Positions 1 to 54,836 of a DNA stretch of 54,836 bases are shown here, piece by piece (the stretch's first letter is position 1; each line of letters starts with the position of its first letter). The position numbers were made by a program, and so were the translations under genes. Source of the stretch: an uncultured Colwellia sp. (GTDB lineage: Bacteria; Pseudomonadota; Gammaproteobacteria; Enterobacterales; Alteromonadaceae); the NCBI GenBank assembly GCA_913061475.1, contig CAJXUN010000030.1, positions 1-54,836 on the forward strand. The letters run 5' to 3'. The notes under the pieces are model-generated. The model did no database searches and had not been told where the DNA came from. It saw only the letters and a list, made by a program, of their open reading frames with translations.

Positions 1-12
1 TTGCTAGGCTTC
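1..12 (+). rRNA. rrf: probable 3' end of a 5S rRNA (partial)
   Basis: The first bases, TTGCTAGGCTTC, resemble the 3' acceptor-stem strand of gammaproteobacterial 5S rRNA, and a strong terminator follows about ten bases later. Only this tail lies inside the window, so the call rests on resemblance and position. It could instead be the end of another stable RNA. Confidence 0.35.
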
Positions 13-21
13 TATTAAGAG

Positions 22-50
22 AAACCCGTTACTGATGTAACGGGTTTTTT
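22..50 (+). terminator. intrinsic terminator
   Basis: A perfect 11-bp stem (AAACCCGTTAC at 22-32 and GTAACGGGTTT at 37-47) closes a TGAT loop and runs into a T tract. It would end the transcription unit entering the window from the left, probably an rRNA operon. Confidence 0.85.
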
Positions 51-94
51 GCTTTTTGACGTTTGAAAATTAAATACATGTTTGTTTAACGACA

Positions 95-364
95 ACAGCG
101 ACATGGCCTGAGCCCTCGACAACTGCTCCTGCGTTGTTCTAGTGACCTACATCCTTGTAGGAAATTTGCTATATAAGATAAGCAGGAGTGACCGTTCTTG
201 TGCATCCATGGACCCATGGCATTAGTAAGCCCCATTACGTCAAACATGTTAGTGTCGGTTGTAAAGAGCGTGTGGGGGCTTCTTTTTATGTGATACCGCT
301 CCTGTGCATCCTTCACCCACGGCAATAGTTTATAAACCGCCCTATCTGCTCTAGTAATTTGCAA
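95..364. repeat. decayed intergenic repeat cluster after the rRNA operon
   Basis: The stretch holds a perfect hairpin (CCTACA 146-151, TGTAGG 156-161, loop TCCT). It also holds two diverged direct copies of a segment of the form G(C/T)TC(C/T)TGTGCATCC..CCCA(T/C)GGCA, near 193-225 and 297-329. A minus-strand open frame of 92 codons (86-364) crosses it, but its product looks like a translated repeat (motifs such as WMHKNGHS and GLRPCRCC) rather than a protein. From memory, similar frames and hairpins are scattered through Colwellia, Shewanella and Pseudoalteromonas intergenic DNA. I read it as non-coding repeat remnant. Confidence 0.5.
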
Positions 365-745
365 TTAACGATATAGAGAAATGTTGAGTGTCTACTCAAT
401 TATATATCTACAGGTAAATTATATTCGTGCGGTAGGGTAGCGTTTGTAGTTACTCCTATTTTTCTATTGCTTCTTTGGGTATTCATTCTATTTAATTAAG
501 GATGCTCGTATCAAGTACACTTCTTATATAGCAGAGTAGGCTTGAGAATAGTTACTCTAGTATGTGAGCATGCGGGGGGTTTTCTTTACTATTGAGGGGT
601 AATTATTACTGCTGAGCAGCTTTCTAAAATCTATAATGTTATATATCGAACTCAGCTTTACTAATTTACAGCAGTTTGTAAAACAAGTTGCCATATAGAG
701 CGCTTGGCTGCTATTCCATGACGGGTTACTACAAGCTAAGCATTA
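365..745. other. gene-free stretch
   Basis: No open frame with coding character and no convincing RNA gene was seen. The only structure noted is a weak 6-bp inverted repeat (AGAGTA 533-538, TACTCT 553-558). It may be the decayed edge of the repeat cluster to its left. Confidence 0.5.
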
Positions 746-746
746 A

Positions 747-773
747 AAAAGGCCGCCATTTAGACAGCCTTTT
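747..773 (-). terminator. intrinsic terminator of exbD
   Basis: On the minus strand AAAAGGCTGTC pairs with GGCGGCCTTTT (two G-T wobbles) around a five-base loop and continues into T residues. It lies about 60 bp after the exbD stop codon. Confidence 0.75.
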
Positions 774-832
774 AGTTTTCTGAGAATTATTAACTCGATA
801 GCGCTTTAATAAGTAATGATTCGGTGTAGGCT

Positions 833-1231
833 TTATTTCCCAATAGAAATAGTCAATTGGCCAAATGGCTTGATCTCATCAATAACTTTGACGACCATTT
901 CATGCGTTGCATCCGAATCAGCAATAACGACAGCGCTATTAGTTTGGTTTTCAGATAAAAAGCTTTCTATCCGAGCAGACAGCCGTTCAATATCAACCAA
1001 CTTGCCATTAAACTTTAATTGTCCAGTTTCCGCTATCTGAACAACCACAGTTGGTGTATTCACTTGTGATGGATTATTTTTCGCTTTTGGTCGATTGATT
1101 AACAAGCCTTCTTCTTTAATAAATGAGGTTGTGACAATAAAGAATATTAATAAGATAAAAACGATATCTAGCATCGGGGTCATATCTACATCAGCTTCTT
1201 GCTGTTCATGAATATGTTTTCTACGGGCCAT
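833..1231 (-). CDS. exbD: ExbD/TolR-family proton-channel subunit
   Basis: The product is an inner-membrane protein of about 132 residues. It has a short cytoplasmic N-terminus, one transmembrane helix and a periplasmic ExbD/TolR domain. The helix carries the family signature D-M-T-P-M-L-D-I-V-F, whose second Asp is the proton-translocating residue. ExbD works with ExbB to energise TonB and outer-membrane receptors. The start at 1231 (MARRKH) is preferred over a frame-opening start at 1273 because AGGAAG lies just upstream of it. No exbB or tonB lies beside it; terminators flank it on both sides, so it appears monocistronic. TolR is an alternative name, but no tolQ is adjacent. Its partner ExbB must be encoded elsewhere. 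Confidence 0.88.
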   Translation of the reverse strand: MARRKHIHEQQEADVDMTPMLDIVFILLIFFIVTTSFIKEEGLLINRPKAKNNPSQVNTPTVVVQIAETGQLKFNGKLVDIERLSARIESFLSENQTNSAVVIADSDATHEMVVKVIDEIKPFGQLTISIGK

Positions 1232-1427
1232 TTGACTTCCTTTTTTTATTAATTTTTTGATAATCGTTAGCATTTAATATGTACGAAGCACTACGTAGTT
1301 GCAAGGATTGTTTACGAATTATTTCGTAAACGTGCTAAATATTACGCAGTAGCTTTTAATATCTGTTTGATTGTCATGAGCATTTAGGGAGGTTTTGTCG
1401 CTATAAGGTAATAGAATAGAGGGCAAT

Positions 1428-1453
1428 AAAAATCCAGCAGTAGCTGGATTTTT
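1428..1453. terminator. bidirectional intrinsic terminator
   Basis: A perfect 11-bp stem (AAAAATCCAGC and GCTGGATTTTT) with an AGTA loop lies 30 bp after the S46 peptidase stop codon. It has A and T flanks that suit termination on either strand, mainly for the minus-strand peptidase. Confidence 0.8.
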
Positions 1454-1482
1454 ATTTTGATATGTTTAAGCGTTTTTAACTT

Positions 1483-3642
1483 TTATTCGACTATGTCCAT
1501 TTCTTCAATTAAGTTTGTTGCTCCATCTACATGTTCCATAACCCAAAGCATGTATTTAATATCAACATGGATTGAACGATTAAGTTTTGTGTCGTAATCC
1601 CAATCGCCAATAATACTTTCGTAAACACCATCAAACACTAAGCCAACAAACTCGGCTTTATCATTTAATGTTGGAGAGCCAGAGTTTCCGCCCGTGATAT
1701 CTAATGTGCCTAAAAAATTAACAGGTACGGAGCCAAGATCTTGCTTGCTATATTCCCCGTATTGCTTCTCTTTAATCAAAGCTAATTGCTTTTTAGGTGC
1801 ATCAAATGGACTAATGCCAGTATCTTTTCTGACAATACCTTCTATTGTGGTAAATGGCGTAGCAACTAAGCCATCTTGAGGTGAATAGCCCTTAACATTG
1901 CCATAAGTAACACGCAAGGTACTGTTGGCATCGGCGTACACAGGAAGATCTTGAGAATTAAAGTATGCAATCAGCGCTTCCATATATTTAGGTCTATACG
2001 ATTGAATATTACCCGAAAGCTCTTCACTAGCTTCCTCAATGTTCATACGCTCAGCGTGGGTTGCGATAGCTAACTGGATAAACGGGTCATCGCTATTAGT
2101 AAATTCTAGCGGAGCTTTGCTCATCCATGCTATCCGGTTACTTTGTTCGCTTAACTTGGTTGTTTGATACATTTTTTCGAGTTTAGCTTGGAATTGCTGT
2201 TGGTTATAATTTTTATCAACATTAAAAAATGCATCAAGAGATGCTAAGCGCTGTGACTTTGGTAGTTGCATGTAGTGTTTAAACATCGCAAGTATAATTT
2301 TTTTATCGATATCGGCATCATAGCGTCGATTAACAGCTTTCATACTTTGTTCAAAGCGTGCAATATCTCTTTCTTGGTAACCGCTTTTTCGTTCAATATT
2401 TGGTTTTTTATTCTCTAAAGATAAGCGATATAGACGATTAGCGGTACTAAACATTTTACTATAATTGATATAGCCAAGTATCAGATCTCTTGCTTGGCTC
2501 TGCTGATCTTGTTGGATCAAATTATTTAATCCTTTTAATGCATCACCGTATTTGTTTTTACGCGCGTTATCACTATCTATCCAATTGCTGAGCGAAGACT
2601 CCAGTAATTGCTTACGTGTAAGTGTCGAGCCTTTGTTGTAACTTTCAATCATGCTGCCGTAGTTTTTGGCATAATTTGCAAGGCTCGCTAAAGTGCTTTC
2701 ATATTTTATACGAACGTCACTGCCTGGAGCTGAATTATCATAAATAAGTTCTATAATCTCTTCACGATAAGCTTTTGCTTGCGGATAGGTCCAAGTGAAT
2801 TGATTTTCTACTTCAAATGCTGTTCTATAGCGATTAGTTCTTCCAGGGTAGCCGAGTACCATGATGTAATCATCTTCATCGACACTATTTTTATTGACCT
2901 TTAAGTGATGTTTTGGTTCATATGGCACGTTATCAACATTAAAATCAGCCGGTTGTCCGTCTTTTCCAACATAGGCACGGTAAAAACCATAATCGCCAGT
3001 GTGTCTTGGCCACATCCAGTTATCGATATCTCCACCGTACTTTCCTATGCTACTCGCTGGAGCGTGAACTAAACGTACGTCCCGAATGGTGAGTTGCTTA
3101 AATAGGTAATACTCTAAACCGCCGTGAAAATTAACCACACTGCAGCGGTATTTACTGTCGCTTTCACACTCTGCTACCAATGATTTTGAACTATGTTCAA
3201 TGCTTTTGTAACGCTGGGCACCAGTCATGTTGGAGTTCAACGCGGCATTAATTATTTTAGTTACTGGTGTTATTTCTTCCGTCACATAGATCCTACTACC
3301 TGGAGTGGCGGGCAATTCATCTTTAAACGATTTTGCTAAAAAGCCATTTTTGAGTAAGTTGTTATCTTCGGTAGAGTTATATTGCACTGAACCATAAACG
3401 CAGTGATGATTAGTGGCTACTAGCCCTTTATCTGATACGAATGATGCAGTACACCCTCCTAAACTTACAATGGCACCCATAGGGAAGCCAGTTAAATCTG
3501 TTAATGAGCTTGGATCGAGTTTTAGCCCTGCATCGACAAGTTTATCTGCGATGCTAGGCAGTTGATGTGGTTGCCACATTCCTTCATCGGCTATGGTTAC
3601 TGTTGATGCTAATGCAAAGCATAAAGAAGCAAATTTTTTCAT
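1483..3642 (-). CDS. S46-family dipeptidyl peptidase, DPP7-like
   Basis: This secreted serine exopeptidase of about 719 residues removes dipeptides from the N-terminus of peptides, normally in the periplasm. After a signal peptide (MKKFASLCFALASTVTIA) come the S46 catalytic features: His in ATNHHC, Asp in the GGDIDNWMWPRH segment, and Ser in TGGNSGSP near the C-terminus. The residue that separates the subfamilies is Gly here (GLVFDGVYES); DPP7 enzymes have Gly, while the Asp/Glu-specific DPP11 enzymes have Arg. This suggests preference for hydrophobic P1 residues. The ATG at 3642 starts the signal peptide and has a GAGA upstream; an in-frame TTG five codons earlier is less likely. It is transcribed alone and divergently from the diguanylate cyclase gene, probably as part of peptide scavenging. 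Confidence 0.92.
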   Translation of the reverse strand: MKKFASLCFALASTVTIADEGMWQPHQLPSIADKLVDAGLKLDPSSLTDLTGFPMGAIVSLGGCTASFVSDKGLVATNHHCVYGSVQYNSTEDNNLLKNGFLAKSFKDELPATPGSRIYVTEEITPVTKIINAALNSNMTGAQRYKSIEHSSKSLVAECESDSKYRCSVVNFHGGLEYYLFKQLTIRDVRLVHAPASSIGKYGGDIDNWMWPRHTGDYGFYRAYVGKDGQPADFNVDNVPYEPKHHLKVNKNSVDEDDYIMVLGYPGRTNRYRTAFEVENQFTWTYPQAKAYREEIIELIYDNSAPGSDVRIKYESTLASLANYAKNYGSMIESYNKGSTLTRKQLLESSLSNWIDSDNARKNKYGDALKGLNNLIQQDQQSQARDLILGYINYSKMFSTANRLYRLSLENKKPNIERKSGYQERDIARFEQSMKAVNRRYDADIDKKIILAMFKHYMQLPKSQRLASLDAFFNVDKNYNQQQFQAKLEKMYQTTKLSEQSNRIAWMSKAPLEFTNSDDPFIQLAIATHAERMNIEEASEELSGNIQSYRPKYMEALIAYFNSQDLPVYADANSTLRVTYGNVKGYSPQDGLVATPFTTIEGIVRKDTGISPFDAPKKQLALIKEKQYGEYSKQDLGSVPVNFLGTLDITGGNSGSPTLNDKAEFVGLVFDGVYESIIGDWDYDTKLNRSIHVDIKYMLWVMEHVDGATNLIEEMDIVE

Positions 3643-3693
3643 TATTATTATTCTCAAAAGTTAATATTTAAAGCTAGCGGCAGTGTGCTGTAT

Positions 3694-3732
3694 CACAAAT
3701 GATTAGTCAAAAATATCCGCTAATCATTTGTG
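3694..3732. promoter_or_regulatory. perfect 13-bp inverted repeat
   Basis: CACAAATGATTAG at 3694-3706 is matched exactly by its reverse complement at 3720-3732 with a 13-base spacer. It lies about 50 bp upstream of the S46 peptidase start, in the divergent promoter region, so an operator or a 5' leader hairpin are both possible. No T tract follows, which argues against a terminator. Confidence 0.5.
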
Positions 3733-3785
3733 TTAAAACAAACCAGTTTTAACGTTAAAGAAATGGCACTTCTGTATTAAAACCC

Positions 3786-3821
3786 TTCTCGAACAAGCGT
3801 ACTAAATAGGTTGCTCGAGAA
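3786..3821. promoter_or_regulatory. 11-bp imperfect inverted repeat
   Basis: TTCTCGAACAA (3786-3796) pairs with TTGCTCGAGAA (3811-3821) with one mismatch and a 14-base spacer. It is the second dyad in the same 320-bp divergent intergenic region, between the peptidase and the diguanylate cyclase. Function unknown. Confidence 0.35.
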
Positions 3822-3962
3822 CAGCGATGAAATTTAACCGTTTAATGCTTGTTGAAAGCTATTTGTTTCTATATTCTTACAAATATTAGTAACGCAATAT
3901 TTACATCTTTATTTGTGTTACTTTATAAATTATAAAAATAAAAAGACTCTTAAGGAGCGTTT

Positions 3963-4964
3963 GTGCTTATTAAAGATAATTTTGATGAGGCATTAAAAAT
4001 TAGTGAATCTACTAATGAATTTTTAACTCATTATCAAATTCCACCGAGTCCGGTTAATTATTCTGTTATTTATTTATATGTCAGTAAGCGCAACGAAAAA
4101 CTAACGGTGGAGTTAGACCGGCACGTCCAAACATATCAAGAAATTGATTTAGTTTTTATCGAAGGTTTATTTGAAAAATATATTTCTAATTCACATGTTA
4201 TCGATAAACAAATACTTGATCCTATTGAAAAATCATTAACATCAACACTAAAAAAAATTAACATACAAGTTGATAGTGATAAAAATGTAGCGTCAAATCT
4301 TAAAAAAGCGGAAAAGGCACTTTCTAAGCACGAATATCATAAATCAATGCAAAATATTGTCGCTTTCTTGATGAATAATATTGCCACTTCTCAGCAGCAA
4401 CACAGTGACTTATCGCTTGAGCTAACCAGAGCTTGTGGCGAAGTAAACTTCTTAAAATCAAAACTCGAAGCTGCTCGTCATGAGGCAATAGTTGATTCTT
4501 TAACGGGTTTATATAATCGTCGCGGCTGCGATATTAAGTTGCAAGAAATTGATATCGAGCAAGTCCACTCTTCATTGGCAATAGACATTGATCATTTTAA
4601 GCATGTTAATGATCAATTTGGTCATTTTATAGGTGATAAAGTTATTCAGCGTATTGCTAAAGTCATCAAATCAGCTATTTCAGATAAGGATATTGCGGTG
4701 CGCTTTGGCGGTGAGGAGTTTGTGGTGGTTATGGTAAATAAAACTATGACGCAAGCACATGAAGTGGCAGAGAAAATAAGACTAGCCATAGCGCAATTAA
4801 AATTAGTGCAGCGAGACTCTAAAGCTTATTTGCCAAAAATTTCAGTGTCAATTGGTATCGCGCAAAGGCAGGAAGAATTGAGTTGGACTGCATTATTCGA
4901 ACAAGCCGATACGGCTTTATATCAAGCTAAAAATAGTGGCAGAAATAGAAGCGTTTGTTTATAA
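3963..4964 (+). CDS. GGDEF diguanylate cyclase with uncharacterised N-terminal domain
   Basis: A soluble protein of 333 residues that should make cyclic di-GMP from two GTP. The C-terminal GGDEF domain begins at DSLTGLYNRRG and carries an intact active-site signature RFGGEEF (GGEEF at residues 249-253). The inhibitory RxxD site five residues upstream is absent (SDKD), so product inhibition through that site is unlikely. Residues 1 to about 155 are helical and resemble no sensor domain I can name; no membrane segment is seen. Translation starts at GTG, five to six bases after a good AAGGAG site. The gene stands alone, so its input signal is not evident. Confidence 0.9.
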   Translation: MLIKDNFDEALKISESTNEFLTHYQIPPSPVNYSVIYLYVSKRNEKLTVELDRHVQTYQEIDLVFIEGLFEKYISNSHVIDKQILDPIEKSLTSTLKKINIQVDSDKNVASNLKKAEKALSKHEYHKSMQNIVAFLMNNIATSQQQHSDLSLELTRACGEVNFLKSKLEAARHEAIVDSLTGLYNRRGCDIKLQEIDIEQVHSSLAIDIDHFKHVNDQFGHFIGDKVIQRIAKVIKSAISDKDIAVRFGGEEFVVVMVNKTMTQAHEVAEKIRLAIAQLKLVQRDSKAYLPKISVSIGIAQRQEELSWTALFEQADTALYQAKNSGRNRSVCL

Positions 4965-5002
4965 CGCTTCATATGTTTTTATTTGATTTTTTGGCATTAT
5001 AC

Positions 5003-5767
5003 TTATTTATTAAATGATTGAGGAAAATCGATATTCGCACGTAATTGCTCAATTAGTGCTTGTTCTGTGTTGTTACTTGCTGCCTGTTCCCAGCCATTGA
5101 AATTAACTAGCTCATCGATAGGCCGCCTTGGTAGCCAATTAGCAGACTCAAGCTCCGGCTTTTCATTAAAATGACTAACATAACCTACGCATAAATAGGC
5201 AATTGGCACTACTGAGTCAGGCAAAGCTAATGTTTCTTTTAATGTATCATGATGAAGAATTGAAACCCAGCCAACCCCTAGACCTTCAGCACGAGCGGCA
5301 AGCCAAAAATTTTGCACTGCACAAACCGAACTATAGAGATCCATTTCTTTCATATGAGTTCGACCAATGACTGTTTTTCCTGTGCGATTGCGGTCGCAAG
5401 TGATACAGATATTGATAGGTGATTCAATAATGCCTTCAAGTTTTAAGTTTTTATACTTGTCTTGTTTTTCTGCTTCAAACATCGCTTGTGCTTCTTGGTG
5501 GGCAAGTGTAAAGCTTTGATGAATTCTATTTTTTATCTCTGGCGATTTAATAACAATGAAGTTCCATGGCTGCATAAAGCCAACCGATGGTGCATGGTGA
5601 GCGGCATATAGTATTCGGCTCAGAACATCATTTGGGATCTCTGAGGGTAAGAATTGTCCTCGTACGTCTCTACGGTTAAAAATTGATTTATACAAGCCGT
5701 ATTGATCTTGCTCGCTAAAATGGTGCTGTTCTTGAGATTGTTTACTGTCTTTTTTATATAAATCCAA
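5003..5767 (-). CDS. bluB: 5,6-dimethylbenzimidazole synthase BluB
   Basis: BluB is a nitroreductase-fold flavoenzyme that breaks reduced FMN apart with oxygen to make 5,6-dimethylbenzimidazole, the lower ligand of cobalamin. Diagnostic segments are FNRRDVRGQFLP near the N-terminus, AAHHAPSVGFMQPWNFIVI and GWVSILHHDTL. The protein is 254 residues, slightly longer than usual at both ends. Translation begins at TTG about seven bases after AAGGGG; no in-frame ATG fits better. It stands alone, with a cobalamin riboswitch in its leader, which supports the assignment independently. The likely role is to complete or remodel cobalamin, since no other B12 biosynthesis gene is in the window. Confidence 0.92.
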   Translation of the reverse strand: MDLYKKDSKQSQEQHHFSEQDQYGLYKSIFNRRDVRGQFLPSEIPNDVLSRILYAAHHAPSVGFMQPWNFIVIKSPEIKNRIHQSFTLAHQEAQAMFEAEKQDKYKNLKLEGIIESPINICITCDRNRTGKTVIGRTHMKEMDLYSSVCAVQNFWLAARAEGLGVGWVSILHHDTLKETLALPDSVVPIAYLCVGYVSHFNEKPELESANWLPRRPIDELVNFNGWEQAASNNTEQALIEQLRANIDFPQSFNK

Positions 5768-5821
5768 AATATTCCCCTTCTTGGATCCTAACAGCGACCG
5801 GCCTTTCGCTTAGTGAATATT

Positions 5822-6062
5822 ATTAGGCAGGTCTTCTGACTAAGACATAAAATTTATTAGCAATAAATTAACGTTTGATACCTTCCCAGCGCTATCGCCA
5901 GTGGTTTTAGTACTGTGCCATTCGATATACAGAGTGTATTTTGATTGGCAATGAGTATTTACAAACTAATATGTCATTACAGCGTTGGGCACGTATTGGA
6001 TTTTCACCAATTTCCCTATTCTCTATGATTTGCGTAGCAAAACACAAATCGAAAGCACCTAA
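5822..6062 (-). promoter_or_regulatory. cobalamin riboswitch upstream of bluB
   Basis: Read on the minus strand, the conserved blocks of the cobalamin aptamer appear in order. They are AGGTGC near 6060, AATAGGGAA (6012-6020), GGTGAAAATCC, a CCAACGCTGTAATG block (5975-5988), CACTGG then GCTGGGAAGG (5881-5890), and the B12 box AGTCAGAAGACCTGCC (5826-5841). The bluB start lies 58 bases downstream, leaving room for an expression platform that hides the AAGGGG ribosome site. Established behaviour of this family is repression when adenosyl- or methylcobalamin is plentiful. A 70-codon plus-strand frame at 5941-6153 is a shadow of this RNA. Confidence 0.93.
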
Positions 6063-6186
6063 AAATGATTTTCGGCACTATAGCATTCGCCGCATTGATT
6101 GGACAATGTATCTTAGCGTTAGGTCATTATTTATTGGATATAGTTTGATGTAGTTATTGATAGGGCGATATAAATCGAGGCGATAA

Positions 6187-6214
6187 AAAAGGGAAAGTAC
6201 TTGCGTACTTTCCC
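6187..6214 (-). terminator. intrinsic terminator of the S8 protease gene
   Basis: A perfect 10-bp stem (GGGAAAGTAC 6191-6200, GTACTTTCCC 6205-6214) is followed on the minus strand by six T residues, about 40 bp after the protease stop codon. Confidence 0.85.
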
Positions 6215-6250
6215 TAATTACAACACTAGCTGGGAGTTATTTTAAAGCTA

Positions 6251-8665
6251 TTATGGGTTGTATGTTACGTCTAAACTTACGCCACTTGCAGCAGAGTAGC
6301 CATAAATACCAATGTGCCATGTATCAGCTACAGGGTTAGTAAATGGGCATGACTCTGTGTTACCCGTTTTGTATGGACGACAGTCATAAGTTGAAGACGT
6401 TGGTTTTGCACCTCGGCGAATGTACATATCTGCATCACCTGTACCACCACTCATGTTAAAATCAAGTGTCGCCATACCTGCTGGTACGTCGATAGTGTAG
6501 TAAGTCCATGCACCTTTAGCTACAGTAACATCAGTGACAGAAGCACTGCCGCCAGTTGCGCCGCCACCAGTCGAGCCTTCAGTGAAGCTACCCGTCAAGT
6601 TAACACCTGTAAAAGCAGAGTAACCAATAACTTTCACATGGTAAGTTCCTGCTTGCGCTGTGGCAATTGGACAAGATTCGGCATTACCACCTTTATAAGG
6701 GCGACAATCATAACTAGAGGTTGTTGGTGCTGAGCCAAACTTCACGTAAAGGTCGGCATCACCTGTACCACCAGCCATTACAAAGTTAAGGTCTGTAGCG
6801 CCGGCAGGCACTTCCATTGTAAAGCTAAGTTCTTCAGAAGCAGAGCCTGATAAACCAGTTTTAGCCACACCATTTGTTAGCGCATTACCGCCGGTTGGAG
6901 GTGTTGTCGTTGTACCACAACTAGCCGCTAATGCATCAGAAGCTGCTTTTGCTTGAACTAAACCATAACCTGTTTTGTCATCACGACCAGCCACACCTAA
7001 ATCAATTGCTGTAGATTTTAAAGCGTTACGTACTTCTGTTGCTGAACAGTCAGGGTTATTACTCCAAACTATTGCTGCGACACCCGTTACGTGAGGTGTT
7101 GCCATTGATGTACCGTTGTAATAAGCATAATCTTGATTACCAACAACATTTAAATTAGCATTTGCGCCTAGCTGGCCCATAAGTTGTAGACCTAAAGCAC
7201 GATTTATCGATACTGTAGGTACAGTAACATCAGTGTTTGCATCAACTAAGAATGGATTTTGTAAACCAGGGCGGTCACTACTACTATAAACAATAACACC
7301 CGATGCACCCGCGTCAGCACAGGCTTTAGCTGGGTTTATTTCAGGGTAGTTACTACCTTTTTGGTTATCGTTACGCTCTGCCAAACAAATATTACCCGCA
7401 ACATTTGAACAACTGTAAGTGCTAGCACCTGATAGAGTACATGCGGCTAATACACCATTAGCTGAACTGTTTACGTTACTAACTACGAAGCTACCACCAC
7501 TATTAATGTAATGTGTTTGTGGTACAACTTCATCATTACCATAAGAAGTTGAACCTAGAGTGATGTAACCTAAACGACCATCACCAGCAACGGTTGATAA
7601 AATTGCCTCTCCGGGCGCTGAAATTTCAACTTGCGGAGTATACTGAGAAAACTCTGCGTGTTGACGACCTTGATCAAGCGCACCTACTGCCATAACGGAA
7701 TCGTAAGAAGCAGGGTAAGATAATGTCGCATCGCCATCGTTACCTGATGCAGCGATGAGTAAAACACCAGCGTCAGCTGCCGCTTGTAATGAATTACGCT
7801 CAGCGGTACTTGAACCGGCACCACCTAAGCTCATATTGATCACTTTAGCGCCATTATTTACACAAGTATCGACTGCATCAACCAAATCGCCGGTATAACC
7901 CCAACCTGCGGCATTAAACACTTTAACAATATGTAAGTTAACGTTCGTGTTCGGCAGGATACCAACAACACCTTCAGAGTTGTTGACGCCAGCGATAGTA
8001 CCCGCAACGTGCGTTCCGTGTGAACCACCATTTTGGTACCAGTTACCTGTACCTGAATTGTTGGTACCTGAGGCATTGTTGGCATTTAAATCTGGATTTG
8101 CGCGCTCATAGCCTGAATCTATAATACATACCGTCATATTGGCGGCATCATCATCTGAAACAAGATCAGACTGAGTATCAGCAATACCCCAAGGTTGATT
8201 TTGCGCCATTAAATAGCGTTTGTAATCTGGTTCTGCAAATTCTACATCGGCGTGGCTATTAAGCTCCATAACCATTGCTTTAACATCATTGATGTTTTTT
8301 TGCTTACCTAGAGAGATAACATGACGGCCATTTTTTAATTTTTTCAAATGCTTTAAGCTATGTCCTGCTTTTTTAGCTAAGCCATTTGGCATTGCTTTTT
8401 CTGACGCGAAACCAATTAAGGCTTGTGCTTCAAAACCGGCTTTATACTTAACAATGATACGGTCAGTAAAGTCATGACTCTTGAATCGCTGTTCGTCACG
8501 CCACTGGCTAAAGTCTGCATTAACAGCTGTAGACTTTTCATTTGCACTAATAAGAATTGGCTGAATTATTTCAGCTGCTTCGAATGTTTGTGCGTTACTG
8601 ACACTGCTTGCTGCCATTATTGAAAGTGTTAGTGCACTTAAACCTAGTATTTTCTTGTTTCTCAT
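6251..8665 (-). CDS. secreted S8 (subtilisin-like) protease with PA insert and two PPC domains
   Basis: A secreted serine endopeptidase of 804 residues. In order it has a signal peptide (ending SVSNAQT), an I9-type inhibitory propeptide (DRIIVKYKAG to FAEPDYKRYL), and a catalytic domain with Asp in CIIDSGY, His in GSHGTHVAGT and Ser in YNGTSMATPHV. A protease-associated domain is inserted between His and Ser, and two pre-peptidase C-terminal domains follow, each with a DCRPYK..N.ESCP motif. In this family the PPC domains are usually trimmed after secretion through the type II system. The start at 8665 begins the signal peptide and has GGAG ten bases upstream; earlier in-frame starts would bury the signal. 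It is divergent from a second S8 protease, suggesting a protein-degrading lifestyle. Confidence 0.93.
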   Translation of the reverse strand: MRNKKILGLSALTLSIMAASSVSNAQTFEAAEIIQPILISANEKSTAVNADFSQWRDEQRFKSHDFTDRIIVKYKAGFEAQALIGFASEKAMPNGLAKKAGHSLKHLKKLKNGRHVISLGKQKNINDVKAMVMELNSHADVEFAEPDYKRYLMAQNQPWGIADTQSDLVSDDDAANMTVCIIDSGYERANPDLNANNASGTNNSGTGNWYQNGGSHGTHVAGTIAGVNNSEGVVGILPNTNVNLHIVKVFNAAGWGYTGDLVDAVDTCVNNGAKVINMSLGGAGSSTAERNSLQAAADAGVLLIAASGNDGDATLSYPASYDSVMAVGALDQGRQHAEFSQYTPQVEISAPGEAILSTVAGDGRLGYITLGSTSYGNDEVVPQTHYINSGGSFVVSNVNSSANGVLAACTLSGASTYSCSNVAGNICLAERNDNQKGSNYPEINPAKACADAGASGVIVYSSSDRPGLQNPFLVDANTDVTVPTVSINRALGLQLMGQLGANANLNVVGNQDYAYYNGTSMATPHVTGVAAIVWSNNPDCSATEVRNALKSTAIDLGVAGRDDKTGYGLVQAKAASDALAASCGTTTTPPTGGNALTNGVAKTGLSGSASEELSFTMEVPAGATDLNFVMAGGTGDADLYVKFGSAPTTSSYDCRPYKGGNAESCPIATAQAGTYHVKVIGYSAFTGVNLTGSFTEGSTGGGATGGSASVTDVTVAKGAWTYYTIDVPAGMATLDFNMSGGTGDADMYIRRGAKPTSSTYDCRPYKTGNTESCPFTNPVADTWHIGIYGYSAASGVSLDVTYNP

Positions 8666-9308
8666 CTGAGTAGAACTCCAATTTGAATTTGTTTTTACGC
8701 TGAATGCAGCAAAGTAGTGCAACATCGGACGTATTATTTTTATCGTTGGATGATTTGTCATCGATATCAAGCTTGTCGTTTTTAGTGACTGCTGAATAGC
8801 AAATTACAGACTTTTTTTAATAAAATAACGACAGTGTTGATAATGCAATGGTTTTTTAAGTTGTTGTTATCAATGCTTTTAATGGTTATCTGTCGCTTTT
8901 ATATTAAAAAATGTCGCTTTTGTGCTAGGTGGATTTAACGTAACTGTTAGTATCAATGACTGTTCAGAGTTCTACCCTTTTATATATCTATAGAAAAGGA
9001 CATGTTCTAGGTTTAAATTACACTTGGGTAACATTGTTGAGTCGTGCTTTATTTTAATAGATGAGAGCCAAGTAAATTAAATATCCAATTTTTTAAGGTT
9101 GGATATTTTTTGTTTTAAATAAAAGTTAATAGTTAGTTAAAAATTGTTATGTGGTGTGATAGTGTTTGCTTGTAGTTTTAAACGCGTAGGCCTTTAAAAA
9201 GTGATGTTGACATGATTTCGGTCGTTGTTAATAGTTGTAAAACATAAGAAGTTACTCACCCTAATGTTTTAAAATAATTTAGAAATATCAAGGGAAAAGG
9301 GGATAAAA
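8666..9308. other. long intergenic region between divergent proteases
   Basis: No coding frame is seen in these 640 bp. Contents noted are a direct repeat of TGTCGCTTTT (near 8890 and 8911) and one plus-strand terminator-like hairpin at 9079-9112. Promoters for both proteases must lie here, but none could be assigned with confidence. Confidence 0.5.
9079..9112 (+). terminator. orphan terminator-like hairpin
   Basis: AAATATCCAA (9079-9088) pairs with TTGGATATTT (9099-9108) and is followed by more T residues. It faces plus, yet no plus-strand gene lies between it and the divergent protease start, so it would end a short untranslated transcript or act as an attenuator in the leader of the 9309 gene. 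Confidence 0.55.
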
Positions 9309-11042
9309 ATGTTGTTCACTTCGAAAATAAATAAAATGAAAGTCCTATTAATAAGTGGTGGTGTAATCGCTGTATCGTTATTGATGGGCTTTAAAGTAAC
9401 CATATTTGAAGCTAATGAATTACAGTCTTATATCATAAGCGCAAAAAACTTCACCTTATTAAAAGCAAATTTAAAAGAGTTAGGCGTCACCCCTTCTCAC
9501 GAGCTAAAAATTATAGATTCAGTTGCGGTCGAGTTAACCCAAGCGCAGCTTAATACACTACAAAACAAACAAAAAATCAAGTTTACGACTAATCATAAAG
9601 TTGAACTTAGTGGTTTAAATTATGGGCAACGCAGGTGGCAGCCAAAATCTGTGGTAACAGAGCAAGTTGACGCAACTTATGTGCATAACCGAGGCAATTT
9701 TGGCGAAGGTGTCACAATTGGCTTTTTAGATACTGGTCTTGAGCAACTACCTGGCTTATCAACAGATCTAGATGGTCGAGATAAGGCATGGGGTACTTAT
9801 GATGCTATTAACGATACTGTCAGCAATTATGGTGAGGAAGAAAGCGGTCATGGTACCCATGTCGCAAGTATCGCTGTTAACAGTGATTTTGATAGTAATG
9901 GTCAAATATATGGTGTTGCACCTAATGCTGCTCATGTGGGTATAAAAGCCTTTGATGCTGAGGGTAAGGCGACTTACGCTGATGTTATTCGAGGAATAGG
10001 GTGGGCATTACAAGTTAAAGAGCAAATTAATTTACGCGTGTTAAATATGTCGTTTAGTGGCCCTGCACGATCGCTTTATTGGGATGACCCATTAAATAAA
10101 GCGGTAATGAAAGCGTGGCAAGCAGGCATTGTTGTGGTGGCCTCCGCAGGTAATAAAGGTCCAGATCCAATGACGATAGGTGTTCCTGGAAATGTTCCAT
10201 ATATTATAACGGTTGGTGCGATGACAGATGATTATACGTCGTTTAATTATAGTGATGATAAAGTAGCTTCCTTTAGTAGTGCTGGGCCTACTGTAGAGGG
10301 TTTCGTTAAACCCGATATCATTGCACCAGGAGGACATATTTCTGGTTTAATGTCTTTTGATTCGCAAATAGTGACGGAACATCCGGAGTTTCATGATGGT
10401 GGACGATACTTTGAAATGTCGGGCACTTCCCAAGCCGCAGCTGTGGTTTCTGGAGTAGTGGCGCTAATTTTGACGGATAACCCAACGCTAACCCCAGACC
10501 AAGTTAAATGCCGAATTATGAGTAGTGCTTATCGAGGTGATAATACGGACGGTAGTTTACGTTACAGTGTTTTTCAGCAAGGAGCTGGATTAATCAGTGC
10601 TTATTATGCGATCGAAAGTAACAACGATGATTGTGCTAATACAGCGTTAGATATTGCTAAAGATTTAAATGAAGAGGAGCATTATTTTGGTCCTGCTAAT
10701 ATTAACGAAGATGGTGATTTTTATGTTGAAGGTTTAGGTCAAGAATATATTTGGGATAATGAAGAGAATAGTTTTATTGGTGATGGTTTGCTTTGGAAGA
10801 TCTCAAATGAAGATACTTCCGCATGGCAAGATACAGCAACAACTGATGGTTTACTTTGGAAAATATCGTTCGAGACAGATGGTTTGCTTTGGAAAGTAAA
10901 CTATGATGATGTTAATACTGAAGGCTTACTTTGGAAGGTGGATTACGATGATGTTACAACGAAAGGGTTGCTTTGGAAAGTAAGTCTAAGTGACATCAAT
11001 ATAGCAACTATAGGTATCAATAGTTGGGTTGAACCACAGTAG
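9309..11042 (+). CDS. S8 protease with C-terminal GLLWK repeats
   Basis: A subtilisin-family endopeptidase of 577 residues. An N-terminal hydrophobic segment (residues about 11-30) is a signal peptide or anchor, followed by a short propeptide-like region. The catalytic domain has Asp in IGFLDTGLE, His in SGHGTHVAS and Ser in MSGTSQAAAVVSG. The C-terminus is unusual: five copies of GLLWK(I/V) follow acidic linkers, with their first residues at 492, 513, 524, 538 and 552. From memory, GxLW-type repeats occur at the ends of some other S8 proteases, and their role is not established to my knowledge. The start has AAGGGG upstream. A terminator follows, so the sensor gene after it is probably transcribed separately. 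Confidence 0.9.
   Translation: MLFTSKINKMKVLLISGGVIAVSLLMGFKVTIFEANELQSYIISAKNFTLLKANLKELGVTPSHELKIIDSVAVELTQAQLNTLQNKQKIKFTTNHKVELSGLNYGQRRWQPKSVVTEQVDATYVHNRGNFGEGVTIGFLDTGLEQLPGLSTDLDGRDKAWGTYDAINDTVSNYGEEESGHGTHVASIAVNSDFDSNGQIYGVAPNAAHVGIKAFDAEGKATYADVIRGIGWALQVKEQINLRVLNMSFSGPARSLYWDDPLNKAVMKAWQAGIVVVASAGNKGPDPMTIGVPGNVPYIITVGAMTDDYTSFNYSDDKVASFSSAGPTVEGFVKPDIIAPGGHISGLMSFDSQIVTEHPEFHDGGRYFEMSGTSQAAAVVSGVVALILTDNPTLTPDQVKCRIMSSAYRGDNTDGSLRYSVFQQGAGLISAYYAIESNNDDCANTALDIAKDLNEEEHYFGPANINEDGDFYVEGLGQEYIWDNEENSFIGDGLLWKISNEDTSAWQDTATTDGLLWKISFETDGLLWKVNYDDVNTEGLLWKVDYDDVTTKGLLWKVSLSDINIATIGINSWVEPQ
10782..10981 (+). repeat. five tandem GLLWK-encoding repeats
   Basis: Five copies of a sequence encoding (D/E/K)GLLWK(I/V) start at 10782, 10845, 10878, 10920 and 10962. 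Protein spacings are 21, 11, 14 and 14 residues. The third and fourth copies share the unit GLLWKV(N/D)YDDV.T. Codons differ between copies (TTG CTT, TTA CTT), so the amino-acid pattern seems to be kept by selection rather than by recent duplication. Confidence 0.85.
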
Positions 11043-11061
11043 TGGCAAAACTGACCTTAAC

Positions 11062-11089
11062 AAGCCACTGAGAAATTAGTGGCTTTTTT
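11062..11089 (+). terminator. intrinsic terminator
   Basis: AAGCCACT (11062-11069) pairs with AGTGGCTT (11078-11085) and runs into T residues, 20 bp after the stop codon of the GLLWK protease. Confidence 0.8.
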
Positions 11090-11134
11090 ATTGAAGCAGC
11101 TTAACTTTTTCTATAACTCACGGCTTAATACTCG

Positions 11135-14100
11135 ATGTTAAAAATATTATATATTCTAGCAATTATTCTCTTTAGCACGATGAGTATTGCTAGCGAAGAC
11201 CGGTTATTCAAGAGCTTCTCTTCTGATAATCCAATGTCCTATCGATTTACCATGTCTATTGCACAAGATAAAGATGGCTTTATGTGGTTTGGTGCCCAAG
11301 AAGGCTTGCATCGATTCGATGGTCATAAGCTCGTTAGTTATTATCATGAAGCAAAAAAAGAGAATTCATTAAGTTCTAATGTTATTAGTCGGGTACTTAT
11401 TGATAAAAAACAAAATTTTTGGATAGGAACTCGTGGAGGCGGTGTCAATTTATTTAATGATGACATGCAAAGTTTTACACATATTACGACTAAAACCCAT
11501 GATGCAGCATTAACCAGTGATGCTGTTAATACCCTATACGAAGATACTAAAGGACAAATATGGGTAGGAACAGAGAATGGCTTGAATATTATTCGTCGCC
11601 AGAACGAACGTTTGAGTGTCCAACAAATTTACCAACAGCTTGGTAATGAAAATACCTTATCAAACAATACTATTCATGCGATTACCGAAACCAATAATGA
11701 AATTTGGATTGGAACAAATGGTGGCGGGATATCCGTTTTTAATTTTAAAGGGGAGTTTCAGCGTACGATGAACTCTCGATTTAATAAGAAAGATTACATA
11801 ACTAAATTCATAAACTCTCTATTCACAGATGCTGATGACGTAGTTTGGATTGGCACTACAGATAAGGGGTTAGTCAAATATGATGCAAAATTGGATCAGT
11901 TTATCAGTTTTCAGACCATGGAAGGTGACAGCTCAAGTGTGAGTAGTAATACCATTCATTATGTCTATCAAGATTTAAGCAAAAGAATTTGGATTGCTAC
12001 GGATAATGGTCTTTCTATATATAACGAGAAACAGGAAAACTTTGAGCGCTTTAATCATTCGCCAAATAACCAATACAGTGTTAGTAATGATTTTATTATG
12101 ACTCTGTTTGAAGATAATGACGGTTTAATGTGGATTGGTACATTTACTGGTGTTAATCGTTGGGATCCAACAATGACAACATTTAAACAGTATACAGAAA
12201 CCCGCTTCCCCATTCTTAATGCTCCTAATGTAACAAGCTTTACGCAAATTAATAAAAATGAAATTGTATTTAGCACATATAGTGGTGGTATTTTCACCTT
12301 AAATAAGTCAGAAAATAGTATACAACGATTAGCGATTTCTAGTTATTTTACAGATATGAGGATTATGACATTATTTTCGGATGATAATATCTTGTGGGTT
12401 GGCACTCGGGCTTCAGGTCTTTATAAAATCGATATGCTTACAGGCACTAGTGTTGCTTACGAGCATGATGAAAAAGATGACAGGTCAATTTCTGCGAATA
12501 GCATTACTGATATAATTAAGGACAAATCTGGAAATATATGGGTTTCAACTTTTTATCAAGGGCTTAATCGTCTGAATAAAAATGATGAATTTACCCGCTA
12601 TGTTAACGATAAAGATAGGCCAGAGTTTGGTCCAAGTAGTAATTCAATTTTACACCTATTAGAAGATGAACAAGGCGTAATTTGGATAGCTACATATGGG
12701 GCTGGCTTAAACCGTTATGATCCTATTAGCCAAAAATTTCTTCATATTAACCACGACGATAACAATGTATCGAGTATCTCAAGTGACTTAACTTGGTTTC
12801 TATTTATTGATAACAATAAAAGTTTATGGGTCGGTACGCAAGCTGCAGGTTTAAACATATTAAACTATGCAGATAGAGTGGCAGAGAATTTTTCATTTAC
12901 CCACCTTGATACAAAAGACGGTATGAAAAGCCAAACTATTTATGGTTTGTCACAGGATGAGTATGACGATATTTGGTTAAGCTCGAATCAAGGCGTTTCT
13001 CGATTTACGCCGTCATCAAAGCGTTTTAAACATTTTGATCTAAGCCACGGGTTAGTTGATTTAGATTTTAATCATAGCGCTATATTTAAAGACTCAATGG
13101 GAACACTGTATTTTGGCGCAGGAAAAGGTTTTTCAAGTGTTGAACCCACACAAAGTAATATCACTCTTTCTGCTCCCAAAGTTAGGTTAACCAATATACT
13201 GAAATTAAATACCGCCATAAAAGCGGAAACAGCGTTATCCGAAGTAAAGAAACTAACACTGAATTATGATGATCAGCTTGTTTCATTCGAATATGTTGGT
13301 CTTAATTATACTAATCCAGACTCTACTCAATATAAATATCGCCTCTTAGGTTTTGATCAAGAATGGCTTGATGCGGGCAAGTCGCGCCGAGTGTCTTACA
13401 CCAATTTACCAGCAGGTAATTATCAACTACAAGTTATTGCAGGCAATAATGACAATATATGGAGTGACCCCGGCTTATCACTTAATATTATTGTTAAATC
13501 AGCCCCTTGGAATACTTGGTGGGCATACATTTTATATACCTTAGCAGTGGCTTTATCTTTATTGTTTTACTCTCGATTATTAAATCGTAAATTGGTCATA
13601 GAACAGCAACAAAAGTTGTATTTAGAGCAACAAGTTCACGAAAAAACAGAGAAGTTTAAGTCGAAAAATCTTGAGCTAGCACAAGCTAATAAACAACTCG
13701 AAAAAGCGGCGATTGTTGATAAGGTTACAGGGGTCAAAAGCCGGCGCTATTTAGATATTTATATTGAGCAAACTAGCCAATTGATGAATCAAATGCATCA
13801 AAATTTATTGCCGGTACAGCGAGATATGCTGCCACGGCTTTATATTTTAATGGTGCAGTTGAAAAGTTACCAAGATATTAGCAACAGCCAACTGATTAAC
13901 CTGACTGATTTGTTGCTTTATAGTCGAAATAACGATGACCTGGTTATCCGTTGGTCGAACGATACCTTCGCTGTTATTGGTTATGAAAAGGGCAATAATG
14001 CCAATGAACTGGCTGCGCGTTTATCGGGACGTCTGGAGAGTGTGGTTGATGACAGTACATCAATGAATATGGCTTACTCATTCTTCCCTTTTAGTCGTGA

Positions 14101-14299
14101 AAACCCTTTAGATTTAACCTGGGATCAAATTAGCGTCTTGATAGAGCAGGCACTTACCTTTACCGATGAAAGTAAACAACTCTCGTGGTTGGGGTTATGT
14201 GGGCCTAAATCTAATAGTTTTGATTATTTACAATTAATGCAGCAACGTGATCTTGTTAACTTAAAAGAGCAAGTCATTGTTAAATCAGGTTTATCATAA
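11135..14299 (+). CDS. beta-propeller (Reg_prop / Y_Y_Y) membrane sensor with degenerate GGDEF domain
   Basis: A protein of 1054 residues. It starts with a signal peptide (MLKILYILAIILFSTMSIAS), followed by about a dozen two-component-regulator propeller repeats (IW(I/V)GT..GL) to about residue 690. A Y_Y_Y immunoglobulin-like domain ends near 790, one transmembrane helix lies near 796-816, then a coiled coil. The C-terminus starts like a GGDEF domain (DKVTGVKSRRYLD), but the active-site loop reads RWSNDTF (SNDTF at 941-945), so cyclase activity is very unlikely. The propeller should sense a periplasmic ligand, commonly a glycan in this fold family. The stop codon overlaps the end of the convergent hybrid kinase gene by six bases. 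The ribosome site is weak. Confidence 0.85.
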   Translation: MLKILYILAIILFSTMSIASEDRLFKSFSSDNPMSYRFTMSIAQDKDGFMWFGAQEGLHRFDGHKLVSYYHEAKKENSLSSNVISRVLIDKKQNFWIGTRGGGVNLFNDDMQSFTHITTKTHDAALTSDAVNTLYEDTKGQIWVGTENGLNIIRRQNERLSVQQIYQQLGNENTLSNNTIHAITETNNEIWIGTNGGGISVFNFKGEFQRTMNSRFNKKDYITKFINSLFTDADDVVWIGTTDKGLVKYDAKLDQFISFQTMEGDSSSVSSNTIHYVYQDLSKRIWIATDNGLSIYNEKQENFERFNHSPNNQYSVSNDFIMTLFEDNDGLMWIGTFTGVNRWDPTMTTFKQYTETRFPILNAPNVTSFTQINKNEIVFSTYSGGIFTLNKSENSIQRLAISSYFTDMRIMTLFSDDNILWVGTRASGLYKIDMLTGTSVAYEHDEKDDRSISANSITDIIKDKSGNIWVSTFYQGLNRLNKNDEFTRYVNDKDRPEFGPSSNSILHLLEDEQGVIWIATYGAGLNRYDPISQKFLHINHDDNNVSSISSDLTWFLFIDNNKSLWVGTQAAGLNILNYADRVAENFSFTHLDTKDGMKSQTIYGLSQDEYDDIWLSSNQGVSRFTPSSKRFKHFDLSHGLVDLDFNHSAIFKDSMGTLYFGAGKGFSSVEPTQSNITLSAPKVRLTNILKLNTAIKAETALSEVKKLTLNYDDQLVSFEYVGLNYTNPDSTQYKYRLLGFDQEWLDAGKSRRVSYTNLPAGNYQLQVIAGNNDNIWSDPGLSLNIIVKSAPWNTWWAYILYTLAVALSLLFYSRLLNRKLVIEQQQKLYLEQQVHEKTEKFKSKNLELAQANKQLEKAAIVDKVTGVKSRRYLDIYIEQTSQLMNQMHQNLLPVQRDMLPRLYILMVQLKSYQDISNSQLINLTDLLLYSRNNDDLVIRWSNDTFAVIGYEKGNNANELAARLSGRLESVVDDSTSMNMAYSFFPFSRENPLDLTWDQISVLIEQALTFTDESKQLSWLGLCGPKSNSFDYLQLMQQRDLVNLKEQVIVKSGLS

Positions 14300-17296
14300 T
14301 GGCGGTTGCTTTTCTTGCTGCTGATATTGCTTTGGTGTGCAGGCAAACATTTCTTTAAAGCAGCGGCCAAAATAGGTTTGTGATGAAAAGCCAACATCAA
14401 GTGCTATTCTGCCGACTTGAGAGCCATTTTGTAATAGTACTTTGGCTTTTTTAAGACGGAATTCTTTGATAAAGTTATTTGGTGTTATTCCTATTAAGGC
14501 TTTAATTTTACGCTGCAATTGTCGTTCACTCATCGCCATTTTGGCGGCTAACTGAACAATATCTAAATCGGTATCGGTATAAACCTCAGCAGTAATCGCT
14601 TCTAACTTTTCGAGAAATTTATTATCAAGTGTTACATCGTCACTACTAACATGAGCAAGCTCTGCGACGTTATCAAAACTATTATTTTTTCTACTTTCCT
14701 GTAAATCTTTATTCAAGTTAGTTAAATAACGCTTTTGTATTTGCTCTCTATTGCTGATCAAGTTACTAATTCGTGTTAAAAGCTCCTGATGATTAAATGG
14801 CTTACTTAGGTATTCATCGGCTTGTAAGTTTAAACCGTGCAAACGGCTATCTAAATCAGAGCGAGCGGTTAATAAAATAACAGGGATATGTGAGGTTAGT
14901 TCGTTACTTTTTAGCTGTTTTAAAACCGCGAAGCCATCGATACCGGTTAACATAATATCGCAGATTATTACATCAGGAATGTACTCCTGAGCGAGTGTTA
15001 AACCTAGCTCTCCACTACCCGCTAATAAACTATGGTGATGTTGCTCAATAACTTGTTTAATATGACTTTGCATATCCAAGTTGTCTTCTATGACCAATAC
15101 AACCTTTTGACTATGATTTCTGATGTCTTTAACTGGATTGTGCGGCTCAATCAATAACGAGGCGACCTCAGTTTGAGAAATGCTGGTAGGGGTTGATTTT
15201 TCTGCCAAAATGGCAGGCGCACACGGAATTATTAGTGAAAACTTACTGCCTTTATTGTATTCACTAAAAACGTTAATTTGCCAATGGTGGGCTTTAACCA
15301 GCTCACTAACCAACGATAATCCGATACCAACACCGAAAACACCTTGATTTTTCTCATCATCGGCTCTTTGGAAGCGTTCAAAAATTTTACCTTGTGAGGC
15401 ACTATCGATACCTATGCCAGTGTCAATAACATCGATAGTGAAATTTTCGCTGTCACTATGGGCAATAACGTGAATGTTGCCGCCGGCTGGCGTATATTTA
15501 ATGGCATTTGCGATTAAGTTAAAAATGATTTTTTCAAATGCTTGGGCGTCGCAATCAAACCATATATTGTCTGGAATATCGCAAGTTAAGGTTAGCTTAT
15601 TTTGTGTCGCTAGACGGCTAAATGAATCTGCTGGCATCGACATCAATGTTTTTAAACGATAGGTGGTGATCGTCAACTGCGGATTGTCAGATAATCGAGA
15701 AAGCTCTAGCAATTGCTCAACCATACGCACCAATCTTAGGCCGTTGCGTTTGGCGGTTTTGAGCTCTTTACCTTCGTCCTCCGTTTGGGCTTTTATTAAG
15801 TAGCGATCTAAAATGCCATTAATAATGGTTAATGGTGTTCTAAATTCATGAGAAATATTGGCAATAAACTTATCTTTTAAATCTAACGCTTGTTGCTCGG
15901 CAAGTTTTCTGGCGGTTAGGTTAATAAAGGTAATAACCACCAAGGGTTGTTCTTCTCTTTCCGCCCATTGTAACTCTGCTTGCACAGGAAACTTGGTGCC
16001 GTCTTTGCGGGTAGCAATACATTCTTTTGAGATACCGGTATCTTTGCGTTGTAGGGTGTAAACATTACTTTTGAAATCAAAAAAGTAATGCATTTGATCG
16101 TCGGATGAAAAAAAATCGCTGACACTCGTCGCGATAATTTCTCGCTCAAGGCACTGAAAAAGTTGTACTGCCGCGGGGTTAGCTGACAGTACGATACCGT
16201 CGATGGTTGTAGTTAATATGGCATTGCTAGAGACATTAACAATGGCTTTATCTTCACTATTAAGCATTGCATTAGTGAGCAATTGATTAAGCTTAACTAA
16301 CTCTTGTTGGGCGGTGTTTTGTAATTTTATCTGCTTTTTTTTCTTACGTGCTGAACGATTTTTTCGATAAATAATCGTGGTTAACAAGCTTAAGGCGATA
16401 CCAAGCCAAGTCGCAATGAGCATCGATTGTAAATAGGATTCAATATTATAGTGTAACTTTAATTCGATGCCGATTAAGTGAATTAAAATTGAGCAAGATA
16501 TCAATAATATTAAGTAAAGTTCGGGCATGGAAGATGGCGGTTGCTCCATTGGGGGGTGCAACGATGTGAGGGAATTATTCGCGGTAATAATTAGTGCTGA
16601 ATATGGAATAAGCACTAATAATGTTAACAGGTATGTCGGTAATGCAATGTCAGTCCAATTAGCGAGATATTCAATACTATTTTCAATCAACAAAGCCGCT
16701 GCAGCAATGGTTAGCATACGGTAGATTCGACACCAAAACTGAGTCTGACACTGATAATTATTTGCTGCTAACCTGATGAAAATTATGGCTGATATCAGCA
16801 CATGGAATAATTGTGACGAGGCGATTTTATCTTCAGTATTACTGGAAAACTCAACCGGGAGTAAAACGAAGTAACTAAAACATATTAAGGTAAAAAATAT
16901 TGCGGCAACACGGCTACTAATATTTTTATTGGTTTTTGTTTCATTGATATGGGGATTGGTTTCTATTGCTAATAGAATAAAGAAATAGCTGCAAAGGGTA
17001 AAAAAATCTCGCAGTAAAAGGTCATGACTGATGATGTTAAAATTAAACAGCAGGTTTGAAATTAATGACGACAGTAAGGCTAAGGTCATAAACTGCCAAA
17101 ACAGTTTTAACGCCCTTGTTCTAATGCGCAGGTAGCTAATGGTGACGACACCAACACTCAATAGTTGTAATAATAATAACGGCCCTTTTTCAAGCCAATC
17201 ATGGCTGAAAGGGAAGATATCATTAATTAAAAAGTAGGGTAGTAGAGTTAAAACAATACTAAGTGTGAGCAATAACTTTCTATTTTTTATTTGCAA
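14294..17296 (-). CDS. hybrid histidine kinase - receiver - AraC regulator
   Basis: One polypeptide of 1000 residues joins a whole phosphorelay to a DNA-binding domain. The N-terminal half has about eight transmembrane helices, broken near 240-260, then a PAS domain, a HisKA domain with phospho-acceptor His483 (NISHEFRTP), a HATPase domain (NLIANAIKYTPAGG, IDTGIGID), a receiver with Asp780 (IICDIMLTGIDG) and an AraC helix-turn-helix (ending SQTYFGRCFKEMF). Fusions of this order resemble the hybrid two-component systems of Bacteroidetes, which carry a periplasmic propeller sensor; here a propeller protein is encoded convergently instead. Translation starts at TTG, the first possible start after an in-frame TAG; the ribosome site is weak. 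Target genes are unknown. Confidence 0.88.
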   Translation of the reverse strand: MQIKNRKLLLTLSIVLTLLPYFLINDIFPFSHDWLEKGPLLLLQLLSVGVVTISYLRIRTRALKLFWQFMTLALLSSLISNLLFNFNIISHDLLLRDFFTLCSYFFILLAIETNPHINETKTNKNISSRVAAIFFTLICFSYFVLLPVEFSSNTEDKIASSQLFHVLISAIIFIRLAANNYQCQTQFWCRIYRMLTIAAAALLIENSIEYLANWTDIALPTYLLTLLVLIPYSALIITANNSLTSLHPPMEQPPSSMPELYLILLISCSILIHLIGIELKLHYNIESYLQSMLIATWLGIALSLLTTIIYRKNRSARKKKKQIKLQNTAQQELVKLNQLLTNAMLNSEDKAIVNVSSNAILTTTIDGIVLSANPAAVQLFQCLEREIIATSVSDFFSSDDQMHYFFDFKSNVYTLQRKDTGISKECIATRKDGTKFPVQAELQWAEREEQPLVVITFINLTARKLAEQQALDLKDKFIANISHEFRTPLTIINGILDRYLIKAQTEDEGKELKTAKRNGLRLVRMVEQLLELSRLSDNPQLTITTYRLKTLMSMPADSFSRLATQNKLTLTCDIPDNIWFDCDAQAFEKIIFNLIANAIKYTPAGGNIHVIAHSDSENFTIDVIDTGIGIDSASQGKIFERFQRADDEKNQGVFGVGIGLSLVSELVKAHHWQINVFSEYNKGSKFSLIIPCAPAILAEKSTPTSISQTEVASLLIEPHNPVKDIRNHSQKVVLVIEDNLDMQSHIKQVIEQHHHSLLAGSGELGLTLAQEYIPDVIICDIMLTGIDGFAVLKQLKSNELTSHIPVILLTARSDLDSRLHGLNLQADEYLSKPFNHQELLTRISNLISNREQIQKRYLTNLNKDLQESRKNNSFDNVAELAHVSSDDVTLDNKFLEKLEAITAEVYTDTDLDIVQLAAKMAMSERQLQRKIKALIGITPNNFIKEFRLKKAKVLLQNGSQVGRIALDVGFSSQTYFGRCFKEMFACTPKQYQQQEKQPPL

Positions 17297-17459
17297 ATCT
17301 ATGGCCTAATAGCTAATGCCAACATATTTAATGGCTTTGGAATGCTTAGCATTTATTTTATTGGTACTAGTATACCTTATGTTAATATTTTGTGAACAAC
17401 TACACTAGGTTTTAGCTATTGTTTACTTGAGTTTAGAGGCTGTTTAAAACTTAATAGCG

Positions 17460-17969
17460 TTATTGATAAATACAGCCATTGCGTTCAAGTTCAGTGAGGT
17501 AAATTCGTGTCATTAGCTCTAGTTGGTGATAACTAGGTAGCATATGTTGGCAGAGTTTATAAAACGCTTTGTTATGTTCTTTTTCTTTTAAGTGGGCAAG
17601 TTCATGCACCACGATCATTTTTAACAGTGCTTCAGGAGCTTTCTTAAATACACTACCAATACGCAGTTCATTTTTGCTTTTTAATTTGTTGCCCTGTACT
17701 CGAGAAACATAAGTGTGCAGGCCAAGTGCGTTGTTTACAATATGAATTTTATCGTCGTATTTTACTTGGCTAAGCGGTGCCGACTTTTTTATAAATTGTT
17801 GTTTTAAGTCATTAGCGTATTGGCGCAGTGCTTTGTCGGTTGTTATCTCGTGCTGAATTGGAAACTGAGCTAGTAAATAAGCTTTTAGGCTATCTTCTTT
17901 AATCAGTTTTATTACTTGCTGTTGTATGTCAGCAGGATAGTGAGATAAATACTTTAATGATGTGGTCAT
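17460..17969 (-). CDS. YgjP-like (WLM / M48-type) metallopeptidase-domain protein
   Basis: A cytoplasmic protein of 169 residues with the zinc-binding signature VVHELAHLKEKEHNKAF, in which HExxH and a downstream His would bind zinc. That arrangement is typical of the YgjP / DUF45 family. The N-terminal part is helical, followed by a beta segment. The family's substrate is not settled, so the name is structural. No strong ribosome site is seen before the ATG. It stands alone, downstream of pgi on the same strand, separated from pgi by a strong terminator. Confidence 0.8.
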   Translation of the reverse strand: MTTSLKYLSHYPADIQQQVIKLIKEDSLKAYLLAQFPIQHEITTDKALRQYANDLKQQFIKKSAPLSQVKYDDKIHIVNNALGLHTYVSRVQGNKLKSKNELRIGSVFKKAPEALLKMIVVHELAHLKEKEHNKAFYKLCQHMLPSYHQLELMTRIYLTELERNGCIYQ

Positions 17970-18098
17970 TTGGCTACATAAATTCTGGTTTATTAACGTT
18001 AGTCATTATATCCATAGTTTACGCTATTTCATTTTGTTTTGAATAGCGGCTTAAACATTGTGACATAGTGCGTAATCGGATACGTGGCGCTTTGTTTG

Positions 18099-18128
18099 AA
18101 AAAGAGCGAACATATATTCGCTCTTTTT
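18099..18128. terminator. bidirectional intrinsic terminator after pgi
   Basis: A perfect 12-bp stem (AAAAAGAGCGAA and TTCGCTCTTTTT) with loop CATATA lies 17 bp after the pgi stop codon. A and T runs on the two sides suit both strands. Confidence 0.88.
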
Positions 18129-18144
18129 AATTAAGTAATAATAC

Positions 18145-19788
18145 TTATTTGGTATAGCTTTGATAAAAGTCAATCAAGCCGGCCGTTGAACTGTCATGCT
18201 GGTCACTGATATTACCTGATGATAATTCTTCTTGAATATTATTGGCTAAGCCTTTGCCAAGTTCTACGCCCCATTGATCAAAAGAACATATCTGCAAAAT
18301 GATGCCTTGCACAAATATCTTATGTTCGTATAACGCAATTAAACTGCCTAATGAACGTGGTGAAATGCGCTTCATTAATATGGTATTCGTTGGGCGATTA
18401 CCTTTATGTACTTTATGCGGAGCAACTTTGTCAATGTAGTCTTGTGTTCTGCCTTTGGCTTTTAAGTCAGCGCGCACTTGATTTTCATCAACCCCTTGCA
18501 TTAATGCCTGTGTTTGAGCAAAAAAGTTCGCCATTAAGGTTTCATGATGACCCTGAACCGGAGTTACGCTTTCAACTGAACCGATAAAATCAGCAGGAAC
18601 AATATTATTACTTTGATGTAAATATTGATAGAAGGCATGTTGACCATTAATTCCCAGTTCACCCCAGATTGACGGAACAGTAGGGTATGAGATAGGCTCT
18701 CCATCCCAAGTAACAGATTTACCATTACTTTCCATTTCAGCCTGCTGCAAATAGGCAGATAGCATATGTAAAGATTGATCATAGGGTAAAATTGCCTGAG
18801 ATTGTGCGCCAAGAAAAGTACAATTCCAGACACTTAATAAGGCCAATATTACCGGTGCATTCTCAGCTAAAGGTGTATTGCAAAAGTGTTGATCAATTTC
18901 ATGCGCACCTTCAAGTAATTCAATAAAACGCTCAAAACCTAAATCAATAGCAATAGGTAAACCGATGGCTGACCAAAGTGAAAAGCGGCCGCCAACCCAG
19001 TCCCACATATCAAAAATATTTTCTTCTGCAATACCAAATTCGGTAGCATTCTTCTTATTAGATGAAACCGCAACAAAGTGCTTAGCGATGGCCGATTGAT
19101 CAAAAGACGAGGCGACTAACCATTTCATCGCGGTTTTAGCATTGGTCATGGTTTCTGTGGTGGTAAAGGTTTTACTGGAAACAATGAACAGCACTTTTTC
19201 TGGATTTAATGGCCTTAATACGTTCGCTATTTGTGTGCCATCAACGTTAGAGACATAGTGAACATTAACACTGTTATCGCTGTATTGGTCTAATGCTTCT
19301 GTCACCATTTGCGGGCCAAGATTTGAACCACCCACACCAATATTTACCACGTCAGTAATGCGTTTACCGGAATAACCACTCCATAAGCCCTGGCGAACCT
19401 TATCACTGAAGGTTTTCATTTTATCCAGCGCGTGCTGGACATCGATATTGATATCTTTACCATCAAGCATAAAAGGGCTTTTACTACGATTTCTTAAGGC
19501 AGTATGCAGCACTGCACGTTCTTCAGTGCGATTAATACGCTCGCCGCTGAACATTTTTTCGCGCCATGCTTCAACATCACTTTCTTTTGCTAAGTTGATT
19601 AGCATTTCCATAGTTGATGCTGATATCAGGTTTTTTGAATAATCGACAAGAAAGGGCGCAAGCTGAATGGAAAATTGTTCAAAACGCTTAGGGTTCTGCT
19701 TAAATAGCTCGCTCATGTGCTGTGACTTCATATCAATAGCGTGATTTTCTAAATTTTTCCAGCTAGGTAATGAGGTTCTATCTTGCAT
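18145..19788 (-). CDS. pgi: glucose-6-phosphate isomerase
   Basis: A cytoplasmic enzyme of 547 residues that interconverts glucose 6-phosphate and fructose 6-phosphate in glycolysis and gluconeogenesis. The length is close to that of E. coli Pgi, and it carries the family signatures: VGIGGSNLGP-type phosphate loop (VNIGVGGSNLGPQMV), FIVSSKTFTTTETM, and the C-terminal signature with QGIILQICSFDQWGVELGK. The start has TTGGAG about six bases upstream. It is monocistronic, with its own terminator. Confidence 0.97.
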   Translation of the reverse strand: MQDRTSLPSWKNLENHAIDMKSQHMSELFKQNPKRFEQFSIQLAPFLVDYSKNLISASTMEMLINLAKESDVEAWREKMFSGERINRTEERAVLHTALRNRSKSPFMLDGKDINIDVQHALDKMKTFSDKVRQGLWSGYSGKRITDVVNIGVGGSNLGPQMVTEALDQYSDNSVNVHYVSNVDGTQIANVLRPLNPEKVLFIVSSKTFTTTETMTNAKTAMKWLVASSFDQSAIAKHFVAVSSNKKNATEFGIAEENIFDMWDWVGGRFSLWSAIGLPIAIDLGFERFIELLEGAHEIDQHFCNTPLAENAPVILALLSVWNCTFLGAQSQAILPYDQSLHMLSAYLQQAEMESNGKSVTWDGEPISYPTVPSIWGELGINGQHAFYQYLHQSNNIVPADFIGSVESVTPVQGHHETLMANFFAQTQALMQGVDENQVRADLKAKGRTQDYIDKVAPHKVHKGNRPTNTILMKRISPRSLGSLIALYEHKIFVQGIILQICSFDQWGVELGKGLANNIQEELSSGNISDQHDSSTAGLIDFYQSYTK

Positions 19789-20124
19789 TTTTTCTCCAAA
19801 TAAGGTGCGCGAACGTTAATAATAAAGTTTTAACGTAAAAACGATAAGGATGCTAGGGCTTACTATTTACTATATTTTACTGAGTTACTAATAATTATTT
19901 AGTATATTGAGCTACTTATTAGTTATTTAGCTGACCAAGTGGTCAGCTTTCAGCTTTGTGTAAGGTTTACTCTACGAAAATAGCCGTAAACATACTGCTA
20001 TTCACATTACTGTTGCCTCCATACTAACCCGTATTTAGGTAAAAATGACTTTTATTGTTGTTGTACAAGAGAATATCTATACTGGTGCTATAAATGTTTT
20101 ATAAAAGCAATATAGTTTCTTAAT
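19789..20124. other. divergent intergenic region between pgi and the LysR gene
   Basis: Holds the promoters of pgi and the LysR gene, which I could not place firmly. A perfect 8-bp hairpin (AGCTGACC 19929-19936, GGTCAGCT 19941-19948, loop AAGT) is the only clear structure. No T run long enough for a terminator follows it. Confidence 0.4.
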
Positions 20125-21030
20125 ATGCAACAATACGATTTAGTGGCACTACGAAGTTTTATTTCTGTGGTTGATGCCGGCAGTTTTAATCAAGCAGCCA
20201 TACTTTTGAGTGCCAGCACTGCCGCGGTCAGTCGACGAGTTTCTGGCTTGGAAACCGCGCTTGGTGTTAGATTGTTAAACCGAACGACGCGCAGTATTGA
20301 ATTAACCGAAGCGGGTCAGCAATTTTATCAAGATGTGGTCAATATATTTCAGTCGTTAGATGAAGCGCAGGAGCGTATCCAAAAACGTAGCCAACATATT
20401 ACAGGTGATTTACGCCTTTCTGCTCCACTGAGCTTTGGTATCACTTCTTTAACACCGATTTTATCTGGTTTTATGAAGCTTCATCCTGAACTAAAGATCC
20501 ATTTACAATTAGAAGACCATCGAACTAATTTTGTCGCAGAGGGTATTGATGTTGGTATACGAGTCGGGCGTTTGGAAGACTCGTCGCTCGTGGCTTTACC
20601 TATCACCACCGTTTCTGCAATGTTTTGTGCAGCGCCGAGTTATCTCGCTAAATATGGTGAACCTAAAAGCCCGAAGGAGTTGCTCAATCATAATTGTTTA
20701 CGCTATAGCTTAATCAACCCTAAATTTGGCTGGGCAATCGAGCAAGATAGTTTGGCGCGAAGTATCGAGGTTGATGGCACGTTAACATGTAATAATGGTA
20801 ATGCCTTAAGAGAGGCGGCAATTGCTGGTTTAGGCATTGTGCAATCTCCCGCTTTTATTGTTGATGATGCTATCGAGAGCGGTCAGTTAGTGGAAATTTT
20901 AACCGACTATAAACCAGCACCATTAGGTCTCTATGCTATTAAGCTATCTCGTCAATTTACCTCTGCGAAAGTAAATGCTTTTATCGATTATTTAAAAGCT
21001 TATTACGCTGATAGTTCGAAAATTAAATAG
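20125..21030 (+). CDS. LysR-family transcriptional regulator
   Basis: A protein of 301 residues with an N-terminal winged helix-turn-helix (FISVVDAGSFNQAAILLSAS to RLLNRTTRSIELTEAG) and a periplasmic-binding-like effector domain from about residue 90. It resembles the CrgA / AaeR group that often controls genes for aromatic or quinone stress. Its target is not evident: neighbours are pgi (divergent) and a TetR gene (convergent). The AT-rich leader has no strong ribosome site. Confidence 0.9.
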   Translation: MQQYDLVALRSFISVVDAGSFNQAAILLSASTAAVSRRVSGLETALGVRLLNRTTRSIELTEAGQQFYQDVVNIFQSLDEAQERIQKRSQHITGDLRLSAPLSFGITSLTPILSGFMKLHPELKIHLQLEDHRTNFVAEGIDVGIRVGRLEDSSLVALPITTVSAMFCAAPSYLAKYGEPKSPKELLNHNCLRYSLINPKFGWAIEQDSLARSIEVDGTLTCNNGNALREAAIAGLGIVQSPAFIVDDAIESGQLVEILTDYKPAPLGLYAIKLSRQFTSAKVNAFIDYLKAYYADSSKIK

Positions 21031-21052
21031 CAAAATGTTGAACCAAATATTT

Positions 21053-21631
21053 TTATGGTGAATCTGGGCTAGTTGCTGCTTTAAATATCGCCATTAAATT
21101 ATTCACAAAGGCGATGTTATTTTGTGCGGATACTGATACTGTGATGCCGAAAGGGGCAAAGTGCAAAGCTTCTGCGAGCGCTTCGGCGGATAACTTCACT
21201 TTACTTAAGTTTAGGCGCTTTGCTGCCACTTCTTTTTCAATTCTTGTTTGAATACTTTTTTTAATTAAGTTTTCTTCTTTCTCGATAAGATCTTTGCAGA
21301 ACTCTTGACCCGCATGCAATAAATCAGCCCTAATCAAACTGCTGGATACGTCATTAAATAACCCTTCACATCGTTGAATTATCAGCGTATTTGTCTCCGG
21401 CCAAAAATTTTCTTCTGAGACATTATAACGATCAATAAGAATATTATTTTGTTGAAAGTGTTGTTCAACCACCGCTCTAAATAATACTTCTTTTGATTTA
21501 AATTGCTTATGGATCGTGACACGAGATATGCCGGCGTAACGACTCACCATGGATATATTAGAGGTACCGTAGCCATGCTGGAAAAAACACTCCATAGCCG
21601 TAGTTAATATTTTATCTGTCGTACTTTGCAA
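21053..21631 (-). CDS. TetR/AcrR-family regulator of the adjacent RND pump
   Basis: A protein of 192 residues with a TetR helix-turn-helix at the N-terminus (YGTSNISMVSRYAGISRVTIHKQFKSKEVLF) and a helical ligand-binding C-terminus with an AefR/AcrR-type tail. It is divergent from the RND efflux pair, and a perfect palindrome lies between them, so it is most likely their repressor and represses itself too. Translation appears to start at TTG, the first start after an in-frame stop; an ATG just upstream is out of frame. Confidence 0.85.
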   Translation of the reverse strand: MQSTTDKILTTAMECFFQHGYGTSNISMVSRYAGISRVTIHKQFKSKEVLFRAVVEQHFQQNNILIDRYNVSEENFWPETNTLIIQRCEGLFNDVSSSLIRADLLHAGQEFCKDLIEKEENLIKKSIQTRIEKEVAAKRLNLSKVKLSAEALAEALHFAPFGITVSVSAQNNIAFVNNLMAIFKAATSPDSP

Positions 21632-21690
21632 ATTGTATTCTCATAAAAAGGCGCCCACAATATAGTAGCGTGAGTGCTTACAATAAACAA

Positions 21691-21723
21691 CAGGTTTACA
21701 CTATTTGTTAATGTGTAAACCTG
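21691..21723. promoter_or_regulatory. TetR operator candidate overlapping the RND promoter
   Basis: A perfect 11-bp inverted repeat, CAGGTTTACAC (21691-21701) and GTGTAAACCTG (21713-21723), has an 11-base spacer. A plausible plus-strand promoter overlaps it: TTGTTA at 21705-21710 and TATAGT at 21727-21732, 16 bp apart. A bound dimer would cover the -35 and spacer. The site lies between the divergent TetR and efflux genes. Confidence 0.75.
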
Positions 21724-21827
21724 TGCTATAGTTCTCAACATATTTTGCTATCTAATACTCAACCGGTAAACGTTTGCTTGAAGGGTACGCGTTAATTGAT
21801 GGTTATAACTTACATCTTGGAGTTCAT

Positions 21828-22874
21828 GTGAATCGAATTTTTATACTTGCGGTCGTTTTTATATTACAAGCTTGCTCTGAATCAACAGAAGCTAAAAAAG
21901 AGGTTGCACCTGTTGTTGTTCAGTTATCATCAGCTAGCTTGACCAATTTAGCCAATGATTACGAATTTCCGGCGACAGTTTCAGCCGTGAAAAGTGTTGA
22001 TCTCAAATTTGAGGTGTCGGGGCGTTTAATCTTTGAAGGTCTTGTTGAAGGTAGTGCAGTAAAAAAAGGTCAGGTTTTAGCAAAAATTGATCCTGCTCCG
22101 TTTCAACGCAAAGTTGATGAAAGTCGTATTCGTCATGAAGATGCCCAACGAAATTTAAAACGTATTAAAGACGTTTTCGAAAAAAATGTTGCCTCACAAC
22201 GTGATTACGATGATGCGAAGTCTCAGTTTTCAATTACTAAAATAGCCTTAGAAAATGCCAAGCAAGATTTAAGCTATTGTACCATCACCGCGCCATTTGA
22301 TGCCGTGATAGGGGCGAGGTACATTGAGAATAATAGTTTAATTCGTTCCGGTGATACCTTAGCTAATTTACAAGATAGGTCAGCGCTTTATTTTAGCTTT
22401 GAAGTGCCTGAGCGAATTATGACCGCCAATGCCGGCAATCGAAATATAAAAGCTACCGCACATATCATCGGCCAAGAAGATAAAGTATTTGATATTCATT
22501 ATGTTGAGCATAAAACTACACCTGATCCTATCACGCAAACTTATGGTGTAACCTTCGCTCTTGATGGCGCAATAACTAAGCTGTTTTATCCAGGATCAAG
22601 GGCGATTGTTAACATTAAAGACAACGACAGCCGTGTTCAAGCGCTTGTTGTCCCGATAAATGCTCTGTTAGGGAACAGTGATTCTGGCTTCAGTGTTTGG
22701 CGCTTTAATCGTACCGACAATACCATTAGCAAAGTGGCGGTGACCGTATCACAATTACAAGGCGAATATGCGCTGATATCTTCAGGCTTAAATGACGGCG
22801 ATAAAGTCGTCTCGGCTGCTGTTGGTCAAATGCGTGAGGGGCTTAACGTCAGAGAATATAAGGCGACATATTAA
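21828..22874 (+). CDS. RND efflux periplasmic adaptor (membrane fusion) lipoprotein
   Basis: The adaptor of a tripartite efflux pump, about 348 residues. It has a lipoprotein signal (NRIFILAVVFILQAC, Cys at residue 16 or so), a barrel-sandwich hybrid domain (SGRLIFEGLVEGSAVKKGQVLAKIDP), a coiled-coil hairpin and beta-barrel domains. It should link the inner-membrane permease to an outer-membrane channel. I chose the GTG at 21828, five bases after TTGGAG, because it opens directly into the signal peptide; an earlier in-frame start at 21774 would add about 18 non-signal residues. The permease ATG begins one base after this stop codon, so the two are translationally coupled. Confidence 0.92.
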   Translation: MNRIFILAVVFILQACSESTEAKKEVAPVVVQLSSASLTNLANDYEFPATVSAVKSVDLKFEVSGRLIFEGLVEGSAVKKGQVLAKIDPAPFQRKVDESRIRHEDAQRNLKRIKDVFEKNVASQRDYDDAKSQFSITKIALENAKQDLSYCTITAPFDAVIGARYIENNSLIRSGDTLANLQDRSALYFSFEVPERIMTANAGNRNIKATAHIIGQEDKVFDIHYVEHKTTPDPITQTYGVTFALDGAITKLFYPGSRAIVNIKDNDSRVQALVVPINALLGNSDSGFSVWRFNRTDNTISKVAVTVSQLQGEYALISSGLNDGDKVVSAAVGQMREGLNVREYKATY

Positions 22875-22875
22875 G

Positions 22876-25800
22876 ATGGATATCGCACGTTATTCTTTAA
22901 CTAAACCGATTAATATTTGGCTTTTATCCCTTTGTTTCCTGATCGGTGGTATTGTTGCTATGGGGAAAATCGGCCGTCTTGAAGATCCCGCATTTACCAT
23001 AAAACAAGCGGTAATTTTTACCTATTATCCTGGTGCTAGCGCGGAAAAAGTAGAAAAAGAAGTGACAGAGCAGGTTGAAATAGCGTTGCAGCAAATGTGG
23101 CAACTAGATGTTTTAGACTCAGTTAGTAAACCTGGTTTTTCTCGCATCACCATGGAAATACAACCTCATATTGATGGCCCGCTGTTACCGCAAATTTGGG
23201 ACGAGCTACGTAAACGCTTGCGAGATATTCGCAAAGACTTACCTCTAGGCGCTAGTGCCCCTATTGTGGTTGATGACTTTGGTGACGTCTATGGTATTTA
23301 TTACGCGTTATCTGCGCCTGATTTTAGTGCTCATCAAATGCGTGAGTTTTCACGTATTATTCGCCGTGAAGTCTTAACAGTCGATGGCGTAGCTAAAGTA
23401 CAAATTGGTGGCATATTAGAAGAAGAAATAGTCGCTAAAATTGATAGTTATCAAATTGCCGGCTTAGGACTGTCTTTTCCGGATATTCAGCAAGTGCTTG
23501 CCAGTAATTTAAAACCCTTTAGTGGCGGACGTTTACATATTGGTGATAAACAAATCAGGATCCCGGTTGAAAGTTCAACCAATAAAATTGAAGAAATAGA
23601 AAACTTATCGATTGTTATTCCTGGTAAAAACGCCTCAATAAAAATAAAAGATATTGCCAAGCTAAGTATTCAACCTGTAGCTATTCCAAGTGGCTTAAAA
23701 CGTTTTAATGGAGAAAGTGCAATAACCCTTGCGGTATCGGCACAAAACGACATTAATGTCGTTGATGTTGGCGAAAAAATTGAAGCGAAATTAGCAGAAG
23801 TATTAGCTAAGCTACCCACAGGTATCAAGGTTTCATCGATCTATAACCAAGCGAAAATTGTTGATGAATCTGTTGATGGCTTTATTACTAATTTAGAAAT
23901 GTCAGTTGCCGTTGTCACCTTAGCATTGTGTCTTTTTATGGGCTGGCGCTCAGGTGTTGTTGTTGGTGGTACATTATTGGTTACCGTATTAGGTACAGTG
24001 TTGATCATGTGGCTTTATGATCTGCAGCTAGAACGTATTTCGTTAGGCGCCATGGTGATTGCAATGGGGATGCTCGTTGATAATGCCATCGTCGTTGCCG
24101 AAGGTATGATGCTGCGTATGGAGAAGGGTAAATCGGCAATGGAGTCTGCCAGTTTTATCGTTAAACGCACACAATGGCCATTACTTGGCGCTACCATTAT
24201 TGGTATTGCGGCATTCTCAGGTATAGGTTTGTCTGATGATGCCACCGGTGAGTTTTTATTCTCCTTGTTTGCCGTTGTGCTTATTTCACTAATGTTAAGT
24301 TGGATATTGGCGGTAACGCTTACGCCATTATTGGGTAAATATTTTTACCAAGTGGGTAATAAATCCGATACTGAAGAGTCTTATTCGTTGTTTCATAAAG
24401 CTTATTTAGTTGTGCTACGAAACGCGCTGCATTGGCGTGCTGTAACCTTGGCGATATTGGTTACTATTACCATTGGCGCCTATGCTAGCTTTGGCTTAAT
24501 AAAACAAGGTTTTTTCCCTCCTTCTAATACACCCGTATTTTTCATTCATTATTGGGGTCCTCAAGACTCTGATATTCGCGCCACTGAAAAGTATATGAAA
24601 CAAGGTGAAAAATTGATCCTTGAAACCCAAGGCATTGAATCTTTGGCGACGTTTATTGGTGAAAGCTCTGAGCGCTTTACGTTGGTATTCGGACCTGAAT
24701 TACCTAACGAAAGTTATGGCTTATTTTTGGTACGAGCTTTAGATGCGGCTGATATTCCACGCTTGGCAAAGGAAATTTCCGACAAACTAAGACAATCAAA
24801 TCCGAAAGTAAACTTTTACGCAGAAATTATGCAGTTTGGTCCCGGTGCTGGCGCTAAAATTCAAGCGAGATTTTCCGGCGAAAATCCTGCTATTTTACGA
24901 GATCTAGCCGAGCAAGCAAAAGCGGTATACTTTAACGACGGAAAAATTCGAGATATTCGTGATGATTGGCGTGATAAAGGTATCGTGCTAGCACCAGAAT
25001 ATGATGATATTTCTGCCGGTATTGCTGGCGTTTCAAGAAGTGACTTTAGTCAAGCTATTAAATTTTATTCTGACGGCTTACAGATTGGCCAATTACAAGA
25101 CGGTGACTATCTATATCCCATTATTGCACGTAATAGTAATGCAAACGCTGATCAATTAGTCGGTCTGGAAAATAGCTTAGTATGGAGCAGTAGCCAACGA
25201 ACTTATGTACCTTTTAAGCAAGTTAGCGGCAAAATGAACTACTCAAGTGAAGAGCTACTGATTCATCGCCGTGACCGTGTGCGAACAATAACCGTGAAGG
25301 CGGAAGCGGGTTATAACGAAACAACCGGTGAAGCTTTTAAACGCACACAAGCAAAAATTGAAGCGATTACCTTACCAGAAGGTTATCAACTGGAGTGGGG
25401 CGGTGAATATGAGTCTGCTCGTGATGCACAAGCGGCATTGGGTCAAGGTTTGCCATTAGGCTTCTTGGTCATGTTTATTATCAGTGTGCTACTTTTTGGT
25501 CAAGCGAGACAACCGTTAATTATCTGGTTAATTGTCCCTATGGCTGTCGTGGGTGTTGTTGCCGGTTTGTTATTGGCAGATTTACCGTTTGGTTTTATGT
25601 CATTGCTAGGTTTCTTAAGTCTATTTGGCATGTTAATAAAAAATGCCATCGTATTGTTAGAAGAAATAGACTTGCAAATTGCTGAAGGTAAAGAGCAAGC
25701 CATAGCGATTGTTGAAGCGAGTTTGAGTCGTTTAAGACCTGTTTCATTAGCCGCGATAACCACTATTTTAGGTGTTATGCCATTACTGGTGGACCCGTTT

Positions 25801-25926
25801 TTTGCCGATATGTCGGTAACCATTATGGGCGGATTAGCGTTTGCGACCGTGTTAACTATGATTGCGGTTCCGGTGCTTTATAGTGTCTTTTATAAAATAG
25901 AAGTCCCTAAAAATTTAGCAATTTAA
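22876..25926 (+). CDS. RND-family efflux permease (AcrB/MexB superfamily)
   Basis: A proton-driven inner-membrane exporter of 1016 residues with twelve transmembrane helices and two large periplasmic loops. The relay segment in helix 4 reads AMGMLVDNAIVVAEG; the first Asp (402) of the AcrB Asp-Asp pair is kept and the second is Asn (403), as in a number of divergent RND permeases. The TM10-11 region (SLFGMLIKNAIVLLEE) keeps the conserved Lys. ATG at 22876 follows the adaptor stop by one base. No outer-membrane TolC-like gene is adjacent, so a shared channel is probably used. The TetR regulator upstream suggests induction by a toxic compound. Confidence 0.94.
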   Translation: MDIARYSLTKPINIWLLSLCFLIGGIVAMGKIGRLEDPAFTIKQAVIFTYYPGASAEKVEKEVTEQVEIALQQMWQLDVLDSVSKPGFSRITMEIQPHIDGPLLPQIWDELRKRLRDIRKDLPLGASAPIVVDDFGDVYGIYYALSAPDFSAHQMREFSRIIRREVLTVDGVAKVQIGGILEEEIVAKIDSYQIAGLGLSFPDIQQVLASNLKPFSGGRLHIGDKQIRIPVESSTNKIEEIENLSIVIPGKNASIKIKDIAKLSIQPVAIPSGLKRFNGESAITLAVSAQNDINVVDVGEKIEAKLAEVLAKLPTGIKVSSIYNQAKIVDESVDGFITNLEMSVAVVTLALCLFMGWRSGVVVGGTLLVTVLGTVLIMWLYDLQLERISLGAMVIAMGMLVDNAIVVAEGMMLRMEKGKSAMESASFIVKRTQWPLLGATIIGIAAFSGIGLSDDATGEFLFSLFAVVLISLMLSWILAVTLTPLLGKYFYQVGNKSDTEESYSLFHKAYLVVLRNALHWRAVTLAILVTITIGAYASFGLIKQGFFPPSNTPVFFIHYWGPQDSDIRATEKYMKQGEKLILETQGIESLATFIGESSERFTLVFGPELPNESYGLFLVRALDAADIPRLAKEISDKLRQSNPKVNFYAEIMQFGPGAGAKIQARFSGENPAILRDLAEQAKAVYFNDGKIRDIRDDWRDKGIVLAPEYDDISAGIAGVSRSDFSQAIKFYSDGLQIGQLQDGDYLYPIIARNSNANADQLVGLENSLVWSSSQRTYVPFKQVSGKMNYSSEELLIHRRDRVRTITVKAEAGYNETTGEAFKRTQAKIEAITLPEGYQLEWGGEYESARDAQAALGQGLPLGFLVMFIISVLLFGQARQPLIIWLIVPMAVVGVVAGLLLADLPFGFMSLLGFLSLFGMLIKNAIVLLEEIDLQIAEGKEQAIAIVEASLSRLRPVSLAAITTILGVMPLLVDPFFADMSVTIMGGLAFATVLTMIAVPVLYSVFYKIEVPKNLAI

Positions 25927-25993
25927 ACGCTTATATTAACGCCAATGTTGGCATCGATATTAACACCGATATTAACACCGATATCAGCGCGTA

Positions 25994-26033
25994 AAAAAGC
26001 GAACATACTCTAGACTGAGTTTGTTCGCTTTTT
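25994..26033. terminator. bidirectional intrinsic terminator
   Basis: AAAAAGCGAACA (25994-26005) pairs perfectly with TGTTCGCTTTTT (26022-26033). It separates the convergent RND permease and DoxX genes and has T runs on both strands. Confidence 0.85.
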
Positions 26034-26065
26034 ATTTTTTGCACTTTCATTATCTAAAACTCAGA

Positions 26066-26503
26066 TTATGAAAATTTAAGCTTGTTGTCCGCTGACAGCT
26101 TCTCTCCGCCTATTATAATGACCAACACTAGCAATGTACCCCATAAAATATGTTCATTCATCGCTGCAGGGCTGATATCCACTAAACTTATTATCGCGAC
26201 AGCGTTGACGATAAATAAGCCGGCAGCAGATAGCCGGCTAAATAAACCAATAGCAAGTAATATCGGTAACACTAACTCACCAATAGTACCTGCCCATGCG
26301 GCAACGACAGGAGAGACCAAAGGCACTTCATACTCATATTCAAATAGCATTAATGTTGACTCCCAATCACGCAGTTTGGTTAATCCTGACTTGAAAAATA
26401 TATTGGCGATATAAAGCCGAATAAAAAGTATCGCCGGGATAAGTAAATAATTGCTGTAGTCAAAAATTTGGTTGTGTAGTGCTCTAACTTTTTGCAAAGT
26501 CAT
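26066..26503 (-). CDS. DoxX-family membrane protein (BufD-like)
   Basis: An inner-membrane protein of 145 residues with four predicted helices and the DoxX pattern (RLYIANIFFKSGLTKLRDWESTL, then GELVLPILLAIGLFSR). It is the last gene of the minus-strand cluster with DUF2063, DUF692 and DUF2282 genes. In bufferin clusters a DoxX protein often occupies this place (named BufD), with an accessory and still unclear role in metal handling or redox. A ribosome site AAGGAA lies ten bases before the ATG. Confidence 0.85.
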   Translation of the reverse strand: MTLQKVRALHNQIFDYSNYLLIPAILFIRLYIANIFFKSGLTKLRDWESTLMLFEYEYEVPLVSPVVAAWAGTIGELVLPILLAIGLFSRLSAAGLFIVNAVAIISLVDISPAAMNEHILWGTLLVLVIIIGGEKLSADNKLKFS

Positions 26504-26590
26504 GATAAGTATTCCTTATTTTTACGTGTTGTTGTGTCGAGTTAAGGTGGATTAATGCTAAAAATCACATAAATTTAGTAACACTTAGTG

Positions 26591-27469
26591 CTACTTTGTT
26601 GCTTGTATAGAAATTGAACTAATCAATTGTTGTTCGATGGCTTTAGGCAGCCATTCAATAATTGAAAAGTTGTCATTGGTTGTTTTGTCTAATGCTGAAC
26701 CAATGCTAAGTTGCTGCCCATCAGCTAATGACTTGCTTGATTGCCAAAGCGTTAGCCAGTGATACTCTTGCTGTGTTATTTGCTGATATTGGGCTTGAAA
26801 GTTAGGTCGCCAGATCAAATAGTAGTACTCGTTTGTTTTAGTATTAGCAGGCTTAGTATTAGCAGGCTTAGCATTAGTCAACTCTGGATTAATCAGAAGT
26901 TGATTAATGTCGCTTAGTGTTAGCTTGTTGTTTTTTTCATGTGCACTTTTTATGTTTTCAATAACTAAATCGACAGGATGGTTTGATTTTAATACCTTAA
27001 AGCCGGAAGCAAAGTTGATGCTTAGTAGGTACGCGTCATGGTCATTAAGTAATGATAGCGTGCTTAAATCTTTGTCGACATTTTCTGCTCGTTCTGCTTG
27101 ATGACACTCAAAGTCCAATTGTGCAATGGCTGCTAATATGGCGTTATTGTCTATCGCTTGGTGTCTAATGAAGCTTGGGAATTCACAGCCTAACTCGCCC
27201 CAGTCATATTGCGCTTTTGCATGTTTTTGTAAATATGCTTTGACCAATTGCATGAAAACACGTTCGCCAACAAACGAATGTACCGTGGCAAATGTGATAG
27301 CTAATGCGCGATTAGCGTTAGCAATTAAGCTGCGTTGATAAACTCTCAATCCAGCAATATGATTCTGGTTTGGCGAACAACAGGTATGAATATTGGTCAT
27401 GGTCAGCTTTTGCTCTTCTAAGGAAAATATGGCAGACAGCATTTGTGTTTGTTGCTGCTTAATGCTCAT
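26591..27469 (-). CDS. DUF2063 protein (BufC/HvfC-like partner of the MNIO enzyme)
   Basis: A protein of 292 residues. The N-terminus matches the DUF2063 'putative DNA-binding' domain (LRVYQRSLIANANRALAITFATVHSFVGE), and a less conserved C-terminal half follows. In characterised bufferin pathways this subunit is thought to present the precursor peptide to the DUF692 enzyme; DNA binding is not expected. Its ATG overlaps the stop of the DUF692 gene by four bases, indicating coupled translation. A linker near residues 200-215 holds short repeats (NTKPA twice), encoded by a 15-bp tandem repeat. Confidence 0.87.
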   Translation of the reverse strand: MSIKQQQTQMLSAIFSLEEQKLTMTNIHTCCSPNQNHIAGLRVYQRSLIANANRALAITFATVHSFVGERVFMQLVKAYLQKHAKAQYDWGELGCEFPSFIRHQAIDNNAILAAIAQLDFECHQAERAENVDKDLSTLSLLNDHDAYLLSINFASGFKVLKSNHPVDLVIENIKSAHEKNNKLTLSDINQLLINPELTNAKPANTKPANTKTNEYYYLIWRPNFQAQYQQITQQEYHWLTLWQSSKSLADGQQLSIGSALDKTTNDNFSIIEWLPKAIEQQLISSISIQATK

Positions 27470-28440
27470 GATTTATCACCAGCAAGGTGTTCGATGTTGG
27501 TATTTAATGGCTCCGCTAGAAGCGCTGTAGAAAAAACGTCCTCCGCGATAGCTTTGGCTTTTTCCGCTTCCCCAATCAACGTATCCCATGAGGGGAGGTT
27601 TTCGTCCCATTCCACTAATGTTGCAATCGGCCCAAAGCGTTGTAAAGCATAACGATACAAGTGCCAAACAGTATCAGACACCGGCTGACTGTGATCATCA
27701 ATCATAAATTCTCCGTCCTCAACTGGCGTACAACCAGCCAGATGAATTTCACCAACATATTCTGCGGGAATTCTATTTAACCATTGTTTAGCCAGCGCTA
27801 AAATACTTGCCTGATCCGAAGGTGATGGCGTTTTAGGAACGAAGTTTAATAATGGTTGGTTGATCGCATTAACGATCAAGTTATTTAAATCAATTAAGAG
27901 CTTACAGCCTGATTGCAGGCAAAGCTTCGCTAAAAACTCGGCTTCGCGATACGTTGAACCAGGGAGTTCAATATAGGCAGATAAATTTTCTACCAGTATC
28001 TGTCTGCCTAATTGTTGCTGTGCACGTTTAACGTTGGTAACCATAATGTGTAAACTTTCATCGTTAAAAGGTACTGGCAGCAAATCACCGGCGTGTGTAC
28101 TAGTGCCAGATACTTCAGCCCAGCTAAAACAGGCATGATCTGATAACAAAATAGGTTGATAACGCTCAACTAAATTAGTCAATTGCTCAAGTTGTTCTTG
28201 TGGTGCGGGTAATGCTGAACCTAAACCTAAAGATGTGGCATGCAAGCTAATGCTATAGTGCTGACTAATATCAGAAAGCACAGCGTGACTAGCACCGCCG
28301 TTAGCGAAAAAATTTTCAGCATGTACTTCAATAAAGTCGATGTTAGCTGGAGAGTTTAAGGCATCTTCAAAGTGATGATGTCTTAAACCAACACCAATTA
28401 ACGGCAAGTTAACTGTTGCTTCTTCGTTCAAGGAAAACAT
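27466..28440 (-). CDS. DUF692 / MNIO-family peptide-modifying iron enzyme (BufB/HvfB-like)
   Basis: A TIM-barrel enzyme of 324 residues in the multinuclear non-heme iron oxidative family, which uses two or three irons and oxygen to modify Cys residues in ribosomal peptides. Metal-ligand segments visible are EVHAENFFA, LSDHACFSWAE, VENLSAYI, LLIDLNNLIVN, GEIHLAGC, DDHSQPV and LVEWDENLPSW. It sits between a DUF2282 precursor peptide and a DUF2063 partner, the bufferin arrangement in which Cys residues are turned into thiooxazoles that bind copper. The ATG follows TGGAG. The chemistry here is inferred from family and context. Confidence 0.92.
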   Translation of the reverse strand: MFSLNEEATVNLPLIGVGLRHHHFEDALNSPANIDFIEVHAENFFANGGASHAVLSDISQHYSISLHATSLGLGSALPAPQEQLEQLTNLVERYQPILLSDHACFSWAEVSGTSTHAGDLLPVPFNDESLHIMVTNVKRAQQQLGRQILVENLSAYIELPGSTYREAEFLAKLCLQSGCKLLIDLNNLIVNAINQPLLNFVPKTPSPSDQASILALAKQWLNRIPAEYVGEIHLAGCTPVEDGEFMIDDHSQPVSDTVWHLYRYALQRFGPIATLVEWDENLPSWDTLIGEAEKAKAIAEDVFSTALLAEPLNTNIEHLAGDKS

Positions 28441-28505
28441 AGGTTTTTCTCCAGTAACATCGAAAAATGGAAGTCGTTATAGCGACTTTAAATTATTAAA
28501 CTTAT

Positions 28506-28793
28506 TTAAGATTTTTCTTTTAACATCTCACGTGCTTCTTTACGTGTTAAGCCACCTTGGCTTTTGCAAAGCCCTTTAGTCACTAAACGCCATTCGCCTG
28601 GGTCGTTATCGAGTGTCGACTGTCCGGCGCAAGAGTGAGTACCTGCAATGTTGCTACAGTCATTCTGTCCTGCTAAAGATACTCCGTAACATTTTTCTTT
28701 TTTCAGGCGCTTTTCTGCAGCGTCAGCATCAGAAATAACTCCCAGTGTTAAAGCTGCAGCAAACGCTGTCGATAGTGCAATATTATGAGTCAT
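28506..28793 (-). CDS. BufA1-like DUF2282 precursor peptide
   Basis: A small protein of 95 residues. It has a Sec signal peptide (cleavage near DADA-AEK) and a mature part with four Cys (residues 35, 46, 55, 76) in the DUF2282 pattern [22 protein letters not shown] and KGLC. Peptides of this family (bufferins) are exported after modification of Cys residues by a DUF692 enzyme and then bind copper in the periplasm. The start at 28793 opens the signal peptide and has AAAGGA upstream; an earlier in-frame start at 28826 would overlap the thioredoxin gene. The C-terminus has an extra charged helix ([13 protein letters not shown]). Confidence 0.88.
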
Positions 28794-28807
28794 ATTTTTT
28801 CCTTTCT

Positions 28808-29125
28808 TTAATGTTCGTTTAACCATGCTAGGACATCTTTTTTCGGCGCTGCGCCTAAATGTTCAGATGTTACAAATTTGTTTTTTAATAGTAATAACGA
28901 TGGAATGCTTCGAATGCCATATTTTTGAGCTAACGAGGGCATATCATCAATATTGACTTTAATCGCTTTGAGTTCAGATGATGTTTCATTGGCGACTTGT
29001 TCAAATACCGGTGTCATTGCTTTACATGGGCCACACCATGGTGCCCAAAAATCGATTAACACATCGGTATTTGCTGCTAAAACGTCAGCAAAATGTTGTT
29101 CACTACGGATTTCTTCTACATTCAT
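28808..29125 (-). CDS. thioredoxin
   Basis: A single-domain thioredoxin of 105 residues with the classic active site W-C-G-P-C (Cys31 and Cys34) and the cis-Pro segment [11 protein letters not shown]. It lacks a signal peptide, so it acts in the cytoplasm. It lies between the YHS protein and the bufferin precursor genes on the same strand with short gaps. Reducing the precursor's Cys residues before modification is a reasonable but unproven role. It could also be a second general thioredoxin, or serve the arsenate reductase encoded nearby. Confidence 0.93.
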
Positions 29126-29181
29126 CGTTTTTTCTACTTACTTTTATGGTTTCAGTTATGCAACCTAATTAACCTTTAAGG

Positions 29182-29649
29182 TTAAAGTTCGTCGGCCGCA
29201 ACATTTTTTATGTCGCTCCAGTTATCACTAGATAGGTTTAAGTAACCGGGTACGTCAGTTAGCCATTTCGTTTGCACATCTTTGTTTAGGTTTAAATAAA
29301 GTTTGTTATCAACGATTTTCCAGGCAAGAGGATCGGTATCAAACTTCTTCTCCATTGCGACTCCAAATGCACAATAACCACCGTATTGCGGAGCATATTT
29401 AGCAGGAGATACTTTAAACATGTCACGATTTTCTTCGCTACTAAATTGATATATGCCGCCTTTGTATGTTGCTGTGTAACCAGCATTACCCATTTTAGGT
29501 TTAGACATTGTGAAGTAGCTGACTGGGTCATATCCTTTGATCGCGAGATCATTGACATCGGCATTCATATCAATATCAGCAGCGAATGCGAAGCTGCTTG
29601 CAACTAAAATAGAACCAGCGAGTATTGTTTTTAATGTTGTGTTAAACAT
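29182..29649 (-). CDS. secreted YHS-domain protein
   Basis: A protein of 155 residues with a signal peptide (MFNTTLKTILAGSILVASSFAFA) and a YHS-type domain (KGYDPVSYFT, KGGIYQFSSEENRDMF, PQYGGYCAFGVAM). YHS domains are short Cys-containing modules often found in copper and other heavy-metal proteins; the domain Cys here is in GGYCAFG. It is the first gene of the minus-strand bufferin-type operon and has an AGGAAA ribosome site. A periplasmic metal-binding role is inferred from the family and neighbours. Confidence 0.85.
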   Translation of the reverse strand: MFNTTLKTILAGSILVASSFAFAADIDMNADVNDLAIKGYDPVSYFTMSKPKMGNAGYTATYKGGIYQFSSEENRDMFKVSPAKYAPQYGGYCAFGVAMEKKFDTDPLAWKIVDNKLYLNLNKDVQTKWLTDVPGYLNLSSDNWSDIKNVAADEL

Positions 29650-29720
29650 GGTATTTCCTAATTTGTTTGATTGTTAATGACGGGAGAAATAATAGTGTTG
29701 ATTACCTGTCGCGTGGGATA

Positions 29721-29752
29721 CAATCGTCCAAACTTTGAACCCAATCGTCCAA
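29721..29752. promoter_or_regulatory. paired direct repeats, candidate AraC-family operator
   Basis: CAATCGTCCAA occurs at 29721-29731 and again at 29742-29752, an exact 11-bp direct repeat with a 21-bp period (two helical turns). This is the geometry of AraC-family activator sites such as araI1-araI2. It lies between the divergent YHS/bufferin operon and an AraC-family gene, directly upstream of the latter's start. Confidence 0.65.
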
Positions 29753-29763
29753 GTTGACTATTT

Positions 29764-30585
29764 ATGGACCATTTATCTGAAATAATTAATCGTTTTAGCC
29801 TACAAGCGGGTGTGTTTTATACTGGCAAGCTTTGTGGTTTATCTCACTTCAATGAAGATACTGTTGTAGAAGGCCATATTCATTTACTGCGCAGTGGTAC
29901 TTTATCAATTATTGGTCTCGACAAGTCGACCATCGTTTTAAATAAACCTTCTATTATATTTTTACCTCGACCGGTTAAACATGGCTTGCAAGCAAGAGAT
30001 ACTGATAATGCTGAGCTTATTTGTGCAACCGTCACATATGGTAGTGGTAGTTCAAATTTATTAGCTAGTGCTTTACCTGATTTATTAATTTTACCGTTAG
30101 CTGAATCGCCGTTTTTGCAAACGAATATTGATTGGATCATTGCTGAAGCTCGGCAAGAACAGCAAGGACGTCAGGCGGTGATGAATCGATTAATGGAAAT
30201 ATTTATTATTAGCATGATGCGTTCACTGATCAATAAAGGTGAAATAGCTCAAGGAATGCTAGCAGGGCTCATGCATCCTCAATTAAAAAATGTTCTACAA
30301 CAGTTACATAACCATTGTGAAGCGGCGTGGTCGTTAGAGAAAATGGCAGAAATAGCGTTAATGTCTCGATCAAAATTTGCCGAAGTATTCAAAACTGTAA
30401 TTGGCCAAACCCCTAACGATTATCTTGTGAGTTGGCGAGTAGGTGTCGCGCAGTCGCTGCTAAAGCAAGGTAAAAATGTCAGTATTGTAGCAAACAGTGT
30501 TGGCTACGAGACAGCGTCCGCGTTAGCGCGCGTTTTCAGAAAACACACGAATATGTCACCTAAAGCATGGTTAGATCAGCAATAG
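29764..30585 (+). CDS. AraC-family transcriptional regulator with cupin sensor
   Basis: A protein of 273 residues with an N-terminal cupin-type domain (AraC_N / cupin_6; GHIHLLRSGTLSIIG, FLPRPVKHGLQA) and a C-terminal double helix-turn-helix (EKMAEIALMSRSKFAEVFKTVIG to VGYETASALARVFRKHTNMSPKAW). It is divergent from the bufferin-type operon and is the obvious candidate regulator of it. Cys and His residues in the sensor (GKLCGLSHF, EGHIH) could respond to metal or redox, which is a guess. The ribosome site is weak. Confidence 0.9.
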   Translation: MDHLSEIINRFSLQAGVFYTGKLCGLSHFNEDTVVEGHIHLLRSGTLSIIGLDKSTIVLNKPSIIFLPRPVKHGLQARDTDNAELICATVTYGSGSSNLLASALPDLLILPLAESPFLQTNIDWIIAEARQEQQGRQAVMNRLMEIFIISMMRSLINKGEIAQGMLAGLMHPQLKNVLQQLHNHCEAAWSLEKMAEIALMSRSKFAEVFKTVIGQTPNDYLVSWRVGVAQSLLKQGKNVSIVANSVGYETASALARVFRKHTNMSPKAWLDQQ

Positions 30586-30825
30586 CTTAAATGAAGCGTT
30601 TGTTAGCTCAGCTTAACTTGCCCTAAAGCAAACCTTGTATTCTCAATTGTGGCAACGCTACGTGGTCAATTAAGTCATACTCGTAATAGACCCCCCTTTT
30701 AAAATATTATTTCCTAGTTTGCTGATATTATGGGACATTAATGTCAAGTATGCAGCGTTGTTCAGCAATAAAAATTAACAGCCTTTATAACGCCTAGATA
30801 TATGACTAATAAAAATGGAGTTTTA

Positions 30826-31284
30826 ATGAGACTATTAATTTTACTTTTTACCCTTACATTTGCCATATCAACGTCAGCCAATGAAGTTGATTTAAAAAAA
30901 TTCGCACAAACTTACTACAAAACCATGACTGCGACTCAAGCACCTAATGCAACCATTGCTGATTTAGAAAATTATTTTGCTTTGCTGACTGATGATGTCG
31001 GACATTCACATTTACCCTGGGTAACCGACGACTCAAGGTTACCAAACGGCAAAGAAGCTATGCGTAAAGGTATGCTATTTTATCTCGGCGCACATACCGA
31101 ATACAGTTCAGAGTTACTGGATGTGTTTATTTTTAATACTTCTGCTATTGCTATTCGTTATAAAAATAGTGTTAAAGGTATTCACCCAGAAAATAATCAA
31201 GCGATTGCTTATAGCCAAACAATGATGGAAGTGCTTGAAATGGAAAATGGCAAGGTTGCTGTTATTCGTAAATATCACGAATAA
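30826..31284 (+). CDS. secreted SnoaL-like (NTF2-fold) protein
   Basis: A protein of 152 residues with a signal peptide (MRLLILLFTLTFAISTSA) and one SnoaL-like domain, an alpha-beta cone used by both enzymes and ligand carriers. The start at 30826 follows TGGAG by five bases and opens the signal peptide; an in-frame ATG at 30802 is less well placed. Sequences such as DDVGHSHLPW and NGKEAMRKGM are typical of the fold. The function is unknown and the gene is not obviously in an operon. Confidence 0.75.
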   Translation: MRLLILLFTLTFAISTSANEVDLKKFAQTYYKTMTATQAPNATIADLENYFALLTDDVGHSHLPWVTDDSRLPNGKEAMRKGMLFYLGAHTEYSSELLDVFIFNTSAIAIRYKNSVKGIHPENNQAIAYSQTMMEVLEMENGKVAVIRKYHE

Positions 31285-31379
31285 TCCGGATGATTTTTTT
31301 GCAAGCCAGGGTCTTCAAGCAACAATATGTTGTACTACCTAACTGCAATATTTATATAAATTTTTAATAGGAGGGTTTA

Positions 31380-31889
31380 ATGAAAAAACTACTAACGTGT
31401 TTGGTATTACTGTTATCTGGGTGTGCGTCAACTTATTTACCGGTCCCTTAAAATTATCAGGCTGAGATCTCGTATATAAGTAGCTCTGAAAAACGTCATT
31501 CAAATGGCAAGTCTGATCTGTTTTATTTAAAAAAGGTAAATGGCAAGAAAATAGCTGACACAAAAATCGCGATAAAGAATGCTACAGCCGGTCAAGGCTT
31601 TTATTTAACGACTAAGTTGGTTAAAACTGATGTTCCATCCCAACAAGCTGTTTATAGTATCATCGGTAGAACTGAGCATGCGGCACCAATTCAAGCTTTT
31701 TCTGATGAAGTCTATGAAGTTAAGGGAGATATTACTTTTAAGCCAGAAGCCAATCAAGAATATATTGTTAAGGGGGTTTTAGGAGAAAGTTATTCAGCTG
31801 TTTGGATTGAGCTAAAAGAAACAGGTAAAGTCATTGCAACAAAAATAGAAGTTAATGGTAGTAGTGCATTAGGCTTTTTTGAAAAATAA
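31380..31889 (+). pseudogene. lipoprotein gene interrupted by one in-frame stop codon
   Basis: An excellent AGGAGG site precedes an ATG at 31380 that opens a lipoprotein signal (MKKLLTCLVLLLSGC). Codon 24 is TAA (31449-31451). The same frame then stays open for 145 codons to 31889 with protein-like composition. One substitution, for example CAA to TAA, would explain it. The downstream part could be translated only from internal starts such as a TTG at 31617. I do not recognise the family. A sequencing error is a simple alternative to a true nonsense mutation. Confidence 0.75.
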
Positions 31890-32010
31890 AATGACCTATA
31901 TCGTGGAGTATAATTACGCAATGTAATATTAAATTAAAGCACGCCCGACCTTTACTGAACCGTTATCATTAAGCCTCCCTGTTGTAACCAGAAAACTTAT
32001 ACATCTAAAT

Positions 32011-32048
32011 AAGTATTGTATATATGAATAATCATATATACAATACTT
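32011..32048. promoter_or_regulatory. perfect 17-bp inverted repeat, candidate ArsR operator
   Basis: AAGTATTGTATATATGA at 32011-32027 is followed, after ATAA, by its exact reverse complement at 32032-32048. It ends 27 bp before the ArsC-ArsR fusion start. The core (ATATATGA-ATAA-TCATATAT) resembles the AT-rich dyads bound by ArsR/SmtB repressors, so the fusion's own ArsR domain is the likely ligand. Confidence 0.8.
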
Positions 32049-32075
32049 TGCATGTTTGCGTGGGTTAGTTATTCG

Positions 32076-32903
32076 ATGAATAAAATAAAAAAACCTAAAG
32101 TGCTTTTTCTTTGTACTGGGAACTCGGCTAGATCTCAAATGGCAGAAGCCCTGCTAAAACATCAGGCGGGCGATAGTTTTGATGTTTATAGTGCGGGAAC
32201 TCTGCCTGAAATGGTTGATGTGCGAGCGGTTAATGCATTAGATAAGCTTGGCTTAGATACAAAAAATTTAGTGGCTAAAAGTGTCAGTGTCTTTGCAGGG
32301 CAAGTTTTTGATTACGTTATTACGTTATGTGACAAAGCCAACAACGAGTGCCGAAGCTACCCAAACGCCGTAAAGCAATTGGCATGGGATTTCCCCGATC
32401 CGAAAGCGCGTTTAGGTAGTGAGCCTTTTTCGACAACATTACATGAAATAAACAGCCGCATAGCAATGTTTTGCTTAGTTGAAGAGCAAAATACTGAGCT
32501 AACGACTGATGTGACGGAAACCTTAGCAGATGTTCAGCCTGAACATTTAAGCCGCTTTGATGCGATCTCTTTCTATAAAACCCTGACTGATGATATTCGA
32601 CTTAAAACCTTAATGTTAACTCATTATCATGGTGAGCTTTGTGTTTGTGAATTAATGGCGGCGATGAACGAAGGCAGCCAGCCAAAAGTGTCTCGTAATT
32701 TAGCGGTTTTGAAAAAAGCGCAGGTAATAACCGATAGAAAGCATGGGCAATGGGTGTTTTATCGTATTAACCCTGAACTACCACTTTGGGCTAAAGCTGT
32801 TATTGCACAAACCACAGAAAATAACATTCCTATGATCAGTAACGAACTTCAGCGTTTAGCTAGCATGCAAAATAGACCTGATCGCGCAAGTTTCTGTAAG
32901 TAA
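32076..32903 (+). CDS. ArsC-ArsR fusion: arsenate reductase joined to arsenic repressor
   Basis: A protein of 275 residues with two domains. The N-terminal half is a low-molecular-weight phosphatase-type arsenate reductase with the CX5R loop CTGNSAR (Cys13 to Arg19) and a second Cys pair spaced as in thioredoxin-coupled enzymes (TLCDKANNEC). The C-terminal half is an ArsR winged helix-turn-helix with the As(III)-sensing ELCVCE motif and recognition segment KVSRNLAVLKKAQV. It would reduce arsenate to arsenite and repress the operon until arsenite binds. The ATG at 32076 is the natural domain start; an in-frame ATG at 32052 is possible, and neither has a clear ribosome site. Separate arsC and arsR genes are more common. 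Confidence 0.92.
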   Translation: MNKIKKPKVLFLCTGNSARSQMAEALLKHQAGDSFDVYSAGTLPEMVDVRAVNALDKLGLDTKNLVAKSVSVFAGQVFDYVITLCDKANNECRSYPNAVKQLAWDFPDPKARLGSEPFSTTLHEINSRIAMFCLVEEQNTELTTDVTETLADVQPEHLSRFDAISFYKTLTDDIRLKTLMLTHYHGELCVCELMAAMNEGSQPKVSRNLAVLKKAQVITDRKHGQWVFYRINPELPLWAKAVIAQTTENNIPMISNELQRLASMQNRPDRASFCK

Positions 32904-32932
32904 GTTTTCTATAAAGAACAAAGGATTTAATA

Positions 32933-33949
32933 ATGGGTATTTTTGAACGTTATTTATCAGTATGGGTGGGCTTAAGTATTGTGCTTGGGGTGGTTTTAGG
33001 TTTATGGCAGCCTAATGCTTTCCAAATGATTGCAGATTTTGAAATTGCACACGTTAATATTGTTGTCGCTGTTTTTATTTGGGTGATGATTTACCCCATG
33101 ATGGTTCAAATTGACTTTTCAGCGATAAAAGATGTCGGTAAAAACCCTAAAGGGCTAGTACTAACCATAGTGATAAATTGGTTGATTAAACCTTTTACCA
33201 TGGCTGGCTTAGGTTGGTTGTTTTTTAACGTTATCTTTGCTGACTTAGTTGACCCAGCGTCAGCCCAAGAATATATCGCAGGGATGATTTTACTAGGCGT
33301 AGCACCGTGTACAGCGATGGTGTTTGTTTGGTCACAGCTAACTAAGGGCGATCCGAACTACACGCTAGTACAAGTATCAGTAAATGATGTAATTATGATT
33401 TTTGCGTTTGCGCCTATTACTGCATTTTTACTGGGTGTGAGTGATATTAAAGTGCCTTGGGAAACCTTGATAATTTCTGTTGTGCTTTATGTGTTACTAC
33501 CACTCATTGCAGGTGTCATCACTCGAAAAGTATTGAATAAGGGGCACGGAGAGAAAGAATTAAGTTATCTTTTATCGAGATTAAAACCTTGGTCTGTAAT
33601 GGGGTTATTAGGTACTGTAGTTTTATTATTTGGCTTTCAAGCAAATACCATTATATCTGAGCCGGAAACTATCGGCTTGATTGCTATCCCTTTAGTCATT
33701 CAAACATACGGCATTTTTTTTGTTGCGTACCTAGCCGCAAAATGGATGAAACTACCCCATAACATTGCGGCCCCCGCATCGTTAATCGGTACATCTAACT
33801 TTTTTGAAATGGCTGTCGCAGTAGCAATATCTCTTTTCGGACTGCACTCTGGTGCTGCGCTGGCAACTGTGGTCGGTGTGCTCGTTGAAGTGCCGGTAAT
33901 GCTTTCGCTAGTTTATCTTATTAACCGAACACGATATTGGTTTAGATAA
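32933..33949 (+). CDS. acr3: arsenite efflux transporter Acr3
   Basis: A ten-helix inner-membrane carrier of 338 residues in the Acr3 (bile-acid/arsenite) family, which exports arsenite. The diagnostic segment [23 protein letters not shown] contains the conserved Cys of helix 4, and [12 protein letters not shown] and [11 protein letters not shown] are also typical. It lies 29 bp after the ArsC-ArsR fusion and has AAAGGA before the ATG. Its stop codon lies inside a long hairpin. Confidence 0.95.
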
Positions 33950-33971
33950 AAATATGATTTTTATCTAAACC
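33939..33971. repeat. perfect 15-bp inverted repeat across the acr3 stop codon
   Basis: GGTTTAGATAAAAAT (33939-33953) is the exact reverse complement of 33957-33971, with only ATG between. The acr3 stop TAA (33947-33949) is inside the left arm. No T tract follows, so it may protect the upstream mRNA or reduce expression of the following gapdh and arsJ rather than terminate fully. Confidence 0.8.
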
Positions 33972-33985
33972 TAATAGGAAAGACT

Positions 33986-34033
33986 ATGCAAATACATCTT
34001 TCTAATACTTTAGCATTGGACAATGGCACTTAA
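33986..34033 (+). other. 15-codon open frame, possibly a remnant
   Basis: ATG at 33986 follows AGGAAAG by a few bases and opens MQIHLSNTLALDNGT before a stop. It lies between acr3 and the GAPDH gene. It could be a leader peptide, the stump of a lost gene, or chance; nothing further supports it. Confidence 0.2.
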
Positions 34034-34107
34034 ATCGATCGCGTTGATTGTTATATCGCCATTTAGTACAACGTTTAACTTATATTTAAAAAATTTGAGG
34101 ACAAGAG

Positions 34108-35118
34108 ATGACAATTAAAATTGGTATTAACGGCTTTGGCCGTATGGGACGTTTATCAATGCGTGCAGCATTTGATTGGCATGATATTGAGATTGTTCAT
34201 ATTAACGATCCAGCAGGAAATGCTGAAACATTTGCTCACCTAATGACCTTTGATTCGGTTCATGGTCGCTGGCATCATGATGCGACTCATGAAGGTGATT
34301 CAATCATTGTTAATGGTAAAGCGATCCCTTGTACGCAAAATCTATCGACTCAAGATACCGATTGGTCGGCATGTGACGTGGTCATTGAAGCCTCAGGAAA
34401 AATCAAAACAAAAGCTTTATTACAAGCTTATTTAGATCAAGGGGTAAAACGTGTTGTCGTGACCGCGCCGGTAAAAGAAGAGGGCGTGTTAAATATTGTG
34501 ATGGGCGTCAATGATGACTTATATGATAAAGCTATTTACCCGATCGTAACCGCAGCATCATGCACCACGAACTGCCTTGCACCGGTAGTGAAAGTGATTC
34601 ATGAAAAAATCGGTATTAAACATGGTTCAATGACCACTATTCATAACATCACCAATACCCAAACTATCATAGATGCTCCGCACAAAGATTTACGCAGAGC
34701 ACGTTCTTGTGGCACAAGTTTAATACCGACAACCACGGGCTCAGCGACAGCTATTACCCATATTTTTCCTGAACTAAAAGGCAAATTAAATGGCCACGCA
34801 ATACGCGTTCCTTTAACGAATGCATCAATTACCGACTGTGTATTTGAGCTTGAGCGTGGCACGACAGTTGACGAAGTAAATCAATTGCTCAAACATGCCG
34901 CTGAAAATGAATTGAAAGATATTATGGGTTATGAAGAACGTCCATTGGTGTCGATTGATTATAAAACCGACCCTCGTTCTAGCATCATCGATGCATTATC
35001 AACGATGGTAGTGAATGAGACACAAGTAAAGCTTTATGTTTGGTATGACAATGAATGGGGTTATGCCAATAGAACCGCAGAATTAGCACGTATGGTTGGT
35101 TTGGCGGATAAAGGTTAG
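34108..35118 (+). CDS. ArsJ-associated glyceraldehyde-3-phosphate dehydrogenase
   Basis: A GAPDH of 336 residues with a Rossmann start ([13 protein letters not shown]) and catalytic Cys in [10 protein letters not shown]. It lies directly before arsJ, the arrangement in which GAPDH uses arsenate instead of phosphate to form 1-arseno-3-phosphoglycerate, which ArsJ then exports. A housekeeping copy should exist elsewhere. The ribosome site TTGAGGACAAG fits. Position within the ars operon is the main evidence for the specialised role. Confidence 0.93.
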
Positions 35119-35150
35119 TTACAATCTTCTTACTTTAAAGGAATTCATTC

Positions 35151-36395
35151 ATGGGGCTTTTATCACTTGCAGCGTTATCGCCACAGTTATCTAATCAAGT
35201 GAAACAATACTTGGTGATAACAGGTAATTATTGGGCGTTTACCTTAACAGATGGTGCACTGCGTATGCTCGTAGTGCTGTATTTTCATCAGTTAGGATAC
35301 AGCCCTTTAAATATTGCCATGCTGTTTTTATTTTATGAAATATTTGGTGTTATTACGAACCTTGTTGGTGGTTGGTTAGGTGCAAAACTTGGCTTAAATA
35401 AAACCATGAATATTGGTTTAGCAATGCAGATATTCGCCCTTGGTATGTTAGCTGTGCCTGCTGAAATGCTAACGGTTATCTATGTGATGGTCGCACAGGC
35501 ATTATCAGGCATCGCAAAAGATTTAAATAAAATGAGTGCTAAAAGCTCTATTAAATTATTAGTGCCTGAAGGAGCTGAAGGCAAGCTATACCAGTGGGTG
35601 GCTATTCTTACTGGATCTAAAAATGCACTAAAAGGTCTTGGATTCTTTCTGGGAGGATTACTTTTAACGTTACTTGAATTTAAAGGTGCAATCATCTTAA
35701 TGGCTTCACTTTTAGCCATAGTGTGGGTATTTAGTTTAATCACTTTAAAAGAAGATTTAGGTAAAGCGAAAAACAAACCAAAATTTAAAGATATTTTTTC
35801 GAAAAGTTCATCAATCAACAGTCTTTCTGCGGCACGCATGTTTTTGTTTGGCGCACGAGATGTTTGGTTTGTCGTGGCATTACCTGTGTTTTTAGCTGTA
35901 ACCTTTAACTGGAATCATTGGTGGGTGAGTGGTTTTATGGCGAGTTGGGTCATCGGCTATGGCATAGTACAATCTGTTGCGCCTTACGTCACAGGTAATA
36001 TTAGCGGAAAAATCACAGGTAAAAACCAGGGTAAAGTACCAACAGGTAGAACTGCCTTTTTATGGGCAAGCTATTTAACCTTGATTCCTGGTGCCATTGC
36101 ATTGGCATTGCATTTTGACTTTTATATACAAGCTTCTATCATCATCGGGCTATTATTTTTTGGTGCGGTTTTCGCCATTAATTCTTCTTTGCACAGTTAC
36201 CTTATCGTCAGTTATGCAGGTAATGATGGTGTATCGCTTGACGTAGGTTTTTATTATATGGCTAATGCGATGGGAAGATTAATCGGCACCGTGCTTTCAG
36301 GTTGGGTATATCAAAGCTATGGATTAGAAGCGTGTTTATGGATATCTAGTATGTTTGTTGCTTCTGCTTGCTTGCTATCATTAAAGTTAAAATAA
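35151..36395 (+). CDS. arsJ: organoarsenical efflux MFS transporter ArsJ
   Basis: A major facilitator protein of 414 residues with about twelve helices, matching the ArsJ family in its opening (VKQYLVITGNYWAFTLTDGALRMLVVLYFHQLG) and in LSGIAKDLNKMSAKSSIK. It exports 1-arseno-3-phosphoglycerate made by the GAPDH 32 bp upstream; the compound then breaks down to arsenate outside the cell. Together with Acr3 this gives the operon routes for both As(III) and As(V). Confidence 0.93.
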   Translation: MGLLSLAALSPQLSNQVKQYLVITGNYWAFTLTDGALRMLVVLYFHQLGYSPLNIAMLFLFYEIFGVITNLVGGWLGAKLGLNKTMNIGLAMQIFALGMLAVPAEMLTVIYVMVAQALSGIAKDLNKMSAKSSIKLLVPEGAEGKLYQWVAILTGSKNALKGLGFFLGGLLLTLLEFKGAIILMASLLAIVWVFSLITLKEDLGKAKNKPKFKDIFSKSSSINSLSAARMFLFGARDVWFVVALPVFLAVTFNWNHWWVSGFMASWVIGYGIVQSVAPYVTGNISGKITGKNQGKVPTGRTAFLWASYLTLIPGAIALALHFDFYIQASIIIGLLFFGAVFAINSSLHSYLIVSYAGNDGVSLDVGFYYMANAMGRLIGTVLSGWVYQSYGLEACLWISSMFVASACLLSLKLK

Positions 36396-36469
36396 GCCTG
36401 ATTTATTGTTGCTGATAATCGATACTAACAAAAGAAGGCATTTGCCGGCATGCATATCTGCAATTGACG

Positions 36470-37180
36470 TTAATTTTTTTGAATAACGTCTGATAGTGCC
36501 CACTCGATTGCCTTTTGAGCGTGAATATAGGTAGTGTCTAGTAGGGGGATTTTGGTATCTGCTTGAGCTACTAACATACCTATTTCAGTACAGCCTAAAA
36601 TAACGGCTTCAGCGCCGCTAGCGGCCAATGACGCAATAATTCTTAAGTATTGGGTTTTAGAAGCGGCAGTTGAATTTCCTAAACAGAGCTCTTGATAAAT
36701 GACATTATGAACAATTTTTCTATCGGCTTCATTTGGCGTTAAGACGTTTAAGCCATAATGGTCTTTTAATCTGCCCTTATAAAAGTCTTGTTCCATGGTA
36801 AAAGCCGTTCCTAATAAACCAACCGTTTTAATACCTTTATTTACCAGTACTTCAGCGGTTGCGTCAGCGATATGTAACAAAGGTATATTAATCGCTTGGG
36901 CAATTTGTGGCGCTACCTTATGCATGGTGTTTGTGCAGATAAGTAAAAAGTCAGCACCTGCAAGCTCAACCTTTTGCGCTGCGTGAGATAGCATTTCGGC
37001 CGTGCCTTGCCAATTGCCACTGTGTTGTAATTTCTCAATCGGTTCGAAGTCGACACTGTACAACGCTATTTTGGCGGAATGTAAACCTCCTAGCTTCTCT
37101 TTAACACCCGTATTAATAGCTCGATAATATCCAGAAGTGCTTTCCCAGCTCATCCCCCCCAACAGTCCTATTGTTTTCAT
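36470..37180 (-). CDS. aspartate/glutamate racemase family protein
   Basis: A cofactor-independent racemase of 236 residues. Both catalytic Cys regions are present: LICTNTMHK (about residue 82) and ILGCTEIGML (about residue 195), and the start IGLLGGMSWESTSGYY is typical of the YgeA-like aspartate racemase group. It probably interconverts L- and D-aspartate or a similar amino acid. It is convergent with arsJ and may be the last gene of a minus-strand group with the lipoprotein and DUF4386 genes, about 90 bp apart. Confidence 0.9.
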   Translation of the reverse strand: MKTIGLLGGMSWESTSGYYRAINTGVKEKLGGLHSAKIALYSVDFEPIEKLQHSGNWQGTAEMLSHAAQKVELAGADFLLICTNTMHKVAPQIAQAINIPLLHIADATAEVLVNKGIKTVGLLGTAFTMEQDFYKGRLKDHYGLNVLTPNEADRKIVHNVIYQELCLGNSTAASKTQYLRIIASLAASGAEAVILGCTEIGMLVAQADTKIPLLDTTYIHAQKAIEWALSDVIQKN

Positions 37181-37271
37181 ATTACCTCTATTTCATACTT
37201 ATGCTTTTAAAAGGTGAAAAATCGTTACCACTTATTTACATGACCAAACTTTTGATTTAATTTCTTTTTTG

Positions 37272-37730
37272 TTAATCGCCAGAGTGTAGAGTCTTGTTAG
37301 CATTGATTTCAGGCTCAGCGACTTCAGCACCTTCTAAGAGTGAATCAAATTGGTCAACACCCATGCCAGCAACAGGCTCGATTTTAACTACGGCGATTTT
37401 AGTTATATCTTCAATTCTGAAAACCATTTCACCGGTGTTCTCTCCATCGGCATAATTATAGATTAAATCATTATCGCCCCAATATTTTACATTTTCTAAG
37501 AGGATAAACCCTTTTTCTAGCTTGTTTTTACTTATACCTTGATAAGTGCTTTTAGCTATCTGGGCGTAATAGTAGTAAGGCTTGAGTTCATCAGTACCGG
37601 TTTTAACGTTAAATTGGGCAAACACCCAGATTTTTTCATCATCGATATTTGCTGTTAATGCTCGTGCTTCTTGCTCGGCACCACAGCCAAAAATGGAGGA
37701 TAAAATAATAATCAAGAACAGGTATTTCAA
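37272..37730 (-). CDS. hypothetical lipoprotein
   Basis: A protein of 152 residues with a lipoprotein signal (MKYLFLIIILSSIFGC, Cys at residue 16). The mature part is acidic and shows no domain I recognise; KPYYYYAQIAKSTYQGI is its most distinctive segment. The second residue after the Cys is Ala, giving no inner-membrane retention signal, so the outer membrane is likely. It begins 27 bp after the DUF4386 stop codon on the same strand. Confidence 0.75.
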   Translation of the reverse strand: MKYLFLIIILSSIFGCGAEQEARALTANIDDEKIWVFAQFNVKTGTDELKPYYYYAQIAKSTYQGISKNKLEKGFILLENVKYWGDNDLIYNYADGENTGEMVFRIEDITKIAVVKIEPVAGMGVDQFDSLLEGAEVAEPEINANKTLHSGD

Positions 37731-37757
37731 TTTATTTTCCTTTATTGTTATAAAATA

Positions 37758-38399
37758 TTATTGCGGAGACCTTAACATGTATGCTCCTAACCAAATAAAC
37801 CATATTATTTGACTTAAACCAAAAATTTCTGTCAACACGTCGGCTGGATAAACGGTTAATACACCTACAGTACCAACAAATATACCTAGATAGCTAAGTG
37901 TTTTGGGTAAGCTATGACCTTTAAATGCAGCAATACTCAGCAAGAGTACCCATAAGCCACCAACTATTTCATTACCTCCTCCAAGCCCTTCGACAATAGC
38001 GTTAATCGTTAGCCAAACTGTCATTGCTTGTTCTGGGTTTTTAATCGACAAGTTCAGTGCGGCATCTAAGCCAATATTCGCGATCATGCCACTGGCAATA
38101 ATTAACACTATCCAAACGATGCCAAAAATTGAGGCTATTTGAGCAAGCACAGGCGTGTCATTTTTCAATCGCTGATAAATGGCCGGCACGAGCAAAGCTA
38201 AACCAATACCAAATATGATATACATGAATAGATTAACAATGGTTAGCGTCGTTTGATTTTCTTCTAGAAAAGCAAACTTTTGCATAATCGTCATATCAAC
38301 CGGAAAGTCCCAAATCATGCCAAAAAATATAAAGGCCGCAATGTAAATAATCGCTTCAGATATTGCCGCAATCCCGCCTGTTTTTTGTAATGTACTCAT
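37758..38399 (-). CDS. DUF4386 membrane protein
   Basis: A protein of 213 residues with about six transmembrane helices, matching the DUF4386 pattern (TGGIAAISEAIIYIAAFIFFG near the N-terminus, LGGGNEIVGGLWVLLLS near residue 150). No function is established for the family. The start has AGGGAA upstream, and the gene follows the 84-residue membrane protein by ten bases, so they are co-transcribed. Confidence 0.82.
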   Translation of the reverse strand: MSTLQKTGGIAAISEAIIYIAAFIFFGMIWDFPVDMTIMQKFAFLEENQTTLTIVNLFMYIIFGIGLALLVPAIYQRLKNDTPVLAQIASIFGIVWIVLIIASGMIANIGLDAALNLSIKNPEQAMTVWLTINAIVEGLGGGNEIVGGLWVLLLSIAAFKGHSLPKTLSYLGIFVGTVGVLTVYPADVLTEIFGLSQIIWFIWLGAYMLRSPQ

Positions 38400-38409
38400 G
38401 GCTTATTCC

Positions 38410-38664
38410 CTAATTTTTATCTTTATTAGTGATGGCCATTTTTGCCGCAATAGCTAAACCAACCCCCGTAATGAGGGAGAGCATAGCAAGGCCAAACATA
38501 GCATTATCTGTAGCCTTAAAAGCTAAAAGGTACATACTGATAGCAATAAGCAAGATACCAACTAAAGCAGAGGGCTTAGGGTGTAATGCTATCAGCCCAG
38601 GTGGCTTGGTTAATTTTACTTTAGTGTGGGCTGAAGCTTTTCTTTTATGTTTATTTGTTGGCAT
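38410..38664 (-). CDS. small two-helix membrane protein
   Basis: An 84-residue protein with a strongly basic N-terminus (MPTNKHKRKASAHTKVKLTK) and two hydrophobic helices. The basic tail predicts an N-in topology. I do not recognise a family. A good AAGGAA site lies six bases before the ATG, and it is the first gene of the unit with DUF4386, which supports it as a real gene. Confidence 0.65.
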   Translation of the reverse strand: MPTNKHKRKASAHTKVKLTKPPGLIALHPKPSALVGILLIAISMYLLAFKATDNAMFGLAMLSLITGVGLAIAAKMAITNKDKN

Positions 38665-38694
38665 CAGAAATTCCTTATATCTTCTTGTGCCCTA

Positions 38695-39148
38695 ATAATG
38701 GGGCAATTAATAGTTGCTCAACATAGCACAAACTACCACGCTAACTGTTGAGTGGATTGTAATATTTATTGCTAGGTTTATTGTTAGATTACATTACCTT
38801 GTATGTCCAACGCTACTTTTGTCGTCAAATATTGGTGTTAGTAACGTAAGAATAGTCAAGCACACCAAGAAAAAAAGCTCAGCGCTATGATCTAGGCCAA
38901 CGCCTCTTTGCTTGAAAAATTTGTTGATCTCGCAACGAAGCACATCGAGATTAGCAAAAAATGATAATCAGTAAGAAGATGAATTTTGAAAAGTTAATTA
39001 CCTTTTGAACTCATCGTTGGAAAAGAGTGTGATGGTGATTTTAATTATCCCCTAGGAAAAATACCTAGGTGTATTTCACATACCGAATAGGTATGATGAG
39101 GATAAAGGTAACTGCCTTAAAAATATAAAAATAATCGGGTATGCAACT
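38695..39148. other. structured intergenic region before the Nramp-like gene
   Basis: No coding frame is seen. Structures noted: TTGTTGATCTCG (38921-38932) can pair with CGAGATTAGCAA (38946-38957) through 12 pairs including two G-U on the plus strand. A minus-strand terminator-like hairpin lies at about 38874-38909 followed by seven T. Two CCTAGG hexamers sit at 39051 and 39064, and a CATACC/GGTATG dyad at 39079-39095 just upstream of the transporter gene. These may be leader or operator elements. Confidence 0.4.
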
Positions 39149-40369
39149 ATGAAACTTCCAAAAGTCGGGCCGGCATTTTTAGTGACTGCCGCATTCATCG
39201 GACCGGGTACTGTTATTACTGCGTCTATGGCCGGGGCAAACTATGGTTTGACCTTGGTATGGGCACTTTTATTTGCGATGATAGCGACCATTATTTTACA
39301 AGAAATGGCCGCGCGCTTAGGTATTATTACCCAGCAAGGTTTAGGGGAAAATATTCGTCAAGCGATATCCCAACCGTTTTGGCGAACAATAACCATATTG
39401 CTGGTAGTTAGCGCTATTGTCGTGGGGAATGGCGCTTATCAAAGTGGCAATATTTCGGGCGCGAGTTTAGGTTTAGTCAGTATTAGCGAACAATTCTCTT
39501 GGGACATTCCTTATGCAACAATTCTCTTCCCTTTGTTGATTGGTGTGGTTGCATTTATCTTACTTTACACCGGAAGTTATAAACTGATTGAACGAGCATT
39601 GGTGCTGCTCGTTGGCTTAATGAGTGTTGCGTTTTTATTGAGTTTCTTTCTCACTCAGCCCGATTGGGCTGGCCTACTATCGAGTATGTTCTCGTTTGAT
39701 ATACCAACAGGTGCAGGTTTAACCGTTATTGCCTTAATTGGTACAACGGTTGTCCCTTATAACTTGTTTCTACATGCGGCAACAGCGAGTAAAAAGTGGC
39801 AATCAACAGATGATTTAACCGCAGCAAGGCAAGATTTATTTTTTTCTATTCCACTGGGAGCGTTAATTTCTATTGCGATAGTATCGACCGCAGCTTCGGC
39901 GTTTTTTGGTCAGCAATTAACTCTGCGAAGTGCGGCTGATTTAGCGCCATCGCTACAGCCGCTGTTTGGTGATTGGGCAAGTATATTTATTGGCATAGGA
40001 CTTTTTTCTGCTGGTATCTCTTCCGCTATTACTGCGCCCTTAGCGGCAGCTTTCGCGCTAAGTGGAATTTTAAACTTAGATAAAAGTCTTAATTCTATTA
40101 GCTTTAAACTGACGTGGCTGACGATTCTTGTTATTGGTGTTGTCGTCGCCAGTTCTGGCTACAAGGCCGTATCCATTATTTGGTTTGCTCAGGTAGCTAA
40201 CGGTATATTATTACCGGTAATAAGCATTTTCCTGTTATGGATAATGAACACGAAAGTGCTGGGGGATTATCGTAATAATCTCTGGCAGAATATTGCTGGC
40301 GCTGCCGTTATCTTTATTACCTTATTATTGAGTGCTCGTAGTTTAATGTCAGCGTTTGGCTTACTTTAG
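39149..40369 (+). CDS. Nramp-related transporter lacking the canonical metal motifs
   Basis: An 11-helix membrane protein of 406 residues in the Nramp superfamily. True Nramps bind metal through DPGN in helix 1 and MPH in helix 6. Here helix 1 reads FIGPGTVIT (GPGT at 18-21) and helix 6 reads TTVVPYNLFLH (VPY at 202-204), so the metal-binding Asp and Met are both missing. The fold is kept, but Mn or Fe transport by the usual mechanism is doubtful; another cation or a different substrate is possible. Annotation pipelines would probably call it a divalent metal transporter. It is a single gene before a bidirectional terminator. Confidence 0.85.
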   Translation: MKLPKVGPAFLVTAAFIGPGTVITASMAGANYGLTLVWALLFAMIATIILQEMAARLGIITQQGLGENIRQAISQPFWRTITILLVVSAIVVGNGAYQSGNISGASLGLVSISEQFSWDIPYATILFPLLIGVVAFILLYTGSYKLIERALVLLVGLMSVAFLLSFFLTQPDWAGLLSSMFSFDIPTGAGLTVIALIGTTVVPYNLFLHAATASKKWQSTDDLTAARQDLFFSIPLGALISIAIVSTAASAFFGQQLTLRSAADLAPSLQPLFGDWASIFIGIGLFSAGISSAITAPLAAAFALSGILNLDKSLNSISFKLTWLTILVIGVVVASSGYKAVSIIWFAQVANGILLPVISIFLLWIMNTKVLGDYRNNLWQNIAGAAVIFITLLLSARSLMSAFGLL

Positions 40370-40412
40370 TGGTTGTTTATCTTAATAAATAACTTATTGA
40401 GCTTGAATTATT

Positions 40413-40451
40413 AAACATAAAGGCCTGTCAGGTGTGTTGGCCTTTATGTTT
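40413..40451. terminator. bidirectional intrinsic terminator
   Basis: A perfect 13-bp stem, AAACATAAAGGCC (40413-40425) and GGCCTTTATGTTT (40439-40451), lies between the convergent Nramp-like and DUF1707 genes. Confidence 0.85.
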
Positions 40452-40459
40452 TAGATGAG

Positions 40460-41110
40460 CTACTTATCGTTGTCAAATGCTGCTTTTAAGTTGTTGGCAA
40501 AGGCAACAAACTTTTCTTTAATCGTTTTTTTAACCGTAATATTTAGCGAGCCTAAAACCACTTTACCTTCGATGGTAATGATCGGCGCTTGTCTATTCGC
40601 CATTGACGGTGCTTTATTTTCTATACTGCTGATAATGCCATAGCTTTTACAGACAACATTAATATTTTCTGGCACGTAAATTTTATTGCTGCCAAGAATA
40701 CAGTTTAATTTTATCGTGACATTTTGGTGTTGAAATACCGCATCAGTGAAGTCGAGTAGGGCTTCGCCCAAAATGTTATTTACCGTAATCGTTTTTGGTA
40801 CATACCATTGGCCGCTGCGTTCAATATTACCTAAAATGCTTTGCAAATTTAGCGTGTCGTCACTATTGGGGTTGCTATAGCTTGGGGTAAACTGGTGTTC
40901 TTTATTATCGTTATATTGAGTGTCTGCTTTTAATGTTAAGTCTGCAACGAGATCGATGATTTCTTGATGACGGTCACTATTCATCGCCTGATCTAATCGA
41001 CGTTCAAATGCTTCAGCTGAGATCACGCCATGGCTGTAGTTAAAAATTAGTTGATCAATGGTTTCTTCACGCACTTGCTCGATAGGGCGGTCTTCAAGAA
41101 TTACTGACAT
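40460..41110 (-). CDS. DUF1707 / LiaF-like protein
   Basis: A soluble protein of 216 residues. The N-terminus holds a DUF1707-type helical domain (QLIFNYSHGVISAEAFERRLDQAMNS). The C-terminus has a LiaF-like beta-helix with repeated short turns (NNILGEALLDF, LNCILGSNKIYVP, KVVLGSLNITV), as in the 'cell-wall-active antibiotics response' family. It lacks membrane helices. The function in Gram-negatives is unknown; in Firmicutes LiaF controls an envelope-stress kinase, but no such kinase is next to it. Confidence 0.82.
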   Translation of the reverse strand: MSVILEDRPIEQVREETIDQLIFNYSHGVISAEAFERRLDQAMNSDRHQEIIDLVADLTLKADTQYNDNKEHQFTPSYSNPNSDDTLNLQSILGNIERSGQWYVPKTITVNNILGEALLDFTDAVFQHQNVTIKLNCILGSNKIYVPENINVVCKSYGIISSIENKAPSMANRQAPIITIEGKVVLGSLNITVKKTIKEKFVAFANNLKAAFDNDK

Positions 41111-41317
41111 AGGTCACTCCGTTGTTTATTATTTTTAATACCTGTTAGCAAAATAGTAGCAAAGATAAAGCCATAAATTTAATTCAATAAATACAAAAGC
41201 TTAATGTTATTGGATTTTTGTTTTTTGTGAAATTCGCCACAGATAGGTGAAAATAAATAAATAATAGCTACCCTTGTCAGCCAAATAACAGTTTTATCTT
41301 AACAGGGCTATGTTTTT

Positions 41318-43309
41318 TTACTCGATATTTAATACTTTCTTCAATGGTGTAAGGTGTTGCTCGAAATATCGCCATTGTTCAGTAGCGCTTTTATAAATGG
41401 GTTGACGTACTTGCTCAGAACTTGGCGTCTTAATATTACGTTGGGTTTTATGAAAATCAAGACATGATTTTTCAAACTCCAGGCCACAAAAATCAAGTAT
41501 TCTTCGTACTTGTGTTTCTAAGTCATCAACTACATCTTCATGATTCACTGTTAATATAAAGTCTGGTAAAACGCTTTGCCAATGCGCCATTAATTTAAGA
41601 TAAGCTTGGTAGTAACGACCAATGTCTTCGAGGTTGTAGCTAAAATCCTGTCCTTCAGCAAATAATTGTTTAAAGCCACTAAAGCAACAAGCCATAGGTG
41701 CGCGCCTGGCATCAATGATTTTTGCATTGGGCAGCATCAACCTAATTAAACCAATATGGAGGAAGTTGTTCGGCATTTTATCAATAAAAAATGGCGCATC
41801 TTCACGATAGACACGTGTTTCATCGATAAATTGTTGCCCAAAGCGTTGGAAGTATTCAGCTTTAATCTCGGCTAAGTTCTTCGGATACTGATTTGCTTGA
41901 TTCGACGGCTTACGGCCGCGTAATCTTGATGCTAATCCCAAAACATTATGCAGCTCCATAGTGCCGTCAACTTGGCTATGTGAAGCAAGTATTTGTTCAA
42001 GTAGGGTAGAGCCCGCGCGAGGTAGTCCAACAATGAAAATTGCATCAGATGCGTTTAGCCCTAATTGTCCACGGCTTTGAAAAAGCTCAGCAGTACAAAA
42101 CTTTATTTGCTCTTCAACCTGTTGTTCAATGTTATTGATATCAAAACCATTGTGAGCATGTTGTAAATCATTGCCTTGTTGGTAAGACTGAAAAGCCTGA
42201 TCGTAGTCACACCTGTCTTCAAAGGCTTTACCTATGGCAAAGTGCAGCTGTACTTTGTCTGTTATTGCTAAATCTTGAGCTGCTTGTTGTACTTGCATTT
42301 GGGCAATTTCATCGTCACTAAAACGATAGGTTTTGGTATTGGCTAAACTCCAAAAAGCATCGCCGTAGCTTGGTGTCAACTGGTAGGCTTGTTGATAAGC
42401 CGCTACTGCTTTGGCGATTTCACCTTTGGCCTTTAAAGCATGCCCAAGCTGTAAATGAAAACCGGCAGTGTTGCCATCTTGGGTTATCGCTTGCTCAAAC
42501 AAGGTGATCGCTTGTGCTATTTTACCTAGCCCGGTTAAAGCGTTAGCTTTGGCAACTTTAAAACTTAAATTATCGGGTTGTTCAATAAGCAGTATTTCAA
42601 CTTGTTGTTCGGCCACTTTGTATTTGCCTAATCGCAGCAGTAAATTAAGGTACTGCGAGCGGGCATAAATATTTTCGGGGGCAAGTTCAAGCGCACTGGA
42701 AAGTAAAAACTCGGCATCATCATAAATTTTTAGTTCAATCCCAATTTCCGCTAATAAACACATACCTTCGATATGACGTTTGTTTTGTTGTAAAAAATGT
42801 CGGCAAATTTGCTCAGCCTTCAATAGCTTACCTTGGTGCATCAATTCGGTCACGGCGAGCAATGCCGCTGGTAAGCTTTTTAGTTTAGCTAATTGATTTG
42901 CCGCTAACTGCACTTGCTCGGGTTGATTTTGGTCACGATAAAGATGAATGAGTTCTTGCCAACTGGCAACTAAACTTGGGTTGAGTTTTATTGCTTTTTC
43001 AAAGGCAATTTTAGCCTGTTTTGGTTGTGCTAAAGCAAGATAAATGTAGCCTAACTCTTGATTTGCACGACTGTGCTTTTCATCAGCCTCGAGTAAAGCT
43101 TGAATACTTGCCAAGGCCTTTGTGTAGTCTTTAGCATAGCGCTGAGCGACACAAATTAAATACTTGAGCTCAATTTGTTGAGTTTTATCTGACGTTTGTT
43201 GCAGCTGTTGTTCGCTCAGTTTAATCGCGTCATCAAATTTTGCGTGTTGGATCAATTGTTGAATTGACTTTATTTGCAGTGCTATTGATGTAGGGGCTGT
43301 TTTTTCCAA
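41318..43309 (-). CDS. TPR-repeat sulfotransferase
   Basis: A protein of 663 residues with about ten tetratricopeptide repeats (residues about 15-400) followed by a sulfotransferase domain. The PAPS-binding 5' phosphosulfate loop is IFIVGLPRAGSTLLEQIL, and ENINHED-type contacts occur later (ILTVNHEDVV). It should transfer sulfate from PAPS to an unknown acceptor. It lies 140 bp downstream of a TonB-dependent receptor on the same strand with a terminator-like hairpin between. TPR-sulfotransferases often sit beside TonB receptors in these bacteria, for a reason not known to me. Confidence 0.9.
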   Translation of the reverse strand: MEKTAPTSIALQIKSIQQLIQHAKFDDAIKLSEQQLQQTSDKTQQIELKYLICVAQRYAKDYTKALASIQALLEADEKHSRANQELGYIYLALAQPKQAKIAFEKAIKLNPSLVASWQELIHLYRDQNQPEQVQLAANQLAKLKSLPAALLAVTELMHQGKLLKAEQICRHFLQQNKRHIEGMCLLAEIGIELKIYDDAEFLLSSALELAPENIYARSQYLNLLLRLGKYKVAEQQVEILLIEQPDNLSFKVAKANALTGLGKIAQAITLFEQAITQDGNTAGFHLQLGHALKAKGEIAKAVAAYQQAYQLTPSYGDAFWSLANTKTYRFSDDEIAQMQVQQAAQDLAITDKVQLHFAIGKAFEDRCDYDQAFQSYQQGNDLQHAHNGFDINNIEQQVEEQIKFCTAELFQSRGQLGLNASDAIFIVGLPRAGSTLLEQILASHSQVDGTMELHNVLGLASRLRGRKPSNQANQYPKNLAEIKAEYFQRFGQQFIDETRVYREDAPFFIDKMPNNFLHIGLIRLMLPNAKIIDARRAPMACCFSGFKQLFAEGQDFSYNLEDIGRYYQAYLKLMAHWQSVLPDFILTVNHEDVVDDLETQVRRILDFCGLEFEKSCLDFHKTQRNIKTPSSEQVRQPIYKSATEQWRYFEQHLTPLKKVLNIE

Positions 43310-43365
43310 CGACTTGGCTCCGTGGGCGAGTGATGAATAAATAGGGTAGATCTTGCTACTTTAGC

Positions 43366-43407
43366 AAAAAAAAACCACTTGATGTCAGGAAATACTAAAT
43401 CAAGTGG
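43366..43407 (-). terminator. intrinsic terminator after the TonB receptor
   Basis: On the minus strand CCACTTGAT pairs with ATCAAGTGG (43375-43383 and 43399-43407) and is followed by nine T residues. It should separate most receptor transcripts from the sulfotransferase gene. Confidence 0.8.
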
Positions 43408-43451
43408 CTTACTGCTGTGCTATAGCTTAGCTAAATTTATTAAAGCTCGCT

Positions 43452-46106
43452 TTAATAAAAGTCATACGAAAATCTAATACCAACGGTACGTGGTCTATTG
43501 GTGACAACTTTTGGCGTAAACTGTTGCGTATCGATATAGAGTATTGCACTTTCGTCCATGACGTTATCGATAAATAGTTCAGCTTTCCATTCGTCGTTTG
43601 TTATCCCAAAGCTTAAGTTGGCCAAAACGTAGCTGTCTTGCACGTAACGACCACCCGCGAAGGTTTGTCCATTACTGTCTTGGTAATTCACCCCAGAATA
43701 TACATCAGCTTCTTTTTCAATACTTAAGCCAGAGCCCGTACCGTAGATAAGATTAGTGGCGTCTTCTAATACATAAGCGTCCATGGTCATACTGGCTAAC
43801 CTATCACCAGTGTAACTGATTGAACCGTTAATATAACCCGTCATATCCTGCGCTATATGATAAAAGTATTGTGCTTGCAAATTACCTGAAAACTTAGCAG
43901 AGTATGGCAGTTGACTACCAACCGCAGGCGCAATGCCGGCAAGCTCACTATTAATTGACGTTAGCTCAGTATCGATAAAGCTAAAGGCACCAGAGATAAC
44001 TAAATTGTCAGTAGCTACCCAGGTAAAGTCACCGTCAACACCTCTGATTTCAGCATCGCCGACATTATCGGTAAAGACTAAAAAGCTGATATTAGTCGGG
44101 TCAAAACGTGAGGTTTGTAAATCAGATATTTTTGAGTAATAAGCCGTTGCATTAAACCGTAATGATTGATCAAATAACGTCGACTTAAAGCCTACCTCAA
44201 CATTATCTAAACTATCTGTAGTTGAATACACGGGAATGCGAAAGCCATCAAAAGCACCTGCTTGGTTTTTAGCTAAACCACCGCCTACGCGATTGGTTAC
44301 CGGTGGTCTAAAACCTTCAGAGTAAGAAGCGAAAACCATAACATCGTCATTTACTTGCCAATCAAGCGACGCTTTAATGATGGTGTCATCAACCGTTAAC
44401 TTGCCATCTTTATCAAGCAAGCTGGTATCTAACTGACCGCTGGCTATTGCTGCTTGAATAGCCGCGGCTTCATCTGCACCAAAGAATGCTGTTAAGGCTT
44501 CATCGCTACCATCACCAAAGGCTTTCAACCGGCCACTAACGTCCATTGTGGTTGTTGCACCTTTAAAAGAGTCTTCTATTTCGTACCAACGTGCGCCAAA
44601 ACTTGCCGTAACAGTATCGGTGAGGTCATACTCAAACTGTCCAAATAACGCTATTTGATCTATGGTGTGCGTAATATCATTGACGAAGCTAATTTCAGAC
44701 GAGAAAGGCCCGCCATTACTATTAATACCGTCGGTGCCAGCAAGCGTTTTTTGTAAATTATTAAAATAAGGTAAATCAGTATTACCTAATTGAAATTGTC
44801 CGACCGTTGAAAGTTCTTGCGAGTCGTAAAATATACCCGCGGTGACACGCCAGCGATTCTCAGCTGAGGTGTTTACGCGAAATTCATGGGTAATACGCGA
44901 AGTACTGGTTTCTTCTTTATAAAATTTCGTTGGGTCAACACATTCTTGTGTTTGTGGAGTTCCGGCGTAATTACACGCATAATAAGCCGCAAATGAGCCG
45001 CCATTAGTATAGCCGGTGTAATCGATGGTTGAATTGATGTCTCTGTCGAGATAACCCCCCGTGTAAACAATATCAAGGTGCTCAAGTCGACCTTCTAATG
45101 TCCAAGTAGTTAAACCAAAGTCATCATTATTATTTTCAGGTACAAAGCGGTTGGTAGACGATTCGCCTTCAAGGTTTGGATCATAAGCAAAAACGCCTTC
45201 AGTATCGAGAGATTGCTGAGTATGCTGAACTAATAAATCCCACTCATTATTGATGATATATGATAAACCGAAACGTGCACCGGCATAGTTTGCGGTATTA
45301 AAATCATCTTCAACTAAAGCATCATTTTTTGGCGAAGTAATAGGCACATCACCTGGATTGGTTAAAGCGTCACCTGATACACGACTGATAACTTCTGCAC
45401 TACCTATATAACCACCTTGACCAGGAACGTTTAAGATATTATCTATCCAACCGCCTTGGTGATCATTGTATGCGGCAACGCGAATAGCTAAATCACTTGA
45501 TAAAGACAAATTAATATAAGCTTCAACAGAATTGCTCATATCGCCGCCTTTAGTTGTGCTAGTGCTGGTATCAAAACCGGCTGCAAAACCATCATGACTT
45601 GGCTTATTGGTAATTAGGCGCACTGTTCCTGATTGTGAGCTAGCACCAAACAGTGTGCCTTGTGGCCCAGGCAAAACTTCAACACGCTCTACATCGGTAG
45701 CATAAATGTCTAAATTTCGTCCTTGCATCGAGACCGGTTGCTCATCTAAATAAAACGCGACAGAAGGTTGCAGCGCTTGTACGGATGAAACCGCAATACT
45801 GGTTTGTGTGGTAGCTGCGCCACGAATGTATATTTCATTTTGTCCGGGGCCGGTGCCTTGAAAAACTACGTTGGGTAAAAACTCTACATATTCATCAAAA
45901 TTTGAAACGCCAAGTTTTTCTAAGCTGTCACCAGTTAATGCCGTGACGGTAACGGGAACTTCTTGAATGGATTCTGTGCGTTTTGTAGCGGTAACTTCAA
46001 TGACTTCTATTTTTGCTTTTTCTTGCTTTTTAACTTCCTCTGCGTAGAGAGAGCTTGATGCCGTAATCGCTGTTAATACCGCACAATGCAGCTTAGTGAA
46101 TTTCAT
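43452..46106 (-). CDS. TonB-dependent outer-membrane receptor
   Basis: A receptor of 884 residues with a signal peptide (MKFTKLHCAVLTAITASSSLYA), a probable TonB box (IEVIEVTATKR), a plug domain (VPVTVTALTGDSLEKLG to FGASSQSGTVRLITNKP) and a 22-strand barrel ending in SYDFY with the terminal aromatic needed for assembly. It resembles the large group of Alteromonadales and sphingomonad receptors for uncharacterised substrates rather than siderophore or B12 receptors. The neighbours do not fix the ligand. Energy would come from a TonB-ExbBD complex, of which an orphan exbD lies at the other end of the window. Confidence 0.93.
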   Translation of the reverse strand: MKFTKLHCAVLTAITASSSLYAEEVKKQEKAKIEVIEVTATKRTESIQEVPVTVTALTGDSLEKLGVSNFDEYVEFLPNVVFQGTGPGQNEIYIRGAATTQTSIAVSSVQALQPSVAFYLDEQPVSMQGRNLDIYATDVERVEVLPGPQGTLFGASSQSGTVRLITNKPSHDGFAAGFDTSTSTTKGGDMSNSVEAYINLSLSSDLAIRVAAYNDHQGGWIDNILNVPGQGGYIGSAEVISRVSGDALTNPGDVPITSPKNDALVEDDFNTANYAGARFGLSYIINNEWDLLVQHTQQSLDTEGVFAYDPNLEGESSTNRFVPENNNDDFGLTTWTLEGRLEHLDIVYTGGYLDRDINSTIDYTGYTNGGSFAAYYACNYAGTPQTQECVDPTKFYKEETSTSRITHEFRVNTSAENRWRVTAGIFYDSQELSTVGQFQLGNTDLPYFNNLQKTLAGTDGINSNGGPFSSEISFVNDITHTIDQIALFGQFEYDLTDTVTASFGARWYEIEDSFKGATTTMDVSGRLKAFGDGSDEALTAFFGADEAAAIQAAIASGQLDTSLLDKDGKLTVDDTIIKASLDWQVNDDVMVFASYSEGFRPPVTNRVGGGLAKNQAGAFDGFRIPVYSTTDSLDNVEVGFKSTLFDQSLRFNATAYYSKISDLQTSRFDPTNISFLVFTDNVGDAEIRGVDGDFTWVATDNLVISGAFSFIDTELTSINSELAGIAPAVGSQLPYSAKFSGNLQAQYFYHIAQDMTGYINGSISYTGDRLASMTMDAYVLEDATNLIYGTGSGLSIEKEADVYSGVNYQDSNGQTFAGGRYVQDSYVLANLSFGITNDEWKAELFIDNVMDESAILYIDTQQFTPKVVTNRPRTVGIRFSYDFY

Positions 46107-46330
46107 ATTAATTATCCCTTGGCATTTTATTTGTGTTTTAATTATGTTTGAGTTGATATTATTAGAGTTGTAACTATATTGAGTCTCTGCTGCAGTTTAA
46201 CAATAAATGCCATTTATTACAAAAAACTCATGTTCAAGTTATTTATCGTTTTTTTTCATGTTTACTCTGCTGTTTACAGTAAGATTAAAGAAGATATAAT
46301 ATCAATACAAATTAAAATCAGGGGAATGAC

Positions 46331-48280
46331 TTGCCTATAAACGTCAAGAGCCAATTAAATCAAAAAGTATTTGTCAGTGCCTCGTCCATTATTATTGCAC
46401 TGATAATTTACACTGCTGCATTGCCGGAACAAGCACAAAGCTTATTTAGCTTTATTCAGGCTGGAATAGTTGATAATGGCAGTTGGTTTTATGTTCTTAC
46501 TGTCGCCTTTATTTTCTTTTTTGTTATTTTTCTAGGACTCTCTCGTTATGGTGACATTCGTTTAGGTCCCGATCATGCTACCCCTGATTACTCGATGCTG
46601 ACTTGGCTTTCGATGTTGTTTGCTGCAGGTATGGGTATAGGTTTAATGTTTTTTGGTGTTGCAGAGCCCTTGATGCACTATTTATCGCCACCGACGGCTG
46701 AAACAGGTACCGTAGAAGCAGTGCAAGAAGCAATGAAGATGACATTCTTCCATTGGGGATTACATGCTTGGGCTATTTACGCAATTGTCGCGCTGGTATT
46801 AGCTTATTTTAGCTATCGCCATAATCTACCTTTAACATTGCGTTCGGCTTTATATCCTTTGATTGGCGATAGAATTTATCAATGGCCAGGGCATTTAGTG
46901 GATGTTTTTGCTGTGGTCAGTACGGTTTTCGGTGTTGCGACTTCATTGGGCTTAGGAGCGTCACAGGTTAATGCCGGCTTTGGTTATTTATTTGGTATTG
47001 ATGTCTCAGTGACCAATCAAATAATTATCATGTGTGCTATCGTTGGATTAGCGGTTATATCGGTGGCGACCGGTTTAGATAAAGGTATTAAAATACTCTC
47101 TGAAACCAACATGGTGTTAGCGGTAATATTATTACTGCTGATTTTTGTTCTTGGGCCAACGGTATTCTTATTGCAAGCCTATTTACAAAATATTGGTGAT
47201 TATATCGCTGATATAGTGCATAACACCTTTAATTTATTTGCTTATAAGAAGACTGATTGGATTGGTGGTTGGACAATATTTTATTGGGGCTGGTGGCTTG
47301 CTTGGGCGCCATTTGTCGGTTTGTTTATTGCCAGAATTTCTCGTGGCCGTACTATTCGAGAGTTCATCGTAGGTGTAATGCTGATACCGACGGTGTTTAC
47401 TTTATTTTGGATGACCATTTTTGGTAATAGTGCCATTGATTTAGTGCACAACCAAGGTGTAGTGGAATTAGGTGAAATGGTCAGTAATGATTCATCAGTG
47501 GCGTTATTTGTATTTCTCGAAAACTTTCCATTAAGCACAGTACTATCGTTTTTTAGTGTCTTGATGATAGTGATATTCTTTGTGACTTCATGTGATTCTG
47601 GCGCTATGGTGGTTGATATGCTTTGTTCACATGGTAGTAACAATACGCCATTGTGGCAGCGAGTTTATTGGGCTGTAGGCATCGGCATTGTGGCGGCAAT
47701 ATTATTGTTGGCTGGAGGTCTAAACGCGCTGCAAACCATGACCATTGCCAGTGCTTTGCCTTTTGCTATCGTATTATTACTTGCCATTGTTGGATTAATT
47801 AAGGCGTTGCGAGTAGAAGCGTTTAAGCAGGAAAGTCAATTGATTGCAGCTGTTCCGCATGCCGGTAATGAAAACAATGACAGTTGGCAGATGCGATTGA
47901 AAAACATTGTCGATTATCCAAACAAGGCGAATGTGAATAAATTTATCAGCCAAACTATTGTGCCTGCCTTTGAGTCTGTTGCGCAAGAGTTAGAAAAAAA
48001 TCAAATCAGTGTTGTTGTTTCACATGAAGATGGCTTGAGCTTGATTGTTGATCATGGTGAAGAACAACAGTTTGTTTATCGGGTATTAGCTCAAAAGCAC
48101 TCACAGCCTGACTTTGTTATCGAAGCCGATGACGATGAGCAAAGTTATTATCGTGCAGAAGTACATTTAGAAGAAGGGGGGCAAGATTACGATATTATGG
48201 GTTGGTCAAAAACGGCAGTGATCAATAATATTATTGATCAATACCATAAACATCTGCACTTTTTACACTTGCTACGCTAA
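46331..48280 (+). CDS. BCCT-family (betaine/choline/carnitine) transporter
   Basis: A sodium- or proton-coupled carrier of 649 residues with twelve helices. The substrate-site Trp cluster occurs in the segment GGWTIFYWGWWLAWAPFVGLF, and FAAGMGIGLMFFGVAEPLMHY is also diagnostic. A hydrophilic C-terminal tail of about 150 residues resembles the osmosensing tail of BetT-like carriers. Translation begins at TTG about seven bases after AGGGG; the nearby ATG is out of frame. The 3' end overlaps the convergent MarR gene by four bases. The role is likely uptake of an osmolyte or quaternary amine. Confidence 0.93.
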   Translation: MPINVKSQLNQKVFVSASSIIIALIIYTAALPEQAQSLFSFIQAGIVDNGSWFYVLTVAFIFFFVIFLGLSRYGDIRLGPDHATPDYSMLTWLSMLFAAGMGIGLMFFGVAEPLMHYLSPPTAETGTVEAVQEAMKMTFFHWGLHAWAIYAIVALVLAYFSYRHNLPLTLRSALYPLIGDRIYQWPGHLVDVFAVVSTVFGVATSLGLGASQVNAGFGYLFGIDVSVTNQIIIMCAIVGLAVISVATGLDKGIKILSETNMVLAVILLLLIFVLGPTVFLLQAYLQNIGDYIADIVHNTFNLFAYKKTDWIGGWTIFYWGWWLAWAPFVGLFIARISRGRTIREFIVGVMLIPTVFTLFWMTIFGNSAIDLVHNQGVVELGEMVSNDSSVALFVFLENFPLSTVLSFFSVLMIVIFFVTSCDSGAMVVDMLCSHGSNNTPLWQRVYWAVGIGIVAAILLLAGGLNALQTMTIASALPFAIVLLLAIVGLIKALRVEAFKQESQLIAAVPHAGNENNDSWQMRLKNIVDYPNKANVNKFISQTIVPAFESVAQELEKNQISVVVSHEDGLSLIVDHGEEQQFVYRVLAQKHSQPDFVIEADDDEQSYYRAEVHLEEGGQDYDIMGWSKTAVINNIIDQYHKHLHFLHLLR

Positions 48281-48780
48281 CCTTTTGGAGCGTCAGTTTT
48301 AATAATACTACTGGCGCTCATCGCATTAAGTTCTAATAATGGTGCAGCATCTATTTCATTTGCGTCCATCATTTCTGATAAACGTTCCATTGAAGACAAT
48401 AACTGAGATTGTTCCCACTGGGCTAAGTTAGAGAACTTATCAATAAAATGTTCTTGTAATGCTTGTGGGGCATTAAGTAATAGCGCTTTACCATTGTCGG
48501 TTAGATAAAGGCCTACTTTACGCTTGTCTTGTGTGTCACGCACTCTTGAGATCAGGTTTTTATTTTCTAACCTATCAAGAATGTTAGTCACGGTAGCAGC
48601 ACTTAAATTAACACTTTTGGCTACTTGGCTTGAGTTGACGCCAGCAACTTTATCTATTTCTAGCATGATCAATAATTGCGGACTGGTTAAGCCTGAAGTT
48701 TTGCTCAGATGCTTTGAATGTAAATCTATCGCCCTGATCACCTTTCTGAGTGCAATTAATAATTCTTGATGTTTTTCCAT
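48277..48780 (-). CDS. MarR-family transcriptional regulator
   Basis: A protein of 167 residues with the MarR winged helix-turn-helix (VAKSVNLSAATVTNILDRLENKNLISRVRDTQDKRKVGLYLTDNGKALL; split here for reading, recognition helix SAATVTNILDRLE). It would act as a dimer, responding to a small ligand. It is convergent with the BCCT transporter, overlapping by four bases, and might regulate it. The transporter's upstream region has a short dyad (AATAAAT 46202-46208, ATTTATT 46212-46218), but no direct link is shown. Confidence 0.9.
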   Translation of the reverse strand: MEKHQELLIALRKVIRAIDLHSKHLSKTSGLTSPQLLIMLEIDKVAGVNSSQVAKSVNLSAATVTNILDRLENKNLISRVRDTQDKRKVGLYLTDNGKALLLNAPQALQEHFIDKFSNLAQWEQSQLLSSMERLSEMMDANEIDAAPLLELNAMSASSIIKTDAPKG

Positions 48781-48920
48781 GACAGTATGCTTTTAACGTT
48801 GAATTCCCGTAGTTTAATCAAAATTAAAAGTAGCGACTAGAAAAATAATCAAAATATCTATGATTAATCTTATGATATTGGGTTATTGTCGAATGGAATG
48901 GGGAGTTTATAAATTAAAAA

Positions 48921-48952
48921 AAAGCCGCTGAATCATATAATTTAACGGCTTT
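48921..48952 (-). terminator. intrinsic terminator of the M2 peptidase gene
   Basis: On the minus strand AAAGCCG pairs with CGGCTTT around an 18-base loop and continues into a long T run, about 60 bp after the peptidase stop codon. Confidence 0.7.
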
Positions 48953-49013
48953 ATAGTTTTATTACTTTATCTGGCACTGTTCATTGAAAAAATATCAGCA
49001 CCCCGTAATTAAG

Positions 49014-50858
49014 TTAAAAACCACATTGTTTGCCTTGGTTCTTCTCTTTTAACCAGGTATGCAATGGTGCAAAGTAATCAATAATAGCGGTGGCATCCAT
49101 TTGCTCGCTACCTGTTAATACCTTATATGCTTCTTGCCATGGCTTACTTGAACCCATTTCTAGCATGGTATTTAACGCTGCACCGGCATCTTTGTTGTTA
49201 TATATAGAACAACGATGGATCGGATCGGTATTACCTGAAATCTCACACAAAGCACGATGGAACTCAAATTGTTGAATATGTGCTAAGAAATAACGAGAGT
49301 AGGGTACGCCACCAGGAACATGATATTTAGCACCAGGGTCAAAAGCGTTGACGTCACGATCAACAGGAGCGCTTACACCTTGATATTTCTCACGCAATTC
49401 CCACCAAGCAGTATTGTAGTTTTCTGGTGTAACTTCACCGGAGTAAACTTTCCAACGCCACTGATCAACCATTAAACCAAAAGGAATAAAGGCGATTTTC
49501 TCTAACGCCATTTTCATTAACAAACCAATGTCTTTTGACTCATCAGGAATGCTATCAATGAGACCAATTTCTTTTAAGTACTTAGGTGTAACTGATAGCG
49601 CAATGGTGTCACCGATAGCTTCGTGAAATCCGTCATTAGCACTGTTTTGATAATAAACAGGTTGGTTTTTGTACGCGCGTTGATAAAAGTTATGGCCAAG
49701 TTCGTGATGGATAACTGAAAATTCTTCGCCAGTTTTTTGGATACACATTTTAATACGAATATCATCTTTGGCATCTAAATCCCACGCTGACGCATGACAT
49801 ACCACATCACGATCGGCAGGTTTAGTAAATAATGAACGCTGCCAAAACGTTTCTGGTAAGGCGTCAAAACCAAGTGAAGTAAAAAAGCCTTCAGCGCCTT
49901 TTACCATTTTAATTTCATCGTAGTTGTTAGCAGCAAGTTGCTGAGTAACGTCATAACCAGGATCCGCATTTTCTGGTGCGACTAGATCATAAATGTTGCC
50001 CCAAGACTGCGCCCACATATTACCTAATAAATGCGCAGGAATGGGTTGGTCTTGTGGTACTTTGTCTTCACCGTAAGTTTCGCCTAACTCAGAGCGAACA
50101 TAGCAATGTAAGTCATCATAAAGTGGCTTTACTTGTCCCCATAAACGGTCAAGCTCTTTGGCAAACTCATCAGCGGGCATATCATAATTAGAACGCCACA
50201 TTGCGCCTAAATCAGGGTAGCCTAAGCCTTGTGCACCTTCGTTACCAAGCTCTGCCTGACGAATGTATAAAGGTTTCATATCTGGGCTGATAGTTCTCCA
50301 GCCTTTCCACATTTCTAATAATTCATCGTAGTCACGTGATGTCGCCATTTTAGCCGTCATCTTACCTAAGCTTAATGTCTCGCCAGCTTTAGTGGTGTAA
50401 GTGCCTTTGCCATACATGCTATTTAATTCAGCGCCAATGTTGGCTAATTCTGCTGATTTAGCAGAATCTTGTGGTGCTGGCATAACCAAACTTTGCTTTA
50501 AAATATTGAGTTTTCGGCGTTGGTCTTCACTAACGTTAACATTATCAAATTTAGCGGCTGCCATGGCGAATCGAACGCCCGCTTCCGTTGATTTTTGATC
50601 GGCCGCGGCCGCGAGAGCAGAAGTATCTTCAGTAATGAAGTTTGAATTTATCCAAGCGGCACGACTTCCCTCAAGGTTTAATTGCACCATTTCTTTTGCG
50701 GTATCGGCTAAGAACTTCTCTGCGTCTTGAGCTGTTAATGCTTGGCTTGTTACGCTTGCAGGTGTAACGTCATTTTTTGTCGTGTTATCACCAGTGCAAG
50801 CACTTAGACTTGCGGCAACTAAAATAGCTACTGTGGTTAATTTAAATGTTGATTTCAT
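49014..50858 (-). CDS. M2-family peptidyl-dipeptidase (ACE-like) lipoprotein
   Basis: A zinc metallopeptidase of 614 residues, homologous to angiotensin-converting enzyme, that removes dipeptides from peptide C-termini. It has a lipoprotein signal (TVAILVAASLSAC), so it is membrane-anchored in the periplasm. The zinc site is HHELGHNFYQ (His385, His389) with the third ligand in HEAIGDTIAL. Length matches the single-domain bacterial enzymes. Together with the DPP7-like enzyme and two S8 proteases it fits a peptide-scavenging lifestyle. Two candidate small RNA genes lie upstream on the same strand. Confidence 0.94.
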   Translation of the reverse strand: MKSTFKLTTVAILVAASLSACTGDNTTKNDVTPASVTSQALTAQDAEKFLADTAKEMVQLNLEGSRAAWINSNFITEDTSALAAAADQKSTEAGVRFAMAAAKFDNVNVSEDQRRKLNILKQSLVMPAPQDSAKSAELANIGAELNSMYGKGTYTTKAGETLSLGKMTAKMATSRDYDELLEMWKGWRTISPDMKPLYIRQAELGNEGAQGLGYPDLGAMWRSNYDMPADEFAKELDRLWGQVKPLYDDLHCYVRSELGETYGEDKVPQDQPIPAHLLGNMWAQSWGNIYDLVAPENADPGYDVTQQLAANNYDEIKMVKGAEGFFTSLGFDALPETFWQRSLFTKPADRDVVCHASAWDLDAKDDIRIKMCIQKTGEEFSVIHHELGHNFYQRAYKNQPVYYQNSANDGFHEAIGDTIALSVTPKYLKEIGLIDSIPDESKDIGLLMKMALEKIAFIPFGLMVDQWRWKVYSGEVTPENYNTAWWELREKYQGVSAPVDRDVNAFDPGAKYHVPGGVPYSRYFLAHIQQFEFHRALCEISGNTDPIHRCSIYNNKDAGAALNTMLEMGSSKPWQEAYKVLTGSEQMDATAIIDYFAPLHTWLKEKNQGKQCGF

Positions 50859-51007
50859 AAATATCCGTTATTGTTTTTGTTAGCGCTAAATTTGCGCCTT
50901 TTGTTAACGTAATAGAAGGTCATGGCTAGTTTAGATTGAGATGACGATATTGGCAACAACATTGGCTTTTGTTGCTTTTATTTCAACGCAATTGACAAAT
51001 TTTGGGC
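50859..51007. other. 5' region of the M2 peptidase gene
   Basis: About 140 bp lie between the M2 start and the first sRNA terminator. The peptidase promoter must lie here; a TTGTCA-like -35 near 50995 on the minus strand is possible, but no paired -10 was clear. Confidence 0.3.
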
Positions 51008-51102
51008 AAAAAAAAGCTCAGCGAAAGGGATGCTGAGCCATTATATAAAATATACTAGGGAAAGTATGAAGTTCGCGTTTCAAAAGCATGCTCTTGAACC
51101 AC
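51008..51102 (-). ncRNA. candidate small RNA A (downstream copy)
   Basis: A minus-strand module of about 95 nt. A TATTAT box (51109-51114) lies 19 bases after GACAGT in a conserved upstream element. The predicted RNA has stem-loop 1 (51079-51098, eight pairs), stem-loop 2 (ATACT/AGTAT at 51052-51067 with loop UUCCCU) and a terminator (GCTCAGC/GCTGAGC at 51016-51038 followed by eight T). No open frame of note occurs. The pyrimidine loop could pair with a Shine-Dalgarno sequence such as AGGGAA. The paralogous copy B lies about 200 bp upstream on the same strand. Start site is estimated. Confidence 0.65.
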
Positions 51103-51133
51103 GCAAATATAATATCGCTGATGGCTGTTTTTA

Positions 51134-51155
51134 ACTGTCATGATTCTGTAACAGT
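51134..51155 (-). promoter_or_regulatory. conserved upstream element of sRNA A
   Basis: ACTGT at 51134-51138 and ACAGT at 51151-51155 form a dyad containing CTGTA. It matches the element before copy B (51330-51345) except for about six extra bases inside. It sits where an activator or -35 contact would be expected; the LexA spacing CTGT-N8-ACAG is not met. Confidence 0.45.
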
Positions 51156-51208
51156 TTGTACTCAACTATCGATTATTGCTTTTAAATTTTCTCTGGTGAA
51201 TTTTGGGC

Positions 51209-51298
51209 AAAAAAAAGCTCAAGCAAAATGTTGAGCTAAAAAATATACTAAGGAGAGTATAATAAATTCACTATTCAAACATCAGCTGTTTAAAAGAT
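51209..51298 (-). ncRNA. candidate small RNA B (upstream copy)
   Basis: A minus-strand module of about 90 nt built like copy A. A TATTAT box (51305-51310) lies 19 bases after GACAGT. Then come stem-loop 1 (51274-51294, TTTAAACA with TGTTTGAA), stem-loop 2 (TATACT/AGTATA at 51244-51261, loop CUCCUU, the exact complement of AAGGAG) and a terminator (AGCTCAA/TTGAGCT at 51216-51237 plus eight T). Stem sequences differ from copy A by paired changes (G-C in A against A-T in B at the terminator loop end), which supports RNA structure. Start site is estimated. Confidence 0.65.
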
Positions 51299-51329
51299 GG
51301 GTTAATAATAATGATTTGTGGTGTTTTTT

Positions 51330-51345
51330 ACTGTCTGTATACAGT
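51330..51345 (-). promoter_or_regulatory. conserved upstream element of sRNA B
   Basis: ACTGTCTGTATACAGT is a near-palindrome placed like the element before copy A relative to the TATTAT box. Its position and conservation between copies suggest an activator or repressor site. It also lies about 150 bp upstream of the divergent PsrA-like gene and might serve that gene instead. Confidence 0.45.
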
Positions 51346-51492
51346 AGCATTTTTTAATCTAGCTAGGGGAGTAGGGGGTTTCCTTGCTTTTGCTGGTTTA
51401 GCGGCTTAATCCTTGTTGCGTTATTTTAAACGCTTGTTTAAACTGCTTGTATTAATTTATTTCTTAAACTAGAACTACGGCGTTATTTACCT

Positions 51493-52119
51493 ATGAGTAC
51501 GAAGAATAAAATATTAGATGCAGCAGAAAATTTGTTTGCAGATAAAGGTTTTAATGGCACGTCTTTACGTGAAATAACCAGTCAGGCAGAAGTAAACTTA
51601 GCGGCAGTTAATTATCATTTTGGCTCGAAGAAAGAGTTGATCAAGGCGGTTATGTCCCGTTACATGAATGAATTATCGCCACGTTTGGAAGTTGCTCTAA
51701 CACAGGTATGTGCCACAGATGCGCCAAGTTTAATTGATGTGTTCTCTGCTTTTATTGATCCGTTATTATCATTAAATGAATTTAAAGATAACGGTACTAG
51801 TAATTTCTTGCAGCTTTTAGGCCGAGGTTATACCGATAGTCAAGGTTTCTTGCGTTGGTTTTTAACCACGCAATATCCAGGTGTTATTGATAATTTTATC
51901 TTAGCAGTACAGAAAGCTTACCCTGAATTAGGTGCTGAAGAAATGTTTTGGCGTTTGCACTTCACCATGGGCACTGTAGTTTTTACTATGTCTTCGAGTG
52001 ACGCACTCATTGATATCGCAAAAAGTGATTTCGATCGAGATTTACAAATATCAGATGTGATACGCAACGTGATCCCTTATGTTGCCGCCGGTGTTGGCGC
52101 ACCTATGCCAAAATTTTAA
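51493..52119 (+). CDS. TetR-family regulator, PsrA-like
   Basis: A protein of 208 residues with a TetR helix-turn-helix whose sequence GTSLREITSQAEVNLAAVNYHFGSKKELI closely follows PsrA-type regulators (the SLR.IT..A.VNLAAVNYHFGSKK pattern). PsrA in Pseudomonas and Shewanella senses long-chain fatty acids and represses beta-oxidation genes. The C-terminal domain (about residues 80-205) fits that group. No fatty-acid gene is adjacent. A weak ribosome site precedes the ATG. Confidence 0.85.
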   Translation: MSTKNKILDAAENLFADKGFNGTSLREITSQAEVNLAAVNYHFGSKKELIKAVMSRYMNELSPRLEVALTQVCATDAPSLIDVFSAFIDPLLSLNEFKDNGTSNFLQLLGRGYTDSQGFLRWFLTTQYPGVIDNFILAVQKAYPELGAEEMFWRLHFTMGTVVFTMSSSDALIDIAKSDFDRDLQISDVIRNVIPYVAAGVGAPMPKF

Positions 52120-52231
52120 CGCTAGATAGATGATGACTAGGTCGATATTTAGCTTTTTTGCGACTAAGAGTCTTTGTTTATGCAGGGGATTTAGGTAGAG
52201 TAGCAACATCTTAATATACTAAAGTGTTGCT

Positions 52232-53251
52232 ATGGGTCCAGTCATGCTTGATGTGCAAGGCACATCATTGTCTCAAGAAGATAAAGAAATAATTCAACAC
52301 CCGCTAGTGGGGGGATTAATTCTTTTTACGAGAAATTACCAATCAGTCGAACAAATCACGCAATTATGTCAGCAGATCCGAATCGCGGCGAATAAGCCTA
52401 TGCTACTAGCTGTCGATCATGAAGGAGGACGTGTACAACGCTTTCGTGATGGGTTTTCATTGATCCCTGCAATGGGAAAAATATGGCAAATGGCAGAACA
52501 GAATTTAAGCCTAGCAAAAGAACTTGCCAAACAATGTGCGATATTAATGGCGTCGGAAGTACGTGCGGTAGGCATTGATATTAGCTTTGCGCCAGTGTTA
52601 GATATTAATAATATTAGTGATGTTATTGGTGATCGTGCTTTTCATCAAGAGCCTAGCCATGTCAGTGAGTTAGCCGAAGCTTTTATTAGTGGCTTACATC
52701 ATGTTGGCATGAAAGCGACTGGTAAGCACTTTCCAGGGCACGGCAGTGTCAAAGCCGACTCGCATATTGATCTTCCGATTGATATACGCTCTGAAAGTGA
52801 AATATTTAAACAAGATTTATTGCCTTTTAAACAACTTATCGACAAACGAAAAGTTGATGCCTTGATGCCTGCGCATATCATTTTCCCTGAAGTTGATCGC
52901 CAAGCAGTGGGCTTTTCTCGCTATTGGCTGCAAACTATTCTGCGTGAACAGTTAGCTTTTGACGGTGTTATTTTTAGTGATGATTTGTCGATGCAGGGCG
53001 CTGCTAGTGTTGGTGGCTATATTGAACGTGCTGAAGCTGCACAAAGTGCGGGCTGTGATATGTTATTACTGTGTAATAATCGTCAGGGCTGTGTTGAAGT
53101 ATTAGATGGTGCCAATATTGTTAACTCGGTAAAAAGTGCCACACGACTTGAAAAGTTGTTAAAACAACCTAACACGGGTGAAAACTGGTCAGCACTTACT
53201 ACCAATTATAATTGGCAAAAAGCCAGTGAATTTGTTAATCGCTATCGTTAA
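52232..53251 (+). CDS. nagZ: beta-N-acetylhexosaminidase NagZ
   Basis: A cytoplasmic GH3 glycosidase of 339 residues that removes N-acetylglucosamine from anhydromuropeptides during peptidoglycan recycling. Typical segments are the start MGPVMLDVQGTSL, DHEGGRVQRFR, KHFPGHG followed by the DSHIDLP catalytic dyad, and the nucleophile Asp in FSDDLSMQGA. Length matches E. coli NagZ (341). It follows the PsrA-like gene by 112 bp and may share its transcript. Confidence 0.96.
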   Translation: MGPVMLDVQGTSLSQEDKEIIQHPLVGGLILFTRNYQSVEQITQLCQQIRIAANKPMLLAVDHEGGRVQRFRDGFSLIPAMGKIWQMAEQNLSLAKELAKQCAILMASEVRAVGIDISFAPVLDINNISDVIGDRAFHQEPSHVSELAEAFISGLHHVGMKATGKHFPGHGSVKADSHIDLPIDIRSESEIFKQDLLPFKQLIDKRKVDALMPAHIIFPEVDRQAVGFSRYWLQTILREQLAFDGVIFSDDLSMQGAASVGGYIERAEAAQSAGCDMLLLCNNRQGCVEVLDGANIVNSVKSATRLEKLLKQPNTGENWSALTTNYNWQKASEFVNRYR

Positions 53252-53325
53252 TGCTTATCATCTACCATGCTCAGTTCAAATTAAAAAATAGCAAATCATA
53301 ATAATAAAAAATATTGGATCAACTG

Positions 53326-54702
53326 ATGAAATTATCAAAACAACTCTTTATTCCGTTGGCGCCTGTTTTAGCGGTAATGTTTTATTTTTTTCTACAAGCT
53401 GTAGGCATGGAAAGCAAAGCATCTATCGCTGCAGCGATTACATTATTGACTGTTATTTGGTGGGTAACTGAAGCGCTGCCTATTCCAGCAACGTCATTAG
53501 TGCCTTTTGCCCTGTTACCGCTTTTTGGTATTGTCGACCATAAAACGGTGGCGTCGTCGTTAGGTAGTCATGTGATTCTACTACTCATGGGGGCATTTAT
53601 GTTGTCAAAAGCCATCGAGAAAAGTGGCGCGCATGAACGTTTAGCCGTTTATATGGTGAGGTTGGTGGGCGTAACAAGTGGCAGGCGCATGGTATTTGGC
53701 TTTATGTTAGCGAGCGCATTTTTAAGTATGTGGATATCTAACACGGCGACTACCTTGATTATGCTGCCGATCGCATTAGCTATTTTAAAACATATTGACA
53801 ATAAAAACCTTAAAGTCGCCTTGATTCTAGGCATTGCCTATGCAGCAAGTGTGGGTGGTGTTGGCACACCAATTGGTACACCGCCTAACGTAATCTTTAT
53901 GGGAATTTATGAAGAGCAAACAGGCGTTGAATTTGGCTTTTTAGCGTGGATGAAGATTGGTATTCCAATTGTGGTACTCGCTATTCCAATTATCGCCTTT
54001 TGGCTTACGCGAAATGTTAAGCTTGAGCAAGAAGTGCACTTGCCTACCTTAGGTCAATGGCGTTCTGAGGAAAAAAGAACTTTGTGGGTGTTTGGTTTAA
54101 CCGCATTGGCATGGATCACCCGTCAAGAGCCTTTTGGTGGTTGGAGTGGTGTTTTAAACATAGAAATAGCTGGTGATAGTACCGTTGCCTTATTTGCTGT
54201 AGTGTTAATGTTTATTGTTCCTAATGGCAAAGGCTCGCGTTTATTGGATTGGGAGAGTGCTAAAACTATTCCTTGGGGAATGTTGTTGCTCTTTGCTGGA
54301 GGTATAGCCTTGGCTAAAGGTTTTGTTGCTTCTGGTTTAAGCGGCCTATTAGGCGAATGGTTAGCGTCATTTTCTAACCTACCTTTGGTGATTATGATTG
54401 TTACGATATGTTTAGTGGTGACCTATTTAACCGAAATAACCAGTAACACAGCAACCGCAACATTGTTAATGCCTATTTTGGCCGCAGCCGCTATTGCGTC
54501 AGGCTATGATCCAAAAGTTTTAATGGTACCGGCGGCAATATGTGCCAGCTGTGCTTTTATGTTACCCGTGGCGACAGCCCCTAATGCTATTGCATACGGT
54601 ACCGGTGAAATCGAAATTAAAGACATGGTGAGAGAAGGAGCGGTACTGAGCTTTATTATTGCCTGCTTAGTCGGCATTGTTTGTTACTTAGTGTTGATAT
54701 AG
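53326..54702 (+). CDS. DASS/SLC13-family sodium-coupled anion symporter
   Basis: An inner-membrane symporter of 458 residues with about eleven helices plus two hairpins. Both sodium/substrate signature motifs are present: WISNTATTLIMLPIA and ITSNTATATLLMPIL. Relatives such as VcINDY carry C4-dicarboxylates; sulfate or citrate are other known substrates, so the exact anion is open. The ATG at 53326 is preferred; TTGGA lies about seven bases before it, and an in-frame TTG at 53314 is the alternative. Confidence 0.92.
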   Translation: MKLSKQLFIPLAPVLAVMFYFFLQAVGMESKASIAAAITLLTVIWWVTEALPIPATSLVPFALLPLFGIVDHKTVASSLGSHVILLLMGAFMLSKAIEKSGAHERLAVYMVRLVGVTSGRRMVFGFMLASAFLSMWISNTATTLIMLPIALAILKHIDNKNLKVALILGIAYAASVGGVGTPIGTPPNVIFMGIYEEQTGVEFGFLAWMKIGIPIVVLAIPIIAFWLTRNVKLEQEVHLPTLGQWRSEEKRTLWVFGLTALAWITRQEPFGGWSGVLNIEIAGDSTVALFAVVLMFIVPNGKGSRLLDWESAKTIPWGMLLLFAGGIALAKGFVASGLSGLLGEWLASFSNLPLVIMIVTICLVVTYLTEITSNTATATLLMPILAAAAIASGYDPKVLMVPAAICASCAFMLPVATAPNAIAYGTGEIEIKDMVREGAVLSFIIACLVGIVCYLVLI

Positions 54703-54803
54703 CCCCAGAGAGCGGCTTAGTTTACTTGTGAATTCGACGGTAAAGTGCTGCTATTAGGCGCTGATATTAAATAATAATAGTTAACCTGAACTCTGGATAA
54801 GCT

Positions 54804-54836
54804 ATGTCCGTCAATGCCACGATTTTTGCTCGTATC
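54804..54836 (+). CDS. possible start of a further gene (partial)
   Basis: An ATG at 54804, preceded by TGGA, opens a frame MSVNATIFARI that runs off the window end. Only eleven codons are visible, so neither function nor coding status can be judged. Confidence 0.3.
   Translation, partial: MSVNATIFARI

Follow-up and report, generated by a model that had tools for sequence, protein, structure and literature searches.

A TetR regulator gene, which we take to be PsrA-like, and an M2 (angiotensin-converting-enzyme-like) peptidase gene flank a pair of repeated units in the genome of an uncultured Colwellia sp., and an initial annotation of this DNA had read these units as small RNA (sRNA) genes whose products pair with ribosome-binding sites. 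Is this what they are, and, if so, what would control such RNAs and what would the RNAs act on? We analyzed the whole 54,836-nucleotide stretch of DNA (the window), the 4.28-Mb genome to which it belongs and the genomes of relatives.

Two paralogous cassettes lie between the TetR and M2 peptidase genes

Direct reading of the sequence reveals two sRNA-type cassettes on the minus strand within positions 51358-51008, repeated with a period of 196 bp, which we call U (the upstream copy) and D (the downstream copy; Table 1). MAFFT alignment and BLAST identify them as paralogues: with copy U as the query, copy D is retrieved from its own genome with an E value of 2.4e-9, and there is no further match at E<=0.001. 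Neither BLAST nor the promoter model described below finds a cassette in this genome other than the two in the window. The initial annotation had reported two diverged minus-strand copies about 200 bp apart, loops reading CUCCUU and UUCCCU, runs of eight T followed by GCCCAAAATT, and terminator stems that differ between the copies, and in all of this it was correct. The DNA that follows the T8 runs, GCCNAAAATTT (window positions 51200-51208 and 50998-51007), is conserved, also in relatives, and in these genomes it likewise comes after the terminators that end unrelated sRNA-like genes.

Table 1. Features of the cassette locus, with positions in the window and the basis of each assignment
Feature	Position	Strand	Basis
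TetR regulator gene, upstream neighbour	51493..52119	+	Pfam TetR_N PF00440 and TetR_C_30 PF17939
Palindrome TTTAAACGCTTGTTTAAA at TetR gene	51425-51442
U: upstream activator-type element, four WWACA-like half-sites spaced 10-11-10 bp, degenerate	51322..51358	-	Weight-matrix score 43.7 (U is itself a training copy)
U: -10 TATTAT	51305..51310	-	Direct reading; block conserved in promoter alignment
U: predicted sRNA of ~90 nt, start inferred from -10	51209..51299	-	Fold z -3.86; match to model R2
U: stem-loop 1	51269..51299	-	Predicted fold
U: stem-loop 2	51244..51261	-	Six-base loop CUCCUU at 51250-51255; reading and fold
U: intrinsic terminator AGCTCAA..TTGAGCT T8	51209..51237	-	Fold and terminator comparison
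D: conserved four-half-site upstream element	51126..51162	-	Weight-matrix score 51.8; R1 match E 5.8e-12 (D is in the training sets of both)
D: -10 TATTAT	51109..51114	-	Direct reading; promoter alignment
D: predicted sRNA of ~95 nt with predicted start	51008..51102	-	Fold z -3.60; alignment of 16 orthologues including D
D: stem-loop 1	51075..51102	-	Fold; some two-sided compensated changes among orthologues
D: stem-loop 2	51052..51067	-	Loop UUCCCU at 51057-51062; fold, orthologues
D: proposed seed UUCAUACUUUCCCU, anti-start CAU plus anti-SD	51057..51070	-	Invariant in 16 orthologues
D: intrinsic terminator GGCTCAGC..GCTGAGC T8	51008..51039	-	Fold, orthologue pairing, terminator comparison
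M2 peptidase gene, downstream neighbour	49014..50858	-	Pfam PF01401 E 1.7e-224

The cassettes are divergent from the TetR gene and codirectional with the M2 peptidase gene. For comparison, we used 79 loci from named genomes that carry a homologue of the TetR gene (the best 80 of 92 stretches encoding a relative were kept). Among named relatives, the TetR gene is closest to that of Cognaticolwellia aestuarii (96% identity) and next to those of Colwellia and other Cognaticolwellia species. In 76 of the 79 loci, AAAC-N4-GTTT lies upstream of the TetR gene at a distance of no more than 150 bp.

The cassette promoters share four regularly spaced half-sites

A promoter weight matrix was trained on 59 of the 61 copies obtained in a regular-expression pass, and these training copies match it by construction. 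Rescanning the window, six further loci and the 79 named loci at a score of at least 24 yielded 79 promoter copies (identical repeats counted once), 73 of which lead to the terminator sought. In an alignment of 74 promoters, the sequences keep ATTACAAAnTGTTACnnTATCnATACAGTAAAAAACA-N11-TATTAT, with WWACA half-sites at alignment columns 3, 13, 24 and 34 (TTACA, TTACn, ATACA and AAACA; spacing 10, 11 and 10 bp). The element stops 11 bp short of the -10, and the alignment contains no -35 hexamer. When the promoter was compared with itself at 13 shifts, the optimum was 10 bp (z 2.0; p 0.02, uncorrected for the number of shifts). The order of parts given in the initial annotation therefore stands except for ACTGT..ACAG and GACAGT-N19, which are fragments of this longer element; because relatives keep ATTACAAAnTGTTACnnTATCnATACAGTAAAAAACA-N11-TATTAT, the GACAGT at N19 is not a -35 hexamer.

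Such a site layout is typical of class II promoter binding by OmpR/PhoB-type regulators, and from the architecture we infer that the four half-sites without a -35 resemble an OmpR-family site. The reverse complement of the half-sites reads GTAAC-N5-GTAAT; GTAAA-N5-GCAAA has been described as similar to the CpxR site (PMC7083825). Beyond the two window sites, the full motif has no match below E 0.1 in its own genome, and the lack of a third site is odd for a global regulator.

Two sets of sites without an apparent sRNA were encountered among relatives. One genome (G037) contains a good match to the promoter element (L128, at ~1500 on the minus strand; E 2.4e-5) that precedes a small membrane-protein-like reading frame, which could be a member of the same regulon as the cassettes. 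In three others (G007, G002 and G008; loci L007, L010 and L014), relic-like GTAACAGTTTGTAA-type sites lie upstream of the TetR gene with no sRNA apparent by eye behind them, and these are perhaps decayed cassette copies.

The cassettes form arrays of variable size in Colwellia and related genera

At least one cassette copy is present in 45 of the 79 TetR-homologue loci; the 34 loci without a copy include those of Shewanella, Idiomarina, Aestuariibacter and Paraferrimonas and one Rhizobiaceae record. Copy number per locus ranges from one to arrays of four or five. Four promoters are found in each of L044 and L088, and four cores in each of L179 (genome G019), L181 (G045, with a period of 171 bp) and L122. 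L065 contains four cores followed by a T7 run and a fifth followed by T6, and just one of these approximately five cores has a promoter that scores at least 24.

We searched more broadly with two models. R1, a promoter model based on sequence only, was built from 74 sequences, most of which come from TetR-locus relatives. Under strict filters that lose weak matches, it retrieved 30 of the 147 genomes of the family at E<=0.01, and for 20 of these the match held at E<=1e-4. Twenty of the 30 loci are TetR or M2-peptidase loci, across genera, and two are arrays beside other genes (L118 and L123); no sRNA was found at eight, L128 included. Order-wide, 10 of 394 genomes matched at E<=0.001. Six belong to the family, and the other four were rejected as members since they match only in part and the 280 bases inspected contain no combination of UC core and terminator. 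R2, an RNA model of 40 copies to which eight of the 17 genus genomes contributed, matched 16 of the 17 at E<=4.5e-11, including all 16 near-complete genomes, eight of which gave no copy to the model; the genome that failed is a 66%-complete assembly. Copy U, itself part of R2, scored 78.4 bits (E 2.9e-15). Four second-tier R2 matches were examined and set aside: three (L162, L163 and L165) follow the same conserved protein gene and consist of a UC-rich run and then a terminator, and the fourth (L164) looks like an ordinary terminator.

Two arrangements away from the TetR locus bear on how the cassettes act. In G019, a four-copy array lies between an S9 peptidase gene and an outer-membrane efflux gene, and in G063 a single copy adjoins a convergent XRE-cupin gene. 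The hairpins and terminators could be a cis-acting leader, i.e., tandem attenuators of the M2 peptidase gene, given that the window array lies upstream of and codirectional with that gene, that the gene was detected at 56 of the 79 homologue loci, and that the G019 array is codirectional with the efflux gene. We nevertheless consider this very unlikely: the convergence of the downstream gene in G063 makes a leader impossible there, a promoter element and a terminator of their own accompany both window copies and most others, and unsystematic inspection disclosed neither a leader peptide nor an antiterminator.

Other sRNA-like elements are present in these genomes. A second, different tandem array (L026, G005:C26, ~1420-2000; L178, G000:C4:86947-87003, in the genome of the window) has a period of ~147 bp, a promoter GAACTTAT...TCTTATTA that resembles an RpoE site, a core ACTTACTTCCCTGAG and a T8 terminator, and it has BLAST matches at E<=0.001 in all 17 genus genomes, that of the window included. 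A third element, with the loop GATCTGTCAATC, is found in 21 of the 79 loci (L045, L046, L049, L050 and 17 more) and not in the window. It is encoded on the minus strand, as is the array, and adjoins the TetR gene; inspection by eye of the four loci named showed a promoter of the GAACTT/GAACTA type and a terminator with a T run.

Predicted pairing, an open UC core and a U-rich terminator end recur in relatives

Both copies are predicted to fold more stably than dinucleotide shuffles of their sequences; none of 200 shuffles was as good as copy U, and two of 200 were as good as copy D. In the alignment of the 16 D orthologues, paired cells make up 97.3%, compared with 94.9 in shuffles and 27.6-50.0% with slid partners, and 10 cells are changed on both sides, compared with 3.4 in shuffles (0/500 shuffles). 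Counted by pair instead of by cell, two-sided changes affect three, which is unexceptional (188/500 shuffles). Stem-loop 2 of copy D shows no covariation because its pairs are nearly invariant. In 40 copies drawn from several genera, four of the seven terminator pairs have changed on both sides, and stem-loop 1 is too divergent to align; folded singly, many but not all copies form a hairpin in its place. Covariation of the stems is partial.

The initial annotation had also assigned both copies a second stem, ATACT..AGTAT. This stem is retained, almost invariant, in the 16 D orthologues of the genus and is not kept in Thalassotalea-type copies, in most of which the UC core is nonetheless predicted to be single-stranded. 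The second hairpin is a genus-level trait, and the conserved part is the open UC core, which reads UUUGUUAUACUCUCCCUUAU in Thalassotalea-type copies and has variants elsewhere. Of 90 copies, 77 have YUCCC or UCUCC on the 5' side of the terminator, compared with 16.2 in dinucleotide shuffles, and the mean predicted probability that this motif is unpaired, 0.88, is at the 85th percentile of 5-mers within the same RNA. Thirteen of the 90 copies lack these motifs, and four lack all 16 accepted hexamers of a list picked post hoc. A T-rich end, compatible with Hfq, is present in 90/90 copies, which were selected for their terminators.

The copies differ in what their cores could pair with. The 14-base seed of copy D, UUCAUACUUUCCCU, is invariant in 16 sequences and complementary to a Shine-Dalgarno (SD) sequence followed by AUG; UUCCCU lies in the predicted open loop, and the AU of CAU is predicted to take part in the helix of stem-loop 2. 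In copy U, the anti-SD sequence is present without the anti-start CAU. Psychrerythraea-type copies carry a separate stretch 5' of the terminator, which is UUUCAUGUUGUAGUUU in most.

Short single-stranded motifs in multiple copies are a habit of decoy RNAs, and the open UC motifs might accordingly bind an RNA-binding protein (as CsrB- or Crc-type decoys do) rather than mRNAs. This we regard as highly improbable, as CsrA decoys carry GGA and the motif here is UC-rich, each RNA has approximately one motif, and the conserved extension in copy D fits an SD plus start codon. Protein titration has been raised as an option for the repeated motif of LhrC by the authors who described it (PMC4132741). 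That the cassettes are instead a mobile or selfish (REP- or MITE-like) repeat with a promoter and terminator by chance is barely credible, for while copies are tandem, near-identical and variable in number (as in the G045 array) and lie beside other genes in G019 and G063, the genome of the window has only two, 20 of the 30 R1 loci are the same locus across genera, and the stems carry compensated changes.

The two separate cassettes are conserved in relatives together with their promoter, predicted pairing, exposed pyrimidine core and U-rich terminator end, and random dispersal, which the initial annotation had named as a sign of a mobile repeat, is not seen. These observations support its reading of a multicopy trans-acting anti-SD sRNA family, the homologues having kept pairing and an exposed UC core, whose loss would have spoken against it.

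The cassettes resemble known sibling sRNAs in design

In a search of Rfam 15 with the whole window, no sRNA family reached threshold, and the only match was a cobalamin riboswitch elsewhere (5809-6077, minus strand, 70.4 bits). The cassette region alone gave one match at E<=1 and 11 at E<=10, all below cutoff, and nine relative loci gave none at E<=0.1. Rfam 15 presumably includes CyaR, OmrA-B, LhrC and Qrr. The initial annotation had been reminded of CyaR, a likeness that the search does not bear out, as CyaR gave no match up to E 10; RyhB, tsr26 and STnc220 were far below cutoff. The sole match at E<=1 was RF02278 (the Betaproteobacteria toxic sRNA, bdhR1 or S17; PMC11722255), described as sharing UCUCC before the terminator; it scored 16.9 bits (E 0.5-0.8) where the cutoff is 50, which is chance level, and we rejected it as a homologue.

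At the sequence level, the cassettes are two homologous sRNA-type genes in one genome, each with a promoter and a terminator, as sibling sRNA genes are, and their proposed design matches that of csRNAs, LhrC and NmsRs, i.e., siblings that direct a UC core against translation starts. The csRNA promoters are controlled by a response regulator of the OmpR family. The csRNAs of streptococci are CiaRH-dependent and present in two to six copies, distal or tandem (PMC4211561), and are described as several similar sRNAs with a direct-repeat response-regulator site and an unpaired region directed against SD plus AUG (PMC3091779). In sequence, copy D shares with them the order of anti-SD plus CAU, although part of its CAU is predicted to be paired. 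They belong to another phylum and differ in sequence, however, and their CiaR repeat, TTTAAG-N5-TTTAAG, is absent from this region and from the promoter consensus, which has four half-sites instead. LhrC1-5 of Listeria are likewise multicopy, all LisRK-dependent and induced by cell envelope stress, and recognize targets through CU-rich UCCC motifs, impeding lapB translation (PMC4132741). Each LhrC has three UCCC motifs, compared with approximately one core per cassette, and the cassette region gave no Rfam match to LhrC up to E 10. Also similar are NmsRA and NmsRB (NgncR_162/163) of Neisseria, tandem siblings of like structure with a UC-rich anti-SD sequence in a loop and a single-stranded stretch (PMC5362039); we liken them to U and D by description and not by sequence, and they are under the stringent response in an unrelated genus.

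OmrA and OmrB pair with targets through their shared 5' end, whereas the cassettes, although tandem siblings too, would use the UC core, and the cassette region gave no Rfam match to them up to E 10. In enterobacteria, OmrA and OmrB (88 and 82 nt) are under EnvZ/OmpR (PMC4211561). A common two-component regulator is thus a feature of csRNAs and LhrC; for the cassettes, the architecture of the site suggests one. Among the literature titles listed for Colwellia and Alteromonadales sRNAs, none names such a family, which is not proof of absence, and an sRNA study mentioning Colwellia psychrerythraea concerns Shewanella piezotolerans (PMC5471319). The cassettes belong to an apparently unnamed family of Colwellia and related marine bacteria.

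Target searches show no clear excess over controls

Prediction of targets by loop-SD pairing, as suggested in the initial annotation, gave no clear excess over reversed-pattern controls in 17 genomes (three genomes for the psychrerythraea-group stretch). The complement of the UC core had 15 matches in the 17 genomes (13 without the array itself), compared with nine for the control, and a match recurring in five genomes was rejected as a target site because it lies inside an open frame. The start-codon stretch of the psychrerythraea group had 13 matches in its three genomes, two of them apparently the array, compared with nine for the control, and the eight viewed included no convincing start site. 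With one mismatch allowed, the complement of the D seed had seven non-self matches in the 17 genomes, compared with 10 for the control, and none of the seven is in the genome of the window. Four of them are at open starts (two M1 peptidase genes, a glycogen-synthase-like gene and a 71-aa frame), a placement that is favoured anyway since the pattern itself holds an SD plus AUG.

The M1 peptidase start AGGGAAAATATGAAA, found in two relatives, is one base in 15 off the complement of the D seed. Pairing is weaker at the corresponding start in the genome of the window (-10.2 kcal/mol), where 12 of 38 sampled start regions reach -10.6 kcal/mol or better with one of the two seeds, and varies from -7.2 to -17.6 kcal/mol among 13 orthologous M1 start regions. 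Having been chosen after the search, the M1 peptidase is a lead only. Ranks 4 and 5 of the 38 are held by two window genes, one subtilase-like and one TonB-receptor-like as judged by eye; the list is a ranking, not evidence.

A model for the cassettes and its implications

Together, our results make it probable that U and D encode sibling trans-acting anti-SD sRNAs of the csRNA, LhrC or NmsR kind, each with its own promoter and terminator. In this model, a winged-helix response regulator of the OmpR/PhoB type (CpxR-, OmpR- or RstA-like) would bind the four half-sites, spaced by ~10 bp, that replace the -35, and because the copies share these half-sites they would rise together under one signal, perhaps from the envelope. 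The RNA would probably be joined by Hfq at its U-rich tail, and the open UC core, with CAU in copy D, would pair with the SD and start-codon region of several mRNAs and block their translation. Copy number would set the dose, and diverged copies would widen the target set. The anti-start CAU of the D seed, the four-half-site promoter and the between-species variation in copy number had not been part of the initial annotation.

A wider reading is tentative, and taken as a whole we are slightly more inclined to doubt it than to accept it: the cassettes may constitute an undescribed, clade-restricted family in which one envelope-type signal sets off an array of anti-ribosome-site RNAs, numbering from one to four or five, that grows and shrinks between species as a dosage device and whose copies split roles between SD only and SD plus start codon, with the psychrerythraea group adding a conserved stretch, UUUCAUGUUGU, that would also fit the start-codon region. 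The TetR locus would then be a hot spot, given the further RpoE-like sRNA candidate in 21 of the 79 loci.

The best-known examples of anti-SD sRNAs that are multicopy and under two-component control come from Gram-positive bacteria, and those of tandem anti-SD siblings come from Neisseria. Were marine gammaproteobacteria to use such a design too, with copy number varying in nature, they would provide an independent instance of this solution, and the family would offer a ready system, in cold-adapted marine bacteria, for asking whether sRNA copy number sets the dose or widens the range of targets.
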